Made by a program: the position numbers and the translations under genes
The notes under the pieces: model-generated
Seen by the model: the letters and a program-made list of their open reading frames with translations, nothing else
Database searches by the model: none
Told to the model about the DNA's origin: nothing
Source of the DNA: Bdellovibrionales bacterium
GTDB lineage: Bacteria; Bdellovibrionota; Bdellovibrionia; Bdellovibrionales; UBA1609
Reading direction: 5' to 3'
Assembly (NCBI GenBank): GCA_015163875.1
Contig: JAAOIH010000006.1
Span: 1-62,256, forward strand
DNA: 62,256 nucleotides
Shown: one piece after another, positions 1 through 62,256 of the stretch
Numbering within the stretch: position 1 is the stretch's first letter
Layout of the letters: each line of letters starts with the position of its first letter

Positions 1-57
1 GCTCATGCACAAACACTGGAGTTTGCTCAGCAGTTTGTCCAAAAGAAATTTCTTTAG
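1..57 (+). CDS. C-terminal tail of an unidentified gene (partial)
   Basis: Frame 1 is open from the window edge and ends at TAG (55-57), giving 18 residues that end in QQFVQKKFL. This looks like the end of a protein whose main body lies outside the window. It is too short to assign, and could be chance read-through. The next gene on the same strand starts 115 bases on, with its own ribosome binding site, so any operon link is loose. Confidence 0.35.
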   Translation, partial: AHAQTLEFAQQFVQKKFL

Positions 58-172
58 ATGTTATAACAAAAATGAACCGCGAATTTTTTAAGTCTTTGTT
101 GTAAGTATTTTTTTGTTGTATTTAATCATATTTATTGATGTAATAGCATTGATTTAAAAGGGGAGAATATTT

Positions 173-1048
173 ATGTTTAGCTTAATTATTGTTGGGTTTA
201 TTTTTTTGGTCTTTTTTGATGCTTGGTATTTGGTTTCTCAGCAAACTGCAAAAATTATAGAAAGACTTGGAAAGTTTAATTGTGTTTCAAAGGCAGGCTT
301 TCATTTTAAATTACCAGTTATTGATAGAATTGTAACTACCCAAGATTTAAAAATTAATCAGCTAGATGTTGAAATTGAAACAAAAACTAAAGACAATGTT
401 TTTGTCAGAACACAAGTGTCGGTTCAATATTTTATTATGCCAAATAAAATTTATGAATCTTTTTATAAATTAGATGATCCAACAAGACAAATTAGAGCAT
501 ATATTTTTGATGTAGTAAGATCAGAAATTCCAAAAATGCAACTTGATGAAGTTTTTGCAAATAAAGAAACAGTTGCAGATGCTATTAAAGAAAGCTTGTC
601 TGACTCAATGGACGATTTTGGTTATTCTATTACAACAGCACTTGTTACAGATATTGACCCAGACATATTAGTTAAAGAATCTATGAATAAAATTAATGCA
701 ACAGCCAGAGACAAAGTTGCAGCAACTAACGAAGCAGATGCTGCAAAAATTAGAGTTGTAAAAGCTGCCGAAGCAGATGCAGAAAGTAAAAGATTAACAG
801 GTGAGGGTTACGCTCAATTAAGAATGGCAATTGCAAAGGGAATGGAAGACTCAATGGCAAGCTTAAAGCAAGCTGGATTAAATTCTGAAGCCGCAACTAA
901 TTTAATTTTAACAACTCAGTATTTAGAAACTTTAGAAAAAATGACGTCAAATGGAAAAACAAATACTATCATGCTTCCAGGTGGGGCAGGTGGAGTGGGA
1001 GATATTCGCTCGCAATTGCTTTCCGCACTAGAGGCTACAAAACAGTAA
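173..1048 (+). CDS. SPFH/Band-7 (stomatin/prohibitin-like) membrane protein
   Basis: This 291-residue protein has one N-terminal membrane segment (about residues 3-20) followed by an SPFH domain (about 20-180) opening with VSQQTAKIIERLGKF. An Ala/Glu-rich helical stretch (about 178-215, EADAAKIRVVKAAEADAES) is typical of the oligomerising coiled coil of stomatins and HflK/HflC. Such proteins form large membrane-bound scaffolds that organise microdomains or control membrane proteases. The Gly-rich tail (LPGGAGGVGDIRSQ) resembles plant HIR and bacterial stomatin-like proteins. A good ribosome binding site (AAGGGGAG) precedes ATG 173. No NfeD partner is adjacent. Family assignment is secure; the cellular client is unknown. 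Confidence 0.88.
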   Translation: MFSLIIVGFIFLVFFDAWYLVSQQTAKIIERLGKFNCVSKAGFHFKLPVIDRIVTTQDLKINQLDVEIETKTKDNVFVRTQVSVQYFIMPNKIYESFYKLDDPTRQIRAYIFDVVRSEIPKMQLDEVFANKETVADAIKESLSDSMDDFGYSITTALVTDIDPDILVKESMNKINATARDKVAATNEADAAKIRVVKAAEADAESKRLTGEGYAQLRMAIAKGMEDSMASLKQAGLNSEAATNLILTTQYLETLEKMTSNGKTNTIMLPGGAGGVGDIRSQLLSALEATKQ

Positions 1049-1098
1049 GTTTTTACAGTAGTTTTTGACTAAATTTTTGTAACAAACTTTTTTTGACT

Positions 1099-1121
1099 AA
1101 GCTTTTTTATAAGCTTTTTTT
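1099..1121 (+). terminator. possible AT-rich terminator of the SPFH gene
   Basis: Two AAGCTT blocks (1099-1104 and 1111-1116) can pair around a six-base loop and are followed by a T run, so a weak intrinsic terminator is possible. It overlaps the 3' end of the convergent hydrolase gene. The stem has only two G-C pairs, so this is tentative. Confidence 0.3.
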
Positions 1122-1991
1122 AATAAATTTTTGTAAAATATCACTAAGCTCTTCTGGAAAATCTAATTGAGTGCAATGGCTGCCCTCTTCAAAAATAAAA
1201 AGAGTAGAGTTTTTAATATTTTTACTTAATTTTTTTTGCTTTTCTACGGGAGTTAGTGGATCTCTTTTTCCGGCAATAATCATGGTCGGAGTTTTTATTT
1301 TTGCAAGCAAATTAGAATAATCAGCATTTATCATTTCGTTAAATAATTTAAAAAACACAGACTGATTAATATATGCAATGCCTTGTATATATATTTCTAT
1401 ATCTTTTTTTTTAACCTCTCTTGGATTAAAGCCTCCTAAAAAACTAAGAACATAAGGGCTTATGGGATTGTCTAATAAATTTTCCCAAATAAAACTAAAG
1501 CTTTCTGGTAAATTTTTAGATAAAATATTTATGTACCTATAAATATCTTGTATAATTTTTTCAGAATAAAACATTCCATCTAATGGGTTAGAAGAAAAGC
1601 CGTTAATTAGGCTTAAGCTTTTAAATATTTCGCACTTTTGTTTGTATGCCTCTAACAAAATGCTGCAGCCAAAACTATGTCCGACAAAGTGCGCTTTTTT
1701 AATTTTTAATTTTTTTAACAAAAGTGGAATGTCTTTGGCAATTGCCGAAATAGATATATTTTTTTTTAATTTTGGAACCGCTGTGCTTCCGTGTCCCCGC
1801 AAATCAATATTTATTACTTTATAATTTTGAGACAAAATAGAAGTTTGATAAACAAAGTGATTCATTAAACAGCCGATGCCGTAAATAAATATAATTGGCT
1901 CGCCACTTCCACGAACTTCATAATAAATAGAAGTTTTATCAAAACTTTTAAAACTGCCTTTAACTACTGGGATTGGTTTTATTTTGCTCAT
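1107..1991 (-). CDS. alpha/beta-fold hydrolase
   Basis: This 294-residue alpha/beta hydrolase carries the nucleophile elbow GHSFG (104-108, Ser106), an acid in AGKRDPLTP (Asp244) and the catalytic His272 in EGSHCTQ, so the triad is complete. The usual HG oxyanion turn reads YGIG (37-40), a mild deviation. It lacks a signal peptide and is probably cytoplasmic. The substrate cannot be read from sequence; the layout suits the broad esterase, lactonase and haloperoxidase-like group. The gene converges on the SPFH gene and lies 18 bases after the FHA gene on the same strand, so the two may be co-transcribed. Confidence 0.85.
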   Translation of the reverse strand: MSKIKPIPVVKGSFKSFDKTSIYYEVRGSGEPIIFIYGIGCLMNHFVYQTSILSQNYKVINIDLRGHGSTAVPKLKKNISISAIAKDIPLLLKKLKIKKAHFVGHSFGCSILLEAYKQKCEIFKSLSLINGFSSNPLDGMFYSEKIIQDIYRYINILSKNLPESFSFIWENLLDNPISPYVLSFLGGFNPREVKKKDIEIYIQGIAYINQSVFFKLFNEMINADYSNLLAKIKTPTMIIAGKRDPLTPVEKQKKLSKNIKNSTLFIFEEGSHCTQLDFPEELSDILQKFIKKSL

Positions 1992-2009
1992 TGTATAAAA
2001 AGAAATTAG

Positions 2010-2696
2010 TTATAATAGCTTAATTTGAATTTCGATATTATTTATATAAACAATATCGTCGCCTTTTATTTTGGCGGTGTCTGTTCTTTTTTTATTAAGT
2101 AAAACTTTATCTGAGTGTTTGGTTTCAAAAATAATGTCGCAGTCTTTTTGAAGAATACTAAAACAAATATCAGGAATATCATCGCCGATAATTGGAAGAT
2201 CATAAGACCCAGGGCCGATTTGTCTTGGGCCGTATCCCAAAGTCCATTTTGTTTTTCTTTGTAGACCTGTAATAAAAGTTAGTTCGGGTATTTTAGAAAA
2301 TGGAGTTATTGTTTTATTTTCTTCAAAATTTTTAAAAGATTTTTTACTAAGGTTGTCATATAATAATTTTTTCCACCCCTTTTCTTCTTGAGGCATCTGT
2401 GCAGAATCGCTAACTTTCTCTATTTGAATTTTAGTATTTCCAACTCGAAACACAACCCCGTCTTTTAATAATAGTGATTCTGTCTTTCTGTCATCAATGC
2501 GAATTTTATTTTTTGAGCCACTATCTATTAAATAAAACTCTTCGCCTTTTTGTTGAACTTGAGCGTGAAGGGATGACATATTAGCATCTTGAACAGATAT
2601 GTTTGCGCTAGACCCCCTCCCAATGCTTAAGTTGGGCCTAACTTTATATCGCGCTCCTGTTAAGGGGCCAGATTGTATAATAAAATAAAAGCTCAT
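2010..2696 (-). CDS. FHA-domain protein
   Basis: The N-terminal half is a forkhead-associated domain, which binds phosphothreonine peptides: IGRGSSANI (25-33), SSLHAQ (41-46) and DSGSKNK (58-64) match its GR, SxxH and N-terminal loop positions. The C-terminal half (about 110-228) has a possible second degenerate beta-sandwich (KLLYDNLSKK, then LGYGPRQIGPGS) but no clear motif. I start it at ATG 2696 (MSFYFIIQSG) because the 21 residues of the longer frame (from 2759) look like untranslated leader. It may read Ser/Thr kinase signalling; no kinase is nearby. Confidence 0.82.
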   Translation of the reverse strand: MSFYFIIQSGPLTGARYKVRPNLSIGRGSSANISVQDANMSSLHAQVQQKGEEFYLIDSGSKNKIRIDDRKTESLLLKDGVVFRVGNTKIQIEKVSDSAQMPQEEKGWKKLLYDNLSKKSFKNFEENKTITPFSKIPELTFITGLQRKTKWTLGYGPRQIGPGSYDLPIIGDDIPDICFSILQKDCDIIFETKHSDKVLLNKKRTDTAKIKGDDIVYINNIEIQIKLL

Positions 2697-2830
2697 GTAG
2701 CTAAAATACTCTTGAGATGAGCTTTTGCCAATAAAAAAGAAGTTGTATGAAGCATGCAAGTATGTTAAAAATTTTCCTAGTCTTTAATAAGAGATAGGCA
2801 AATAATCAATGTTATAAAAGAGGCATATTT

Positions 2831-3256
2831 ATGGAATGGAAAATGGAAAAAGAAAATAATAATTATGAACTAATTGTTATTATGCATCCTGAAACCTCAG
2901 AAGAAGACACAAAAGCTTTTTTTAAAAGACTAAACTCTACTTTAGAGTCTAAATTTAAAGGCAAAATAGAATCTTTAAACACATGGGGCAACCGCAGATT
3001 AGCAAATCCAATTAAGCGCATTGCAAATGGCGTATATTTTCACGCACTTTATACAGCACAATCTGATTCAGTAGTAGAGATCGAACGAATTATGGGAATT
3101 GATGATAAAGTTTTAAGATTTATGCACACTGCTTTAGATCCTCGTGTTACATTAACAAAACATTTAGATCAGTATCATTCTACTTTACAAGAGGTGCAGG
3201 CGAGTGTTGAAAAAAAGCTGGCAAAACGACAAGCTGTTAGAAAAAATTTCTCTTAA
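2831..3256 (+). CDS. rpsF: 30S ribosomal protein S6
   Basis: This 141-residue protein has the S6 core (NNYELIVIMHPETSEEDTKAFF, then LNTWGNRRLANPIKRIANGVYF and RIMGIDDKVLRFMH). S6 binds the central domain of 16S rRNA as a heterodimer with S18. AGAGG lies seven bases before ATG 2831. The short Lys/Arg-rich C-terminal tail is translated together with the start of the next gene, which begins inside rpsF. The usual partner gene rpsR is not downstream and is nowhere in this window. Confidence 0.96.
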   Translation: MEWKMEKENNNYELIVIMHPETSEEDTKAFFKRLNSTLESKFKGKIESLNTWGNRRLANPIKRIANGVYFHALYTAQSDSVVEIERIMGIDDKVLRFMHTALDPRVTLTKHLDQYHSTLQEVQASVEKKLAKRQAVRKNFS

Positions 3257-4154
3257 AAGAGTTGTTCTTTTTAATCTATATATATCCCTTTCTACTATTT
3301 TTTTTGGTATAATTAGCCTAATACCTATTTTATTTTTACGACTTCAAACAACAGCCAAATTATATTGGGCAGGTTTGTTAGTTTTATTTTCTATTTTTTT
3401 TATTTTATCGCCAGCCGCTTTGATTATTTTAGTATCTGTTTTATTATCTGTGGAGGTGTTTTTTTTACTAGAAACCCGTAAATTTTCTTTATTTTTAAAT
3501 ATATTTATTTCAAGTCTTGTTGCCACTATTTTTTTATATAGCAGCTTTTTTTTATTTAAGGATTATGAATTTTTTATTAAATTATTAGAACAGGTAGAAG
3601 AATTTAGACAAAAATTTTTAAAACATATTACTCCAAAAGAGCTTGTACAATTATTATCGCAGCTACCAAGCCTTATTATTATAAGCTTTAGTTTTTTATT
3701 ATTTTTTAGCTTAAGGCTAATAAGCTTTTTTAAAAGTTCATACACCGACGCTATGGCAAAAAAATTAAGCTTAAACATATTTAGTACTAAATCTTATTTA
3801 ATGCAGTTAAAAAAAAGAAGCTTTAATTTTTCAACACCATCTTGGGTTGTGTGGATTTTTATTTTATCTCTTATTTTAGCTTTTGTAGACACGACGCTCC
3901 CAATTGTTTTTAAAACACTTGGGATAAATGTTTTAAATATTTGCTTTAGCTTTTATTTTTTACAGGGGCTGGGGATAGTTACAGATGTTTTAATGTTATT
4001 AAAAGCTAAAAAAATCACAAAAAATCTAATTTATATTCTATCTTTTATATATTTATTTAGCTTTATTAGTGTTTTGGGCTTTTTAGATTACTGGTTTAAT
4101 TTTAGAAAAAAAATCAAAATTTACAAGATGATTAATAAAAATACCCCCTCATAG
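3204..4154 (+). CDS. polytopic membrane protein, DUF2232/YybS-like
   Basis: This 316-residue integral membrane protein has about seven or eight hydrophobic segments, starting with VVLFNLYISLSTIFFGIISL. Its position between rpsF and rplI matches the YybS/DUF2232 genes commonly found in that ribosomal cluster; the sequence itself gives no stronger motif. The start is GTG 3204 (or TTG 3207), inside the last 53 bases of rpsF, with GAGGTG upstream, so translation is probably coupled to rpsF. Molecular function is unknown. Confidence 0.75.
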   Translation: MLKKSWQNDKLLEKISLKRVVLFNLYISLSTIFFGIISLIPILFLRLQTTAKLYWAGLLVLFSIFFILSPAALIILVSVLLSVEVFFLLETRKFSLFLNIFISSLVATIFLYSSFFLFKDYEFFIKLLEQVEEFRQKFLKHITPKELVQLLSQLPSLIIISFSFLLFFSLRLISFFKSSYTDAMAKKLSLNIFSTKSYLMQLKKRSFNFSTPSWVVWIFILSLILAFVDTTLPIVFKTLGINVLNICFSFYFLQGLGIVTDVLMLLKAKKITKNLIYILSFIYLFSFISVLGFLDYWFNFRKKIKIYKMINKNTPS

Positions 4155-4159
4155 GCCTG

Positions 4160-4197
4160 TAGCTTGTAATAGGTTTTGTACTTGCCCATTATAGCTA
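4160..4197 (+). promoter_or_regulatory. hairpin in the leader of rplI
   Basis: Bases 4160-4173 and 4185-4197 can form a stem of five, four and two pairs separated by small internal loops, with an 11-base loop. It sits just after the stop of the membrane-protein gene and about 70 bases before rplI. It could be an mRNA leader fold or a processing site. No known L9 leader motif is recognised. Confidence 0.3.
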
Positions 4198-4266
4198 AGC
4201 TTGATATGTTCCCCTAAAGAAACTTAGATAAAATTATAAAAAAATTTGGCAATAAAGAGGTCGGTA

Positions 4267-4788
4267 ATGAAAGTATTTTTAAAAGAAGATGTAAAAAATG
4301 TAGGAAAAATTGGCGAAATTGTAAATGTAAAATCAGGCTATGCCAGAAATTATTTAATTCCTAATAATTTTGCACAGATTGCTACAGAAAAAAATACAAA
4401 AGAGTGGGAATATTTAAAAAAAGTAGCAGTATCTAAGCAAAAAAAAGCTTTTGTAGAGCGTGGAAAAGTAATAGAAAAATTAAAAGAAGTTTCGCTATAT
4501 TTTTCACGCGAAGCTAAAGATAATGGCGAATTATTTGGCTCAATTACAATGCACAATATTCTTTCTGTGTTAGAAAAAGAGGGCTTTCAATTAGACAAAC
4601 GCGATGTTTTACTAGAGGCGCCAATTAAAAATATAGGCGACACAAAATTAAAAATTATCCTGGCAAAAGGATTAGAAACAGAAATCACTGTTACAGTAAC
4701 CCCTCTAAAAAATACAGCAGTTGCTCCGGTGCATGAAGAAAAAACTATTCAGGAAATCGAAGCAGAGCAAAACGAAGACGACGAGTAA
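4267..4788 (+). CDS. rplI: 50S ribosomal protein L9
   Basis: This 173-residue protein begins MKVFLKEDVKNVGKIGEIV and carries the L9 signature GYARNYLIPNNFA. The N-terminal domain binds 23S rRNA; the connecting helix and C-terminal domain (LFGSITMHNI onward) follow in the usual order. A further open frame begins at TTG 4246, but ATG 4267 is preceded by AGAGG and matches the family start. The last 20 residues form an acidic tail (EAEQNEDDE) beyond the usual L9 end. It converges on dnaB. Confidence 0.96.
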   Translation: MKVFLKEDVKNVGKIGEIVNVKSGYARNYLIPNNFAQIATEKNTKEWEYLKKVAVSKQKKAFVERGKVIEKLKEVSLYFSREAKDNGELFGSITMHNILSVLEKEGFQLDKRDVLLEAPIKNIGDTKLKIILAKGLETEITVTVTPLKNTAVAPVHEEKTIQEIEAEQNEDDE

Positions 4789-4812
4789 ATTTCAAAACTA
4801 GTTTTTTAAATT

Positions 4813-6225
4813 TTATTTGGGTGCCCAGTTTTTTACTGTGGGGGATTTTGAAAGGTGAGTGCTTGGGGCACTTTGTTCAGTTTGTGTAGGGGCAACTTCT
4901 GTAATTGGATTTGTAAAGCGGCCGTACTCTGGAAACCATGACAAATTTACATAGCCTGTTGGACCGTTTCTTTGTTTTGTTATTATTACTTCTGCTTTGT
5001 TTTTTACCTCTATTTTGTCTGGCTCATAATAAGATTCTCTGTATAGCATCATAATTAAATCTGCGTCTTGCTCTATTGATCCTGATTCTCTTAGGTCTGA
5101 TAAAATTGGCCTTCTGTCTGATCTTCCCTCTACTCCACGGTTTAATTGTGCCAATGCAATTACTGGAATATTTAATTCTTTTGCAACGGCCTTAAGCAAT
5201 CTAGAGATTTCAGAAACTTCTCTTTCTCTGCTTTCTACTTTTTTGCCCGCTGTCATAAGCTGAAGGTAATCAACAACTATTAAATCTAGCCCGTGCTTTT
5301 TTTTCATTCTTCTAACTTTTGCTCTAATGTCTAAAGGTGTTAACGCAGATGAGTCGTCTAAAAATAATGAAGTTTCGCTAAGCTTAGTTGCAGCATCAAT
5401 TAACTTTGGCCAATCTTGATCAGTTAAATTTCCTGTTCGCATTTTTGCTGCATGAATTTCTGCAAGGTTTGAAAGCAGTCTCATCATAAGTGCTTCTTTA
5501 GCCATCTCTACAGAAAAGAAAGCAACTTTTTTCTTTTCTCTTAAAGCTGCATGAAGTGCTATATTTAATCCCAATGCAGTTTTACCCATAGACGGTCTTG
5601 CGGCAATAATAACAAATTCATTTTCGTGAAAACCAGATGTCATATTATCTAGCGCTTCAAACCCAGATGATATTCCGCTAATTGAACCTTGATTGGCATA
5701 TAACTTTTCAAGAATTGCAACACTTGATTTAACAACAGCGCTTGGCTCTGTTAATTGTTGTGTGTGATTTTTATTTTCTGTAACCGCAAAAATATCTGCC
5801 TCTACCTTGTCAATAAAAGTAGGATACTCTTCAAAGTTTTGTGCGTAAGCTTCGTGACTAATATCACCACAAGTACTAATTAATTTTCTAAGCTTTGATT
5901 TTTCTGCAACAATATTTGCATATTGTGGCAAATAACTAGTTGAGTGAGTTTGCTCTATAATACTACTAAGATATGCATGACCACCTATAACTTCAATTTG
6001 GTTATTGTTTGTTAATAAATTAGATAAAGTTATTAAATCAATTGGCTCATTTTTATAGTTAAGCTTTTCCATTGCCTTAAAAATTTTTTGATGAGCAGGC
6101 TTATAAAAACTATCCTCTGTTAAAAGATGCTGTATATCAGTCCAGGCATTAGGGTCTAGCATAATGCCGCCTAAAACTGAAATTTCTGCTTCTATATTAT
6201 GAGGCGCTTGTTTTTCTTGTGACAT
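4813..6225 (-). CDS. dnaB: replicative DNA helicase DnaB
   Basis: This 470-residue protein has the N-terminal DnaB domain (HNIEAEISVLGGIMLDPNAW) and a RecA-like C-terminal motor. The Walker A motif is ARPSMGKTA (209-217), the Walker B region is LDLIVVDYLQLM, and further motifs are SREREVSEISRLLK and SDLRESGSIEQDAD. It unwinds DNA ahead of the replication fork as a hexamer and recruits primase. The start lies two bases after the stop of the upstream fis-like gene, so the two form an operon driven from the promoter at 6640-6668. It is convergent to rplI, rather than following it on the same strand as in many bacteria. Confidence 0.97.
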   Translation of the reverse strand: MSQEKQAPHNIEAEISVLGGIMLDPNAWTDIQHLLTEDSFYKPAHQKIFKAMEKLNYKNEPIDLITLSNLLTNNNQIEVIGGHAYLSSIIEQTHSTSYLPQYANIVAEKSKLRKLISTCGDISHEAYAQNFEEYPTFIDKVEADIFAVTENKNHTQQLTEPSAVVKSSVAILEKLYANQGSISGISSGFEALDNMTSGFHENEFVIIAARPSMGKTALGLNIALHAALREKKKVAFFSVEMAKEALMMRLLSNLAEIHAAKMRTGNLTDQDWPKLIDAATKLSETSLFLDDSSALTPLDIRAKVRRMKKKHGLDLIVVDYLQLMTAGKKVESREREVSEISRLLKAVAKELNIPVIALAQLNRGVEGRSDRRPILSDLRESGSIEQDADLIMMLYRESYYEPDKIEVKNKAEVIITKQRNGPTGYVNLSWFPEYGRFTNPITEVAPTQTEQSAPSTHLSKSPTVKNWAPK

Positions 6226-6227
6226 AT

Positions 6228-6596
6228 TTATTTATTAATAAACTTAGTTTTTTTTTTAATACAAATTTGGTAATCATTAATTTTTTTCTTTAGTGTGTTG
6301 CGACTAAAACCTAACAGATGCGCAGCCCTTAGTTGGTTTCCTCTATATTTTTTTAATGCTAGTTCAATTAAAGGTCTTTCCATTTGCTCTTTTAAAATAT
6401 CAAACAAATTTTCTACATCATCTAAAACAGAGTTATTAAGCAGATACTCTAATTTACAATGTATAAGTTCTTCTAAACTAACTTCTGTAATGTCTGCAAC
6501 AAAAAGATTGTCTGAACAATTATAATGTAACTGACCAGAGTCCACACTATTTTTAGGCTGGTTCATGCTAGAGTGTCTAAAAAAATCAGAGTTCAT
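6228..6596 (-). CDS. Fis-family DNA-binding protein
   Basis: This 122-residue protein ends in a Fis-type helix-turn-helix: MERPLIELALKKYRGNQLRAAHLLGFSRNTLKKKINDY, about residues 70-110. Fis proteins bend DNA and act as nucleoid and promoter regulators; the same fold caps NtrC-type activators, but no AAA+ domain is present here. The N-terminal 55 residues are unlike E. coli Fis. AAAGG precedes ATG 6596. It is transcribed with dnaB two bases downstream, an arrangement that could link chromosome architecture to replication (inference). Confidence 0.85.
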   Translation of the reverse strand: MNSDFFRHSSMNQPKNSVDSGQLHYNCSDNLFVADITEVSLEELIHCKLEYLLNNSVLDDVENLFDILKEQMERPLIELALKKYRGNQLRAAHLLGFSRNTLKKKINDYQICIKKKTKFINK

Positions 6597-6639
6597 AAAG
6601 GCCTTTATTTAATATTCTGATGTGTTTTATATTGAGAGG

Positions 6640-6668
6640 TTATTAATTGCAAGGCTTTATGCTGTCAA
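6640..6668 (-). promoter_or_regulatory. sigma-70-type promoter of the fis-dnaB operon
   Basis: On the reverse strand, TTGACA (6668-6663) is followed after 17 bases by TAATAA (6645-6640). The -35 box is a perfect consensus and the -10 matches four of six positions. Transcription would start near 6633, giving a leader of about 37 bases with a ribosome binding site before ATG 6596. Confidence 0.7.
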
Positions 6669-6722
6669 GTTGCTATGGTCAAAAAAAATAATATTTTTCG
6701 GGTGCACCGCATGAATTTATTT

Positions 6723-7364
6723 TTATATTCCAGACTCTTTGTTTGGCCACAAATATTTATGCAACTGTATTTGTAATTGAGCTGAAGAGCCAGAGCTTAA
6801 AATTTTTTCTGCCAAATGAGTTGCAGTTACCTCTCCAAAAGAGGGAGAGTATAAAATCTTTGACTCTGATAAATTATTTTCTTTAACAAAATTTTCTGCC
6901 CAATTAAAATCCTTATCTGAGCATATAACAAACTTTAATTCGGTATTAGATAAATTTTTTAAGTTATCAAAATGAACACTAACGCCAGCCTTACTATCAG
7001 GGGTTTTGATATCAATAATTTTTTTAACTCTATTGTCTACCAACACTGCACTTTTGTCCCCGCTAGTTTCTAGAGATACTTTGTAGCCCTTATCGCATAG
7101 CTGAGTCATTAGCGGATATACACTTTTTTGTAATAAAGGCTCTCCTCCAGTAATACAAACATGTTTGCTTTGGTAATTTTTAACTTTTTTAATAATAGAT
7201 TTTATGTCTAAGTTTTCGCCGTTGTGATATGCGTATTTAGTATCACAATATTGGCAGCGAAGATGACAGCCAGATAAGCGTATAAAAGTAGTCGGAAGCC
7301 CAGACTTGCTGCTTTCGCCTTGTAGGCTAAAAAAGATTTCGTTAATTTTTAATATTTTGTTCAA
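6723..7364 (-). CDS. queE: 7-carboxy-7-deazaguanine synthase (radical SAM)
   Basis: QueE converts carboxytetrahydropterin to 7-carboxy-7-deazaguanine in queuosine/7-deazaguanine synthesis. The radical-SAM cluster motif is LSGCHLRCQYCDTKYAY (CX3CX2C), preceded by the family start KINEIFFSLQGES; SAM-contact ITGGEPLLQ follows. I choose TTG 7364 (MNKILKINEIFF, 213 residues). The frame is open back to an ATG at 7409, but that codon overlaps the ftsK start and lies upstream of the apparent transcription start of a good promoter. No other queuosine gene is in view. Confidence 0.88.
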   Translation of the reverse strand: MNKILKINEIFFSLQGESSKSGLPTTFIRLSGCHLRCQYCDTKYAYHNGENLDIKSIIKKVKNYQSKHVCITGGEPLLQKSVYPLMTQLCDKGYKVSLETSGDKSAVLVDNRVKKIIDIKTPDSKAGVSVHFDNLKNLSNTELKFVICSDKDFNWAENFVKENNLSESKILYSPSFGEVTATHLAEKILSSGSSAQLQIQLHKYLWPNKESGI

Positions 7365-7389
7365 AACAAGACTTTTTTTACATTTTAAG

Positions 7390-7401
7390 TAGTGTACACT
7401 A
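7390..7401. promoter_or_regulatory. 12-base palindrome between queE and ftsK
   Basis: TAGTGTACACTA is a perfect inverted repeat. It lies between the divergent genes and touches the TATAAT box of the queE promoter, so a dimeric regulator bound here would block queE transcription. No known operator is recognised. Confidence 0.45.
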
Positions 7402-7428
7402 TTATACATGACTTATGATGATTTTCAA
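7401..7428 (-). promoter_or_regulatory. promoter for queE
   Basis: On the reverse strand, TTGAAA (7428-7423), a 16-base spacer and a perfect TATAAT (7406-7401) predict a start near 7394. The -35 half lies inside the first codons of ftsK. This placement is the main reason for preferring the downstream TTG start of queE. Confidence 0.5.
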
Positions 7429-9825
7429 AGAGACATTCATGGAGTTTTGTGGCTCAGTTTGGCCATTTTTTTAGGCGTGTCTTTGTTTTCATATCACCCA
7501 TCTGACCCGTCCATGTTTTTTTGGACAAAAGCTGATATTAATAATCTGTTTGGATTTTTGGGCTCAAATGTCTCTTACATTCTTTATAAAATGTTTGGAC
7601 TTTTTGCATGGGTGTTTGTTTTTATGGCCGGAAATTTATCTTACCAAACTTTTAAATCTCAAGATTGGGGATTTGGTTTAAAACAAATTTTTTTATATCT
7701 TATCCTAAGTGTTATTTTATGCTCCTTGTCGCAAGCACATTTTATGGACAGCATATTTTATAAAAATATTGTTGTTGGAGGTGTAATAGGTAATTTTGTT
7801 GTTAACTTTTTAATTAAAACTTTAAATTGGTGGGGGCTGGTTATTAGTTTGTGGACATGCTTGTTTATTGTAACACTTGGGCTAACACAAAAATCTTTAA
7901 AAGACTTGTCAGAAATTATTTATAAAAATATTAAATTTATTTTTAGTAAAAAATTTCTTAGAGCTATATTTTTTCCACTACAAATTATAAAAGTTATTTT
8001 TTTATTTGTTTTGTTAAAATTAAGAGCTTTGTGGAAAACAGGTAGCTCGCAAATTTCTTTTTTATCACTAAAAGACAGAAAAAAAATTAAAGACAATCAA
8101 AACGAAGAATACGAAGACGAAGAATATGAAGATGAAGAATATGAAGATGAATACGAAGATGAAGAAGAAGACGAATGCGAAGAAGACGAAGAGTACGAAG
8201 AGGGCGGCAATTACAGCGAAGACGACATAGAAAAAAAACAAAAACTAAAAAGTGAAAAAAAAATAAAAACCAGAGCAACTAAAAAGAAACGAAAAGTAAA
8301 AATGAAAGTTTCTATAAAAAGAAAATTAGGACACTGGACACTCCCCAAGATATCTATTTTGTCAGACCCACCCCTAACTAGAGAAAGGGTAACTCCACAA
8401 GAGATTGAAGAAAAATCTGCACTTTTAAAACAAAAATTAGAACAATTTAATGTTTCCGGAGAAATAGTAAATGCATTTCCAGGGCCGGCTGTAACTTTGT
8501 TTGAATTTAAACCAGATATTAATGTTAGAGTTAGCAGAATCACAGACCTTGCCGATGATTTGTCACTGGCACTAAGCAGTGAGTCTGTTAGAATTATTGC
8601 ACCAATTCCGGGGCGAAATGTTGTTGGAATTGAAACATCTAACTTAACAAGAGAAACAGTTTACTTAAAAGATATTATAGCAGACAAAAAATTTTGGACA
8701 GAAGATTGTTATTTGCCAGTGTCTTTAGGTCAAGATGTTGGAGGTTTTTCTAATATTGTAGATTTGCGAAAAATACCACATATGTTAGTGGCAGGGTCAA
8801 CGGGTTCTGGAAAGTCTGTTTTTACAGTTTCTGTTTTGTGTAGTTTTATTTTTAGACATACTCCAGACTCTTTAAGATTAATTTTAGTTGATCCAAAGCA
8901 AGTTGATCTTGCAATTTTTGACAACATTCCACATTTGTTAACTCCTGTAATTCGTGATCCAAAAAAAGCAGTTCGTGTTTTAAATTGGGCTATTAAAGAA
9001 ATGGAAAAAAGATATAGATCAATGTCTCAATTTAATGCCAGAGGTCTTGAGGCATTTAACTCTCATGTTAAAAAGTTTTCTGAAAAACAAATTTTAGAGC
9101 ACTTTCAATTTAATCAAGATTGTCCAAAAAGAGAAAGTTATTATTATGAAGAGCAGCCGTATATTGCAATTATTGTAGAAGAGTTTGCAGATCTTATGGC
9201 AGTTGATAAATCAAATGTTGAACAAGCAGTTGTTAGATTAGCGCAAATGGCCAGAGCCTGTGGAATTCATTTAATTTTAGCAATGCAAAGTCCACGAAAA
9301 GATGTTGTTACGGGATTAATAAAAACAAATATTCCAGGAAGGGCCAGCTTTAAAGTTGCAAGCAAAACAGATTCAAGAATTATTTTAGACGAAGGCGGAG
9401 CCGAGCGTTTGTTAACAAGAGGAGATATGTTATTTTTAGCCCCCGGAATTTCTAAACCAAAAAGATATCACGGGCCGTGGTTACCAGATGAAGACATTAC
9501 TGATTTAATTAATTTTTGGAAGGGCCAGGGCGATCCACTATATGACGAACAGGCAATGCAGTTTTTAAACGGACAGTCAGAGGAAAGAAATAATAGCGCA
9601 AGTTCTTTTGACAATGACGACAAAGACGAACGATACGATGAAATTTTAGAAGCAGTTTCTGAAATGAAAATTGTTAGTGCATCTTTGCTTCAAAGAAAAT
9701 TTAGATTGGGCTACCCAAGAGCTGCAAGAATGATTGAGTTATTTGAACAAGCAGGAATTGTTGGGCCTCCACAGGGAAGCAAGCCAAGACAAGTTTTGGC
9801 AAATAATCCAGAAGCAGAAGTATAA
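7408..9825 (+). CDS. ftsK: FtsK/SpoIIIE-type DNA translocase
   Basis: This 805-residue protein has four N-terminal membrane segments (about 10-170), an acidic linker (about 231-270), then alpha/beta motor domains and a C-terminal winged-helix gamma domain (about 745-805, LLQRKFRLGYPRAARMIELFE). Walker A is GSTGSGKS (about 464-471) and Walker B follows YIAIIVEEFADLM. FtsK pumps DNA through the division septum and activates XerCD recombination at dif via the gamma domain. The linker is short and very acidic, unlike the Pro/Gln-rich E. coli linker. There is no clear ribosome binding site before ATG 7408. Confidence 0.95.
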   Translation: MTYDDFQRDIHGVLWLSLAIFLGVSLFSYHPSDPSMFFWTKADINNLFGFLGSNVSYILYKMFGLFAWVFVFMAGNLSYQTFKSQDWGFGLKQIFLYLILSVILCSLSQAHFMDSIFYKNIVVGGVIGNFVVNFLIKTLNWWGLVISLWTCLFIVTLGLTQKSLKDLSEIIYKNIKFIFSKKFLRAIFFPLQIIKVIFLFVLLKLRALWKTGSSQISFLSLKDRKKIKDNQNEEYEDEEYEDEEYEDEYEDEEEDECEEDEEYEEGGNYSEDDIEKKQKLKSEKKIKTRATKKKRKVKMKVSIKRKLGHWTLPKISILSDPPLTRERVTPQEIEEKSALLKQKLEQFNVSGEIVNAFPGPAVTLFEFKPDINVRVSRITDLADDLSLALSSESVRIIAPIPGRNVVGIETSNLTRETVYLKDIIADKKFWTEDCYLPVSLGQDVGGFSNIVDLRKIPHMLVAGSTGSGKSVFTVSVLCSFIFRHTPDSLRLILVDPKQVDLAIFDNIPHLLTPVIRDPKKAVRVLNWAIKEMEKRYRSMSQFNARGLEAFNSHVKKFSEKQILEHFQFNQDCPKRESYYYEEQPYIAIIVEEFADLMAVDKSNVEQAVVRLAQMARACGIHLILAMQSPRKDVVTGLIKTNIPGRASFKVASKTDSRIILDEGGAERLLTRGDMLFLAPGISKPKRYHGPWLPDEDITDLINFWKGQGDPLYDEQAMQFLNGQSEERNNSASSFDNDDKDERYDEILEAVSEMKIVSASLLQRKFRLGYPRAARMIELFEQAGIVGPPQGSKPRQVLANNPEAEV
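8104..8200 (+). repeat. degenerate 15-base tandem repeat encoding the acidic FtsK linker
   Basis: Units resembling GAAGAATATGAAGAY repeat in frame and encode EEYED-type blocks rich in Glu, Asp and Tyr. Length variation here would change the linker without a frameshift when whole units are gained or lost. Confidence 0.7.
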
Positions 9826-9861
9826 AAATAGTAAATATAATTCAAAAACAAAAAGGCTTGC

Positions 9862-9993
9862 ATGTTTAAAAATTTATTTACAAAATATAAAATAATAAAA
9901 TTATTTATTTTCTTTTTTTGTTGTGTTTTTGTTGCTAGTGGATGTGGATTAAAATCAGACCCAGAGCCACCCGTGACATCTGTAGTAAATTAA
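9862..9993 (+). CDS. small lipoprotein, LptM (YifL)-like
   Basis: This 43-residue ORF starts at ATG 9862 with AAAAGG upstream. It has a basic and hydrophobic signal sequence and a lipobox VASGC; the mature lipoprotein begins CGLKSDPEPP and is only 16 residues. In LptM/YifL the mature protein begins CGLKGPLY, and the gene sits next to diaminopimelate/lysine genes; here dapA follows 17 bases later. LptM assists maturation of the LptD-LptE lipopolysaccharide translocon in E. coli. The assignment is an inference from the CGLK start, size and neighbours; a generic short lipoprotein is the alternative. Confidence 0.7.
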   Translation: MFKNLFTKYKIIKLFIFFFCCVFVASGCGLKSDPEPPVTSVVN

Positions 9994-10010
9994 AGCAAGT
10001 TACTTAGTAT

Positions 10011-10865
10011 ATGCAAAAATATTCTGGAATTATTACAGCCCTTGTTACTCCATTTTATAAAGGTGAGGTGGATTACGAATCTTTAAAAAAAGTAATTAAA
10101 TTACAATTAGAATCTGGAGTAAAAGGCTTCGTTGTTAATGGAACCACTGGAGAAAGCCCAGTTCTTTTACAAGATGAAGTAAAAAAAATTTTTTGTTTTG
10201 TAAAATCTGAAATTCCAAAAGATGCTTATTTAATTTTAGGCACTGGTAGCAACTCTACTTATATAGCTGATCAAAAAATTAAACAGGCAATATCTTTGGG
10301 AGTTAAAAGTGTTTTAGTAGTTTGCCCTTATTATAATAAGCCATCACAGGGCGGACTAGTTAAACATTTTCAATATTTAGCAAAACAAAATAAAAAAATA
10401 AATATTCTTTTGTATAATGTTCCAACAAGAACAGGAGTTAGCTTAGATATAAATAGCTTAGAAGCACTATCTGTTGAAGAAAACATTATTGGTATTAAAG
10501 AAGCCTCTGGAGATATTAATTTTGCAAAACAAATTATACAAAAAAAATTATTTTCTAGCATATTAAGTGGAGATGATTTTTCTTTTAAAAATTTTATTGA
10601 GGCGGGTGGAGATGGAATAGTAGGTGTCGCAACTCACATTTTAGGAAAAGAATTTAACAAAATATTTAAAAACCCAACAGAAAATAAAGACTGGGATACT
10701 ATTTTGCCATTATTAAAAGCATTGTATGCAGAAACAAATCCAATGGGTATAAAAAAAGCATTATCATTAATGGGGATTATTAAAAGTGCAGAATTAAGAT
10801 TGCCATTAGTAGAAGCAAAAGAAAAAGAAATTTTAAAAGAGTTAAAAAATTTAGGAAAGGCATAG
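10011..10865 (+). CDS. dapA: 4-hydroxy-tetrahydrodipicolinate synthase
   Basis: DapA condenses pyruvate with aspartate semialdehyde in the diaminopimelate/lysine pathway. This 284-residue TIM-barrel protein has the Schiff-base lysine in GIKEASGD (Lys163), the catalytic Tyr135 in LLYNVPTRTG and Thr45-Thr46 in VNGTTGESP. It lies between the LptM-like gene and dapB (12 bases away), so the three probably form one operon feeding peptidoglycan and lysine synthesis. Confidence 0.96.
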   Translation: MQKYSGIITALVTPFYKGEVDYESLKKVIKLQLESGVKGFVVNGTTGESPVLLQDEVKKIFCFVKSEIPKDAYLILGTGSNSTYIADQKIKQAISLGVKSVLVVCPYYNKPSQGGLVKHFQYLAKQNKKINILLYNVPTRTGVSLDINSLEALSVEENIIGIKEASGDINFAKQIIQKKLFSSILSGDDFSFKNFIEAGGDGIVGVATHILGKEFNKIFKNPTENKDWDTILPLLKALYAETNPMGIKKALSLMGIIKSAELRLPLVEAKEKEILKELKNLGKA

Positions 10866-10877
10866 GTAATAATAATT

Positions 10878-11543
10878 ATGAAAAAATATTCTATTTTACT
10901 CTTTGGAGGTTCTGGAAAAATGGGAAAAGAGTTGCAGCTTTTAATTAATTCTCATAATTTTTTTTCTTTATACAAAAGCACAGGCTCTAACCTAGATGGC
11001 ATTGATCCAAAAAAGATTGATTTAGTTATTGATTTTTCTAATCAAAAAAGTTTTTGCAATATTATAAAGTGGTCTAAAGATAATAAAAAATTTTTTTTGT
11101 CTGGAACAACTGGGCTAACTAAACTTGATTTTGATTTACTAAAAACTTCGGCACTTACAATTCCAGTTTTTTGGTCATCAAATATGAGCACCGGCATTTA
11201 TTTATTGGGCCTGTGCTTAGATTTAATAAGTAAAAAATCAAAAAATTTTAATTATAATATTGAAGAAACTCACCATATTGAAAAAAAAGATTCACCAAGC
11301 GGAACCGCCATAAACTTATCAAACATTTTAAATAATAATAATGTAGATTCAAAAATTCTTTCTAATCGAAAAAAACAGGAGCTTGGAATTCATAAAGTTG
11401 ATATAAGCTCACCTGAGGAGGGGCTGACCCTAGAGCACAAAACTTACAACCGAAGCTTGTTTGCAAAGGGCGCAATGCAAGCTGCCGAATTTCTTGTACT
11501 TCAGCAACCAGGATTGTATAAGATGAAAAACTTGTTTTCTTAA
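10878..11543 (+). CDS. dapB: 4-hydroxy-tetrahydrodipicolinate reductase
   Basis: DapB reduces the product of DapA with NAD(P)H. The nucleotide-binding motif is FGGSGKMGKE (9-18); the catalytic segment THHIEKKDSPSGTA (131-144) contains the His-His pair, Lys137 and the SGTA substrate loop. At 221 residues it is shorter than the usual 240-270, with a compact N-terminal domain, but no key motif is missing. It is co-directional with dapA. Confidence 0.95.
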   Translation: MKKYSILLFGGSGKMGKELQLLINSHNFFSLYKSTGSNLDGIDPKKIDLVIDFSNQKSFCNIIKWSKDNKKFFLSGTTGLTKLDFDLLKTSALTIPVFWSSNMSTGIYLLGLCLDLISKKSKNFNYNIEETHHIEKKDSPSGTAINLSNILNNNNVDSKILSNRKKQELGIHKVDISSPEEGLTLEHKTYNRSLFAKGAMQAAEFLVLQQPGLYKMKNLFS

Positions 11544-11628
11544 ACTAATTTTTACAAAGGTGATTTGACTAAATTTAAGAAAAGTCGCAATATATCTTAA
11601 ATGTTATCAGTAATTTTAAGGAGGGCTA

Positions 11629-12192
11629 ATGTTTAAAAAATATTTTTATGTAATTTCGATCTCTGTTCTTTTTTCTGTTCAAAGTTTTACTTTTGCAGAT
11701 GCGTCTATAAGAAAGTACAACGGCAACAATCCATTTTCTGAGCTTCAACATTTATTTTCTGTAGGAGACGATCATTTTTCTTTTAATTTAAATACTCAAA
11801 ATTGGTATTCTGGAAGATGCTTTGCACCTTACTCTAGTTCTCCAAGCGCATCTTTATTATTTTTATTGCCAGGTGACTTTTATAAAGACAGAGCTGACAG
11901 AGGCCCGCTATTTCCAGGAAGCAAAAGAATGTGGATACTTGGGTCTGACAAACAAAATGCAAATGAGTTTGATACTATTAATTCAAAAAAAGAAAATGAT
12001 ATTTTAAAAATTTTAAAAAATGATCCAGCCCCAGGCATAGAAAGATTTTCAAATAGTTTGGTTTCTAGATGGAATAGCAGAGGCACTGGAATAGCATTAA
12101 GAAATAGTAATAATTATTTAATAGTACAAAAATTTTCTTTGTATAATAATTTTGTTTCAGAATATTGTTATTATTTTAAAAAAGTAAAATAA
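11629..12192 (+). CDS. exported protein of unknown function
   Basis: This 187-residue protein has a clear signal peptide (KKYFYVISISVLFSVQSFTFADA) and a strong AAGGAGG-type ribosome binding site. The mature part contains NWYSGRCFAPYSSSPSASLLFLLPGDFY and the ending SEYCYYFKKVK; its two Cys may pair in the periplasm. I recognise no family. It lies between dapB and the transaldolase gene, with 85 and 65 base gaps, so it may be an independent unit. Confidence 0.7.
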   Translation: MFKKYFYVISISVLFSVQSFTFADASIRKYNGNNPFSELQHLFSVGDDHFSFNLNTQNWYSGRCFAPYSSSPSASLLFLLPGDFYKDRADRGPLFPGSKRMWILGSDKQNANEFDTINSKKENDILKILKNDPAPGIERFSNSLVSRWNSRGTGIALRNSNNYLIVQKFSLYNNFVSEYCYYFKKVK

Positions 12193-12257
12193 AGTTTTCA
12201 AACAATTTTGCAAAAACATAAAACCTAATTATTTTTAAATAAACCAGGAATCAAATA

Positions 12258-12905
12258 ATGAGATTTTATATTGATACAGCAGAAATTGACGAAGTTAAAG
12301 AGGCCGTAGATAAGGGCTGGATTGACGGAGTAACCACAAACCCAAGTTTAATTGCAAAATCTGGAAGAGATATTAAAAAAGTTGTGAAAGATTTACTGGA
12401 CTTAAATCCAGGGTGGATTTCTGTAGAAGTTTTATCAACTAAATCAGCAGAAATGATTAAAGAAGGCACAGCTTGGGCCGAGATGGGAGAAGAAATTGTT
12501 ATTAAAGTTCCAATGACAGAAGATGGGTTAACAGCGGTTAGGCATTTTTCTTCGGTTGGAATTAAAACAAATGTGACCTTAGTTTTTTCTCCTCTACAAG
12601 CTTTAATGGCCGCAAAAGCTGGCGCAACATTGGTTTCTCCATTTGTTGGCAGGCTTGATGATATTGGACATGTTGGAATGGAATTAGTAGAACAAATTAT
12701 ACACATTTATGATAACTACGAATTAGAAACTCAAGTTTTAGTTGCAAGCATTAGAAACAATCAACATATTTTGGACGCAGGATTACTGGGGGCTGAAGTA
12801 TGCACAGTTCCATTTAATGTATTAAAACAAATGATAACTCACCCCCTTACAGACAAAGGTATAGAAAAATTTTTAAAAGACGCTAAATCTGCAATTATAA
12901 AATAG
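12258..12905 (+). CDS. transaldolase / fructose-6-phosphate aldolase (TalC/FSA type)
   Basis: This 215-residue TIM barrel of the small transaldolase subfamily starts MRFYIDTAEIDEVKEAV and has DGVTTNPSLIAKSG and the Schiff-base Lys83 in IVIKVPMTEDGL. NVTLVFSPLQALMAAKAGA and SPFVGRLDDIG are conserved substrate-pocket blocks. It moves three-carbon units in the non-oxidative pentose phosphate pathway, or splits fructose 6-phosphate; the two activities cannot be told apart safely here. Confidence 0.93.
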   Translation: MRFYIDTAEIDEVKEAVDKGWIDGVTTNPSLIAKSGRDIKKVVKDLLDLNPGWISVEVLSTKSAEMIKEGTAWAEMGEEIVIKVPMTEDGLTAVRHFSSVGIKTNVTLVFSPLQALMAAKAGATLVSPFVGRLDDIGHVGMELVEQIIHIYDNYELETQVLVASIRNNQHILDAGLLGAEVCTVPFNVLKQMITHPLTDKGIEKFLKDAKSAIIK

Positions 12906-12936
12906 CACAATATGATAAGCACAGAATAAACACAGC

Positions 12937-13404
12937 ATGACAAAATTATTTTATTTAACATTATTATTTTTTAGCTCCTGCAACTTAATTGGATTAAAGC
13001 CATTAACTGTTGTAGTTCATAAGCCCATACATAGCATTTTCCCCGCATTATCAAAAGTAGCCCCTATAAATAAAATAGATAGAACTAATGTTAGAGTATT
13101 TGTTTCTGAATATTTTAGAATTACTAAAAGAGAAGAAAAAATAAAGTTTATTAAGATTTTTTCTTATGATCCAAAGCCAACTGTTCGATATAAACTAAAA
13201 TTTAATATTTCTGGCGACAGAAACCCCTACACTTTATTTGTTGTAATAGTTAAAGAAAAAAAGTTTATTAGTCACGGAAAGCGAGTTTATGAATCTGTTG
13301 AGGTGTCTGAAAAATTAAAAGAAGTAGTTAAAAAAGTTTTGACTAGTCACCTAGGCAAAAGGTCTAAAAGCTTTAATCTTATTGACGACTTTCGAGTTTT
13401 TTGA
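12937..13404 (+). CDS. lipoprotein of unknown function
   Basis: This 155-residue protein has a short signal ending in lipobox FFSSC (Cys15), so it is probably lipid-anchored. The mature part is basic, with alternating beta-like segments (NVRVFVSEYFRI, YKLKFNISG, TLFVVIVKEKKF). No family is recognised. It precedes the large secreted protein by 54 bases. A 10-base palindrome TGACTAGTCA lies within its 3' end (13340-13349) and again just after it. Confidence 0.65.
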   Translation: MTKLFYLTLLFFSSCNLIGLKPLTVVVHKPIHSIFPALSKVAPINKIDRTNVRVFVSEYFRITKREEKIKFIKIFSYDPKPTVRYKLKFNISGDRNPYTLFVVIVKEKKFISHGKRVYESVEVSEKLKEVVKKVLTSHLGKRSKSFNLIDDFRVF

Positions 13405-13433
13405 AAACATTTGTATATTCACTGACTAGTCAG
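13340..13433. promoter_or_regulatory. pair of TGACTAGTCA palindromes before the 13459 gene
   Basis: TGACTAGTCA occurs at 13340-13349 and at 13423-13432; the second copy extends to a 12-base palindrome CTGACTAGTCAG (13422-13433). The copies are 83 bases apart, close to eight helical turns, and could be a paired operator for the following gene. Confidence 0.4.
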
Positions 13434-13458
13434 AACAAAAGCACACCAGGGTATACAC

Positions 13459-15384
13459 ATGTTAAAGCTTGCGCTGATAACCAAAGCAGCTATTTATTTT
13501 TCTGCATTTAAATTACTTCCAATATTTTTAATATTTAACGCAAGCACTGGGTCAAATATTTCTGTTGTGGAATTAGTAAGATCACAGGCTCAAAAAATTA
13601 GCGTAGATGGCGGAGTTAGCGCTTATGCAATTATAGAAGACAGCTTTTTTTTATCAAAAGACATAGTAAAAAATAATACAGATTTAAAAAACATAGAAAC
13701 TCAATTATATGCAATGTCTTTTTTAAATGCTAATAAAAATTTTATACAACCAATAGGGGAGTTTAAAAAAAATATTTATAGCAATTTTTCTAAAGAGCTA
13801 GTTACTGGAAATTTATTTAATTGGTCTGCGTGGTATAAAGAAGTTAATCAAAATGGCGGCGGCATAGTAGTAGACCAAAAACAAACTCAGCTTTTAATAG
13901 CAAGTAATAATTTAAAAGAAAAAATACAAAAAATACAAAAAATTAAAAACAGAATTGCGCCTAATCTTTCTGGAAAATTTTTATTAAAAGACGGTTTATT
14001 TATTAATTATGCAAAAATATTTATTTATCAAAGCCTTAATGGATTAAAAGTTTCAGAAGCAAAAATTAATTATAAAAAAGCATCTTTTTATTTTAAAAAT
14101 TTAGTTCCAGGCGGCTATATAGTTGCAAAACTAAAAAGTATATCAGGAGAATTAATTGGATTTTCTGAAGTACATACAAAAAAAATATTGTCCCCACTTG
14201 TTTTAAATATCAGAGATGTTTCTGGCGGATTAAAAGGAATGTCTTTATCTAGCAAGCCATTGTGGGAAAAAAGTTTATATGGACTAAAATCTAAAATAAA
14301 TTCTAATTTTTATGTAGAGTCATTAAATAGAAAAATTTTAAAAAGCAATAACCTATACAGAGATATTAATTTAAGCAACAGCTCTGATTATTTATTGGGC
14401 TCCTATGATTCTAAGCATTGGCCCAGCTTATATTTTGGAAATACATTTGGCATAAACTCCCTGTACTCTTTTTCAAAATCTATGATTACATCTGTTTTAT
14501 ATTTATTAAACTTTAACATTAAAAAATCTAGAAGGCCTGCCATTGTTTTTGGAAGAGTGTCTTATAACGGAAAGCCAGTGGCAGGTGCAAAACTTAAAAT
14601 TTATGGGTCTAAAATAAAACCAGCATATTTTGATAATTGGATTCCAAGTAAAGACCTACTTAAAACTAGTAAGTCTGGATTGTTTGCATTTGTTGGGCTA
14701 AGCAGTGGAGTTAGTTCAATAGTGGTAGAATCTTCAAAACATTCTTATAACACAAAATTTGTTCCGATTAAAAATGGAAAAGTTTCTTTTATAGATTTTA
14801 TTGAATCAAAAAACAAACCAAAACAAATTTTATCTTATGATTTATTTTCTAAAAATTTTGTACCCGCTAAAATAAAATTATTGGGCTCTGATAAAGCAAC
14901 TGTTATTTTAAAAAACAAAGCAGTTAATATTTTACAACAAAATAATGGAGAAAACTTACAGTTGTTTGAGGTAGAGGCAAAAAATTCTGATTATCAGCAA
15001 TTAAGTACAATTTCTTTTTCTAATAAAAACCAGTTAGAAATACCAATGATTCGCAAATCGTGGGTTAATATGATGTCTAATGGTATAAAATTTATTACAG
15101 GCAGCAGTATTTTGATTGGAGTTAATCAAAAGCCAGAAAAATTTAGTGCAAATATTAAGTCTTTACTAGAGTCGCCTTATTATTTTGAAAATAATTTAGT
15201 GTATTTTGATAAAAAATCACAAATTTATAAAACACCAAACTTAAATACAATTGGGTTTATTGCCTTTAATTTGCCAGCAGGCATATATAGCGCAAACCTT
15301 GTAAAAAGAGAAAATTCTTCTTTAAAAACCACCACAAAGCTTGTTATTTCTGAGCCAAAAAGTGTCCAAGTATTTAAATTTTAA
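13459..15384 (+). CDS. large exported protein with a carboxypeptidase-regulatory-like domain
   Basis: This 641-residue protein has an N-terminal hydrophobic signal or anchor (about 5-28, ending FNASTGSNIS). About residues 360-430 form a beta-sandwich like carboxypeptidase-regulatory (transthyretin-like) domains: AIVFGRVSYNGKPVAGAKLKIYG, later SKSGLFAFVGLSSG. An earlier segment (about 170-245) has a similar VPGGYIVAKLKS strand pattern and may be a second copy. Such domains are structural modules of surface or adhesion proteins. No catalytic motif is seen. It is probably periplasmic or surface-exposed and may be expressed with the preceding lipoprotein. Confidence 0.65.
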   Translation: MLKLALITKAAIYFSAFKLLPIFLIFNASTGSNISVVELVRSQAQKISVDGGVSAYAIIEDSFFLSKDIVKNNTDLKNIETQLYAMSFLNANKNFIQPIGEFKKNIYSNFSKELVTGNLFNWSAWYKEVNQNGGGIVVDQKQTQLLIASNNLKEKIQKIQKIKNRIAPNLSGKFLLKDGLFINYAKIFIYQSLNGLKVSEAKINYKKASFYFKNLVPGGYIVAKLKSISGELIGFSEVHTKKILSPLVLNIRDVSGGLKGMSLSSKPLWEKSLYGLKSKINSNFYVESLNRKILKSNNLYRDINLSNSSDYLLGSYDSKHWPSLYFGNTFGINSLYSFSKSMITSVLYLLNFNIKKSRRPAIVFGRVSYNGKPVAGAKLKIYGSKIKPAYFDNWIPSKDLLKTSKSGLFAFVGLSSGVSSIVVESSKHSYNTKFVPIKNGKVSFIDFIESKNKPKQILSYDLFSKNFVPAKIKLLGSDKATVILKNKAVNILQQNNGENLQLFEVEAKNSDYQQLSTISFSNKNQLEIPMIRKSWVNMMSNGIKFITGSSILIGVNQKPEKFSANIKSLLESPYYFENNLVYFDKKSQIYKTPNLNTIGFIAFNLPAGIYSANLVKRENSSLKTTTKLVISEPKSVQVFKF

Positions 15385-15432
15385 AGACAATTTTTGATTT
15401 ATAAGATTTTTTGCATATTTTTTACTTTTTAT

Positions 15433-15460
15433 TTGCAAGGATTTGATGTTGTGCTAGAGT
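15433..15460 (+). promoter_or_regulatory. promoter of the histone gene
   Basis: TTGCAA (15433-15438), a 16-base spacer and TAGAGT (15455-15460) with an extended -10 TGC predict a start near 15467. The leader would then contain the inverted repeat GCCTA-AA-TAGGC (15473-15484) before the AAGGAG ribosome binding site. Confidence 0.5.
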
Positions 15461-15472
15461 CTATGAAACTAT

Positions 15473-15484
15473 GCCTAAATAGGC
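15473..15484 (+). promoter_or_regulatory. small inverted repeat in the histone leader
   Basis: GCCTA and TAGGC flank two bases, right after the predicted transcription start of the histone gene. It may be an operator or short 5' hairpin. Confidence 0.35.
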
Positions 15485-15519
15485 TGTAACATGTAGGCGT
15501 CAAATATAAGGAGATAATC

Positions 15520-15714
15520 ATGGCTGAAGTACTAGTAGTAGCGAGTAAGGTAAAAAAATATATTAAAGAAATCGGTGGTTGCAACACTTCTTCAGATACA
15601 GTAGCTGCATTAAGCCAAGCTGTTGAAAGACTATGCAAAAAAGGCATTGAAGCTGCTAAAAACGAAAATCGCAAAACAGTAATGGATCGCGATATTATGA
15701 GAGATCATATTTAA
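15520..15714 (+). CDS. bacterial histone-fold protein
   Basis: This 64-residue protein is essentially one histone fold: helix 1 (about 3-17, VLVVASKVKKYIKE), long helix 2 (about 24-50, SDTVAALSQAVERLCKKGIEAAK) and helix 3 (about 56-63). The loop between the last two helices reads RKTVMDRDI, the RKT...D signature of archaeal and bacterial histones. The size and the MAEVLVVASKVKKYIKE start match my memory of the Bdellovibrio histone Bd0055, an abundant, unconventional DNA-binding chromatin protein. There is an AAGGAG site before ATG 15520. Histone tails are absent. It probably coats the nucleoid. The family call is secure; the DNA-binding mode is inferred. Confidence 0.93.
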   Translation: MAEVLVVASKVKKYIKEIGGCNTSSDTVAALSQAVERLCKKGIEAAKNENRKTVMDRDIMRDHI

Positions 15715-15790
15715 TCTATTTGAAAATCATTTTTTTAAAGGTTTTTTTGCTTTTTTTAGAGGAATAAAATTAGCAAAAGAACACAGGTCT

Positions 15791-16438
15791 TTGCGCAAAT
15801 GGATTTATACTCCTTTAATTTTTGCGGGACTGTTATTTTTTTTAGGAAATATTATTTCTATTTCCTATATTTCAAACTTTGTTGATGGCTCACTTGAATC
15901 TGTTTCGACTTGGTTTGTATATCCTATGTTTTCTGGTTTATTAAAAGCAACGCTGTGGATTAGTTTTTACATTTTATTATTTTACATAATTTTTAGTATT
16001 TTTTCTATTATATCAAGCCCATTTAATCTTTTTTTAGCAGAGTCTTTGTGTGAAAAAAAAAATTTTTCAATAGCAGCTGAATTAAAAGTATTAAAAAAAA
16101 TAAAGTTATTTTTCTTTTTATTAAAAGTTAGTTTAAAAAGATTATTTATTTTTTCTATTTTAGGTGCAGTATTTTTTGTATTATCTTTTTTACCAGTAGT
16201 GTCTGTTTTTTCTAATTTTGCAATTATGTGGATTATTTCTTTAGACAGCATGGACTATGTTATGGAGCTAAAAGCCATGCCTTTAATCAAGCGTTTAAAA
16301 TTTTCTTTTACCTTTTTTACATTTTTTTTAGGACTAAGTAGCTTTTTATCATTAAGCTTTTTAATTCCAGGTGCACTTTTAATTGCATTTCCATTTATTG
16401 TGCTGGCCTCAACAGAATATTTTATGGAAAATTTATGA
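15791..16438 (+). CDS. CysZ/EI24-like membrane protein, start uncertain
   Basis: This membrane protein has four to six hydrophobic stretches and the EI24-type blocks SSPFNLFLAE and SLDSMDYVMELKAMPLIKRL. The family includes CysZ sulfate permeases and poorly characterised inner-membrane proteins. The first usual start codon is TTG 15791 (215 residues). The same frame is open back to 15701 and reads FFKGFFAFFRGIKLAKEHRSLRKW, just like the family N-terminus, but with no ATG, GTG or TTG. Real translation may therefore begin at a rare codon (ATC 15704 or ATA 15707) overlapping the end of the histone gene. Its stop overlaps the next gene (ATGA). Confidence 0.75.
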   Translation: MRKWIYTPLIFAGLLFFLGNIISISYISNFVDGSLESVSTWFVYPMFSGLLKATLWISFYILLFYIIFSIFSIISSPFNLFLAESLCEKKNFSIAAELKVLKKIKLFFFLLKVSLKRLFIFSILGAVFFVLSFLPVVSVFSNFAIMWIISLDSMDYVMELKAMPLIKRLKFSFTFFTFFLGLSSFLSLSFLIPGALLIAFPFIVLASTEYFMENL

Positions 16439-17646
16439 AAATATTAATTGTTTTTATTTTTTTAATACACACATCTTGTAGTTTTTTATTAAGAACAAGT
16501 TTAACTAATTTTAATATGGATCCAAAAAGAACACTAAGCCATAAGGCAAAAAAATTAATAGACAATAGTTTTAAAAATATTAACTTATCTAAATTGCAAG
16601 ATTTTCATGTTCACTCTATAGGAGTTCCAGATAAAAATAATAATATTTGGATTAGCCCAAAGTTAAAAAATTTTTGGAACATTAAATCTTATTTTCAATA
16701 TAAAATTTATTTAGAGGCCTCTGGAGTTAGAGGTTCAAAAACACCTGTAAACAAACAAATTATTAACAGGCTTATATCTTTGGTGTCACAAGATAGTAGA
16801 TATGGAAAAATAAGAGTTCTTGCATTTGATTATAATTATTTACTTAATGGAAAAAAAGATTTATCAAACAGCACATTTTATATTCCAAATAATTATGTAT
16901 GGAAGCTTTATAAAAAATATCCAAAAATTGTTATTCCGGTTATGTCTGTGCATCCGTATAAAAAAACTGCATTAAAAGAGCTTATATATTGGGGAAAAAA
17001 AGGTGTAAAAATGATAAAGTGGCTTCCCAATGCACAAAACATTGATCCGTCATTAAAAAAATTAAATTATTATTATAAAGTATTAAAAAAATATAATATG
17101 TCTTTACTAACTCACACGGGTGAGGAGCAAGCAGTTGATGCAAAACATTCCCAATACTTTGGCAACCCTCTACTATTAAGAAGGGCATTAAACTTAGGCG
17201 TTAATGTAATTATGGCTCACTTTGCAAGCATGGGTAAGTGTAAAGATTTAGATTCTAAAACTAAATCTAAAAAAGAATGTTTTTTATTAGCAATGCGATT
17301 GTTTAAAAATAAAAAATATTTATATAATTTATTCGCAGATATTTCGGCTGTAACTATTTTTACTCATGTTAATTCTAATCTAGGAGTTTTGTTAGATAAT
17401 CAAAAGTTTCACCACAGGCTGGTTAATGGCTCTGATTATCCGCTTCCGGCAATCGATGCTTTATATCAAACTGGTCAACTGGTAAAGTTGGGTTATTTAA
17501 CTAAAAAAAAAGCTAAACTACTTGATGAAATTTACAAATACAACCCGCTGCTTTTTGATTTTGCACTTAAAAGAAATTTAACAAGCCCTAAAAACAAAAA
17601 AAAATTTTTACCAATAACTTTTGAAGTCCCAGAACTTTTGAGATAG
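16435..17646 (+). CDS. amidohydrolase-fold (metal-dependent hydrolase) lipoprotein
   Basis: This 403-residue protein has a lipobox IHTSC (Cys15) and an amidohydrolase-2-type barrel. Metal-site motifs are DFHVHS (His58, His60), LLTHTGEEQA (about 225), VIMAHFAS (about 260) and NGSDYPLPA (Asp near 332). Such enzymes hydrolyse or decarboxylate amides, esters or carboxylates using one or two metals; the substrate is not evident. A membrane-anchored periplasmic location is unusual for this fold. The start overlaps the stop of the CysZ-like gene by four bases, showing coupling. Confidence 0.82.
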   Translation: MKILIVFIFLIHTSCSFLLRTSLTNFNMDPKRTLSHKAKKLIDNSFKNINLSKLQDFHVHSIGVPDKNNNIWISPKLKNFWNIKSYFQYKIYLEASGVRGSKTPVNKQIINRLISLVSQDSRYGKIRVLAFDYNYLLNGKKDLSNSTFYIPNNYVWKLYKKYPKIVIPVMSVHPYKKTALKELIYWGKKGVKMIKWLPNAQNIDPSLKKLNYYYKVLKKYNMSLLTHTGEEQAVDAKHSQYFGNPLLLRRALNLGVNVIMAHFASMGKCKDLDSKTKSKKECFLLAMRLFKNKKYLYNLFADISAVTIFTHVNSNLGVLLDNQKFHHRLVNGSDYPLPAIDALYQTGQLVKLGYLTKKKAKLLDEIYKYNPLLFDFALKRNLTSPKNKKKFLPITFEVPELLR

Positions 17647-17669
17647 TTTGTTTAAAATAAAGTTTTAGT

Positions 17670-18269
17670 TTATATTGGAGAAACTTTTAAGCTAGGCTTA
17701 TTAAGTTCGTTTTGTAAAATATTTTCTATAGCTTGCAAAGTTCCAGTTAGTGCGCTTGGACAACCTCCACAAGCGCCTTGATAAAGAATTTTTACTTCAT
17801 TTTCTAGGACCTCAATAATATCAATATCTCCGCCATCAGCCTGTAGTGCAGGCCTTACTGTGCGATCTAAAATTTCATTAATTTTTTGAATTTCTGGGTT
17901 ATCAGATTGATGTGTTTTTTTTGTCTTTGGTTTTTTTTCTTCAAAAGGGTCGTAATCTAAAAAGTCAGGGTTGTGAATATTAATGCGAGTTTTTATAATA
18001 ATTTGAACATTACTAATTAAATCTTCTTTTTCTATTTCTTTAGTGTAGGTGATGCTTAAAGTGTTGCGAAAAATATAAACCTGCTTAACTCCTCTTAAGG
18101 TAACCAGTGCATAAATTAGTGGTAAATTATTACACTCTTCAGATTTTATAAAAGTGGCCTTTCCTTCAGATTTTAAAACCTGATTAACAATAAATTTTAA
18201 AGCCCATGGATTTGGAGTGTCTTGAACTTTAATTAAAATATCTTCTGGCCGAATATCTTCTGTGCTCAT
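17670..18269 (-). CDS. nfu: Nfu-type iron-sulfur cluster carrier
   Basis: This 199-residue protein joins an N-terminal Nfu domain (about 10-97, KVQDTPNPWALKFIVNQ) to a C-terminal NifU-like domain (about 127-195) with the cluster-binding pair CGGC (Cys167, Cys170) in GACGGCPSALTG. It accepts Fe-S clusters from the Suf machinery and passes them to target proteins. A charged Lys-rich linker (about 110-125) joins the two. The two-domain layout resembles mitochondrial Nfu1. It is divergent from the thioredoxin-fold gene across a palindrome-bearing region. Confidence 0.92.
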   Translation of the reverse strand: MSTEDIRPEDILIKVQDTPNPWALKFIVNQVLKSEGKATFIKSEECNNLPLIYALVTLRGVKQVYIFRNTLSITYTKEIEKEDLISNVQIIIKTRINIHNPDFLDYDPFEEKKPKTKKTHQSDNPEIQKINEILDRTVRPALQADGGDIDIIEVLENEVKILYQGACGGCPSALTGTLQAIENILQNELNKPSLKVSPI

Positions 18270-18319
18270 AGAGTAAGATATATAGTTTTTTAAATAGAGG
18301 GGCTAGTATTTTTATGCAC

Positions 18320-18385
18320 TTAAGTAGCTATTGCTTATTTTTCTGATTTAGATAGCCTGTTAATATCGCGACAATAGCTATTTAA
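18320..18385. promoter_or_regulatory. paired TAGCTATT palindromes between nfu and the thioredoxin-fold gene
   Basis: Bases 18320-18333 and 18372-18385 are inverted repeats (13 of 14 positions, the odd one able to form a G-U pair). Each contains a near- or fully palindromic core (AATAGCTATT in the second). The second arm abuts the AAGGGGA ribosome binding site of the 18396 gene. This could be a two-site operator for the divergent genes, or an mRNA hairpin limiting translation. Confidence 0.45.
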
Positions 18386-18395
18386 GGGGATAAAT

Positions 18396-18650
18396 ATGAA
18401 AAATATAAAATGTATATATTTTGATGGCTGTCCTAACTCTAAGAAAATTATAAATATTCTATATGAGCTAGAGATTTCTTTTGAAAAAATTGAGCAAACC
18501 TCATTGACGGGTGAAAACCCCTTTAAAAATTATTCTTCTCCAACTGTCATTGCTGATGGCGAAATTATTTTTGGATCTCAAGCTGATGGGGGAGGCTGTT
18601 CATTGCATTTGCCTACAGCAGAGTTTTTTAAACAAAAGCTAATTACTTAA
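18396..18650 (+). CDS. small thioredoxin-fold (glutaredoxin-like) protein
   Basis: This 84-residue protein begins with a beta strand and the redox-site position IYFDGCPNS (Cys12), then SSPTVIADGEIIFGSQ, which contains the cis-proline of the thioredoxin fold. The second Cys of a CxxC pair is replaced by Ser, so a monothiol mechanism or metal binding is more likely than disulfide exchange. A third Cys in GGGCSLHLP (Cys68) could partner it. It resembles small glutaredoxin-like proteins found near metal-resistance genes. A strong site AAGGGGA precedes ATG 18396. Confidence 0.7.
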   Translation: MKNIKCIYFDGCPNSKKIINILYELEISFEKIEQTSLTGENPFKNYSSPTVIADGEIIFGSQADGGGCSLHLPTAEFFKQKLIT

Positions 18651-18731
18651 TTTTACACAGACATTATTTAATAGACCATACAGACTTATTATTGTATCTT
18701 CACAGCAGTAAAAACAAGAAAAGGCAGAGAT

Positions 18732-20315
18732 ATGATTAGTGCAAATAATGTTAGTTTAGCCTTTGGTGGGCAAAAATTATTTGATGATGTAAATATAAAA
18801 TTTACTCCTGGAAATTGTTACGGGCTTATTGGCGCAAACGGCTCTGGAAAATCTACATTTTTAAAAATTTTATCAGGAGACATTGATGCACAAACAGGCT
18901 CTGTTAATATTGGAGTCGGCGAAAGACTATCAATTTTAAAACAAGATCATTTTGCCTATGATGAAAATAGTGTTTTAGAAACAGTATTAATGGGTAATAA
19001 AAAACTGTATTCTATTATGAAAGAAAAAGACGCTATTTATGCAAAAGAAAATTTTTCTGATGAAGATGGAGTTCGCGCAGGCGATTTAGAATCTCAGTTT
19101 GCAGAACTTAATGGATGGGAGGCTGAATCTGAAGCCGCAACTTTGCTTGCAGGACTTGGCATTAACACAAGCTTTCATGAAAAAATAATGAAAGAATTAT
19201 CTGGAGACGCAAAGGTTAAAGTTTTATTAGCGCAAGCCTTAATTGGCTCACCAGAAATTTTACTTTTAGATGAGCCAACCAACCATTTAGATATTGCAGC
19301 TATTCATTGGTTAGAAAATTTTTTATTAAATTTTACAAACACAGTTATTGTTGTTTCACATGACAGGCATTTTTTAAATAAAGTATGCACGCATATTGCA
19401 GATTTAGATTTTAAAAAAATTACAGTATACGCAGGCAATTATGATTTTTGGAGACAATCTTCAGAGCTTGCCCTGCAATTAAGAGGGGACCAAAAAAGAA
19501 AGTCCGAAGACAAGGCAGAGCAATTAAAAAGTTTTATTCAAAGATTTTCTGCCAATGCTGCAAAATCTAAACAAGCAACCTCTAGGCAAAAACAATTAGA
19601 AAAATTAAAAATTGAAGACCTTCCAATCTCTACAAGAAAATACCCATACATTAGCTTTCAACCTAAGCGAGAGGCTGGAAAAGATTTATTATTAGTTGAT
19701 GGATTAAGCAAAAGTGTTGATGGCGTAAAAATTTTAGATAATGTTTCTTTTAGTATTAAAAAAGGAGATAAGGTTATTTTTTTAGGAAAAAACGATGTAG
19801 CTAAAACTTTGTTGTTTCAAATTTTAACAGGGGAGGTAAAGCCAGATTCTGGAACTGTTCAGTGGGGAGTAACAACAACCCAAGCTTATTTTCCAACAGA
19901 TAATACTGTTTATTTTGCCGATGGAAAATTTTCTATTTTAGATTGGCTTAGACAATATTCCGAAGATAAAGATGAATCTTTTATTAGAGGGTTTTTGGGT
20001 AAAATGTTATTTTCAGGCGACGAAGCTCTTAAAAAAACTAATGTTTTATCTGGAGGCGAAAAAGTTCGCTGCATGTTATCTAAAATGATGTTATCTGGCG
20101 CAAATGTTTTATTATTAGACGGACCAACTAATCACCTAGATTTAGAAAGCATTACTGCAGTTAATGATGGCTTAGTAAAATTTACTGGAACAGCGCTTTT
20201 TACATCTCACGATCATGAATTTATTCAAACAGTTGCCAACAGAGTTATAGATATTAATGTAAAAATAGTTGAAGATAAATATACCTCTTATGACGAATAT
20301 TTAAGTTTAGATTAA
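18732..20315 (+). CDS. ABC-F ATPase (YbiT-like) with a degenerate second site
   Basis: This 527-residue cytoplasmic protein has two ABC domains and no membrane part, as in ribosome-binding ABC-F translation factors; the best match in layout is YbiT. The first domain has intact Walker A (GANGSGKST, 34-42) and LLLDEPTNHLDI. Its signature is reduced to LSGDAKVKV. The second domain has a changed Walker A (GKNDVAKTL, about 353) and LLLDGPTNHLDL (about 461): the catalytic Glu is Gly. Its signature LSGGEKVRC is intact. I recall relatives with the same DGPTNHLD form, so this may be a subfamily trait, not decay. Confidence 0.88.
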   Translation: MISANNVSLAFGGQKLFDDVNIKFTPGNCYGLIGANGSGKSTFLKILSGDIDAQTGSVNIGVGERLSILKQDHFAYDENSVLETVLMGNKKLYSIMKEKDAIYAKENFSDEDGVRAGDLESQFAELNGWEAESEAATLLAGLGINTSFHEKIMKELSGDAKVKVLLAQALIGSPEILLLDEPTNHLDIAAIHWLENFLLNFTNTVIVVSHDRHFLNKVCTHIADLDFKKITVYAGNYDFWRQSSELALQLRGDQKRKSEDKAEQLKSFIQRFSANAAKSKQATSRQKQLEKLKIEDLPISTRKYPYISFQPKREAGKDLLLVDGLSKSVDGVKILDNVSFSIKKGDKVIFLGKNDVAKTLLFQILTGEVKPDSGTVQWGVTTTQAYFPTDNTVYFADGKFSILDWLRQYSEDKDESFIRGFLGKMLFSGDEALKKTNVLSGGEKVRCMLSKMMLSGANVLLLDGPTNHLDLESITAVNDGLVKFTGTALFTSHDHEFIQTVANRVIDINVKIVEDKYTSYDEYLSLD

Positions 20316-20322
20316 TTTATAA

Positions 20323-23300
20323 CTATGTCTTTAATAAATTATTTTTAATTTTTTTATATTCAAAATAAGAAAACACTACTGGAACTATAAATAAAGTAAT
20401 TCCCCCAAACATCATTCCTCCCAAAATAGGAATAGCCATTGGTTTAACAATTTCACTTCCAGTTGAGTTTGTCCAAATTATAGGAAGAAGTGCGGCAACT
20501 GTTGTTGCAGTTGTCATAATTAATGGTCTAATTCTTTTAGAGCCTGCCTCTAAAATACAATTTTCTAATTCTAACCAACTGGAGGGGCAGTTATTTTTAA
20601 TAGTTTTTTGTAAATAACTTATCATAACAATAGAGTCGTCTACTGCAATGCCAAACAAGGCAATAAATCCTACCCACACTGCAACAGAAATATTAAATCC
20701 ACCAATGTATAATAAAATTAATCCACCAGACATTGCCACTGGGATAGAACTAAACACAATAATAGAATTTCTAAAATTTTTAATTCCAATAAATATAATT
20801 AATAAATTAATTAATAAAGAAAGTGGAATTAACCATTTTAATTTTGAGGAGGCGCGCACTTGATTTTTATATTGCCCCCCCCAAGATATAGAATAAGAAT
20901 CAGGAAGCTTTATTGTTTTTGTAATATGTTTTTTTGCCTCTTCTACAAATCCAACAAGGTCACGACCCCTTACATTTAATAAAACTAAAGACCTTAATAA
21001 TCCATTTTCTGATTGTATCATAGCAGGGCCTGTAACAATTTTAATATCTGCTAATTGTTTTAATGGAATATGCTGGCCCAATGGACTTGGAACCAAAACA
21101 TTTTTTAAATCTTCTATGCTGTCTCGCAATTCTTTTTTATAACGAATTCTAATTGGATATCTTTTTCTGCCTTCATAAAATTGTCCAATAGACATTCCCC
21201 CAACGGCAGTTTGTAAAATAGTATTTATAGTTCCTGTGTTAATTCCATATCTAGAAGAAGCTATTCTATTAATATTAAATTCAATATAAGTTTTTCCTGT
21301 TATTTTTTCTGGGTATACTCCATAAGCACCTTTAATTTTTTGCACCTGCTTTCCAATTTTTTTTCCTAAAGATTCTAAAACTTTTATATCTGGACCAAAA
21401 ATTTTAATTCCAACTTGAGTTTTAATTCCAGTTGAAATCATTCCAACTCTAGTTTGTATCGGAAAGTCCCAAGAGTTTATAAGCCCAGGCACTTGAAGTG
21501 ATAAATCCAAGTCCTCCATAATATCATAAATGCTAACACCTTTTGGCCATTGATTTTTTGGAATTAATTTAACTACAGTTTCAAACATAGAAATTGGAGC
21601 AGGGTCTAATGCAGAATTTGCCCTTCCTAGTTTTCCAACTGCGTAATCTACAAGTGGATGTTTTTTAATCTCTTTGTCTGTGTATGCTAAAAGTTCTCTA
21701 GCTTTTGTAATACTAATATCTGGAGTGGTGACTGGCATATATAAAATGTCACCCTCATTTAAAGACGGCATAAATTCTTTTCCTAATTTAGAAAAACTAA
21801 AACTTGCCACAATTAATAATATTAAAGGTAGTGATAAAAATATTTTTTTATGATTAAGAACCCAATGCAACAAAGGCTTGTATATGCTTATTATAAAACA
21901 GCTTAATTTATTTTTTTTAATTGGTTTTAAATTTCCTTTTAAAAAATAAACAGACAATGCTGGCACTAAAATAATAGAAACTAAAATTGAACCAAACATT
22001 GCCAATGTTTTAGCCCAAGCTAATGGACCAAAAAGTTTTCCCTCGCTACCCTCTAAAGCAAAAATTGGAAGAAATGTTATAATTGTTGTCATAACTGCTG
22101 TAAAAATTGCTGGTCCAATTTCCTTAGCAGAATTTATAATAACCTTAATTCTATCTTTGTTAGAAAGTTCACCAGAGTTTGCAATATTAGAGTATATATT
22201 TTCTGTCATTATAATTCCCATGTCCACCATGGAGCCAATTGCTATAACTAAACCAGCAAGACTCATAATATTAGAATCTATATTTAAAAGCTTCATTAAA
22301 ATAAAACTAATTCCAACACCAAATGGAATAGTTAAAGACACTAAAATAGAAGATTTAAAATGTAATAAAAATAAAAAAATAACAAGTATTGTAATTAAAA
22401 TTTCTTTAGATAGGGCAGAGTAAATAGTTGCAATAGTTTTATTAATTAATTCAGATCTGTCATAAAAAGAATGTATCTTAACTTCTTTTGGAAGCCCTTG
22501 TTTAATATTTTTTAATTCTTTTTTAATTTCTTTAATAATATTTTTAGGGTTTTCACCAAAACGCATTGTAACAACGCCACCGACTACCTCTATTCCATTT
22601 TTATCTAGCACACCTCTTCTAAACCCAGGGCCGTTACCAACTGTTGCAACATCTTTTACTCTAATTGGAGTTTTATTTTTAATTGCTATAACAACATTTT
22701 CTATATCAGACAAAGATTTAAAAAAACCTTTTCCCCTTATAACAAACTCACGACTGCCGGACTCTATAACTTCTGCACCTACATCAATGTTACTATTTTT
22801 AACTGATTTTACTAATTTATTAAAATGAATATCGTATGCAAAAAGTTTTTTTGGATCAACATCAATTTGATATTCTTTAATAAACCCACCGACACTTGCA
22901 ACTTCACTAACTCCTTTTATAGATTGCAATCTGTATCGCACATAAAAATCTTGTAAAGATCTTAATCTGTCTAAAGAAAGTGGTTTTTTTGCATCTTTTG
23001 TGTTTTCTATAGTGTACCAAAATATTTGGCCAAGACCTGTTGCATCTGGCCCAAGCTGTGGACTAACACCAGGTGGTAAATCTTTTTTTAGCGTTGATAG
23101 TTTTTCTAAAACTCTAGATCTGCTCCAATAAAAATCTATGTCTTCTTTAAAAATAATATAAATTGTAGAAAATCCAAATGCAGAACTTGCACGAATATTT
23201 TTTACCCCAGGTATTCCCTGAAGCAAAACACTTAGCGGATATGTAATTTGCTCTTCGATATCTTTGGGCGACCTGCCATGCCATTCTGTAAAAACAATTT

Positions 23301-23439
23301 GTTGGTTTTCTCCAATATCTGGAATGGCATCAATATTTGCTGTTTTTATGCTAAATAAAGAGGCTACTAAAATAAATAAAAAAAGTATAAAAATAAAAAT
23401 TCTATTGTTAACAGAACTTTGAATTAAATTTTTAATCAT
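20323..23439 (-). CDS. cusA: CusA/CzcA-type heavy-metal RND efflux pump
   Basis: This 1038-residue inner-membrane proton-driven transporter has the RND pattern: one helix, a periplasmic loop, six helices, a second loop and five more helices. The proton-relay region reads VIAIGSMVDMGIIMTENI. All three Met positions I associate with Cu(I)/Ag(I) in CusA appear kept, in LYMPVTTPDI, SMFETVVKL and GMISTGIKTQ, which favours monovalent copper or silver over zinc or cobalt. It is last in a cusC-cusB-cusA operon and overlaps cusB by eight bases. Confidence 0.93.
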   Translation of the reverse strand: MIKNLIQSSVNNRIFIFILFLFILVASLFSIKTANIDAIPDIGENQQIVFTEWHGRSPKDIEEQITYPLSVLLQGIPGVKNIRASSAFGFSTIYIIFKEDIDFYWSRSRVLEKLSTLKKDLPPGVSPQLGPDATGLGQIFWYTIENTKDAKKPLSLDRLRSLQDFYVRYRLQSIKGVSEVASVGGFIKEYQIDVDPKKLFAYDIHFNKLVKSVKNSNIDVGAEVIESGSREFVIRGKGFFKSLSDIENVVIAIKNKTPIRVKDVATVGNGPGFRRGVLDKNGIEVVGGVVTMRFGENPKNIIKEIKKELKNIKQGLPKEVKIHSFYDRSELINKTIATIYSALSKEILITILVIFLFLLHFKSSILVSLTIPFGVGISFILMKLLNIDSNIMSLAGLVIAIGSMVDMGIIMTENIYSNIANSGELSNKDRIKVIINSAKEIGPAIFTAVMTTIITFLPIFALEGSEGKLFGPLAWAKTLAMFGSILVSIILVPALSVYFLKGNLKPIKKNKLSCFIISIYKPLLHWVLNHKKIFLSLPLILLIVASFSFSKLGKEFMPSLNEGDILYMPVTTPDISITKARELLAYTDKEIKKHPLVDYAVGKLGRANSALDPAPISMFETVVKLIPKNQWPKGVSIYDIMEDLDLSLQVPGLINSWDFPIQTRVGMISTGIKTQVGIKIFGPDIKVLESLGKKIGKQVQKIKGAYGVYPEKITGKTYIEFNINRIASSRYGINTGTINTILQTAVGGMSIGQFYEGRKRYPIRIRYKKELRDSIEDLKNVLVPSPLGQHIPLKQLADIKIVTGPAMIQSENGLLRSLVLLNVRGRDLVGFVEEAKKHITKTIKLPDSYSISWGGQYKNQVRASSKLKWLIPLSLLINLLIIFIGIKNFRNSIIVFSSIPVAMSGGLILLYIGGFNISVAVWVGFIALFGIAVDDSIVMISYLQKTIKNNCPSSWLELENCILEAGSKRIRPLIMTTATTVAALLPIIWTNSTGSEIVKPMAIPILGGMMFGGITLFIVPVVFSYFEYKKIKNNLLKT

Positions 23440-24709
23440 AATCTTTAAAAAATTGCGACTGTGCGTCTAATAAAAAATTACCATCTGTTACAACTTTTTC
23501 CCCCAATAATAATCCTTTTTTTATTTCTGTATAACCACCTGATTCGTAACCTGTGTTAATAATTTTTGCACTATAATTTGCATTAGAAATTTGTACCCAC
23601 ACTATTTTTTTTTTGCCAGTATCTATAATGGCAGTTTTTGGAACTACTAAGCTTGGTGTTTTTTTGACAATACTTAAAGTTGCGTTGGCAACCATGCCTG
23701 GTTTTAATTTTCCATCAGGATTGCTGATAGTTGATCTAATCTTTAATGTTCTAGAAACTGAGTTTAAAACCGGATTAATAAAATCAATTTCACCGTTTAT
23801 ATTTTCACCAGGCAATGCTGTAAATTGCAATTTTATTTTTTGACCAATCTCTACCAACGAAGAATCGTGTTCATAAATATCCATTTCGACCCACACATCA
23901 GATAAATCAGAAAGTTCAAAAAAATTTTGACCCTCTTTAAAATATTTACCTACAATTGCATTTCTTTTTTTAACAATTCCTGCGGAGGGGGAGTAAATAG
24001 TAATTTTTTTTGGAACTCGACCTTGTTTAAACCATTTTTTGTATTGAAAACTTTTTATGCCCCATAATTTTAATCTTTGAACACTTTGTCTAAGCATATT
24101 TTTAAATATTTTAGTTTTGGCATTGTTATAACTGCGTCTTGCAATTAAATATTCCTCGCCAGCAGTAATTAATTTAGGGCTATATAATTCTAAAATAGGG
24201 CTATCTTTTTTAATTAAACTTCCAGTTGATTTAATATATACTTTTTCTACCCTTCCAGAAACACGAGCTGTAATTTTACTTTCAGTTTCTTCTGATTGAA
24301 TAATAGAACCAAGTAAGTAAATTTTTTTAGTCATTAACATTTTAGTAACTGTAAAAATCTCTGCTCTAAAATGTTTTAATTGAGATTTTTTTAATTTTAT
24401 TTTTTTAACAGCAGTGTATTTTAAACTATCAGCGGCACTTGTTATTTTATTATTTTCTTTTTTAGATAAAGATTCGTTATCTATTAAAATTTTTGTTAAA
24501 CGCATATTACATATAGGGCATTTGCCAGGTTTGTGTTTTTTAATATGCGGATGCATAGAGCAAGTATAGTAACTTTTAACATCACTCTTCTTTTTTGTTA
24601 CAGAATGTTTTAAATCAGATTTGTGTTTTTTGCCAACTAACTGTTTTAGATAATTAGAGTCACAAGACATCAACAAAAAAAATAAAAATAAATAAATAAT
24701 ATTATTCAT
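23432..24709 (-). CDS. cusB: CusB-type periplasmic adaptor with heavy-metal-binding domain
   Basis: This 425-residue lipoprotein (lipobox LLMSC) carries a heavy-metal-binding domain at about residues 48-75 (YTCSMHPHIKKHKPGKCPIC and NM) followed by the barrel-sandwich, beta-barrel and membrane-proximal domains of RND adaptors (TARVSGRVEKVYIKSTGSLI; VPKTAIIDTG near the end). It links the pump to the outer-membrane channel and may hand metal over through its Cys/Met/His-rich module. It overlaps both neighbours by eight bases, so the three are co-translated. Confidence 0.92.
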   Translation of the reverse strand: MNNIIYLFLFFLLMSCDSNYLKQLVGKKHKSDLKHSVTKKKSDVKSYYTCSMHPHIKKHKPGKCPICNMRLTKILIDNESLSKKENNKITSAADSLKYTAVKKIKLKKSQLKHFRAEIFTVTKMLMTKKIYLLGSIIQSEETESKITARVSGRVEKVYIKSTGSLIKKDSPILELYSPKLITAGEEYLIARRSYNNAKTKIFKNMLRQSVQRLKLWGIKSFQYKKWFKQGRVPKKITIYSPSAGIVKKRNAIVGKYFKEGQNFFELSDLSDVWVEMDIYEHDSSLVEIGQKIKLQFTALPGENINGEIDFINPVLNSVSRTLKIRSTISNPDGKLKPGMVANATLSIVKKTPSLVVPKTAIIDTGKKKIVWVQISNANYSAKIINTGYESGGYTEIKKGLLLGEKVVTDGNFLLDAQSQFFKDYD

Positions 24710-25928
24710 AAAGTTTTTCTCCTAATATATATTTTAAAGACAACATATTAGTGTCTTTTTTTTCTTCTAAGAATATTTTTTGTAAACTTATTTTTTGTAA
24801 TTTTAATTCTGACTGAAGCATTTCTACATAAGTTGCCCTTCCAAGAGTATAAGACTTAGCAGTTATGGTCCTGTAACTTTTTGCAAACCTTATGCTTTTT
24901 TTATTTAAAATAGACAGCTCTTTTTTTATTTTATTAATAGTATTATTTAACAACAAAATATTGCGTTCTTTTTTAACAGTATAATTATTTAAATTATTAA
25001 TAGCAGAATATTTTTTTTGCAAAGCACGACCATGTTGAGAATATTTTTTAGCAGAAAATGGCAGTGGAAAACTTGCAGAAAGGCTAATTAAATCACCATG
25101 GGGGTGAACTTTGTGTCTTTTAGTTACAGATAAAGAAAGCTTTAAATCTGGTATATAATTTAATTTTTTGGCGGTTAAGTTATATTTGTTTTCTAAAACC
25201 AAACTCTGCAAACGCATTTTTTTGTAATCTTTTTTAATACTTTTGGCAGATACTTTATATAAAATATTCCATGGTATACTTTTTGATATAATAGATTGTT
25301 TTTTAAAATTTAATAAATATCCAATCTTATTTAAAATTTGATTATAAGAAAACTGATTATTGCTAATTTGAGTTTCTAATTCTGCTTTGCGAATTTGAAT
25401 ATCAAACAAGGCCGGCTGAGACAATTTTCCGTTACTGTAAAGTTTTTGAGAAACCCTTAGCATGTTTTTTATCCATAATAAATTTTTTGTAATAATAAAT
25501 TTTTCTTTTTCTATTCGTTTTTTTTGAATTAAAAAAATCCATAATTTTTTAAGTAATTTTTGCTTGTGATTTTTAGATTCTAAAAATTTAGCCTTTGCCT
25601 TAGCAAGTATTGCATATTTTTGATTAGAGTACTTAGTGCTTAGTGGTATTTTTTTAGAAACACCAACCTCAAGCCCAGTCATTGGAAATTTATCTGTTCT
25701 AAAAGATTTAATTAAAAAATTTTTAGCAGCAATTGAAAAAACAGGATCCCCAGTTGACCCCTTTATACTTGATAAATATTTTAATGCATTTGCGTCGTGT
25801 TTAATTGCAGATATGGAGGGGTGCTTGTCTATTATTAAAACAGCCTTTTTAAAAGTAATAGCAAAAATATAAGATGGAAAAAATACCAAACTTATAATAA
25901 TAATTATTTTTTTATTAAAACTAAGCAT
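24702..25928 (-). CDS. cusC: TolC/CusC-family outer-membrane efflux channel
   Basis: This 408-residue protein has a signal peptide (about 5-23) and long helical segments with TolC-like blocks (DLKLSLSVTKRH; SYTLGRATYVEMLQSELKLQK). It forms the outer-membrane and periplasmic tunnel for the CusBA pump. It is first in the operon. Its upstream region is shared with the divergent ECF sigma gene. Sequence similarity within this family is low; the call rests on fold pattern and position. Confidence 0.85.
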   Translation of the reverse strand: MLSFNKKIIIIISLVFFPSYIFAITFKKAVLIIDKHPSISAIKHDANALKYLSSIKGSTGDPVFSIAAKNFLIKSFRTDKFPMTGLEVGVSKKIPLSTKYSNQKYAILAKAKAKFLESKNHKQKLLKKLWIFLIQKKRIEKEKFIITKNLLWIKNMLRVSQKLYSNGKLSQPALFDIQIRKAELETQISNNQFSYNQILNKIGYLLNFKKQSIISKSIPWNILYKVSAKSIKKDYKKMRLQSLVLENKYNLTAKKLNYIPDLKLSLSVTKRHKVHPHGDLISLSASFPLPFSAKKYSQHGRALQKKYSAINNLNNYTVKKERNILLLNNTINKIKKELSILNKKSIRFAKSYRTITAKSYTLGRATYVEMLQSELKLQKISLQKIFLEEKKDTNMLSLKYILGEKLYE

Positions 25929-25992
25929 TTTATTAAAGCCCTTTTTATAATTATTTATCCAGATATCGCTATTTATTACGATTTAAAAGGCC

Positions 25993-26089
25993 TTTTTGTG
26001 ACAAATTAATTATATTTTTATATTAATAGTGTATTTTTAAGACAGCAACTTGTAAAGTATCAATAAATGGCAATTAATTGTCACAAAAA
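25993..26089. promoter_or_regulatory. long-arm inverted repeat in the cus / ECF-sigma control region
   Basis: Bases 25993-26011 and 26072-26089 are reverse complements of each other apart from one inserted A (arm: TTTTTGTGACAAATTAATT). They are about 60 bases apart; one lies 65 bases before cusC and the other 34 bases before the sigma gene. The symmetry suggests one regulator or sigma factor acting in both directions. Confidence 0.5.
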
Positions 26090-26122
26090 TGTCATTGATG
26101 TCGTAAACAAAGAGCAAACAAG

Positions 26123-26659
26123 ATGAACACATATTTAAATTTATCTGATGAAGATTTAATGGAAAAATATAAGCAAGGCGACAACATGGCTTTTAATACT
26201 ATATATGCTAGGCACGAAACAAGAGTTTATACTTATGTTAGCAAAAGACTTTTTGACAAAGATTTAATAAACGAAGTTTTTCAAAATATTTTTTTAAAAC
26301 TGCATAAGCAAAAAGCTCGCTATTTAAAAAAATTTTTATTTGTAAAATTTTTATACACCATTTGTCGGTCAGAGTTACTAGATTTTTTAAAAAAGAAAAA
26401 ATTAGACACACAGCCATTTTATGAAAATGTTTTTTTAGATAAAAATGGTAAGCAAGACTCCACACAAAGCATAGAGCTTAACAAAGAGTCTTCATTAAGT
26501 AAAAAAGAACAAAAAGCTTTAGATTTGCGATATTATTCAGAAAAAGATTTTATAGAAATTTCCAAAGCTCTTGGAGTAAGCAATGTAAATGTTAGAAAAA
26601 TTATTTCTAGAGGTTTAAAAAAATTAAAAATAAAATATTCAGGAGGCTACAATGACTAA
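26123..26659 (+). CDS. ECF-type RNA polymerase sigma factor
   Basis: This 178-residue protein has sigma region 2 (LSDEDLMEKYKQGDNMAFNTIYARHETRVYTYVSKRLF, then DLINEVFQNIFLKLHKQ) and region 4 (LSKKEQKALDLRYYSEKDFIEISKALGVSNVNVRKIISRGLKKLK). It directs polymerase to a small regulon, usually under control of a membrane anti-sigma. The next gene, a four-helix membrane protein, overlaps it by eight bases. Its divergence from the Cus operon suggests metal- or envelope-stress control. No Cys-rich C-terminal sensor as in CorE is present. Confidence 0.92.
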   Translation: MNTYLNLSDEDLMEKYKQGDNMAFNTIYARHETRVYTYVSKRLFDKDLINEVFQNIFLKLHKQKARYLKKFLFVKFLYTICRSELLDFLKKKKLDTQPFYENVFLDKNGKQDSTQSIELNKESSLSKKEQKALDLRYYSEKDFIEISKALGVSNVNVRKIISRGLKKLKIKYSGGYND

Positions 26660-27179
26660 TAATACTCTTAATAAAGATTTTAAAAGCTTTATGTCTGAAG
26701 AAAATATAAAGCCATCAAAAAAAATTAGCAACAGTGTTTATTTGTTTGTAAAAAAAAACCTCCATCCAAATATAAAAATAGTGTTTGCTAAATTATTTAC
26801 TATTCAAGCATTTATAGGAATTGTTACACTTAGTTTTTGTCCACAATTTTCTTTTAGCCTAACTAATAATAATCAGATATTTCACTTTCTTCATAATATT
26901 TTTGGGCTTTATGCTTGCGTAAGTATTTGTGCAGCATTATTTATGGGCCTTGGCGCTGCAGTTTCGGCTCAATTATTAACCATCGAAGAGATTAAAATAA
27001 TTCGATCCTCAAAATTATTGTATTATTTAATAATTTCTTCATTAACAGTTTTAAGTTTTTTTATAATAGGAGCAGAAGTTTATTTAGAAATAATAAGCTT
27101 TTGGATAATTGGCGCATTATTTGGAGGAGTTTTTATGTTAGAGCTCAGCGCCTTGCTAAGAAGAAAGTTGCTTTATTAA
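26652..27179 (+). CDS. four-helix membrane protein, possible anti-sigma factor
   Basis: This 175-residue protein has a soluble N-terminus of about 40 residues (KDFKSFMSEENIKPSKKISNSVYLFVKKNL) and four predicted membrane helices (about 48-67, 80-105, 123-145 and 148-168). Its start overlaps the end of the sigma gene, after AGGAGG. Position and topology suit a membrane-bound anti-sigma whose cytoplasmic tail holds the sigma factor. No classical zinc anti-sigma motif (HxxxCxxC) is seen. It could instead be a membrane sensor or a transported-metal accessory. Confidence 0.6.
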   Translation: MTNNTLNKDFKSFMSEENIKPSKKISNSVYLFVKKNLHPNIKIVFAKLFTIQAFIGIVTLSFCPQFSFSLTNNNQIFHFLHNIFGLYACVSICAALFMGLGAAVSAQLLTIEEIKIIRSSKLLYYLIISSLTVLSFFIIGAEVYLEIISFWIIGALFGGVFMLELSALLRRKLLY

Positions 27180-27245
27180 TACATTTATCTCTTTTTTTAT
27201 TTCTAGAATATAAGATTGTCAAAAACTCATCTCAGCAACAAAAAT

Positions 27246-28628
27246 TTATTTTTGAACAAACCTTAACATATCTTTTTCTACACTTTTCACAGTGATAATT
27301 ATCTGCACAGTTTTTCCATTTTTTTCATAAGAGGTCACTCTTTGTAATCCCAAAGATTTCAAAGTATCTAAATTAAATTTCCATTGTAAAAATTCTTGCA
27401 TAGTTTTTAACAGTAGTTTTTTGGTAATTTTTTCTTCTAATAAAAGTTTGTGTAGTTTTTTATACAAAGAAGAATTTAGCAATTCTTTAACCTCTGTGGG
27501 AAAGGTTTCTTGAATTTTTTTAAATCCAGTGGAGGTATTCATCCATACAACACTGTCATGTAAGGTATAAGAATTTTTAAATAAATGTCTAAAAATAATT
27601 TCTTGATCTAAATTTTTTCTATGAATTCTAAATAGCAATTTTACTAAGTAATCTTGCTGGTTAAATGTTTTGCTTGTTGGCAATTTTTTAACTCCGCCTA
27701 ATAACGAATCAGGAGTTTTATCAGCATATTGTGCCCAATCTAAAAAAACATGAGGAGTTTCTTTTATCATTATATTGAAAAATTCTAATGGTAATAAATG
27801 ACAAAGAGCGCACTCCACATCTGGCGATGCTTGCGTATTATTTGTTGAATCTTTGTCTGAAATAGTTTTGATTTTTAACCCTTGTATCTCTTTTAAAGAT
27901 TTTACTTTGTTGAAAGATTTTTTATTTATTAGTTGATTTTTATAATCTACTAGAGCAGAAAAGTATGTAGAATAAGAGCTAAAAACGATAGAAAATTGTA
28001 ATAAGGAATTTTCAATCTTTTTGATAAAAGCTAACTCTTTCTTAGATTTTATTTTTTTATTTTTTAAATCCTCTAATATAATTTTACCCTTGTTAAAATT
28101 CTCATATCTGTAATCATTTTTTATAGCAAACCGCTCTTCTTTTTTTTGGTGCAAACTAGCATTTTGTTCCATTAGTGGCTCTAGAGTTACAGGGGCAATA
28201 ACTTCAATAAAAAAATAAGTATATAATGCAAAAGAAAATAACATAGAAGGTTCGTATTCATTTTTTAATAATTTGCTAGTAAAATATCTAGTAGGCTTAA
28301 GCAGAACTTGCCTATCAATCCATTTAAAAGGGTGAAATTTAATTTTAAATGGGTGTCTTTGAAATTGAAAATAAATTTCTTGCTGTTCTGTTTTTCGTTG
28401 GCTTTCTTTTAAAATAAACTTTCTAGGGTGCTTAATGTAATCTACAATATTATTTTTTGCCATCGAAAGACGCTGCGCTTTAAATAAATTTTTACAAGAC
28501 AAGCCTTTGCTGTTGCTTGCAATACTTCGTGTAGTATTTTTATTTAAACTGATGTTTATTTTTGTAGGGCTAATACTGCAAGAGGCAAAAATGCCAATTA
28601 ATAAAAAAGCCGTAAAAGTAGACACCAA
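27246..28628 (-). CDS. lipoprotein of unknown function with one CxxCH motif
   Basis: This 460-residue protein has a signal and lipobox GIFASC (about residue 17). The rest is helical, charged and without a recognised domain. It contains CALCH (about 280-284), the form of a c-type haem attachment site, followed by many Met, His and Lys residues that could supply a ligand. A single CxxCH can arise by chance, so the haem idea is weak. It has a possible ring of aromatic-rich segments (FSFALYTYFFIEVIAP). It is convergent with the ECF/membrane gene pair. Confidence 0.6.
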   Translation of the reverse strand: MVSTFTAFLLIGIFASCSISPTKINISLNKNTTRSIASNSKGLSCKNLFKAQRLSMAKNNIVDYIKHPRKFILKESQRKTEQQEIYFQFQRHPFKIKFHPFKWIDRQVLLKPTRYFTSKLLKNEYEPSMLFSFALYTYFFIEVIAPVTLEPLMEQNASLHQKKEERFAIKNDYRYENFNKGKIILEDLKNKKIKSKKELAFIKKIENSLLQFSIVFSSYSTYFSALVDYKNQLINKKSFNKVKSLKEIQGLKIKTISDKDSTNNTQASPDVECALCHLLPLEFFNIMIKETPHVFLDWAQYADKTPDSLLGGVKKLPTSKTFNQQDYLVKLLFRIHRKNLDQEIIFRHLFKNSYTLHDSVVWMNTSTGFKKIQETFPTEVKELLNSSLYKKLHKLLLEEKITKKLLLKTMQEFLQWKFNLDTLKSLGLQRVTSYEKNGKTVQIIITVKSVEKDMLRFVQK

Positions 28629-28716
28629 ACTTCCCCTTTTGTTAGTACTAAAATATCGGAAGAGTTGTGAGTTTAGTAAACTTATACTAAAGCCTAGATT
28701 GGCTATAAGTAGACAT

Positions 28717-28759
28717 AAAAAAAGGAGCTAAAACTAGCTCCTTTTTGTAACAATAATTT
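28717..28759 (-). terminator. intrinsic terminator, copy 1 of 2 identical copies
   Basis: Read on the reverse strand, AAAAAGGAGCTA and TAGCTCCTTTTT pair perfectly around a GTTT loop and end in a T run. It lies 26 bases after the stop of the 28785 gene. The whole 43-base block is identical to 29551-29593. Confidence 0.85.
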
Positions 28760-28784
28760 TTTAGTATATATATTAATATTCTTC

Positions 28785-29378
28785 TTAATTGTATGAAAAT
28801 AACAGATATATAGAATCCGCAAATAAGAAGCTTCCATGAGTAAGAAAAATTATCGATCCCCACTTTGCAGATTTTATTTTAAGTCTGTCTTTTGCACTTA
28901 AATTATTTACATAGCTCTTCATTTCTGCGTTAGTAATTTTCTTCACACCAAGCACTTTTTGAGTTCTTTTTTCTTTGCCATCTGTATAGGTAATTTTTTC
29001 TCTTCCAAGGCCGTGTACCTCATTTTCAGGCAATCGTAATATTCTTGTTTCAGTAAGGTGTAGTTTGTTAGTTAAGGCTTTATTTAATAGACTTTTATGC
29101 TTCAAAGAAAGAATACTTCTTCCAAAAACACCCTCTACTCCACCCTGAACTCCATTTACAATAAAACCGACTGCTTTAGCATTTCTATCATTAAAGTCTG
29201 AAAAGCCATCTCTTCTTTTACTAACAGTGTCTGAAATGTCCCCTTTAATATAAGTATACTTTCGCAGAGCATCTAATACACTAAATCCATCTTCTGTATT
29301 AGAATTAGCATAGCCCACTGAACTTAATAAAAAACTACTAGCAATAATAGCTAAAGTGATTTTTTTTACAATAAACAT
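28785..29378 (-). CDS. small exported protein of unknown function
   Basis: I start this at ATG 29378, which has a perfect AAAGGAGAAT site, rather than the longer open frame from 29441. It gives 197 residues with a signal peptide (FIVKKITLAIIASSFLLSSVGYANS). The mature part has DGFSVLDALRKYTYIKGDIS and ends in a hydrophobic C-terminus (WGSIIFLTHGSFLFADSIYLLF) that may insert in a membrane. No family is recognised. The gene is bracketed by two identical terminators, which hints at duplication or exchange at this place. Confidence 0.65.
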   Translation of the reverse strand: MFIVKKITLAIIASSFLLSSVGYANSNTEDGFSVLDALRKYTYIKGDISDTVSKRRDGFSDFNDRNAKAVGFIVNGVQGGVEGVFGRSILSLKHKSLLNKALTNKLHLTETRILRLPENEVHGLGREKITYTDGKEKRTQKVLGVKKITNAEMKSYVNNLSAKDRLKIKSAKWGSIIFLTHGSFLFADSIYLLFSYN

Positions 29379-29550
29379 AATATTCTCCTTTGTTTGATTA
29401 CGCTTAATATCTCTATTTGCAGTAATTATGCCAAAAAACATGTATATTTTGATACACTTTACTGTGATTTGTTATTAGATAAGCTGTCGTAATTAATTGG
29501 GAATATGCTATTTGACACAATATTATTTTACACAATATTTATGACTATAA

Positions 29551-29593
29551 AAAAAAAGGAGCTAAAACTAGCTCCTTTTTGTAACAATAATTT
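29551..29593 (-). terminator. intrinsic terminator, copy 2 of 2 identical copies
   Basis: Same 43-base block as at 28717-28759, placed 18 bases after the stop of the RRM gene on the reverse strand. The 12-base stem with T-run makes it a strong terminator. Confidence 0.85.
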
Positions 29594-29611
29594 ATAAATA
29601 TTTATACTAAA

Positions 29612-29935
29612 TTAGTATCGTCCGCCGCGACCACCGCCGCCGCCGCCGCCACCGAATCCACCACCGCCGCCACCGCGAGGTCTGTCTTCTTTTGGTCTAG
29701 CTTCGTTTACTTTTAATGAACGACCTTCATAATCTTGGCCATCAAATTTTGAAATAGCTTTTTGTGCTTCGTCATCAGTTCCCATTTCAATAAATCCAAA
29801 GCCTTTACTACGGCCTGTGTCTCTATCTGTAATAAGTGTGATAGTTTCTACTGTTCCACATTCTGCAAATGAATCGCCTAATGTTTGTTCTGTTACTGTG
29901 AAGGGAAGATTCCCTATGTATAGTCTTTTACCCAT
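29612..29935 (-). CDS. RRM-type RNA-binding protein with glycine-rich tail
   Basis: This 107-residue protein is one RNA-recognition motif with RNP2 LYIGNLP (4-10) and RNP1 KGFGFIEM (about 44-51), followed by a Gly/Arg-rich tail (about 86-107, RGGGGGGFGGG). Bacterial proteins of this layout (Rbp family) bind single-stranded RNA and are often cold- or stress-induced. The flexible tail may aid RNA contact or condensation. A purine-rich AGAGG site lies upstream. Confidence 0.93.
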   Translation of the reverse strand: MGKRLYIGNLPFTVTEQTLGDSFAECGTVETITLITDRDTGRSKGFGFIEMGTDDEAQKAISKFDGQDYEGRSLKVNEARPKEDRPRGGGGGGFGGGGGGGGRGGRY

Positions 29936-30030
29936 TGTTCTTTTTCCTCTTTTTTGGTTCTACGCTAAATGGCCTCATGCCATCTATGCAAAAAATAAAC
30001 TAGCATAGTAGATAGGGCATTGCAAACGCT

Positions 30031-31260
30031 TTAGCGAAGCATTTCTAAGCATTTTTTTACAGAATCTACACAAGCAACAACCTCCTCTAAGTTATTGTAA
30101 ATAGACAAAGAAATTCTAGTTAGGCCTGTGTTAATGCCAAGCTCTTCTACAACCAGAGGTTGCGCGCAATGATTTCCAGTTCTAACACATATTCCCTGCA
30201 CGCTTAGCAACTGTCCAATATCAGAAGAGTGAACCCCCTCCACAGTAAATGAACAAATATTTACTCTAGATTTTAATGGACCTATTATTTTTACGCCGTC
30301 AATTTTAGAAAGGCCCTCGTCTAGAGCTGTTAATAAAGATTTTTCGTAATCGTGAATATTTTGTAGCCCGATATTTTTAACATAATTTAAAGCATGTCCA
30401 AGACTGATAGCTTGAACAATGGGAGGGGTGCCGGCTTCAAATCTATATGGAGCGCAAGCTAACGCATAAGAATTTTTATCAACAGATGAAATCATTCCGC
30501 CACCAACTTGATAGGGCTTTAATGTTTCAAGCAAGTTTTCTTTAACCCACAAAACTCCGATTCCAGTTGGTGCAAAAATTTTATGTCCCGAAAATACTAA
30601 AAAATCAGCATCTAGTTTTTTTACATCTGTAATATTAGAGCTAATAGATTGCGCGGCATCTAATAATATTTTTATTTTATTTTTTTTTGCTACATTAATA
30701 TAATCTTTGACTGGGTTTATAATGCCAAGTGCGTTTGAACAAATAGTTAATGCCAGTAGTTTAGTTTTTTTAGAAATTAAACTAGTAAAATGATTAAAAT
30801 CTAATTCTCCAGAGGGCAAACATTTAATAAATTTTAAAACAAGACCATATTCTTTTGCAATATTTTGCCAAGGTAAAATATTAGAGTGGTGCTCTAAACT
30901 ACTAATAATAATTTCGCTGCCTTTTGAAAAATATTTAGCATAAGACTGTGCTACAAAATTAATAGACTCTGTAGTCCCCTTAGTAAAAATAACTTCGTTT
31001 TGTTTAGCGTTAATAAAATTTGCAACATTTTCTCTGGCGGTTTCGTAATCAGTGCTTAAATTTTGACTTAACTCATGTGCGGCTCTGTGAATATTTGCAG
31101 TTTTAAAAAGATAAAGATCAGATAATTTATCTATAACTTCTTTTGGCTTTAAAGTTGTTGCAGCACTGTCTAAATAAATTAATGGATTTTTTTTTAACTT
31201 AATAGTTAATTGTGGAAAGTCTGATCTAATTTTTTTTATGTCATATAAATTACTCATCAT
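30031..31260 (-). CDS. sufS: cysteine desulfurase SufS
   Basis: SufS removes sulfur from cysteine for Fe-S assembly. This 409-residue PLP enzyme has the PLP-binding lysine in FSGHKIFAPTGIG, SSLEHHSNILPW and the active-site loop VRTGNHCAQPLV carrying the persulfide Cys. The start overlaps the end of sufD (ATGATG at 31260-31255); the second ATG is better spaced from AAAAGG. No sufE or sufU sulfur-transfer partner is adjacent. Confidence 0.95.
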   Translation of the reverse strand: MMSNLYDIKKIRSDFPQLTIKLKKNPLIYLDSAATTLKPKEVIDKLSDLYLFKTANIHRAAHELSQNLSTDYETARENVANFINAKQNEVIFTKGTTESINFVAQSYAKYFSKGSEIIISSLEHHSNILPWQNIAKEYGLVLKFIKCLPSGELDFNHFTSLISKKTKLLALTICSNALGIINPVKDYINVAKKNKIKILLDAAQSISSNITDVKKLDADFLVFSGHKIFAPTGIGVLWVKENLLETLKPYQVGGGMISSVDKNSYALACAPYRFEAGTPPIVQAISLGHALNYVKNIGLQNIHDYEKSLLTALDEGLSKIDGVKIIGPLKSRVNICSFTVEGVHSSDIGQLLSVQGICVRTGNHCAQPLVVEELGINTGLTRISLSIYNNLEEVVACVDSVKKCLEMLR

Positions 31261-32461
31261 AGCCTTTTAAAATATTGTTAATATCTTTTTTAATAATTAA
31301 GTTAGTTATATTGTCTTGTGTTTCTTTAACAAATGCTTGTTTTAATAATTGTTTAGATTTAGCAAAAGATATCCCCCTTGATTGAAGATAATAAAGTTCT
31401 TCTGCCTGCACCTGACCAGTAGTACTTCCGTGAGTGGCTTTTACATCGTCGGTTTTTACTTGCAACTGTGGCTGAGAAATAATTTTAGTTTTTTTTGAAA
31501 AACTTAAATTATTATTTAATTGATGACTGTTAACTTTATGGCAATTAGATCCAATAAAAATTAAAGCATTAAATATACTTTTTGCAGAATCATCTAGCAT
31601 TGTTTTGTGTAATTGGGAGGATTGCCCGTAAGGCTTAAGGTGATAAATATTACTGTAATGCTGTCGGTTAGTTTTATTTTTAGCTAAAATTAAAGCTTGT
31701 TCAAAAAAATTAGCAGCCTCGCCAATTAAAAAAGTATGCACATTATATAAAGAAGAAATTTCTGGCACAGAATCTGACACAGAATCTGGCACAGAGCTTG
31801 ACTGTGCTTCTAGTTTGTTTTTTGCGTTGTCATAATTACTTAAATTTTCTACAGAATAGTAATTAAGATAAAATTGGCTATTTTTATGTAAATAATTATA
31901 CATATGTCTTGTTGATGTCACAGCAGAGATTTTAGAGTTTTCGCTAACAAATTTTAAACATGAGTTTTCTTGCATAGAAATAAAAGAATTAACATTATGA
32001 ATGCAAGCTTTTTTAATATTTTTTTGGTAAGTTTCATAAATATTTGCAAAAGAATTTTTTTGCATATCAATTCCATATTTAAAATTTTGATATTCTTGAG
32101 TTGCAGGAAGATTAATATAAATTGGGTGACTAAGTTTTTGCCCCTCTTTAACAGATAACAAAAAACAAAGTTCTGACTTTTGTTGTTTGTCGTCAAAAAT
32201 ATTATTAAAGCTAGCAAAATCTTTTTTACTCCGTAATTTTTTAAGCTCTGTAAAACTTTCTTCAGGTTTTGTAAAAGGATTGCTAATATTATATTTAATT
32301 TCTACCTTGCATTTGTCACTTAAATGAATTTTAAAAAACTCTTTGTCTTTTTTATCAATAGTTTTAAAGTTTTTTAAACAAACATCTTTTAAAGAGCTGT
32401 GTAAAGAAAAGCTCTTCCATGGCAATTGTTTTGAATCTTTTAATAAATTTAAATCAACCAA
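31250..32461 (-). CDS. sufD: Fe-S cluster assembly protein SufD
   Basis: This 403-residue protein has the SufB/SufD C-terminal beta-helix core with [30 protein letters not shown] and a degenerate N-terminal region. SufD pairs with SufB and SufC in the scaffold complex. It overlaps sufC by 13 bases and sufS by 11. The middle contains a Ser/Val/Pro/Asp repeat (SSVPDSVSDSVPE, DNA near 31763-31797), a lineage-specific insertion that looks like local tandem duplication. Confidence 0.9.
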   Translation of the reverse strand: MVDLNLLKDSKQLPWKSFSLHSSLKDVCLKNFKTIDKKDKEFFKIHLSDKCKVEIKYNISNPFTKPEESFTELKKLRSKKDFASFNNIFDDKQQKSELCFLLSVKEGQKLSHPIYINLPATQEYQNFKYGIDMQKNSFANIYETYQKNIKKACIHNVNSFISMQENSCLKFVSENSKISAVTSTRHMYNYLHKNSQFYLNYYSVENLSNYDNAKNKLEAQSSSVPDSVSDSVPEISSLYNVHTFLIGEAANFFEQALILAKNKTNRQHYSNIYHLKPYGQSSQLHKTMLDDSAKSIFNALIFIGSNCHKVNSHQLNNNLSFSKKTKIISQPQLQVKTDDVKATHGSTTGQVQAEELYYLQSRGISFAKSKQLLKQAFVKETQDNITNLIIKKDINNILKGYDE

Positions 32462-33198
32462 GAGTACCCCTGGTCCTCAATTTTTTTAGCCAAACTGTAG
32501 TCGCCACTTTTAATAAATTTTCCATTATACAAAACATGAACAAAATCAGGTTTTATTTTTTCTAAAATTCTGTGATAATGAGTAACTAATAAAAAAGATC
32601 TTTCTGAATTTTGAAATTCTTTAATAGATTTTGCAATTATGTTTAAACCGTCAATATCTAAACCAGAATCTAGCTCATCTAAAAAAATAAGATTAGGCTT
32701 TAACAAAAGCATTTGTAAAACTTCGTTGCGCTTTTTTTCTCCACCAGAAAATCCGTCGTTAATTGATCTGTCTAAAAAATCAGACGGAAGTTTTAACTTT
32801 TCTGCTAAATTTAAAATTATTTTTTTTAAATCTTCATCATTTGTAGCAGCAACCCCTTGATGCAAACAATGTGATTTTGTAATTTCTTTTAAAAATTGAA
32901 AATTGCTAATGCCGCCAATTTCCACAGGGTGTTGCATTGCTAAAAAAACTCCATTTAAAGATATTTCGTTTGCGTCCATATTTAATAAATTATTTTTTTC
33001 AAAATTTAAAGTATATTCGATACTGCCAGAGCTTACACTGTAATCTGGGTGCTTGGTTAAAATTTTTGATAATGTACTTTTGCCAGCACCATTGGGCCCC
33101 ATAATACAGTGCAGCTCTCCAGGATTAATATTTAAATTTAAGCCTGTTAAAATTTTTTTATCATCTATTGAGGCGTGCAAGTCAGTAATTTTTAACAT
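32449..33198 (-). CDS. sufC: Fe-S assembly ATPase SufC
   Basis: This 249-residue ABC ATPase has Walker A GPNGAGKST (34-42), signature FSGGEKKRNE and LIFLDELDSGLDIDGL, the SufC form of Walker B. It powers shape changes of the SufB-SufD scaffold. It starts 26 bases after sufB and overlaps sufD. Confidence 0.96.
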   Translation of the reverse strand: MLKITDLHASIDDKKILTGLNLNINPGELHCIMGPNGAGKSTLSKILTKHPDYSVSSGSIEYTLNFEKNNLLNMDANEISLNGVFLAMQHPVEIGGISNFQFLKEITKSHCLHQGVAATNDEDLKKIILNLAEKLKLPSDFLDRSINDGFSGGEKKRNEVLQMLLLKPNLIFLDELDSGLDIDGLNIIAKSIKEFQNSERSFLLVTHYHRILEKIKPDFVHVLYNGKFIKSGDYSLAKKIEDQGYSWLI

Positions 33199-33224
33199 TA
33201 TTGTTTTTGTCCTTTTATTTTTAA

Positions 33225-34652
33225 TTATCCGACACTGTTTTCTAATTTCATTTCAACAAGACTTACAGCTTCTTCAGAAAATTCTAATGGTAAATGTTTA
33301 AAAACATCTTTGCAAAAACCATTTACAATTAAAGAAATACTTTGCTCTGCACTAAGCCCGCGAGACTGCAAATAATAAAGCTGATCTTGACTAATTTTAG
33401 ATGTAGATGCTTCGTGCTCAATAATAGCAGTGTTATTTTTAATATCCATAACTGGGTAAGTGTGAGCCTGACTATTAGATCCAACTAACATCGAATCACA
33501 TTGTGAATAATTTTTAGCACCATCAGCTGATGGCAAAACCTGAACAATTCCTCTATAGGTATTAATAGAATTATCACTAGAAATTCCTTTAGAAATAATA
33601 ACACTTTTAGTATTTTTTCCTATGTGTATCATTTTTGTTCCAGTGTCGGCTTGCATATAATCATGTGTTAATGCCACTGAATAAAAAAAACCTTGAGAGT
33701 TTTCGCCAGTTAAAACACAAGACGGATACTTCCAAGTAATTGCAGAACCAGTTTCTACTTGAGTCCAAGAAATTTGTGAATTTTTTCCACGACACTGACC
33801 TCGCTTTGTAACAAAATTATAAATTCCACCATTGCCATTTTTATCTCCAGGATACCAATTTTGTACTGTGGAATATTTAATTATAGCGTCATCTAGTGCA
33901 ACAAGTTCTACAACCGCTGCATGTAATTGATTTTTGTCATTCATGGGAGCGGTGCAGCCCTCTAAATAATTTACAAAGCTACCTTTGTCTGCAATAAGCA
34001 AAGTTCTTTCAAACTGTCCTGTCTCTTGCATATTAATTCTAAAATAAGTTGATAAATCTAATGGGCACTTTACATTTTTTGGAATATAACAAAACGATCC
34101 ATCTGTAAACACCGCCGCATTTAATGCCGCAAAATAATTATCTGTATAAGGGACAACTGTTCCAAAATATTTTTTTACTAATTGTTCGTGCTTAATAATT
34201 GCCTCAGATATTGAACAAAAAATAACACCAACTTTATCTAAAACTTCGTTATGCGTTGTTGCAATCGAGACACTATCAAAAACTGCATCAACTGCCACTC
34301 CGCTAATTCTTTTTTGTTCGTTAATTGGTATTCCCAATCTTTCAAAAGTTTTAATTAACTCTGGGTCTAGGTCTTCGTAATTTTTTTTCTTTTTTTCAAT
34401 ATTTTTTGGCTCGGCATAATAAATAACATCTTGGTAATCTAGCTTTTCATATTGATTACTACCCCAATGAGGCTCTTTTAAAGTCTTCCAATGATCAAAT
34501 GCTTTTAGTCTGTACTCAAGCATCCATTGCGGTTCTTTTTTTTTGGCAGAAATTTTATAGATAGTTTCTTTGGTCAAACCTTTTGCAAAGCTTTCCATAT
34601 CTATCTTGGTAATAAAGCCGTGCTGATATTGTTTTTCTTTAGTGGTGGACAT
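33225..34652 (-). CDS. sufB: Fe-S cluster assembly scaffold SufB
   Basis: This 475-residue SufB has the expected blocks [51 protein letters not shown] and [29 protein letters not shown]. It is the main scaffold on which the cluster forms. It is first in sufBCDS. ATG 34652 lies within a few bases of the predicted transcription start and has no ribosome binding site, so it may be translated leaderless. No SufR or IscR-like repressor gene is next to it. Confidence 0.96.
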
Positions 34653-34660
34653 TAGAGCTA

Positions 34661-34689
34661 TATTTAAATACTTTATTCTTTTTAGTCAA
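34661..34689 (-). promoter_or_regulatory. promoter of sufBCDS
   Basis: On the reverse strand, TTGACT (34689-34684), 17 bases, then TAAATA (34666-34661). The expected start (about 34654) almost coincides with the sufB ATG at 34652. Confidence 0.65.
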
Positions 34690-34713
34690 TGAACCCACTA
34701 ATGGGAGGGGTCT

Positions 34714-35484
34714 ATGAAAGAGGCTATATTTCGATTAGGGCGAATTAGTATTTTAGTTATTTTTTTTCTGTTTGCATTGTTGGTGTTGTTGGCAAATGTA
34801 AAAGACCCAGCAATTATCAGAACTCACAAATCCCTAAAGCATATGTCAGAAATTGAATTATGGGACAAACTGCCTGTAAAACATGATTTTTATGACAAAA
34901 TAAACAGATCAAAAAAAATTATCGGACTACATTTGTACCCCTCTAAAAATTTTTGGATAGCAAGCTCTAGGATAAAAGATAAAACATATTTTACTAAAAA
35001 AGATTTAAAAACAAATGTTTATATCAGGTGGAGTGGCTTGTTAAAAAAATATCCTTATAAAAAATTTTTTGTGTATATTCATAGCCAAAACCCAGTTGAT
35101 TTATTTAAATTTATTAAAACTTCAGAAAAATTTAAAAACAGATTGTTAATTTATAGTGATTTTTTAAAAACAGCAGCATGGTTTAGAAAAGAGTCAGCGG
35201 CTATGGCAATTGGGGCAAGCCCGACTGTATTATTAAGAATGAATTTTTTTTCTAGGCTATGGGTAGAAAGCTTAGTTCCAGTAAGGGCACATTTTGCATA
35301 TATACAAAATAAAAAAATTAGATTTAATGTATTAAAAGAGCTAAAACGAAGAAGAATCACCATGATTATTAATAAAAATTTAATAAATAATGAAAAAAAG
35401 CAGTCTAAAAATTTTTTTAAATTTGTAGAAAGTACTCTAGAATCTAAAAATTATATGTATCTAATCAAAAATAGAGGTATTTAG
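34714..35484 (+). CDS. membrane-anchored protein of unknown function
   Basis: This 256-residue protein has one N-terminal membrane segment (about 12-28) and a basic, probably periplasmic domain. The pattern KIIGLHLYPSKNFWIASS ... VYIRWSGLLKKYPYKKFFVYIHSQNPVDLFKFIK ... RNRLLIYSD is faintly like a glycerophosphodiester phosphodiesterase barrel, but the catalytic Glu and His pairs are missing, so I do not assign it. A GGGAGGGG site precedes ATG 34714. Confidence 0.65.
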   Translation: MKEAIFRLGRISILVIFFLFALLVLLANVKDPAIIRTHKSLKHMSEIELWDKLPVKHDFYDKINRSKKIIGLHLYPSKNFWIASSRIKDKTYFTKKDLKTNVYIRWSGLLKKYPYKKFFVYIHSQNPVDLFKFIKTSEKFKNRLLIYSDFLKTAAWFRKESAAMAIGASPTVLLRMNFFSRLWVESLVPVRAHFAYIQNKKIRFNVLKELKRRRITMIINKNLINNEKKQSKNFFKFVESTLESKNYMYLIKNRGI

Positions 35485-35741
35485 GGCCATTTCATGTAAA
35501 TTTTACATGATGGGCTGTTATTTGTTATGCAGCGTGTTATATTGAAAATATAGAAAGTGTATTAAGGAGTTGTAGAAGCAGGTATTTATAAAAGCAGCCC
35601 ACAACTACTTAAGAGTTTTTATGAGATTTTTATAAAAGATTACTTATCATATAATTATTTCGCCCAAACTTAAAAGCTCGACTCCTTTACAGTTTCTTAT
35701 CTCATGCTTGTTTGATTTGGCCTCTTTGCTATCTTGTTGGT
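35485..35741. other. 257-base intergenic region before tolQ
   Basis: This contains a nine-pair inverted repeat TCATGTAAA / TTTACATGA around one base (35492-35510), possibly the terminator of the preceding gene. A second imperfect hairpin is formed by 35563-35573 and 35601-35611 (TAAGgAGTTGT / ACAACTaCTTA). The tolQ promoter lies at its end. The space could hold a small RNA, but I see no conserved RNA motif and no ORF. Confidence 0.4.
35708..35735 (+). promoter_or_regulatory. promoter of the tol operon
   Basis: TTGTTT (35708-35713), 16 bases, then TATCTT (35730-35735) with an extended -10 TGC. The expected start is about 35742, the A of the likely tolQ ATG. Confidence 0.45.
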
Positions 35742-36401
35742 ATGTTTAATAATTATTTTTTACAATCTATTTTAGATGCAAGTTTTGTTGTTCAATTTAT
35801 TTTAATTCTTTTAGTTGCGCTGTCTATAACAACATGGGGAATTATTTTATTTAAATTTTTACAGTTTAAAGAAATTAAAATTCAAAATGAATCTTTAGAA
35901 GAAGTTTTTTGGGATAATTTAAAAAATTTAGATCTTATTAAAAAATCTTTTACACTTTCACCAGAAAGTAACTTAGTAAAAATTATTGAATCACTGTACT
36001 TTCCTTATTTTAAAAACAAAAAATCTTTAAAAGAAAGTATCTGGTTAAAAAAATCACAATCATTAACAGAAGATTCTTTATTTTTTTTAGAAAGTAAATT
36101 GTCATTTTTAGCAACCGTTGGAAGCTCGGCACCATTTATTGGATTGTTAGGAACTGTGTGGGGAATTATGATGTCCTTTCATAAAATTGCACTTTCTGGA
36201 TCTGCAAGTTTAAGTGTTGTTGCCCCAGGATTATCAGAAGCACTTGTTGCAACTGCGGTTGGTTTATTTGCAGCAATACCAGCATCTGTAGCTTATAATA
36301 TGTTTATTCGTTTTTTAAGCAGGCAAGAACGCTATTTAGAAAATTTTAACAATGATCTATTAGAAGTTTTAATAAGCGACAACTTAAAAGAAGATAATTA
36401 A
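35742..36401 (+). CDS. tolQ: TolQ (MotA/TolQ/ExbB proton channel)
   Basis: This 219-residue inner-membrane protein starts MFNNYFLQSILDASFVV and has three membrane helices, with the family blocks LATVGSSAPFIGLLGTVWGIM and GLSEALVATAVGLFAAIPASVAYN. With TolR it uses proton flow to energise TolA, which keeps the outer membrane attached during division. An alternative TTG start exists ten codons upstream. There is no ribosome binding site before ATG 35742, which may be at the very 5' end of the mRNA. Confidence 0.93.
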   Translation: MFNNYFLQSILDASFVVQFILILLVALSITTWGIILFKFLQFKEIKIQNESLEEVFWDNLKNLDLIKKSFTLSPESNLVKIIESLYFPYFKNKKSLKESIWLKKSQSLTEDSLFFLESKLSFLATVGSSAPFIGLLGTVWGIMMSFHKIALSGSASLSVVAPGLSEALVATAVGLFAAIPASVAYNMFIRFLSRQERYLENFNNDLLEVLISDNLKEDN

Positions 36402-36413
36402 AAATATATATTT

Positions 36414-36818
36414 ATGTCTACAAAATCAAACAAATCAAGAAGGGCACTTAGTGAAATTAACATAACTCCGTTTGTTGATGTTGTGTTGGTTTTATTGGTA
36501 ATTTTTATGGTTACGGCACCACTAAATCAACAAAGCTTAGATTTAAAATTACCAAAAACAAAAAAAGTTGGGCCAGATATTAGTAAAAAGGCTTTTATTA
36601 TTCGCATTAAAAAAAATAGTAAAATTTATATTTCAGACACAAGCGTTCCGTTATTTAAAGTTGGAAAAAAAATAAAAGCTATTTTTAAATACAAAAAAGA
36701 TAAATCTATTTTTGTTCAAGCAGATTATAGAGTTTTATATGGAGTAGTTGCAAAATTAATGGCAGAGCTTAAAGCCGCTGGGTTTTACAAGGTAGGCCTA
36801 GTAACACAATCACAATAA
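36414..36818 (+). CDS. tolR: TolR/ExbD-family protein
   Basis: This 134-residue protein has one membrane helix containing the proton-relay Asp in INITPFVDVVLVLLVIFMV and a periplasmic domain ending GVVAKLMAELKAAGFYKVGLVTQ. It works with TolQ 12 bases upstream. The gene order identifies it as TolR rather than ExbD. Confidence 0.92.
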   Translation: MSTKSNKSRRALSEINITPFVDVVLVLLVIFMVTAPLNQQSLDLKLPKTKKVGPDISKKAFIIRIKKNSKIYISDTSVPLFKVGKKIKAIFKYKKDKSIFVQADYRVLYGVVAKLMAELKAAGFYKVGLVTQSQ

Positions 36819-36823
36819 AATTA

Positions 36824-37477
36824 ATGAAATTTTTTACCTGTATTGGAATTACTTTTTTATCTCATTTATTTGTAGTTTTTATTCTTGGATTTTCTTTTAA
36901 AAAAGGACTTTCGCAAGACATAATTCTTAAAGCAAGCGTTCAAGTTAACTTAGTTGCGCTTCCAGAAAAAAAACTTTCATCTTCTATTAGGACAAAGCCT
37001 AATAAGATAGTTTTGTTGTCAAAAAAAAAGGCAAAAAAACAAAACCCTAAAAATAAACAAAAAGATATTTTAAAAAAAATTAAAGAACGACTAAGAAAAC
37101 AAAAACAAAAAAATGTATTAAAAAAAATTAAAGACAAAGGCGTAAAAGATAAAAATAATTCTGTAAAGGCTGGAAATAAACTTTCTTCTGAGTTGCAAAA
37201 TCAAATTCAAAATTATTTAGAAGAATTAAAACTTCATGTACATTCTTTTTGGAGTATTCCGCAGTGGATTGATCAAAGCAGTCTAAAGGTAGAGATAATA
37301 GTGTATTTAAATAAAAATGGAGATTTATTAAGATCTAAATATTTTAGCAAATCTGCAAATGAAGATTTTAACTTGCAGGCATTTAATGCACTAAACTTAG
37401 CAAGCCCTTACCCCCCTCCACCAAAAGAACTTGTAGATTTGCTAAAGAGCTCTGGCATAATTTTTAGCTTTCCGTAA
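36824..37477 (+). CDS. tolA: TolA/TonB-like energy-transducing protein
   Basis: This 217-residue protein has an N-terminal membrane helix (about 5-25), a Lys/Gln-rich charged stalk (about 60-118, KKKAKKQNPKNKQKD) and a C-terminal TonB/TolA-like domain (about 120-217, SFWSIPQWIDQSSLKVEIIVYLNKNGDLLRS). It spans the periplasm and transmits TolQR force to TolB and Pal. The position after tolR and before tolB supports TolA; the stalk is much shorter than in E. coli. Confidence 0.85.
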   Translation: MKFFTCIGITFLSHLFVVFILGFSFKKGLSQDIILKASVQVNLVALPEKKLSSSIRTKPNKIVLLSKKKAKKQNPKNKQKDILKKIKERLRKQKQKNVLKKIKDKGVKDKNNSVKAGNKLSSELQNQIQNYLEELKLHVHSFWSIPQWIDQSSLKVEIIVYLNKNGDLLRSKYFSKSANEDFNLQAFNALNLASPYPPPPKELVDLLKSSGIIFSFP

Positions 37478-37526
37478 TTAAAAATATTGCTTGTTTTAGC
37501 TCTATTGCGATAGTACTTTTATCTTT

Positions 37527-38915
37527 ATGACTTATCATATTTTTATTTATTTTTTGTTAGCATTTTCTTTTTTAAAAACCAGCCTTAGTGCCAAACCACA
37601 AATTTTTGTTCATGTTGGATCTGCTAAAATAAAAATTAGCACACTTGCTGTTCCGCAGTTTCGTTTTATAGGGCCAAACAATCGCCTAAAAAAAAGAGCC
37701 TTGGTATTAAAAAATAAATTACACAATGCCATTAAGCATAATTTAAAGTATGCAAGTTTTTTTCAAATTTTAAATTCCACAGCTTTTTTAGAAAACTCTA
37801 GCTTATTAGATTCTAAACCTTATCCATATTCTAAATCTGGATTTAAATTAAAAAACTGGAGCAAAATTGGCGTAAACTTTTTAATAAGGGGAGATGTATT
37901 TTTTAAAAAAAATAAATTTATTTTTCAAGTTTTTGTTTATAACATAAATAAAGCAAAACAACTTTTTGCAAAAGAATACAGCATTACTTACGCAAGAGAG
38001 ATAGAATTACTTTCAGACACTTTTTCTAATGATTTAGTTTACAACATTACAGGAAAAAAGGGCCACTACCTTAGTAAAATTGTAGCCTCTTACAGGTCTA
38101 CCTCCAGATATAAAGAAGTTTATACTATGGATTGGGACGGCAAAAATAAAAAAAGAATTACATTTCATCGCAATTTGGCAATTTCGCCATCATGGTCTTG
38201 GAATTCTAAAAAATTATTGTACACATCTTTTCCGTTTCATGTAAAAGCCAGACAAAGAAATCCAGATTTATTTATTTATGATTTAAAAACAAAAAAGCGT
38301 AAAATTTTATCTTACTTTAAGGGAGTAAATTCTGGAGGGGTGTTTACTCCAAATGATAAAAAAGTTATTTTAAGTAGAACTAATTCAAAAGGCGGAAGTT
38401 ATCTTGTAGAAATTTTTGCAAAAAATGGAAAGCTAAGTCGCTACTTATTAGGAAAAAATTCAAGAGCGCTTAATGTAGAACCGGCTGTAAGCCCTGACGG
38501 AAAATGGATGGCCTATTCATCTAATAAAGTTGGAAGAGAGATGCTTTATATTATGAATTTAAATAATAAAAAATCAAAACGATTAACTTTTGCGGGTCGA
38601 TATAACTCTTCGCCAAGCTGGTCACCAGATAGTAAAACTTTAGTTTTTGCAGGATACTCTAAAGGTCATTACGATATTTTTAGTATTTCTATAAATGGTA
38701 AAAAATTAAAACGATTAACTTCAATTAGGGCAAAGGGAAGAAGATGGGCAAACAACGAAGACCCGTCTTTTTCACCAGATGGACAAATGATAGTTTTTTC
38801 TAGTGATAAAACCGGCTTTAAACATTTATATATTATGAGGGCAAGCGACGGCGGCGGCCTGCAAGCTATTACATCTGGCCCAGGCTCTTACGAAAGACCA
38901 AAGTGGTCTCGGTAA
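37527..38915 (+). CDS. tolB: TolB periplasmic beta-propeller protein
   Basis: This 462-residue exported protein has an N-terminal TolB domain (about 25-165) and a six-bladed propeller of repeated WD40-like blocks (ISPSWSWNSKKLLYTSF; EPAVSPDGKWMAYSSNK; SSPSWSPDSKTLVFAG; EDPSFSPDGQMIVFSS). It binds Pal and is pulled by TolA. Pal and CpoB, which usually follow, are not here; a cyclophilin gene follows instead. There is no clear ribosome binding site before ATG 37527. Confidence 0.95.
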   Translation: MTYHIFIYFLLAFSFLKTSLSAKPQIFVHVGSAKIKISTLAVPQFRFIGPNNRLKKRALVLKNKLHNAIKHNLKYASFFQILNSTAFLENSSLLDSKPYPYSKSGFKLKNWSKIGVNFLIRGDVFFKKNKFIFQVFVYNINKAKQLFAKEYSITYAREIELLSDTFSNDLVYNITGKKGHYLSKIVASYRSTSRYKEVYTMDWDGKNKKRITFHRNLAISPSWSWNSKKLLYTSFPFHVKARQRNPDLFIYDLKTKKRKILSYFKGVNSGGVFTPNDKKVILSRTNSKGGSYLVEIFAKNGKLSRYLLGKNSRALNVEPAVSPDGKWMAYSSNKVGREMLYIMNLNNKKSKRLTFAGRYNSSPSWSPDSKTLVFAGYSKGHYDIFSISINGKKLKRLTSIRAKGRRWANNEDPSFSPDGQMIVFSSDKTGFKHLYIMRASDGGGLQAITSGPGSYERPKWSR

Positions 38916-39033
38916 ATAAAAATAATTATTAATTAGTAGACTTTTTTATTAAAATTGTACAAAACAGTATTGAACACAATATTAAAAATAGCATTTAACA
39001 AAAAGGCAATATATTAATTGTAAGGAGTAACAA

Positions 39034-39693
39034 ATGAATGGTAAAAAATTTTTAAAATTATTAATTATTCCTTTAGTAATTTTAGTAGCCGCTATGTGGT
39101 ATGCAACAACTAAGCAAAATCAAAAAAGAGACGATAAAACAAAATCTACTACACAAACAACAGGGGAAAATATGTACGCAGTAATTAATGTAACAAAATC
39201 TGGATCAGACATTGGCAGTATTAAAATTAAATTATTTGACAAGCGCGCACCAAAAACTGTGGCAAACTTTACAGAACTTTCAGAGGGAAAAAAAGAATTT
39301 ACAGACGCAAAAACACAAGAAAAAAAAACTGCAGCTTATTATGATGGAATTATTTTTCATAGAGTTATTAATAACTTTATGATTCAAACAGGCGATCCAA
39401 CAGGGACAGGAATGGGCGGACCGGGATATCAATTTGAAGATGAATTTCACCCAGAATTGCGACACAACAAAGCCGGAATATTATCAATGGCTAATTCTGG
39501 GCCAGGAACAAATGGCAGTCAATTTTTTATTACATTGGTTCCAACTCCTCATTTAGACGACAGACATTCTGTGTTTGGCGAAGTAGTTGAGGGGCTAGAT
39601 GTTGTTAAAGCAATTGGACTTACAGAGGTTGGGGCTCAAGACAAACCCGTTGATAAAATAGAAATGAAAAGTGTAAAAATTATTAGAGAGTAA
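39034..39693 (+). CDS. membrane-anchored cyclophilin-type peptidyl-prolyl isomerase
   Basis: This 219-residue protein has an N-terminal membrane anchor (about 8-25), a linker rich in Lys and Thr, and a cyclophilin domain from about 48. Active-site blocks are [32 protein letters not shown] and [10 protein letters not shown]. It probably helps fold periplasmic or outer-membrane proteins. A strong AAGGAG site precedes ATG 39034. It lies ten bases before the epimerase gene. Confidence 0.93.
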
Positions 39694-39702
39694 TAATTTT
39701 AC

Positions 39703-40692
39703 ATGAAAAAAGTTTTAGTTACAGGCGCAACTGGTTTTATCGGAACACATTTAGTTAGCGCACTTGTAAAAAATAATTATTTAGTTTGTATTTTGCACAG
39801 AGCCTCTAGTAACTTAGAGGCTTTTTTAGATTTTGGCCCCGCAGTAACTTATGTTAGTGGAGACATTACAAATCAAGAAAGTATTAATTCAGCGGTTAAA
39901 GATAAAGATTATGTATTTCATCTTGCCGGTTTGATTTCTTCTAGTCGCAAAGATAAAAATTTAATGAAAAAAATTAATGTAGATGGAACAAAATATATTA
40001 TTGATGCCTGTTTAAAACATTCTGTAAAAAAATTAATTTATGTTAGCTCTGTTGTTGCAGTTGGTGCTAGCAGTAATAAAGAAATTTTAAATGAAGAAAG
40101 CGTTTATGATGATAAACTAAACAGCCTTTCTTATTTTGATACCAAAAAACAAGCAGAAGAACTTGTTTTATTTGCCGTACATAATCAAAATTTACCAGCA
40201 GTAATTTTAAACCCATCTACAGTTTATGGCGAGGGGGATATAAAAAAAGAAAGTCGCAAGCTTCAAAAATTAGCAGCAATGGGCAGGCTTCCATTTTATA
40301 CACAGGGCGGAGTTAGTGTTGTTGATATAAAAGATGTTGTTAATGCAATTATTAATTCTATAACTTTAGGAAAAATTGGGTCTCGATATATTTTGTCTGG
40401 AGAAAACATAGAAATTAAAAACTTATTAGAATGCATTTCTGATATTTCTGGTACAAGAGCTCCATTTTTAAAAGTTCCACAATTTTTATTTTATATTTTA
40501 GGTTTTATCGGAGACATATTATCATATTTAAAAATTTCTTTCCCTTTTACTTTAGAAAAAGTAAAAGTCGCAAGCCTTTACCATTGGTTTGATTCGCATA
40601 AGGCAAAAAAAGAATTAGGATTTACAACAGGTACAGCTAAAGACGCTATTAAAAAAAGTATTTTGTGGTCAAAAAAAAATAATTTTATTTAA
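39703..40692 (+). CDS. NAD-dependent epimerase/dehydratase (extended SDR)
   Basis: This 329-residue protein has the Rossmann motif VTGATGFIGTHL (5-16) and the catalytic SYFDTKKQAEE (YxxxK), plus NPSTVYGEGD. Extended SDRs act on nucleotide sugars, dihydroflavonols or isoprenoid and steroid-like substrates. The layout with GDV/VVDIKDVVNAI and a hydrophobic C-terminal half resembles HpnA-type proteins, but this is not decisive. Confidence 0.88.
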   Translation: MKKVLVTGATGFIGTHLVSALVKNNYLVCILHRASSNLEAFLDFGPAVTYVSGDITNQESINSAVKDKDYVFHLAGLISSSRKDKNLMKKINVDGTKYIIDACLKHSVKKLIYVSSVVAVGASSNKEILNEESVYDDKLNSLSYFDTKKQAEELVLFAVHNQNLPAVILNPSTVYGEGDIKKESRKLQKLAAMGRLPFYTQGGVSVVDIKDVVNAIINSITLGKIGSRYILSGENIEIKNLLECISDISGTRAPFLKVPQFLFYILGFIGDILSYLKISFPFTLEKVKVASLYHWFDSHKAKKELGFTTGTAKDAIKKSILWSKKNNFI

Positions 40693-40713
40693 TAAAACTT
40701 TAGTACAAATTTT

Positions 40714-41223
40714 TTATTGTGAAAAATTATAAAGCTCTTTGTAGTTGCGACCTTTTTCGTTAACATCTAACCCGTAACCTACAATAAATCTGTCATCAAC
40801 TGTGTAGCCCGTGTAATCAGAGCTAATTGCAAGCTCTCGCCTAGTTGGCTTATCAAACAGCGTAACTAACTTCATATCTTTTGGATAACTTAAGCTTAAG
40901 TGATTTTGTAAAAAATAAATACTTCGGCCAACATCAAGAACTGTTGTAACAATTAAAACATTTTTATTTCTAATATTAATTAAAACATCTTTTAAAATTT
41001 TTATGCTTTCTCCAGATGGAGAATCAAGATATACAAAGTCTAGCTCTTGCTTTAAAGAAATTTCTCTCATTAAATCAACACAAAACATAAAATGACTTTG
41101 TAGGGGACAAATAATAGAAAGTTTTTCTCCATCAAAATCTTTTTCAATTTCTGATGCTAGTCTTTTAATTGTATCTTTAATGCTTTCTTCTGAGATACTT
41201 GGCACAAGCTCTGACTTTAACAT
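40714..41223 (-). CDS. hypoxanthine phosphoribosyltransferase-like protein with altered PRPP motif
   Basis: This 169-residue HPRT-family protein has SISEESIKDTIKRLASEIEKDF and a C-terminus DRFIVGYGLDVNEKGRNYKELY that matches the purine-binding end of Hpt enzymes. The PRPP loop, usually VLIVEDIIDTG, reads VLIVTTVLDVG: the acidic pair that contacts ribose and magnesium is Thr-Thr. The enzyme may be weak, altered in substrate or regulatory. It is last in a reverse-strand operon, one base after the TPR gene. Confidence 0.82.
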   Translation of the reverse strand: MLKSELVPSISEESIKDTIKRLASEIEKDFDGEKLSIICPLQSHFMFCVDLMREISLKQELDFVYLDSPSGESIKILKDVLINIRNKNVLIVTTVLDVGRSIYFLQNHLSLSYPKDMKLVTLFDKPTRRELAISSDYTGYTVDDRFIVGYGLDVNEKGRNYKELYNFSQ

Positions 41224-41224
41224 A

Positions 41225-41866
41225 TTATATTGCCCTTAATGTTTGAGTTAAATAATTTAACATTCTAACTTCTTTTTTGTATGGAAATTGTTTTGCTAAG
41301 TTTTGCCAAATAATAACAGCATGCAAAGTTTGTTTATTTCTGTAATATGCATGAGCCAATCTAAATTGAATAATATAAGAACCAGGGTCTTGATTATTAA
41401 GATATTTAAAAATAGAAATAGCTTTATTATATTGTCCCAATTGAATTAAATTTTTCCCCAAAGATATAAAAATATTTTTATCCTTTGGGCTAAGGGCAAG
41501 TGCTGTTAATTGATATTTAATTGCAACTTGTGGCTGTTTGTATTTAGAATATATTTCTGCAAGCTCTTGATATTTTTGTATTACTTCATTTTTTAAAGGC
41601 GTAACACTTAGCTGTTTGTTTTTTTTAGCCTGAGTTGCCTTTTTAAAATATATCTGCGCTTTTTGATATCTTCCTAAATCATTATACAAAACGCTAATAG
41701 CAAAAGCAGCCTCTGCACATGTTGGCTGATCTTTTAAAATATTTTTATATAGCTCTATACTTTCTTTAAATTTTCCATTTTGATGTAAAATTTGCGCCCG
41801 CTCTAAAGCCGCAGGCACAGATGGCTTTTTTTTTAAAATATTATTTGTTAATTTTGTTTGTAGCAT
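41225..41866 (-). CDS. tetratricopeptide-repeat protein
   Basis: This 213-residue protein is made mostly of TPR units: AQILHQNGKFKESIELYKNILKDQPTC, AEAAFAISVLYNDLGRYQKAQIYFKKA, AIKYQLTALALSPKDKNIFISLGKNLIQLGQYNKAISIFKYL and one more. It has no signal peptide and is probably a cytoplasmic interaction scaffold. It follows the BamD-like gene by seven bases. Confidence 0.85.
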   Translation of the reverse strand: MLQTKLTNNILKKKPSVPAALERAQILHQNGKFKESIELYKNILKDQPTCAEAAFAISVLYNDLGRYQKAQIYFKKATQAKKNKQLSVTPLKNEVIQKYQELAEIYSKYKQPQVAIKYQLTALALSPKDKNIFISLGKNLIQLGQYNKAISIFKYLNNQDPGSYIIQFRLAHAYYRNKQTLHAVIIWQNLAKQFPYKKEVRMLNYLTQTLRAI

Positions 41867-41873
41867 AATTATT

Positions 41874-42581
41874 TTATAAACTTAGTAATGGCTTTATTCT
41901 AACAACCTCTGAACTTTTTGGAAAGAGCCTAACAAGCTTTTTATAGTAGTAAGTCCAGCCAGGATATCCAGCTTTATAAGTGCTTACAGTAGTTTTAAAT
42001 AAAATAGGAGCAGTTATATTTTTTTTACTTATTTTTTGAAATCTTTTAGACGAAGCTTTAAATTTTTTTTGTGTAAAATAAAAATTAGCTATATAAAGTT
42101 CTTTTTTAAGCAAAAGAACTTTTATTTTTTCTATATATTTTTTAGAAACTTTTGCAAAAGTACTTTTTGGATAAGAAATAATAAATCTTTGAAATTGTAA
42201 AATAGCATTTGGAGCAACGCTTAAGTCTCTTTGGTATTTACTTGGTAACTGTTTGTATATACTTAATGCTTTTTTGTATTGAAATTTTTCTGACAATTTA
42301 CTTTTAGAAAAAATTTGTAAGCCCTGAGTATATTCTGCCTCTGCTTGTAAAAATTCTTCTTTTTTAAAACTAATTTCTGCAATTTCTAATTGAGCAGATG
42401 CCCTTATATTGTAACTGGCATTTGAGTTTATGATATTTTCAAGCTCTTTTGATGCCTCTATGTATTGACCACTTTTGCTTAAATATTTTGCCTTTTTTAA
42501 AAGGCCCTTGCTTGTGCTGACATCAAAACTATGCGAGCAGGCACTTAAAATAGTACTAAGAATAAGTAATTTAAAAAGCAT
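41874..42581 (-). CDS. bamD: BamD-like outer-membrane assembly lipoprotein
   Basis: This 235-residue protein starts at ATG 42581, giving a signal with lipobox LSACS (a longer frame opens at TTG 42659). Its TPR-like repeats (KAKYLSKSGQYIEASKELENII; EFLQAEAEYTQGLQIF; AILQFQRFIISYPKS) match the YfiO/BamD pattern, including the FQRFIISYPKSTFA block. BamD is part of the BAM complex that inserts outer-membrane beta-barrels. Other TPR lipoproteins are possible. Confidence 0.75.
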   Translation of the reverse strand: MLFKLLILSTILSACSHSFDVSTSKGLLKKAKYLSKSGQYIEASKELENIINSNASYNIRASAQLEIAEISFKKEEFLQAEAEYTQGLQIFSKSKLSEKFQYKKALSIYKQLPSKYQRDLSVAPNAILQFQRFIISYPKSTFAKVSKKYIEKIKVLLLKKELYIANFYFTQKKFKASSKRFQKISKKNITAPILFKTTVSTYKAGYPGWTYYYKKLVRLFPKSSEVVRIKPLLSL

Positions 42582-42675
42582 GATAATATAATTATCTTCT
42601 AGGTGATGTAAGTCAATAATTAGTGCTTTGATAATTGCGTTAATTGGCGACAGTGCCAATAGAGTAAAAATTATT

Positions 42676-43704
42676 TTAAGAAATATTAGTATTAAACCTG
42701 TAAAGATAAAAATTTATTAAACTAATTTTTAAAATATTTGCCACAGGAATTGCGATTATCATTCCCAAGACACCTCCCCATTGAGATCCTATAATTATAG
42801 AAACAATAACAATGGCAGAATTTAATCCAACAGCCCTTGCCACAAGCCACGGGATAAGAAGCACCATGTCTACTAATTGGGCTAAAGAATAAACTAATAT
42901 TTGAGTTCCAATATAAAATCCAGAGTAGCCTTTTACAAAAGAAATAATAACTGGAGGTAGCATTCCAATAATTGGCCCTACATAAGGAATTAAGTTTGCA
43001 ATAGCTGCAAAAATTGCAAGAAATAATGCGTAAGGTGTGCCAAGTGCGACCAACCCAATCCAAACAATAATGCCAACAATAAATCCTTCTAAAATTCTGA
43101 CCTGAACAAAAACAGTTAAATGTTTGTTAACTTGCTCTTGAATGTTAACAAACATTTCGAATAAATTATTTGGCAAAAGTTTAAATAAAAATAAAATAAA
43201 TTTATTTCCGTCAATTAATATAAAAAATGTAAAAATAGGAACCATTATAATCATGGTAGTTAATTGAGTAATGTTGCTAATAATAATTTGAGTCCAACCT
43301 GTAATTTGCTCTGCAGATGTATGTGGAAGTGGTAATTTAATAGGGATATTAATTAGCTCTGTTAAATAAATTTCTATTTTTTGAACTAAGTGTTGAAATC
43401 CCTGAATATAACTTGGCATGTCCGCTTTAAGCTGAACAAAATTACTTGATAAAATAGGGCTTATGTATAAAGTTCCAAAAAAACATAAAACTCCTAAAAT
43501 AAAAAAAATTAATAACAAAGCAGTGTGTTGTTTTAAACCAATTGGTTGTGCCAATATTAATACGGGCTTTAAAAGATAGCTTAAAACCAAAGAAAGAATT
43601 AAATAAATAAATAAACTTTTTACAGTGTATAGTGACACAAATAATAAAGACAGAGACAAGAAAAAAATAATAGTTTGAAAAAAATATTTTTTATTTAGAG
43701 ACAT
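42676..43704 (-). CDS. AI-2E/PerM-family transporter
   Basis: This 342-residue protein has about eight membrane helices and typical blocks LILSLVLSYLLKPVL, FTFFILIDGNKFILFLFKLLP and AIFAAIANLIPYVGPIIGMLPPVIIS. The family covers putative exporters of autoinducer-2 and sodium/proton antiporters; substrate is unclear. It lies three bases after the cyclic-nucleotide-binding gene. A small inverted repeat (ATTGGC / GCCAAT, 42643-42660) follows it. Confidence 0.88.
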   Translation of the reverse strand: MSLNKKYFFQTIIFFLSLSLLFVSLYTVKSLFIYLILSLVLSYLLKPVLILAQPIGLKQHTALLLIFFILGVLCFFGTLYISPILSSNFVQLKADMPSYIQGFQHLVQKIEIYLTELINIPIKLPLPHTSAEQITGWTQIIISNITQLTTMIIMVPIFTFFILIDGNKFILFLFKLLPNNLFEMFVNIQEQVNKHLTVFVQVRILEGFIVGIIVWIGLVALGTPYALFLAIFAAIANLIPYVGPIIGMLPPVIISFVKGYSGFYIGTQILVYSLAQLVDMVLLIPWLVARAVGLNSAIVIVSIIIGSQWGGVLGMIIAIPVANILKISLINFYLYRFNTNIS

Positions 43705-43707
43705 ATA

Positions 43708-44202
43708 TTACAAATGAGTTTGAGTTATTTGCTCTATACGAGTGCTTAAAACTTCGCCAAAATTTAATAGCACTTGTGTTGCAATTTTTGGTTTAGAGAT
43801 AATCATATTTTGTATATCTGTTTTAAATATACTTAGTAATGTAGTTTTTTTTATACTAGTGGCGCTAACAACCCTTGACCCAGTTTCTTGATATAAATTT
43901 GTTTCGCCAAAAAAAGAACCAGAAGATAATATGCTAATATCTGTGTTGTCTGGATTTGATTTTAACTTTGTGTCTTTGTAGTGAATATTTACATTGCCCT
44001 CTAAAATTATATAAGTAGCATTTCCGGCACTGTCTTGTTGAAAAATATTTTCTTGTGCTTGGTAAGTTCTTTTGTGTAGATTTTTTAATAAATAGTTTAA
44101 CTGACGGCTGCTTAAATTTTTTAACAACTCACATTGCTGTAAATTATTAATATATATTGCATCTTTTTGATAAAGTGCGTTGTTCCATAAGTGTTTAATC
44201 AT
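43708..44202 (-). CDS. cyclic-nucleotide-binding-domain protein
   Basis: This 164-residue protein is one CNMP domain: AQENIFQQDSAGNATYIILEGNVNI, then SSGSFFGETNLYQETGSRVVSATSI, the phosphate-binding cassette with FGE and R. It has no helix-turn-helix, so it is not a complete CRP/FNR regulator and probably acts on a partner protein. I choose ATG 44202, which overlaps the stop of the upstream gene as ATGA; an ATG at 44211 is possible. Confidence 0.85.
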   Translation of the reverse strand: MIKHLWNNALYQKDAIYINNLQQCELLKNLSSRQLNYLLKNLHKRTYQAQENIFQQDSAGNATYIILEGNVNIHYKDTKLKSNPDNTDISILSSGSFFGETNLYQETGSRVVSATSIKKTTLLSIFKTDIQNMIISKPKIATQVLLNFGEVLSTRIEQITQTHL

Positions 44203-44798
44203 AGCTCCCATAGAATATCTAGACGGTGAAAACTTGTAAAGAACAAAAGATTTCTTTTAACCCAGCCAACTTGACCTTGGTCTTGCACTAATGCCCACTG
44301 ATTTTTTAATTTTCTCACCTTTAGTAACCTAGCATAAGAAAGTTTAAATAATACAGGGCTATTAGAGTCTGGAGCCAAGCGCAAATTAAGATTTGAAACT
44401 AAGCTAATTGCCTGAGGTTTAAAATAAAAATTGTATTGCTTATTTGCTGTATAAAAAAAATAACTACTAAATACAGCCAAGCTTATCCAGTATTTAAAAC
44501 TTAATTTATTTTTTTTATAAACAGACACAAGTCCTCTAAAGGCAAATAAAAGTAAAAATATAACAAGCAAACTTGGCGAAATATTCCATGGCGTGCTAAG
44601 TTGTGGAAGGCTAATTGTTTTAGATATCTGGCCTGTATGTAGCATTTTTTGCTGCACTTTTTTTAGCAAGCTGTTAATAGAGGCTGTATTTTTAGTGATT
44701 TTAGAGGCTTTGTATAAGTTTCCAAGCGCCAAATTATAGTCTTTTTTCTTAAAAGCTAGTTGAGTTTCTTGTAATAAAATAGAAAGTGTATTTGTCAT
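44199..44798 (-). CDS. membrane protein with SH3-like domain
   Basis: This 199-residue protein has an N-terminal helical region (LQETQLAFKKKDYNLALGNLYKASK), two membrane segments (about 75-92 and 104-122) and a C-terminal bacterial SH3 domain (SNLNLRLAPDSNSPVLFKLSYARLLKVRKLKNQWALVQDQGQVGWVKRNLLF). Such domains bind peptidoglycan or peptides. ATG 44798 is preferred; the frame is open to 44840. It leads the six-gene reverse-strand run. Confidence 0.78.
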   Translation of the reverse strand: MTNTLSILLQETQLAFKKKDYNLALGNLYKASKITKNTASINSLLKKVQQKMLHTGQISKTISLPQLSTPWNISPSLLVIFLLLFAFRGLVSVYKKNKLSFKYWISLAVFSSYFFYTANKQYNFYFKPQAISLVSNLNLRLAPDSNSPVLFKLSYARLLKVRKLKNQWALVQDQGQVGWVKRNLLFFTSFHRLDILWEL

Positions 44799-44888
44799 CT
44801 TTGTTTTTGCTTTTTTATAGAGGAAAGCATATAAATACATGAGTCAATATTGAGCTCGCAATTTATAATTATATAAATAGGGAATTAT

Positions 44889-46298
44889 ATGTTAAATGTC
44901 AAAAACCTATCAGAAAAATCTAACCAACTTATAAAAGACTTAGTAGATTTAAAGTTAAAAGAAAATAGCAATATTCAAACAATACAGCCAGCAGATAAAA
45001 CAAAAGAATCATCTTACAGTCAGGCCTTAAAAGAATTAGGAAGCAACAGAGGCCGACCTTTATTTTATCCATATTTATCTTGCGGCAGAGCAAACGGACC
45101 TTTTGTAGAATTAATGGACGGCTCTGTTAAATTAGATTTAATTAATGCAATTGGAGTTTATTTATTAGGGCACAACTCCAAAGAATTATTAAAAGCTGGA
45201 GTAGAGGCAGGTTTAGAAGATGTAGTTATGCAAGGTAATTTACAAATAAGCCAATCCTATTATAAGTTAGCAAATAAATTAAAAAATATTGCATCTAAAA
45301 ATTCTAGATTAGAACATGTTTGGATAAGCCCGTCTGGAGCAATGGCTAACGAAAATGCATTAAAAATATGTAGACAAAAAAAATCTCCAGCTAAAAAAAT
45401 TATTGCATTAACAGCAGCCTTTGCAGGGCGCACAACATTTATGGCAGAAATCACAGACAACTCTGCATACAAACAAGGGCTTCCGGCCTATGGCGAGGTA
45501 TTAAGAATTCCTTTTGTTTCTAGTTACTCTATTTTACAGTGTAAAAATAATCCAAAACTTTTAAAACAAGAATCAGAAAGAGCTTTGTCTGAATTAAAAA
45601 AACATATTAATGATAATCCAAATGACATAGCTGCATTTATGTTTGAACTAGTGCAGGGCGAGGGTGGTTTTAAAATTGCTACAAGAGATTTTTGGATTCC
45701 TATTTTAGAATTTTGTAAAGAAAATAAAATACCAGTTTGGGTAGACGAAATTCAAACTTTTTTAAGAACCGGAGAATTTTTTGCATTTGAAAAACTAAAT
45801 TTAGGAAAGTACATTGATATCTGCACCATTGCTAAATCAGTACAAGTTGGGGCTACTTTTTACACTAAAGAAATGAACCCAAAACCAGGTTTAATTGCCG
45901 GAACTTTTGCAAGCTCGTCGGCTGCATTATCTGCGGGATATGCAACTTTAAATTATTTAGAAAAAGAAAAATGTTTAGGTGACAGCGGAAAAATAGAATT
46001 TATTAATAAAGAAATAACAAAAGAATTAGAATTGTTATCTAAAGGAAGTTGCAAGGGCCTGATTTCTGAAATTGGAGGAATGGGATTAATGATTGCTATG
46101 ACACCATTAGATGGATCTAAAGAAAAAGTTTTAGCATTATTAAAAACTTTATATAAAAATGGATTAATTGCATTTAGTTGTGGGCATGGCCCGTATAGAT
46201 TAAGATTTTTATGCCCCGTAATTTTGACAAAACAACATATTAAATTAGCAATATCTATTTTAGAAAAGTCTTTAATAGAAGTTAATAATAATTTTTAA
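44889..46298 (+). CDS. class III PLP aminotransferase (AstC-like role likely)
   Basis: This 469-residue class III aminotransferase has the PLP lysine in CTIAKSVQVGATFY, VWVDEIQTFLRTGEFFAFE and SPSGAMANENALKICR. Its position directly before astA and astD suggests it is the succinylornithine (or acetylornithine-type) aminotransferase of the arginine succinyltransferase pathway. It is longer than the usual 400 residues of AstC, with an extra N-terminal region (1-60), so a lysine 6-aminotransferase-like activity remains possible. Confidence 0.83.
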   Translation: MLNVKNLSEKSNQLIKDLVDLKLKENSNIQTIQPADKTKESSYSQALKELGSNRGRPLFYPYLSCGRANGPFVELMDGSVKLDLINAIGVYLLGHNSKELLKAGVEAGLEDVVMQGNLQISQSYYKLANKLKNIASKNSRLEHVWISPSGAMANENALKICRQKKSPAKKIIALTAAFAGRTTFMAEITDNSAYKQGLPAYGEVLRIPFVSSYSILQCKNNPKLLKQESERALSELKKHINDNPNDIAAFMFELVQGEGGFKIATRDFWIPILEFCKENKIPVWVDEIQTFLRTGEFFAFEKLNLGKYIDICTIAKSVQVGATFYTKEMNPKPGLIAGTFASSSAALSAGYATLNYLEKEKCLGDSGKIEFINKEITKELELLSKGSCKGLISEIGGMGLMIAMTPLDGSKEKVLALLKTLYKNGLIAFSCGHGPYRLRFLCPVILTKQHIKLAISILEKSLIEVNNNF

Positions 46299-46308
46299 GG
46301 TTTTTAGT

Positions 46309-47349
46309 ATGGCATTTATTGTACGCATGGCAGAGGAAAAAGATTTAAAAGATATTTATAATTTATCTAAATCGGTTGAATTATTTAATTTACCTCCTGA
46401 TAAAGATTTTTTACAAGAGATAATTTTGATAAGCAAAAAATCAATTGCCAGCACTCCAATTCCTAAAATTAAATCGCAATATTTATTTGTTTTAGAAGAC
46501 ACAAAAACAAAAGTTGTAATAGGCACTGGACAAATAAAAGCACAAAAAACACATGATAAAAGGGCTAATTATACTTTTCAAATTTTACAAGAAAAAAAAT
46601 ATAGCCACTCGCTAGATATTTTTGTAGATCACAAAAAATTAAAATTAACAGAAGATTGGGAGCCACTAACCGAGCTTGGTGGGTTAGTTGTAGCAAAAGA
46701 CTATCAAGGATCACCTAATAAATTAGGAAAACTACTAAGCTTTGCTAGGCTTTTTTATATTTCACAATTTGTAGAAAGATTTAACCAAAGATTGTATGTA
46801 GAAATTGCCCCAAAATCTCAAGCTCTTTGGAAGTCTTTATCTTCAAAATTTATTCCACTAACTTACAAAGAGGCAGATTTAAAAAGCAAACAAAATCAAG
46901 AATTTTTTTCCTCACTTTTGCCAAAAGAGGATATTTATTTGTCCATGCTTTCAGAACAGGCACAAAAAGATATTGCCCAAGCTCCAGATAAAAGTTTACC
47001 CGCAATGAAGTTATTAGAAAAAACAGGATTTGTTTACAGAGACGAAGTTGACCCATTTGACGGTGGAATTTGTTTGCGCGGCAGAGTTCAACATCTTCCT
47101 TTTTATAAAAAGCTTTGCAAAACTACCGTTCACAGCATGGATAATTTACAAAGCATCAGCAAACCACTTGAGGATACAGATAAATATTTTTTATTATCAA
47201 ACGGAGATACAGAAAATTTTAAATGTGCACTAGTTAAACCATTAAAAATTTGTCACTATGATTCTGATATACAAATTTGTTGTGAACAAGAAATTTTAGA
47301 CAGCTTAAAAATTAAAAGCGGCGAAAGCGTAACATCTTTTGTTTTGTAA
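46309..47349 (+). CDS. astA: arginine N-succinyltransferase
   Basis: AstA transfers succinate from succinyl-CoA to arginine, the first step of the AST route. This 346-residue protein has the AstA blocks FIVRMAEEKDLKDIYNLS, ELGGLVVAKDYQGSPNKLGKLLSFARLFYI, EIAPKSQALWKSL and AMKLLEKTGFVYRDEVDPFDGGICLRGRV. It lies ten bases after the aminotransferase and before astD. Confidence 0.9.
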   Translation: MAFIVRMAEEKDLKDIYNLSKSVELFNLPPDKDFLQEIILISKKSIASTPIPKIKSQYLFVLEDTKTKVVIGTGQIKAQKTHDKRANYTFQILQEKKYSHSLDIFVDHKKLKLTEDWEPLTELGGLVVAKDYQGSPNKLGKLLSFARLFYISQFVERFNQRLYVEIAPKSQALWKSLSSKFIPLTYKEADLKSKQNQEFFSSLLPKEDIYLSMLSEQAQKDIAQAPDKSLPAMKLLEKTGFVYRDEVDPFDGGICLRGRVQHLPFYKKLCKTTVHSMDNLQSISKPLEDTDKYFLLSNGDTENFKCALVKPLKICHYDSDIQICCEQEILDSLKIKSGESVTSFVL

Positions 47350-47378
47350 TATTATTTTATTAAATAATGGAGACAGGT

Positions 47379-48878
47379 ATGGAAATTTTAAAAATACCCT
47401 ATAAAGGATTTTATTTTAACTCAAAATTTTTTTCAGTTAAAGACGCAGATGACCAGTGGGAGGTTAGATCGCCATCAAATTTAGATGATGTAATTATTAA
47501 TGTAACAAGTAGTAAAAAAATGTTAGAAGATGTATGCATTTGTGCGCACAAGGCCGCAGCTTTATGGAAGTATAAAAGTTTAGAAGAAAGAATATCTTAT
47601 ATACAAAAAGTAAAAGATTTATTTATTAAGAGAGTAGATATTATTGCACAAGTTATTGCGCGCGAAACTGGAAAGCCATTATGGGAGTCAACAGGAGAGG
47701 CAAAAGCATTGGCTGCAAAAATTACAGTTACAATTGATCACTCTTTAAAATTAATAAAATCAGAACAAATTGAAAATATTTTACCGCAAGTAACAGGTAT
47801 TACACAATTTAAACCTCAAGGGGTTCTTGCTGTTATTGGGCCATTTAATTTTCCAGCACATTTAGCAAATGGACATATTATACCGGCGCTTATTACCGGC
47901 AACACTGTTATTTTTAAAGCTTCAGAAAAAACACCGGCAACTGCACAAATTTTAGCACAAGTTTTTCACGACGTTGGCTTGCCCCAAGGAGTATTTAATT
48001 TAGTTCAAGGAAGACATGAATTAAGTAAATCTTTAGTAGAGCATAAATTAATAGATGGAGTTTTATTTACAGGGTCTTATGATGTTGGATTAAAAATAAA
48101 AAAACAATTACTAGAACATCCAGAAAAATTATTAGCTTTAGAAATGGGAGGAAAAAACTCTAGCCTAGTGTGGAAGGGTACAAATATTAAAAAAGCCATT
48201 TACGAAAACATAGTAGCAAGTTTTATTACATCGGGACAAAGGTGCTCATGCACAAGTCAAATTTTAATTCACGAATCTATGTATGACGAATTTGCAGAAT
48301 CTTTTGTGTCGGCAATTAATAATATTAAAATAGGTCACTGGGCAGACCCAGTATTTATGGGCCCGTTAATTGATAAGCATGCAGTAAGCAGACACTTAAG
48401 CGGGCAAGAACAAGCAGTAAATGAGGGCGGAGAGTTATTGTTTGCAGGAAAAGCTTTGGATTTAAAAAACAATGGACATTATGTTAGCCCAGCAGTTTTA
48501 AGTTTTAAAGAACACAAAAGATCTTCTGTATATCAAAATAGAGAATTATTTTCTCCTCAAGTTAGTTTATATAAAGTAAAAGATTTTGATCACGCAAGCT
48601 CTATAATTAATAGTTCTGGCTTCGGCTTAGTGGCGTCTTTATTTAGTAATGATAAAGTTTTACATAACAAAGCATTTTTGGATTGGAAGGTTGGCTTATT
48701 AAATATTAACAGAGCAACTACAGGGGCAAGTTCGCGACTTCCATTTGGAGGTTTAGGAAAGTCTGGAAACCACAGGCCGTCTGCACACTTTGCCGTTCAA
48801 TACTGCACAACTCCAGTTGCGTTATTAAAAAATGATGATAGTTTTTCTGGATCAAATATGACGGGGTTTTCTTTTTAA
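47379..48878 (+). CDS. astD: succinylglutamate-semialdehyde dehydrogenase
   Basis: This 499-residue aldehyde dehydrogenase has the AstD-type features PQGVFNLVQGRHELSK, LEMGGKNSSLVW and the catalytic Cys in SGQRCSCTSQIL. It oxidises N-succinylglutamate semialdehyde. I start at ATG 47379 because GGAG lies six bases before it; ATG 47367 lacks a site. astB and astE, needed for the complete pathway, are not in the window. Confidence 0.92.
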   Translation: MEILKIPYKGFYFNSKFFSVKDADDQWEVRSPSNLDDVIINVTSSKKMLEDVCICAHKAAALWKYKSLEERISYIQKVKDLFIKRVDIIAQVIARETGKPLWESTGEAKALAAKITVTIDHSLKLIKSEQIENILPQVTGITQFKPQGVLAVIGPFNFPAHLANGHIIPALITGNTVIFKASEKTPATAQILAQVFHDVGLPQGVFNLVQGRHELSKSLVEHKLIDGVLFTGSYDVGLKIKKQLLEHPEKLLALEMGGKNSSLVWKGTNIKKAIYENIVASFITSGQRCSCTSQILIHESMYDEFAESFVSAINNIKIGHWADPVFMGPLIDKHAVSRHLSGQEQAVNEGGELLFAGKALDLKNNGHYVSPAVLSFKEHKRSSVYQNRELFSPQVSLYKVKDFDHASSIINSSGFGLVASLFSNDKVLHNKAFLDWKVGLLNINRATTGASSRLPFGGLGKSGNHRPSAHFAVQYCTTPVALLKNDDSFSGSNMTGFSF

Positions 48879-48896
48879 TTAAGATCATAATTAATT

Positions 48897-49931
48897 ATGC
48901 GCATACTGTTTATTATATTTTTATTTTTTTTATCTTTTGGTTGTAAAAATTTGTTACCAGTTTTTTTAACAGAAAAAAACAAACAAGTTATTGTAGATAT
49001 CAAGCCTGGGCAAAGTTTTTCTAAATTAAATGATAATTTAGAAAAAAAATCTTTAGTTAGATATCCGTTAATTTTTAAAATTTTTGCAAAAATAACAAAG
49101 TATGACAAAAGCATTAGACCTGGCGAGTATCTTGTTTCTAATACTATGTCTTATTTACAAATTTTAAGTATTTTTAAAAATGGGCCGCGACAAAAAAAAG
49201 ACATAACCATACCAGAGGGTTTTAATATTTTTCAAATTGCAAAATTATTAGAGCAAAAAAAATTTGGTAGTGCTAAAATTTTTTTAAATTTATGTAAAAA
49301 TATTAATTTTATTAATTATCTTTTTAAAAAATACAGCAAAAAAAATAAAATTCCAAATAATATAATTAATTTAGAGGGCTATCTTTTTCCGGATACTTAT
49401 TATTTTTATAAATATGATTCAGAAAAAAGCATCATTGAAAGCTTGGTTAAAAACTTTTTTGAAAATTATCAAGATATTAAACTAAATAAAAATAATAAAC
49501 TTAGCATGCACCAAATTGTTATTCTTGCAAGTATTGTAGAAAAAGAAACTGGCAGCGCCAAAGAAAGACCTTTAATTGCAGGTGTATTTTTTAATAGATT
49601 AAAAATAGGAATGCGACTGCAAACCGACCCAACTATTTTATATGGAATGTGGGTAAACGGATCAACAAGTAATAATATTCGCAGAAAAGATATCTTAGCC
49701 TACACAAAATATAATACTTATCGAGTTAAAGCCTTGCCTGCGGGGCCAATTTCTAACCCAGGCCTAGATGCAATAAGGGCAGTTTTATTACCTAAAAAAT
49801 CTAAATTTTTATATTTTGTAAGCAAAAATAATGGCAAGCATATTTTTACAACTAATTACAAAGATCATTTAAAATATGTTCGTAAACATCAGCTTCGCAG
49901 AAAATCTAAAAAAAGTAATCCTGCAAAATAA
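48897..49931 (+). CDS. mltG: endolytic murein transglycosylase MltG
   Basis: This 344-residue protein has a signal with LSFGC (possible lipobox, about 17), a LysM-like region (about 30-90) and the YceG/MltG domain with the catalytic Glu in SIVEKETGSAKERPLIAGVFFNRLKIGMRLQTDPTILYG (about 214-216) and ALPAGPISNPGLDAI. MltG cuts nascent glycan strands and is thought to end their synthesis. The Cys lipobox is unusual for MltG, which normally has a membrane helix. Confidence 0.92.
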   Translation: MRILFIIFLFFLSFGCKNLLPVFLTEKNKQVIVDIKPGQSFSKLNDNLEKKSLVRYPLIFKIFAKITKYDKSIRPGEYLVSNTMSYLQILSIFKNGPRQKKDITIPEGFNIFQIAKLLEQKKFGSAKIFLNLCKNINFINYLFKKYSKKNKIPNNIINLEGYLFPDTYYFYKYDSEKSIIESLVKNFFENYQDIKLNKNNKLSMHQIVILASIVEKETGSAKERPLIAGVFFNRLKIGMRLQTDPTILYGMWVNGSTSNNIRRKDILAYTKYNTYRVKALPAGPISNPGLDAIRAVLLPKKSKFLYFVSKNNGKHIFTTNYKDHLKYVRKHQLRRKSKKSNPAK

Positions 49932-49946
49932 ACATTTTTAAATTGT

Positions 49947-49996
49947 TTTATTTTTTACAGCAAAAAATTATTTTATTTTTTACAGCAAAAAAATTA
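49947..49996. repeat. tandem duplication of about 25 bases between convergent genes
   Basis: The unit TTTTATTTTTTACAGCAAAA and following bases occurs twice (49947-49970 and 49971-49996). Each copy can fold as TTTTTT-ACAGC-AAAAAA, with T runs on both strands, so the block may serve as a two-way terminator for mltG and the 49999 gene. Confidence 0.55.
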
Positions 49997-49998
49997 TT

Positions 49999-50478
49999 TT
50001 ATTTTCGGCCTAAAAAAACTAATTTATTTGCATCGTAATTAAAATTATAAATATTTAAATGACCTTTTTGATTTTTATCAAAACTTACAGCAATAATATC
50101 AAGCACGCCGTCGTCATTAATGTCACTTAAGGCCAAATTAGACGACTGAGTTGCAAATTGAAAATACCCATCATGTGGATCTTTTAACTTTACTCTTGAT
50201 AAAAAAGATTGAGCATTAGTTTTTTGTGCGCTGTAAACTTCTAAAAATAAACCCTCATGAGTTTTAATTTTTACTATTTTAATTGGCATGTTTTTTTTTA
50301 TTTTAGAAAATAAAACACTTGTTACCTTTCTAAATGGCGAATTAGATAAGTTATAAATTTGTTTTTTTAAATCTTTATTAAACACTAAAGTAAAATTTAT
50401 AATTAGTATTCCCAATATAACCAGACCAAAAAATATGTTTTTTTTATAAATTTTTAATTTGTTAATAAGTTTGTTCAT
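49999..50478 (-). CDS. membrane-anchored protein with an FG-GAP/calcium-loop motif
   Basis: This 159-residue protein has an N-terminal membrane anchor (about 14-31) and a C-terminal part with LALSDINDDGVLDIIAVSFD (about 117-136). That is a DxNDDGxxD loop as in FG-GAP/VCBS repeats, which bind calcium in beta-propellers. Only one such unit is present, so it is not a full propeller. Function unknown. Confidence 0.65.
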   Translation of the reverse strand: MNKLINKLKIYKKNIFFGLVILGILIINFTLVFNKDLKKQIYNLSNSPFRKVTSVLFSKIKKNMPIKIVKIKTHEGLFLEVYSAQKTNAQSFLSRVKLKDPHDGYFQFATQSSNLALSDINDDGVLDIIAVSFDKNQKGHLNIYNFNYDANKLVFLGRK

Positions 50479-50655
50479 AATAATTATGTGTTTAATTGTA
50501 ATATTTTAAGCAAGCTAAGGCCACTTTGTATTATAAATATATATCGGAGTTTTTATTTTTTTATTTAAGCTTTTTGTTTAAATAAGCCTAAGCTGTACTC
50601 TGGTCTAGAGACAATAATTAATACAAACCAATCATTATTTGCAAAAGTTGTATTT

Positions 50656-51951
50656 TTGCTTATACATGCTATTTATAACAACAACTCACAAAAACTTACA
50701 AAGCAAACAAAGCAAACAAAGGCCTTAAGTATCAAAAAAATACCTTTTTTAAAAGGAGAAGTTGTACTTCTTAACATAGATTCTTTGGCGGCGGGAGGGG
50801 CTGGAGTTAGCAGACATAAAGGTTTTGTTGTTTTTACTAATTTTACATGCCCTGGCGATAGTGTGCTGGCCAAAATTACTAATATAAAAAAAAATTTTGC
50901 ACAAGCAGAAATTGTAAGTATAAAAAATCCCTCAGATAAAAGAATTGTAGCAAAGTGTCCTGTTTTTCAAAAATGTGGCGGCTGTACATGGCAGCATATT
51001 TTATATACAGAGCAGCTAAAACAAAAAAAGCAAATTTTAAGTTCTTCTTTAGGCAAAAAAATATCTTTTAAAGATGAGATTATAAAAGATGTTATTCCAA
51101 GCCCAAAAGAGTGGAGATACCGAAATCGCATTCAACTTAAAATAGATAAAAATTTTGATTATGGTTTTTATGAAAAAAAATCACATAATATAATTAAAAT
51201 TAAAGATTGCCCAATAGCAGATTCACTTTTATTTAAAGATTTGGATAAAAATATTAAAAACCACACAAGTTTAAAAAAAAATTATCACAATCAAGTAGAA
51301 GTTTATATTTCTAGAGAAAAAGAAATTAAATACATAATCAGCGGAAATAAACAAAACAAAACAAATAAACCAGACAAACAAAATAACAAAAATAAAATTG
51401 ACAAAAAAGCCTTTGCACAGGTTAACGAGTGGGTTAATCAAATTCTTATTAAAGATATACTAAAATATTTAAAAAAACATCTTTTGCCAAAGCAAACAGT
51501 CTATGATTTATATTGTGGCCACGGTAATTTTAGTTTTCCAATAAACAAAATTCTTAATCCATATAAAACTATAGGAGTTGAATTAAATTTAAGTTCTGTA
51601 CAAATTGCTAAAAAAAATGCTCTACAAAACAATATTGCAGGACTGGATTTTATTGCAAAAGATGTTAAAAGTTTTTTACAACAATGCAAAAATATTAATG
51701 GACCTGTCATTTTAGACCCACCACGAATTGGCTGTGATAAAGCAGTTATTGAATCGTTAATAAAACTAAAACCTCCTGTAATTTTATACATTAGTTGCAA
51801 CCCTCAAACATTAGCTAGAGATTTAGAAATCCTAATTGGAGATAATAATCTTTATGAGCCCGTATTAGCACAGGCCTATGATATGTTTCCACAAACAGAT
51901 CATGTAGAAAGCCTGATTGTGTTAAAATTGTCACCCAAGGATATTGACTAA
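50656..51951 (+). CDS. TrmA/RlmD-family RNA m5U methyltransferase
   Basis: This protein (431 residues from TTG 50656, the only usual start codon before the conserved region) has a TRAM RNA-binding domain (about 33-92), Fe-S Cys in CPVFQKCGGCTW and KDCPIA, and a SAM domain with DLYCGHGNFS, DPPRIGC and the catalytic Cys in LYISCNPQTLARD. The enzyme methylates uridine C5 in 23S rRNA (RlmD) or tRNA; I cannot choose safely. A Lys/Asn-rich low-complexity insert lies at about 233-258. The start codon is uncertain. Confidence 0.87.
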   Translation: MLIHAIYNNNSQKLTKQTKQTKALSIKKIPFLKGEVVLLNIDSLAAGGAGVSRHKGFVVFTNFTCPGDSVLAKITNIKKNFAQAEIVSIKNPSDKRIVAKCPVFQKCGGCTWQHILYTEQLKQKKQILSSSLGKKISFKDEIIKDVIPSPKEWRYRNRIQLKIDKNFDYGFYEKKSHNIIKIKDCPIADSLLFKDLDKNIKNHTSLKKNYHNQVEVYISREKEIKYIISGNKQNKTNKPDKQNNKNKIDKKAFAQVNEWVNQILIKDILKYLKKHLLPKQTVYDLYCGHGNFSFPINKILNPYKTIGVELNLSSVQIAKKNALQNNIAGLDFIAKDVKSFLQQCKNINGPVILDPPRIGCDKAVIESLIKLKPPVILYISCNPQTLARDLEILIGDNNLYEPVLAQAYDMFPQTDHVESLIVLKLSPKDID

Positions 51952-51975
51952 AAAGTAGTCAATAAAAAGGTCAAA

Positions 51976-53709
51976 ATGCCGATATATTATAGTAAAAAGC
52001 TGTATTTTTGGAATTATTTTTGCTTTTATTTATATATGAAAAAATTTGTATTTGTTTCTATTATTTTATCTTTTATTAATGTGTCTTCTGCTATAGATGA
52101 AAATAACAACCTTGATAAAGCTGGTGGAAGGTTTTTACTTAAACAAGAATGTGGAAGTAACAGAGATTTGGTTGTTGCAAATTATAAAAATAATCAAAAA
52201 TATGAAATTAAATGTAAAGACAATTACTCTTTGTATAACTCTAAATCAGCTAATAAATTTTATAATAAAAAGAAGGCTATAGATGGCAAAAAAATAAAAA
52301 TTTTAAATTTTAATTTATTGTATCCAGGGCAATCTAATACCAGATATAAAAATTATAAACTTATTGCAAACATTATAAACAGGTATGATATTATTTCTGG
52401 GCTAGAACTTTTGGGAAGCACGGGGTCAGATAACAAAATTAATTATAATGTTTTACAAGAAATATCAAAATTAAAATCTTTAAAAAATAGAGTAGACATA
52501 AGTGCACATATTTCAAAAGACCCAAATGCTTTAGAAAGCCTTAAAATTGGCCGCAGCCTTGTTGAACAAAAAATATTAAAATTAATGGCTGTTTATAAAA
52601 AGCCTGGCTATTTAAAACTTTTTGAAGAGCTTAAAAAATTAGACCCATCTTGGAGTTTAATTATTTCAACTAATAATAAAATAGAAAAATCTGGAGGCGT
52701 GCAAGAGCTAGTTGGTTTTTATTTTAAAGCTAAAAAAGTAAAATTGTTTTCTAATCAATATTGTAAAGAAGTTTATGGACGGTCATCAGGAATTCCATAT
52801 GCGTGTACGCCTAAATTTAGTAAAGATTTTTTTGGCATAGATGCAAAATTTGTTTTTTCTAGACTTCCATTTATGGCTAATTTTGAATCTGGTAATTTTG
52901 ATTTTACAATAATTGCCTCTCATGTAGCATTTAGAACTCCTAAAAAAACAGAAACAGTTAATAAAATTTTAAAAACTGCCTTTGGAGTAAATAATATTGC
53001 AGAGTTAAAAGGAACAGGGATAAGAATTGATACTTATTCTAGATTTGCAGAAATTAAACTAACAATGGATTTAATAAAAAAAATGACAAAATCATATAGT
53101 GAAAAAGATATAATTTTTGCTGGAGATTTTAATGTAGAATCACAAAATAAATTTTGGAAAAATCCCTTAATGAGCAAGGGCGTAGATTTAAAATTATTGG
53201 TTAACGAAAAAACCACACTTGCAAAAAAAACTCGCCTAAATAGCGGTGGATCTATAATAGACGATGGATATTCAAAGAATTACGATCACTTTATGATTAA
53301 TCCAAAAATTACTAGCGAGTGTGATACTAAATCTGCAGGTAGGGTTGATTTTATTAATGATGAAAATATTAAAAAAATAATAGATATAGATTATATTATT
53401 CGCAATAAAACACTTGTTGCAGGCTTATTGTATTCTATACATAAAAACGCAAAAGATATTATTTCTAAAAGGACGGCAGAACTAAAAGCTGATTTACGAA
53501 AAGAGAAAAAAATACTCTACAGTCAAATAGTTCCACGCTACACACAAGAAGAAGAAGATTTAATTATTTTTAATTATCACAGAAGAGTATTTGAATCTCA
53601 AATGAATAGCGCTACTTATTATAGAGTGTATGCAGAATTAATTTCTGACCACGCGCCAATTGAAATAAGTTGTTCAACCAATCGCGAAGATGACGATCAA
53701 AAAAAATAA
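51976..53709 (+). CDS. exported DNase I-fold nuclease/phosphatase (EEP family)
   Basis: This protein belongs to the endonuclease/exonuclease/phosphatase family: KILNFNLLYPGQSN, GLELLG (metal Glu), IIASHVAFRT (catalytic His), IIFAGDFNVESQ and the C-terminal ISDHAPIEIS. The signal peptide FVFVSIILSFINVSSA indicates export. I use ATG 51976, which has AAAAAGG five bases upstream, giving 577 residues with 20 extra before the signal; ATG 52036 is possible but lacks a site. In a predator such an enzyme could digest prey nucleic acid (inference). Confidence 0.85.
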   Translation: MPIYYSKKLYFWNYFCFYLYMKKFVFVSIILSFINVSSAIDENNNLDKAGGRFLLKQECGSNRDLVVANYKNNQKYEIKCKDNYSLYNSKSANKFYNKKKAIDGKKIKILNFNLLYPGQSNTRYKNYKLIANIINRYDIISGLELLGSTGSDNKINYNVLQEISKLKSLKNRVDISAHISKDPNALESLKIGRSLVEQKILKLMAVYKKPGYLKLFEELKKLDPSWSLIISTNNKIEKSGGVQELVGFYFKAKKVKLFSNQYCKEVYGRSSGIPYACTPKFSKDFFGIDAKFVFSRLPFMANFESGNFDFTIIASHVAFRTPKKTETVNKILKTAFGVNNIAELKGTGIRIDTYSRFAEIKLTMDLIKKMTKSYSEKDIIFAGDFNVESQNKFWKNPLMSKGVDLKLLVNEKTTLAKKTRLNSGGSIIDDGYSKNYDHFMINPKITSECDTKSAGRVDFINDENIKKIIDIDYIIRNKTLVAGLLYSIHKNAKDIISKRTAELKADLRKEKKILYSQIVPRYTQEEEDLIIFNYHRRVFESQMNSATYYRVYAELISDHAPIEISCSTNREDDDQKK

Positions 53710-53752
53710 AAAAAATAAAATATCAAAAAAAATATCAAAAAAATAAAAGGGT

Positions 53753-53772
53753 GGGGGTGCAAATACACCCCC
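53753..53772 (-). terminator. terminator of rnpB
   Basis: GGGGGTG (53753-53759) and CACCCCC (53766-53772) form a seven-pair G-C-rich stem with a six-base loop. On the reverse strand a T-rich tract follows, as expected for an intrinsic terminator after rnpB. Confidence 0.85.
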
Positions 53773-53781
53773 TTATGGAAA

Positions 53782-54139
53782 GGGATAAATAGTAAGCCGG
53801 ATTTTGTTATATTTTAAGCCCATACACTTAAAAGTGCTCTGCCATTCATCTAGGAAAGCCATTACTGACTTTCTCTTGCAGTCTACCCGAAGATTTTGTG
53901 CTAGTTACACTCAAGCATCTTCCTATTTGACCTTGCTACACACAGAGTTTAGCTGTTTTCACTCTGGCCACTTTTTAAAAGGAATTTCACCTTATAAATA
54001 CAAACGCGCCAGACATTCTTTCTGTTCCACTTGTCCTCACCTTTAGGTGGAAGGCCGTTAGCCTTTGTGTTACTATTTGTAGTCCGGACTTTCCTCTCAT
54101 TACTTTAAAAAAAGAAAAGAGCGACAGATTTTTTATCCC
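53782..54139 (-). ncRNA. rnpB: RNase P RNA
   Basis: The reverse strand contains the universal rnpB elements in order: GAGGAAAGTCCGGACT near the 5' end (54084-54101 region), the ACAGAAAG block, CAAGGTCAAATAGG, the CCTAGATGAATGGCAG 3' core and AAAATCCGGCTTA. The ends GGGATAAA (54139-54132) and TTTATCCC (53789-53782) pair as helix P1, which fixes the limits at about 358 bases. It is the catalytic RNA that matures tRNA 5' ends. The layout is type A. Confidence 0.95.
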
Positions 54140-54146
54140 AAGACAT

Positions 54147-54174
54147 TAAGTACCACACTTTTATGTCTTTGCAA
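54147..54174 (-). promoter_or_regulatory. promoter of rnpB
   Basis: On the reverse strand TTGCAA (54174-54169), 16 bases, then TACTTA (54152-54147) with an extended -10 TGG. The predicted start is near 54140, exactly the first base of helix P1. Confidence 0.55.
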
Positions 54175-54175
54175 T

Positions 54176-54799
54176 TTATTTAATATTAAATTCAAATGGA
54201 TTATCTATTTTTATAGAAAATTTTTGTGATGATCTAGATTTTTTAGAGAAAAAATTAATTTCTGCAATTGACCAATCAGAACTCATACTTAAAAATAATG
54301 AATTTTTTAAATAAATTTTATCATTTTTAAAATTATTTGAAGATGCTTTTTTTATTTTATCCACTGGTAAGTTAATTGGATTTATAAAATTAATATTTTT
54401 AGATACATTACACAATGCAGTTAACTTCATTTCTAGTGGTTCTCCGTTTATGCTTATGTCAGCTGACTGTAATGTTAATTGTAGGTGCGAATAATTTGCA
54501 CATACTAAATTATCAACAGATTTGTCTGTGCTTATATGGCCTAAATAAATTTGTATAATATTTTTTTTTTCTACTATGTATGCTCTGGATGTAATATTTT
54601 GCTTTTCAAACACCTCTGGATAAATTGCAACTACATTTGATAAATCAAGTTTTGAGCTTATAGATGCTAATTGTCTGTTTAAATTTTTTGGATTATTGTA
54701 AACTACTCCGTTCCAAGATTTGTAACCTTGAAAAAAACTAAATACCCATAATCCAATTACAGTTGTAATTCCAAAAATTGGTTTAATCCATTTTCCCAT
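54176..54799 (-). CDS. membrane-anchored protein of unknown function
   Basis: This 207-residue protein has one N-terminal membrane segment (about 7-24) and a periplasmic-like part with NRQLASISSKLDLSNVVAIYPEVFEKQ and alternating strands (SHLQLTLQSADISING). No family is recognised. It is 56 bases downstream of pepA on the same strand and immediately upstream of rnpB. Confidence 0.65.
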   Translation of the reverse strand: MGKWIKPIFGITTVIGLWVFSFFQGYKSWNGVVYNNPKNLNRQLASISSKLDLSNVVAIYPEVFEKQNITSRAYIVEKKNIIQIYLGHISTDKSVDNLVCANYSHLQLTLQSADISINGEPLEMKLTALCNVSKNINFINPINLPVDKIKKASSNNFKNDKIYLKNSLFLSMSSDWSIAEINFFSKKSRSSQKFSIKIDNPFEFNIK

Positions 54800-54855
54800 G
54801 ATAAACTTTTCGGCATTTTTAATAAAATACTTACTTAAATAAAAATAAAAATATT

Positions 54856-56343
54856 TTATTTTTGTGCTAACTCAACAAAAGTCCTAACCATGCAACCTGT
54901 TGCAGCTTTTGCTGGTGAGTATTTTACACGATTTCCAGAATTCCAAGCTGTTCCTGCAATATCAAAATGCGCCCATGGAATTTTTTTATCTACAAAGTTA
55001 GATAAAAAAGCCGCGGCAGTAGAACTTCCTGCACCTCTAGATGATGATATGTTTGCTAAATCTGCAAATTGCCCCTTCATGTCTTGTTTATGAAAATTAT
55101 CTAAAGGTAAATGCCAAACTTTTTCGCCAGCAATTTTTGCAGAAGCTTGAATATTGTTTACAACTTTTTTATCGTTACTAAAAATTCCGGTGTAAATGTT
55201 TCCCAAAGCTACAAGCACTGCACCCGTTAAAGTTGCAACATCATAAATTGCTTTTGGATTTAATGTGCAAGCATAATCTAAAGCATCCATTAAAATTAAT
55301 CTACCCTCTGCATCTGTGTTTAAAACTTCTACTGTTTTTCCAGATCTTGAAGTAATAATATCTCCAGGCTTTATGGCATCACGACTTATTAAATTTTCAG
55401 AACTTGGAACTAGCCCAATAACATTTACTTTTAAATTTAATTTTGCAATAGCTAGCATTGCCCCAATTACATTTGCACCTCCGCACATATCGTACTTCAT
55501 GTCTTGCATTCCTGCAGAGGGTTTAATAGAAATTCCACCTGCATCAAATGTTAAGCCTTTGCCTACAAATACAGATGGCTTTTTACTTTTTGCAGCGCCA
55601 TTATATTGCATAATAATAAATCTAGGGTCTTGAGAGCTTCCTTGTGAAACTGCTAACAAGCCGCCCATTTTTTCTTTTTTTATGCGAGGCTTATCCCATA
55701 TAGAAACTTTTAACTTAGTATTTTTTGCGGCCTTAACAACTTCGTTTGCAAGTATGCTTGGAGTCATGTGATTTCCAGGCTGGTCTCCTAAATATTTTGA
55801 AAAATTAATAGAGCTAGATAAAATATTTGCAGTACTTATTGCTTTAATTAATACTTTATTTTGAGTGGCCTTTGTATTTGTAATATTTAAATAAATATTT
55901 TTAAATTGATCTTGTTTTTCTTTATGCATTAAGGGGCTGTAAGACATTAAGCCCCAGGCCTCTATAAAAGCTGTTAGCTGATTTTTATAATTTTTATTTA
56001 AAGTAATAAAATTGTTTAAATGTATATTTGCAGAATATATTTTTTGTGATCTTAAAATTTTAAAACTATCTGCTGCCATGTCTCTGTAATTATTTGGCAA
56101 TGCAGCAGCCTCTTGTACTAATAATAAATTATCGGCATCTTTTATTTCTGGTAAAAATAAATTAGCGTTGGCTAAAAAAAAGTTATTTAGCTGACACTCT
56201 TTATATTTTTTTATTTTATTTAATTCTTTTTCTAGTAATTTAAAGCCAGGTATTTTTATACCAGTTTTTGTTTTTTTATAAAATAAAATAAGACTAGAAT
56301 TTTTTACAACAGTACTAGATTTAGTAATAAGTTCTTTTGACAT
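54856..56343 (-). CDS. pepA: cytosol leucyl aminopeptidase (M17)
   Basis: This 495-residue M17 aminopeptidase has GKGLTFDAGGISIKPSAGM, the metal Asp in KYDMCGGANVIGAM and the signature NTDAEGRLIL, with ADLANISSSRGAGSSTAAAFL near the C-terminus. It removes N-terminal residues using two metals as a hexamer. AGGGG precedes ATG 56343. Some M17 proteins also bind DNA. A perfect 13-base inverted repeat lies just upstream. Confidence 0.95.
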   Translation of the reverse strand: MSKELITKSSTVVKNSSLILFYKKTKTGIKIPGFKLLEKELNKIKKYKECQLNNFFLANANLFLPEIKDADNLLLVQEAAALPNNYRDMAADSFKILRSQKIYSANIHLNNFITLNKNYKNQLTAFIEAWGLMSYSPLMHKEKQDQFKNIYLNITNTKATQNKVLIKAISTANILSSSINFSKYLGDQPGNHMTPSILANEVVKAAKNTKLKVSIWDKPRIKKEKMGGLLAVSQGSSQDPRFIIMQYNGAAKSKKPSVFVGKGLTFDAGGISIKPSAGMQDMKYDMCGGANVIGAMLAIAKLNLKVNVIGLVPSSENLISRDAIKPGDIITSRSGKTVEVLNTDAEGRLILMDALDYACTLNPKAIYDVATLTGAVLVALGNIYTGIFSNDKKVVNNIQASAKIAGEKVWHLPLDNFHKQDMKGQFADLANISSSRGAGSSTAAAFLSNFVDKKIPWAHFDIAGTAWNSGNRVKYSPAKAATGCMVRTFVELAQK

Positions 56344-56375
56344 CGATTAACCCCTTGTAGCTTTATATAGCTGTA

Positions 56376-56405
56376 TTTGACTAGTATATTTTTATACTAG
56401 TCAAA
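56376..56405. promoter_or_regulatory. 13-base inverted repeat upstream of pepA
   Basis: TTTGACTAGTATA (56376-56388) and TATACTAGTCAAA (56393-56405) are perfect complements around four T. There is no T run after it on either strand, so an operator is more likely than a terminator. Its GACTAGT core recurs in the palindromes at 13340 and 13423. Confidence 0.5.
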
Positions 56406-56446
56406 TTAAAGGGGAAGTTGTTTTTGAGCAAGAAAAAAGTTTTTTA

Positions 56447-57004
56447 TTAGTATCCGATATATATGTTGCCTAATCTTCTTTTAAAGCAATTAGCTGATTT
56501 TTTCCAAGTTCTTTTGTCGTCACACTTTCTTATTGCCTTAGAAAGATCGCGATTCATTTCTCTTAGAGTGTTTTCAACTCTACTAGAATAATATCTGTTA
56601 TCTAATGTGTGATTTATATCAGATCTAATTGATCTAGAGCTATGTAAAAAACATAAAGCTTCTTTTTTCCAGCTAGATCTAGTTGGGCAAACTCTTTCTA
56701 CTCTTCTAATAGTTTGAAGAGCATTTGCAGCATAATTATATCCATCGTATCTGCGATTGCGTTTATGACTGTCGCCCCTTCTTCTGTGGCGGTCGCCCCT
56801 TCGATGATGCCCGTCTCTTTCGTGTTCGCGGCGATGAGCCCTGTCTTCTTCTTTCCGTAATTTTTTTCGAGCCTCTTTTCTTAATTTGTCTTTTACAGCA
56901 TCTTTTAGCCAACCAGCTTTTGCAGTAGGCACATGGGCTGTGCTAATAATAAATAAGCTAAAAATACTTATTAGCATAATTGATTTTACAGTTGATTTTA
57001 TCAT
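56447..57004 (-). CDS. exported basic protein with duplicated Cys-Trp-Lys motif
   Basis: This 185-residue protein has a signal peptide ending HVPTAKAG and an Arg/His/Lys-rich region (about 38-85, RREHERDGHHRRGDRHRRRG) that could bind metal or nucleic acid. Two units of the form C-x5-WKK-x-A-x-CF occur at 106-119 and 161-174; each pair of Cys may form a disulfide. No family is recognised. AAGGAG precedes ATG 57004. Confidence 0.65.
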   Translation of the reverse strand: MIKSTVKSIMLISIFSLFIISTAHVPTAKAGWLKDAVKDKLRKEARKKLRKEEDRAHRREHERDGHHRRGDRHRRRGDSHKRNRRYDGYNYAANALQTIRRVERVCPTRSSWKKEALCFLHSSRSIRSDINHTLDNRYYSSRVENTLREMNRDLSKAIRKCDDKRTWKKSANCFKRRLGNIYIGY

Positions 57005-57255
57005 ATTGGCTCCTTTGTGTTTTTGTTTTTTTTATTTAGTTATGGTCGTTTTAGATGCAAAAATTTTAAGTTAAATCATAAACCACAAGCCAAACAAAAC
57101 CTTATATGTAAATATCAACAGCCCAGACCTTTGTCATATCAAATTTTAGATATAATGCCAAAATTCTTAAAAATTTCCATTTTTGTAGTTTTTGACGCTA
57201 TGCACATTAGCAAAACTTATTGGAGCAATAATTATTAAAAACAAATATATAATAT
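57005..57255. other. 251-base intergenic region
   Basis: The region between two reverse-strand genes holds, at its low-coordinate end, a possible promoter for the 56447 gene (TTGCAT, 16 bases, TAAATA on the reverse strand). I see no RNA motif, no clear terminator for the 57256 gene and no convincing ORF. Confidence 0.35.
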
Positions 57256-58488
57256 TTATCTTAGCCCAACAGTCTTTATGGTTATTTTTTTGTTAAGGTT
57301 AAGCTTGGTGTTGTTGTATGTAATAGTGGAAAGATTTCCTATTATTGATGAAAGTTCTAAATTTATTCTTTTTACAAGCTCTCTTATTCTGTGATGGTAA
57401 CTGTTATTATATTCTGCTCCATAAATTTTTTTAACAAACTGTTCTTTAGAGCAAGTATTTTCTTTACATAGTAATTTTATAGATAAAAAAATTAATTTTT
57501 TACTGTGCAATGAAATTTTATTTTGTTCGTTGGCAATAGTTTTTTTGTGCAGATCTAAATATAAAGTTTGTTGACCGATTATTAGTTCCCATTTTTTTAA
57601 ATACATAAGTCGCGCTGGTGTTGGCAGTCCATCTATCAGTAGTTGTAATTTAGTTTTTATTTCTAAATTTTTTGGATTTTTATTAATTTCTAAAGCGAGG
57701 ATTTGTAAAAAATTAGCAAGGCTTAATTGTTTTTCTAGTTCTATTGTGTCTATTAAACTAAGCTGTGAAGAGTGGTAATTTTTTAAATATTTTTCAAAAT
57801 TAGAAGTAGGATTAGATTTTTGCACCCAATCTTGCAATAGGCTCATGTTTTCATCTTCTTTTTTTATTAAGGCTAATTCATATAAATCATATAAAATAAG
57901 ATGAAAATCAGATTGTCGGTGCTTTTCTTTTTTGATTATCTCCAATCTTTTAATTGCACTACTAAATCCAATTAAAGAAGCCTCTACTAAAATAAGATTG
58001 TGATCTATTTCTGCAGAGGTGTTGTAATTTTCTTTTTGTAAGGTGTTAATTGTTTCTGTATATAAAGGTGCAATTATTTTTCTGCTTTGATTTAAAAAAA
58101 CTCTGCATCTAGCTAAAGAACTTAAAATTAATGGAGAGGGGTTTAGATTTTTAGCTTTTTCATAAAACTCTAATGCCATATTTGGTTGAGCCAATTCTTC
58201 ATAAAAGTTTCCTAACTTTATTATAGTATGAAGTATGCTGATTTCAGATAGTGATTGCTCTGCTTTTATAAACTCTTTAATTAAAGTGCTAATACTATTC
58301 TTCCACCGACTAAACTCATTTGTCATATAATAGCAGCTTGATAAATCACATAAAAGCCCAACATGTGGGCCGAAGTCTTTAACGGCCGACTCCATAATAG
58401 AGATGGCTTTATGAAAGTCATCTTTTTGGATATACTTTTGAGCCTGTTGATGGGCTTGTTTTCTAAGAATGGCATTAGAGTTATTCAT
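57256..58488 (-). CDS. TPR protein with a C-terminal winged-helix-like domain
   Basis: This 410-residue cytoplasmic protein has TPR-like helical repeats through about residue 325 (HQQAQKYIQKDDFHKAISIMESAV; KLGNFYEELAQPNMALEFYEKAKNLNPS). Its last 75 residues (about 330-405) resemble an OmpR/SARP-type winged helix: SLHSKKLIFLSIKLL ... TCSKEQFVKKIYGAEYNNSYHHRIRELVKRINLEL ... NTKLNLN. The reverse of SARP order, this suggests a TPR-sensing DNA-binding regulator. It lies five bases after the exported 58494 protein in one operon. The domain call is an inference. Confidence 0.65.
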   Translation of the reverse strand: MNNSNAILRKQAHQQAQKYIQKDDFHKAISIMESAVKDFGPHVGLLCDLSSCYYMTNEFSRWKNSISTLIKEFIKAEQSLSEISILHTIIKLGNFYEELAQPNMALEFYEKAKNLNPSPLILSSLARCRVFLNQSRKIIAPLYTETINTLQKENYNTSAEIDHNLILVEASLIGFSSAIKRLEIIKKEKHRQSDFHLILYDLYELALIKKEDENMSLLQDWVQKSNPTSNFEKYLKNYHSSQLSLIDTIELEKQLSLANFLQILALEINKNPKNLEIKTKLQLLIDGLPTPARLMYLKKWELIIGQQTLYLDLHKKTIANEQNKISLHSKKLIFLSIKLLCKENTCSKEQFVKKIYGAEYNNSYHHRIRELVKRINLELSSIIGNLSTITYNNTKLNLNKKITIKTVGLR

Positions 58489-58493
58489 TTGTT

Positions 58494-59753
58494 TTACCAG
58501 AGCAAAAAGTTAAATTCTTCTTTTGTGTTTTTAGAGTTTTTAATTTTTTTTACTATATCATCTCCCCATGTACCGCCTATTCTAGGGCGTGGTCCAAAAT
58601 TTCTATGTTGAATTAAAGGGTAACCTAAAAGAGGTTTAGAAAAATATTGGCATAATGATACAGTTTTGTTTGTAGCTAGTTCTAAAATAGATGTAGTTTT
58701 TAATATTTTTAGTGCTTGTCTGATATTTAAGGCTGCATGGTGAGGGTTTTTGTTTTTAATATATTCTTTTATAAAGGACGAACTTTTTTGTGCCAGTGTT
58801 AGTATTTTTAGTAATTCAATAGGATCTTTTTTATAAAGTTTTTGATCTTCATCTGGCATAAGAGATTTGTCTATGTATGATGGCACAAGATAGTAATAAA
58901 ATAATAAGTGAGTTTGGAACAATGGAGCCAGCTGAAGTATGGATGGCAAAAGCTCTTCTAAATTTTTTATACATTTTGTATTTGATGATGATGGCCATGG
59001 AGTTAAAACATTTTGTTTTGGATATAATTCTTGCAAGATAAGCCGCTCCACTTGGAAAGATCGAGTTGCAGTTAATAGCATTTTTATCACAGGGTGATTA
59101 AGGGCAGAATATATCTCTATATAGTTTTTACTAGTAAATTGAATCTTTTTATTAAAATAAATTTCAAAAGATTTAGAAATAAACTCAGCTTTCATGTCTA
59201 AAGAAATAGCAATTTCGTGCAAGTATTTTTTTAAAAAATTTTCTTTAGTAAAAGTTTGAGGGGTAAATAACAAAACACTTTTTTGCACCATGTCTGTCCA
59301 GCCTCCTAAAGGATAGCTGTAGTCTTTAATAATACTTATAATAAATTGTCTTTGTGGAATTCTTTTATTAATAAAGTATTTTTTGTTAACTTTGCAATTC
59401 AAGACTAATTGATTTGCCATTTTTGTGCTAATAGCAAAAACTATTTGTAATTGCTGGGCACTGCCTCCAGATAATTGGCAAAATGTTTTTTTTAGAGGGG
59501 TATTAAAAATTTTTAAAGCAGTTTCGTCAATTAAGCTTTGTATTTTTGAGCTATTTTTTTGTGTTAAAAGTTTAAATTGGCCAGAAAGGTAGTATAAAGC
59601 ACTGTTATTTAGCCTATGAGTAGTTTTTGATTTATATTGCCATTTTTGCTCTGCAAATATTTCTGTATATAAATTAGAAACAGATGCATTTTGCGCCTGT
59701 GCCAAACACTGTATTGACATTAAAAAGGATATAACAAGTATTTTTAAGTACAT
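58494..59753 (-). CDS. exported protein of unknown function
   Basis: This 419-residue protein has a signal peptide YLKILVISFLMSIQCLAQAQ. The mature part is helical and ends in RNFGPRPRIGGTWGDDIVKKIKN, a Gly/Arg/Pro-rich segment that could be a conserved patch. No family is recognised. It is co-transcribed with the TPR/winged-helix gene, so the pair may act together. ATG 59753 has no ribosome binding site and sits on the predicted transcription start. Confidence 0.65.
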   Translation of the reverse strand: MYLKILVISFLMSIQCLAQAQNASVSNLYTEIFAEQKWQYKSKTTHRLNNSALYYLSGQFKLLTQKNSSKIQSLIDETALKIFNTPLKKTFCQLSGGSAQQLQIVFAISTKMANQLVLNCKVNKKYFINKRIPQRQFIISIIKDYSYPLGGWTDMVQKSVLLFTPQTFTKENFLKKYLHEIAISLDMKAEFISKSFEIYFNKKIQFTSKNYIEIYSALNHPVIKMLLTATRSFQVERLILQELYPKQNVLTPWPSSSNTKCIKNLEELLPSILQLAPLFQTHLLFYYYLVPSYIDKSLMPDEDQKLYKKDPIELLKILTLAQKSSSFIKEYIKNKNPHHAALNIRQALKILKTTSILELATNKTVSLCQYFSKPLLGYPLIQHRNFGPRPRIGGTWGDDIVKKIKNSKNTKEEFNFLLW

Positions 59754-59760
59754 AGCATAG

Positions 59761-59790
59761 CTTATATTACAAGTTAATGCTGTTAGTCAA
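59761..59790 (-). promoter_or_regulatory. promoter of the 59753/58488 operon
   Basis: On the reverse strand TTGACT (59790-59785), 18 bases, then TATAAG (59766-59761). The predicted start is about 59754, next to the ATG at 59753. Confidence 0.55.
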
Positions 59791-59947
59791 AAATATTTCA
59801 AATAAAAAAATTGAACCATGTAAAAAATACTCGATTTATATATTCCGAGATATTTCATGAAAAGCGCAAGTCCTGCGTGTATTTATTTTTTCATAGCATA
59901 GAAAGGCTCTTGTAAATTACAAACCTAAGCTAACAAAGGAGAGTAGA

Positions 59948-61048
59948 ATGAAAAAGAAAATAATAATCAGCTTACTGACATCATTATTAATGTTACCAAC
60001 AGCTTTCGGATTTGGAGGATATGATGATGATGAAAATGGCTCTTGGGAATCAGAAAGTGAGCCATCAATAGTTGCATACAATAAAAAAGTAAACAAAAAA
60101 GTAAAGAAAAAAGTAATAAAAGTAGAAATAAGCCCTATAGATCAAAAATTAGCTAAATCTTTGGCAGGCGTTTTTGATAAATCAAAAAAAGACTTGAGCG
60201 TGGTGGAAAAGCTTTTATCGGAAAAGAAATATTCTGAAGCTTTAAGTAGATCTAAGGATCTGCTTGATCAGATTAAATTCAAAACTGGGATTAATCCAAA
60301 GGTTAAGTTTCGTGAAAAAATAATAGTTAATGGTATTTTTACACCAGGGAAAAAAAATGAACTTAAGATAAAATTTGACTCTTTATTTTATGAGCAAAAG
60401 GAAAACTTAGCAAGAGCAGTGCTTAATTATCGCGGTGGACTTTATTTAGATTTATTAAATTTATATAAACGAACACAGCTTATATATATGAAATCTTTTT
60501 ATTATCAAATTAAAAAAGTAAATGACTTAAGATTAGCAGATATAGAAAAATTAAAAATAGACATTTTATTGGTTCATTCTATTCCTATTTTGATAAAAGA
60601 TAAGAATTTAAGATCAACATTCCTTTTATTTGACAGTGATGTTTCTGATAGTGATCAGCAATATTTTTTTAATAGAGAGCTTGTTGACCTAGCTTTATCT
60701 ATTAAAGAATTAAACTTTACTGATGAGACTTTTGCAGCTGCATTAGTAACAGCAAAAAACAACGCTTTAAAGAAGCATTGGAACTCTTTGCCTGAGGAAC
60801 CTTTAAGTTCTTTTGAAATAGAGGAAGAGAAAAGAAAAGATATAGATATTTTTAATGATTATAAAAATTGTAGACATGCAGCAGAAAAGCACTCTTCTTC
60901 ATATCTTAAAGCAATGGATAGCCTTGTCTGTGTTCATGAATACAAAAATGTTTTAAATTTACCATACTCAGAGTGTGAAAGTGCAGCAAACTTGCATGAT
61001 AATTCATATGCGCAAGCAACGGATGCATTAGAATGTCACAATAAATAG
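59948..61048 (+). CDS. exported protein with two C-terminal Cys-bounded repeats
   Basis: This 366-residue protein has a signal peptide (KKKIIISLLTSLLMLPTAFGFG), an acidic Asp/Glu patch and a Lys/Val-rich stretch. At the C-terminus are two 21-residue units C-x2-AA-x2-H-x2-SY-x2-A-x-D-x-L-x-C (308-328 and 343-363). Each is probably a helix-turn closed by a disulfide. No family is recognised. An AAAGGAGA site precedes ATG 59948; the same leader recurs before the 62103 gene. Confidence 0.65.
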   Translation: MKKKIIISLLTSLLMLPTAFGFGGYDDDENGSWESESEPSIVAYNKKVNKKVKKKVIKVEISPIDQKLAKSLAGVFDKSKKDLSVVEKLLSEKKYSEALSRSKDLLDQIKFKTGINPKVKFREKIIVNGIFTPGKKNELKIKFDSLFYEQKENLARAVLNYRGGLYLDLLNLYKRTQLIYMKSFYYQIKKVNDLRLADIEKLKIDILLVHSIPILIKDKNLRSTFLLFDSDVSDSDQQYFFNRELVDLALSIKELNFTDETFAAALVTAKNNALKKHWNSLPEEPLSSFEIEEEKRKDIDIFNDYKNCRHAAEKHSSSYLKAMDSLVCVHEYKNVLNLPYSECESAANLHDNSYAQATDALECHNK

Positions 61049-61100
61049 TATAAAAAAAAATAAAACAAAAAATATATAAAATAAAATAAGGATAAATAAA

Positions 61101-61994
61101 ATGAAATTAATTACACTAAACTTGGCCGCCCTAACAATAATGTTATTTGTGACAAGCGCCCAAGCAGATAATATACAAAGTTATCACAATACCGTAAAAG
61201 AAATGTTACAGCTTCGTCAAAAAATAGGGATAAACCAAGTTGTAAAAAAAGTACAAACAGCACTTTTAAAAATTGTTGATGAAACAGTAACTGAAAAGTT
61301 TTCTAATAATTCTGAAGTTAGTGCCTCTGGCATTGCTCCAGTGCAAACAGGAGATGGTTTTATGTTTATCCCATATTCTGTAAACTATATTCAGTCTAGC
61401 CACAGTGATGTTGTAAAGCTGATTGTCAGAAATGCCAAAGAAGTTAACTCTTTTGATGACAAAGTTAAAAAAGAGTTCAAACAATTAAATTTTGATGTAA
61501 ATCAATATATTAAAGACAACATTAACAACATCATTCATATAAAAAGTTTAGCCGCACAAGCCTTAATGCAAGCATCTACACTTATGGACGAAAACTATCC
61601 TATATCTATTGGCGAGCTAGAAGATATTATTGATGTTGCCATGCAAATCGATTTTTCAGGAGTGCAAGAAGTATCGGTATGTGAAAAAATAAATTACACC
61701 AACCGCAGCAGGGGATCGGAACAAAAAGTTTCTGGATTTTTTGGCTTATTTATTGGTGGTAGCGCAAAAAAACAAAGTCAGTGGAATCAGATGGCCCACT
61801 CTAAAACTACTTGTGATTATTCTTACAACAAAGCTGTAACTATAAAAGCAGGTGAAGGTACGGAAAATAGAATAAACTTATCAGAAGTGGACCGAGTTTT
61901 AAAATCTTGGATTAAGTCTAGTATGGCAAAGCGACTGTTTCAGTATAAAGAGCAGTTATACTTCCCTCACTTTGGAAGTCCGTACTACCAGTAA
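61101..61994 (+). CDS. exported protein with a Cys-flanked glycine-rich loop
   Basis: This 297-residue protein has a signal peptide (ending TSAQA) and a helical N-terminal part (VKEMLQLRQKIGINQVVKKVQTALLKIVDETV). Residues from about 195 to 245 run from VSVCEKINYTNRS through a hydrophobic Gly-rich stretch VSGFFGLFIGGSAKK to TTCDYSYNK, so two Cys could close a loop. That loop might insert into membranes (speculative). No family is recognised. It lies 52 bases after the 59948 gene on the same strand. Confidence 0.65.
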   Translation: MKLITLNLAALTIMLFVTSAQADNIQSYHNTVKEMLQLRQKIGINQVVKKVQTALLKIVDETVTEKFSNNSEVSASGIAPVQTGDGFMFIPYSVNYIQSSHSDVVKLIVRNAKEVNSFDDKVKKEFKQLNFDVNQYIKDNINNIIHIKSLAAQALMQASTLMDENYPISIGELEDIIDVAMQIDFSGVQEVSVCEKINYTNRSRGSEQKVSGFFGLFIGGSAKKQSQWNQMAHSKTTCDYSYNKAVTIKAGEGTENRINLSEVDRVLKSWIKSSMAKRLFQYKEQLYFPHFGSPYYQ

Positions 61995-62072
61995 TTTAGA
62001 ACAGCGAAGTAAGAAAAAACTTCTTACATTTTAGCTTCGATAATACAATATAAGATCTAAAAGAAGAATAGA

Positions 62073-62112
62073 ATGAAAAGTAAAATAACAAAGGAGAATA
62101 GAATGAATAATA
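62073..62112 (+). repeat. 30-base in-frame repeat at a gene start
   Basis: GAATAGAATGAA occurs at about 62068 and again 30 bases later, providing two in-frame ATG codons (62073 and 62103). Only the second has a perfect AAGGAG site. This may be a small duplication of the translation start. Confidence 0.4.
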
Positions 62113-62256
62113 GAATAAGAATAATAAGCTTTTTAGTGTCGGCAGTGATTTTTCAAACATTTGCTTATGCCGTAACTAACAACACCAGAAATAAGTGTGT
62201 TACTCAGAATCAGGTAGATGCAAAATTCTTTAGGCTTGTTATAGAAAATCGTAATC
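62103..62256 (+). CDS. exported protein, cut by the window end
   Basis: The frame starts at ATG 62103 after AAGGAG and is open to the edge: 51 complete codons. The N-terminus is a signal peptide (RIRIISFLVSAVIFQTFAYA), then NNTRNKCVTQNQVDAKFF. Its leader is nearly the same as that of the 59948 gene, hinting at paralogy. Nothing more can be said without the rest. Confidence 0.6.
   Translation, partial: MNNRIRIISFLVSAVIFQTFAYAVTNNTRNKCVTQNQVDAKFFRLVIENRN

Follow-up and report, generated by a model that had tools for sequence, protein, structure and literature searches.

The window, by which we mean the whole stretch of 62,256 nucleotides analysed here (Bdellovibrionales bacterium, contig JAAOIH010000006.1), carries a small histone gene. 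The gene and the features that bear on it are as follows.

15520-15714, plus strand: histone gene of the HBb/Bd0055 type, 64 amino acids with a single histone fold; the only histone found in its own genome.
15508-15515, plus strand: Shine-Dalgarno-like aaggagat ahead of the histone ATG (aaggggat at the equivalent place in the congener).
15425-15463, plus strand: upstream block TTTTTATTTGCMAG...ATGTTGTGCTAGAGT, conserved with the congener; a possible promoter, with no consensus sigma-70 match.
13459-15384, plus strand: protein of 641 amino acids with a weak prealbumin-like stretch, upstream of the histone.
15791-16438, plus strand: EI24/CysZ-like membrane protein, downstream of the histone; start codon uncertain.
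6228-6596, minus strand: Fis-like protein with a C-terminal HTH_8, 9 kb away from the histone gene; the linkage is conserved in many relatives.

The open reading frame at 15520-15714 was called with the product MAEVLVVASKVKKYIKEIGGCNTSSDTVAALSQAVERLCKKGIEAAKNENRKTVMDRDIMRDHI, a 7-kDa protein with a computed pI of 9.06. The earlier note had described it as a 64-residue single histone fold with an RKT...RD signature, which corresponds to R51-K52-T53...R57-D58, and this description was borne out by the sequence, the predicted structure and the presence of the gene across the order. The claimed likeness to the Bdellovibrio histone in size and start was also correct, as the MAEVLVV start and the length agree with Bd0055, and the strong ribosome site was found as the good site AAGGAGAT directly 5' of the ATG. 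The promoter-like element is weaker: a scan of the plus strand upstream of the gene gave no sigma-70 consensus promoter above threshold, but the congener shares the block that includes TTGCMA...TGCTAGAGT. By transfer from HBb, the protein would be expected to be abundant.

Two other products of the window are side observations. In an FtsK-like protein of 805 amino acids (7408-9825, plus strand), the membrane part and the motor are separated by a long run of acidic repeats, EYEDEEYEDEEYEDEYEDEEEDE, and a lysine-rich stretch after it. A small glycine-rich protein of 107 amino acids (29612-29935, minus strand), with a KGFGFIEM motif and a GGGGG tail, appears by eye to be a bacterial RNA-recognition-motif (RRM) protein.

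HBb (Bd0055) of the predatory Bdellovibrio bacteriovorus, whose structures have been solved both free and bound to DNA, was used as the main reference. The window histone aligned with it without gaps and with 41 of 64 residues identical (64%), and a phmmer search of the PDB matched its full length to 8fvx (1.2e-20) and 8cmp (1.3e-20). In the profile search proposed in the earlier note, the general profiles remained below their curated cut-offs (Pfam PF00808, CBFD_NFYB_HMF, 21.0 bits, just under the gathering score of 21.4; NCBIfam NF043032, archaeal histone, 30.5 bits against a cut-off of 50), while phmmer matched HBb at about 1e-20. Annotation based on the cut-offs alone would therefore miss this gene. 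Archaeal nucleosomal histones gave weak sequence scores to the window histone, and no relatives of it were found in viral contigs.

An AlphaFold2 monomer model, made with a 39-sequence alignment, had a mean pLDDT of 84.4 and showed two longer helices (residues 6-19 and 25-48) and a third of a single turn (56-58). In this model the histone fold proposed earlier was retained, and the HBb structures 9ezz, 8fvx, 9f0e and 8cmp were ranked first by Foldseek against the PDB (TM about 0.8, up to 0.86); archaeal HTkC, Leptospira HLp and nucleosome histones came next. The model has the shortened alpha2 and the alpha3 cut to about one turn that characterize HBb-type histones. Together with the sequence and the presence of the gene across the order, it supports orthology, and the window gene is confirmed as the direct counterpart of Bd0055/HBb.

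The residues were then compared using the DNA-binding sites, clamp and dimer-core roles assigned in HBb (PMC11317129). In the first DNA-binding site, K12, T23, S24, K52, T53 and R57 are as in HBb and A25 is replaced by serine; in the second, S9 and K10 are kept and T8 is replaced by alanine. The comparison of the DNA-contact face suggested in the earlier note thus gave eight of ten residues identical, with T8A and A25S as the differences. The RD clamp residues R51 and D58 are identical in the two proteins, and D49 is changed to glutamate. In the dimer core, V11, L31, L38 and I59 are conserved and I35 is valine. By sequence, the RKTxxxD motif with the clamp residues (R51 K52 T53 ... D58) is present, and so are the conserved alpha1 lysines (K10, K12, K13, K16), which would answer approximately to the published positions 11/13/17. 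Relatedness to HBb (E 1e-20, 64% identity) is accompanied by an order-wide distribution in bacteria. HBb and the window histone, which come from the same order, share length, start, short alpha2, one-turn alpha3, RD clamp, RKTV and S9-K10 motifs, most DNA contacts and the dimer core; they differ by 23 substitutions, including T8A, A25S, D49E, G50N, A56D and I61R.

These residues bear on the oligomeric class. HBb positions S45, A48 and I61 are those that were mutated so that HBb brings DNA ends together like archaeal histones (PMC10627809); the window histone has A, N and R there, where the archaeal type would have F, H and L. Archaeal HMfA/HMfB share the histone fold, RKT loop and RD clamp with it, but have longer alpha2 and alpha3, a sprocket arginine and a tetramer histidine, all of which are missing here: N48 stands instead of the histidine at the alpha2 end, and alpha3 is short instead of three turns long. 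A face-to-face (FtF) tetramer like that of Leptospira HLp, with about 60 bp of DNA wrapped per tetramer, was also considered, since in the structure search HBb was followed by HLp (Leptospira perolatii) and archaeal HTkC, which have the short alpha2 and alpha3 in common with the window histone; HLp also has the RD clamp. However, HLp's R and N, which we equated with R48 and N52, the residues conserved at the FtF dimer-dimer interface (PMC11390915), align with A45 and E49, and identity is 64% to HBb compared with about 38% to HLp (34-38% to HLp and HTkC), so that we regard such a tetramer as extremely improbable. Because both the archaeal-type and the face-to-face residues are missing, the window protein is predicted to be a dimer of the 'bacterial dimer' class, a group defined by sequence clustering (PMC11390915). 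It adds one more ortholog to the 'bacterial dimer' alpha3 histones and, since the HBb histone has already been described from this clade, is largely expected.

HBb is abundant, enriched in the nucleoid and apparently essential, and two binding modes are in dispute for it, one that sheathes straight DNA (PMC10627809) and one that bends it (PMC11317129). The window histone is very probably an HBb-type dimer that contacts the minor groove through L1/L2 and the start of alpha1, and serves as a non-specific major nucleoid protein beside HU/IHF. Homodimers would form through the alpha2 helices, the L1 and L2 loops (T23, S24, K52, T53, R57) would contact the minor groove together with the start of alpha1 (S9, K10, K12), and the dimer would coat or bend DNA without sequence preference, beside HU/IHF and the Fis-like protein. 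By analogy with HBb, dimerization, DNA binding, bending or sheathing, abundance and essentiality would apply to it as well. Against such a role stand alanine at the DNA-contact position T8, asparagine at G50 and arginine at I61.

The alignment profile found the histone in 135 of the 141 genomes of the order; the six genomes with no match are incomplete assemblies. Among genomes that are clean and at least 90% complete, a match was obtained in all 103, the matches in genera g2 and g14 being of a diverged form. Since orthologs, though strongly diverged in a few cases, occur in every near-complete genome, a histone is the rule in this order. The window species has a genome of 1.29 Mb (93% completeness) with the histone in single copy, and a second histone, including the longer type of other members, was not found by genome search. 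Compared with the only congener, 11 of 16 changes fall at third positions, dN is 0.034 and dS is 0.334; as judged from this ratio of about 0.1, the gene is under purifying selection.

T8A, D49E and G50N are common to both members of the genus, at positions that are fixed in 26 other orthologs sampled, and E26 is altered in the window species only. A56D was dropped as a genus-specific change because it recurs in one other relative (L066). The shared changes, together with the histones of sister small-genome genera that lack the RD clamp, would fit a protein whose fold was kept but whose role drifted away from chromatin, for instance to that of a protein-complex subunit. This drift is nevertheless highly unlikely, as the clamp, the L1 and L2 contacts and the basic charge are kept, position 49 is still acidic, and the gene is under purifying selection. 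The nucleoid role of an HBb-type dimer remains our preferred reading.

Among 80 named loci, the histone gene and ligA converge tail-to-tail in 74, nine of which were counted by hand from coordinates. Unlike the HBb gene, the window gene is no longer convergent with ligA: the EI24/CysZ-like gene occupies the place of this usual neighbour, and ligA of the same genome is on another contig. About two dozen loci, among them that of B. bacteriovorus, have a distant homolog of the 641-aa gene on the upstream side of the histone, and therefore the left flank looks ancestral. The simplest reading is vertical inheritance with local rearrangement.

Three sister genera of the same family, g2, g14 and g15 (genomes of 1.4-2.0 Mb), have a histone counterpart of 67-74 amino acids instead of canonical HBb, which was not found in the eight genomes searched. 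The window histone is not of this kind.

L124-L131 (for example L124:1501-1704, plus strand, 67 amino acids): clamp-less counterparts in g2, g14 and g15.

In the alignment of these proteins R51 is replaced by L, D58 by H and R57 by N, A or H, while K10, K12 and K52 are kept throughout and T23, S24 and T53 in most. Their profile matched HBb first in the PDB (2e-10), and a predicted model retained the histone fold; this fold assignment is supportive, not independent, because the alignment behind the model contained canonical sequences. In five of the eight genomes the clamp-less gene and ligA are tail-to-tail (once with one intervening gene); in one more, a ligA close by has the same orientation, and in two no ligA was seen within a short flank. 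A paralog with differential loss was rejected, as strong matches of the clamp-less form's own kind occur only in the eight genomes, which lack the canonical form, in nearly every other genome its profile matches canonical HBb best, and five of the genes lie at ligA in the tail-to-tail arrangement.

The Fis-like protein matched Fis at 2e-9 and NtrC at 0.016, but scored 49.1 bits against the NCBIfam Fis equivalog, below the cut-off of 99, and is Fis-like by sequence. It does not lie next to the histone, as had been claimed, but 9 kb away. About a dozen relatives have the two genes at a distance of 9-17 kb, a conserved long-range linkage that does not by itself demonstrate shared function. A mixed nucleoid system, suggested earlier from the Fis-family neighbour, finds better support in the genome's HU/IHF-family genes, of which there are three. 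Directly downstream of the Fis-like gene, and in the same orientation, lies dnaB (4813-6225). Of the genomes that carry the clamp-less histone, most (G002, G014, G122, G123, G133 and G134, representing g2, g14 and part of g15) show no comparably strong short Fis-like ortholog, in which they differ from most relatives, and their best Fis-like matches fall mainly within long NtrC-type frames; in G015 and G124 the Fis-like stretch is doubled.

The retention of an HBb ortholog in the genome of about 1.3 Mb of an uncultured relative suggests that keeping the histone pays even when the genome is very small. We tentatively suggest, as a possibility that may well prove wrong, that small-genome branches reshape the HBb histone: the window genus would keep a canonical histone altered at DNA-contact and loop positions that are otherwise fixed, and the sister genera, mostly at the ancestral ligA locus, would have a form without both clamp residues and R57. 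If this is true, a bacterial histone could do without the RD clamp, which is common to the canonical histones compared, and the DNA binding or oligomer state of the reshaped histones would have changed. The clamp-less counterparts offer natural variants for probing the role of the RD clamp in a bacterial histone.
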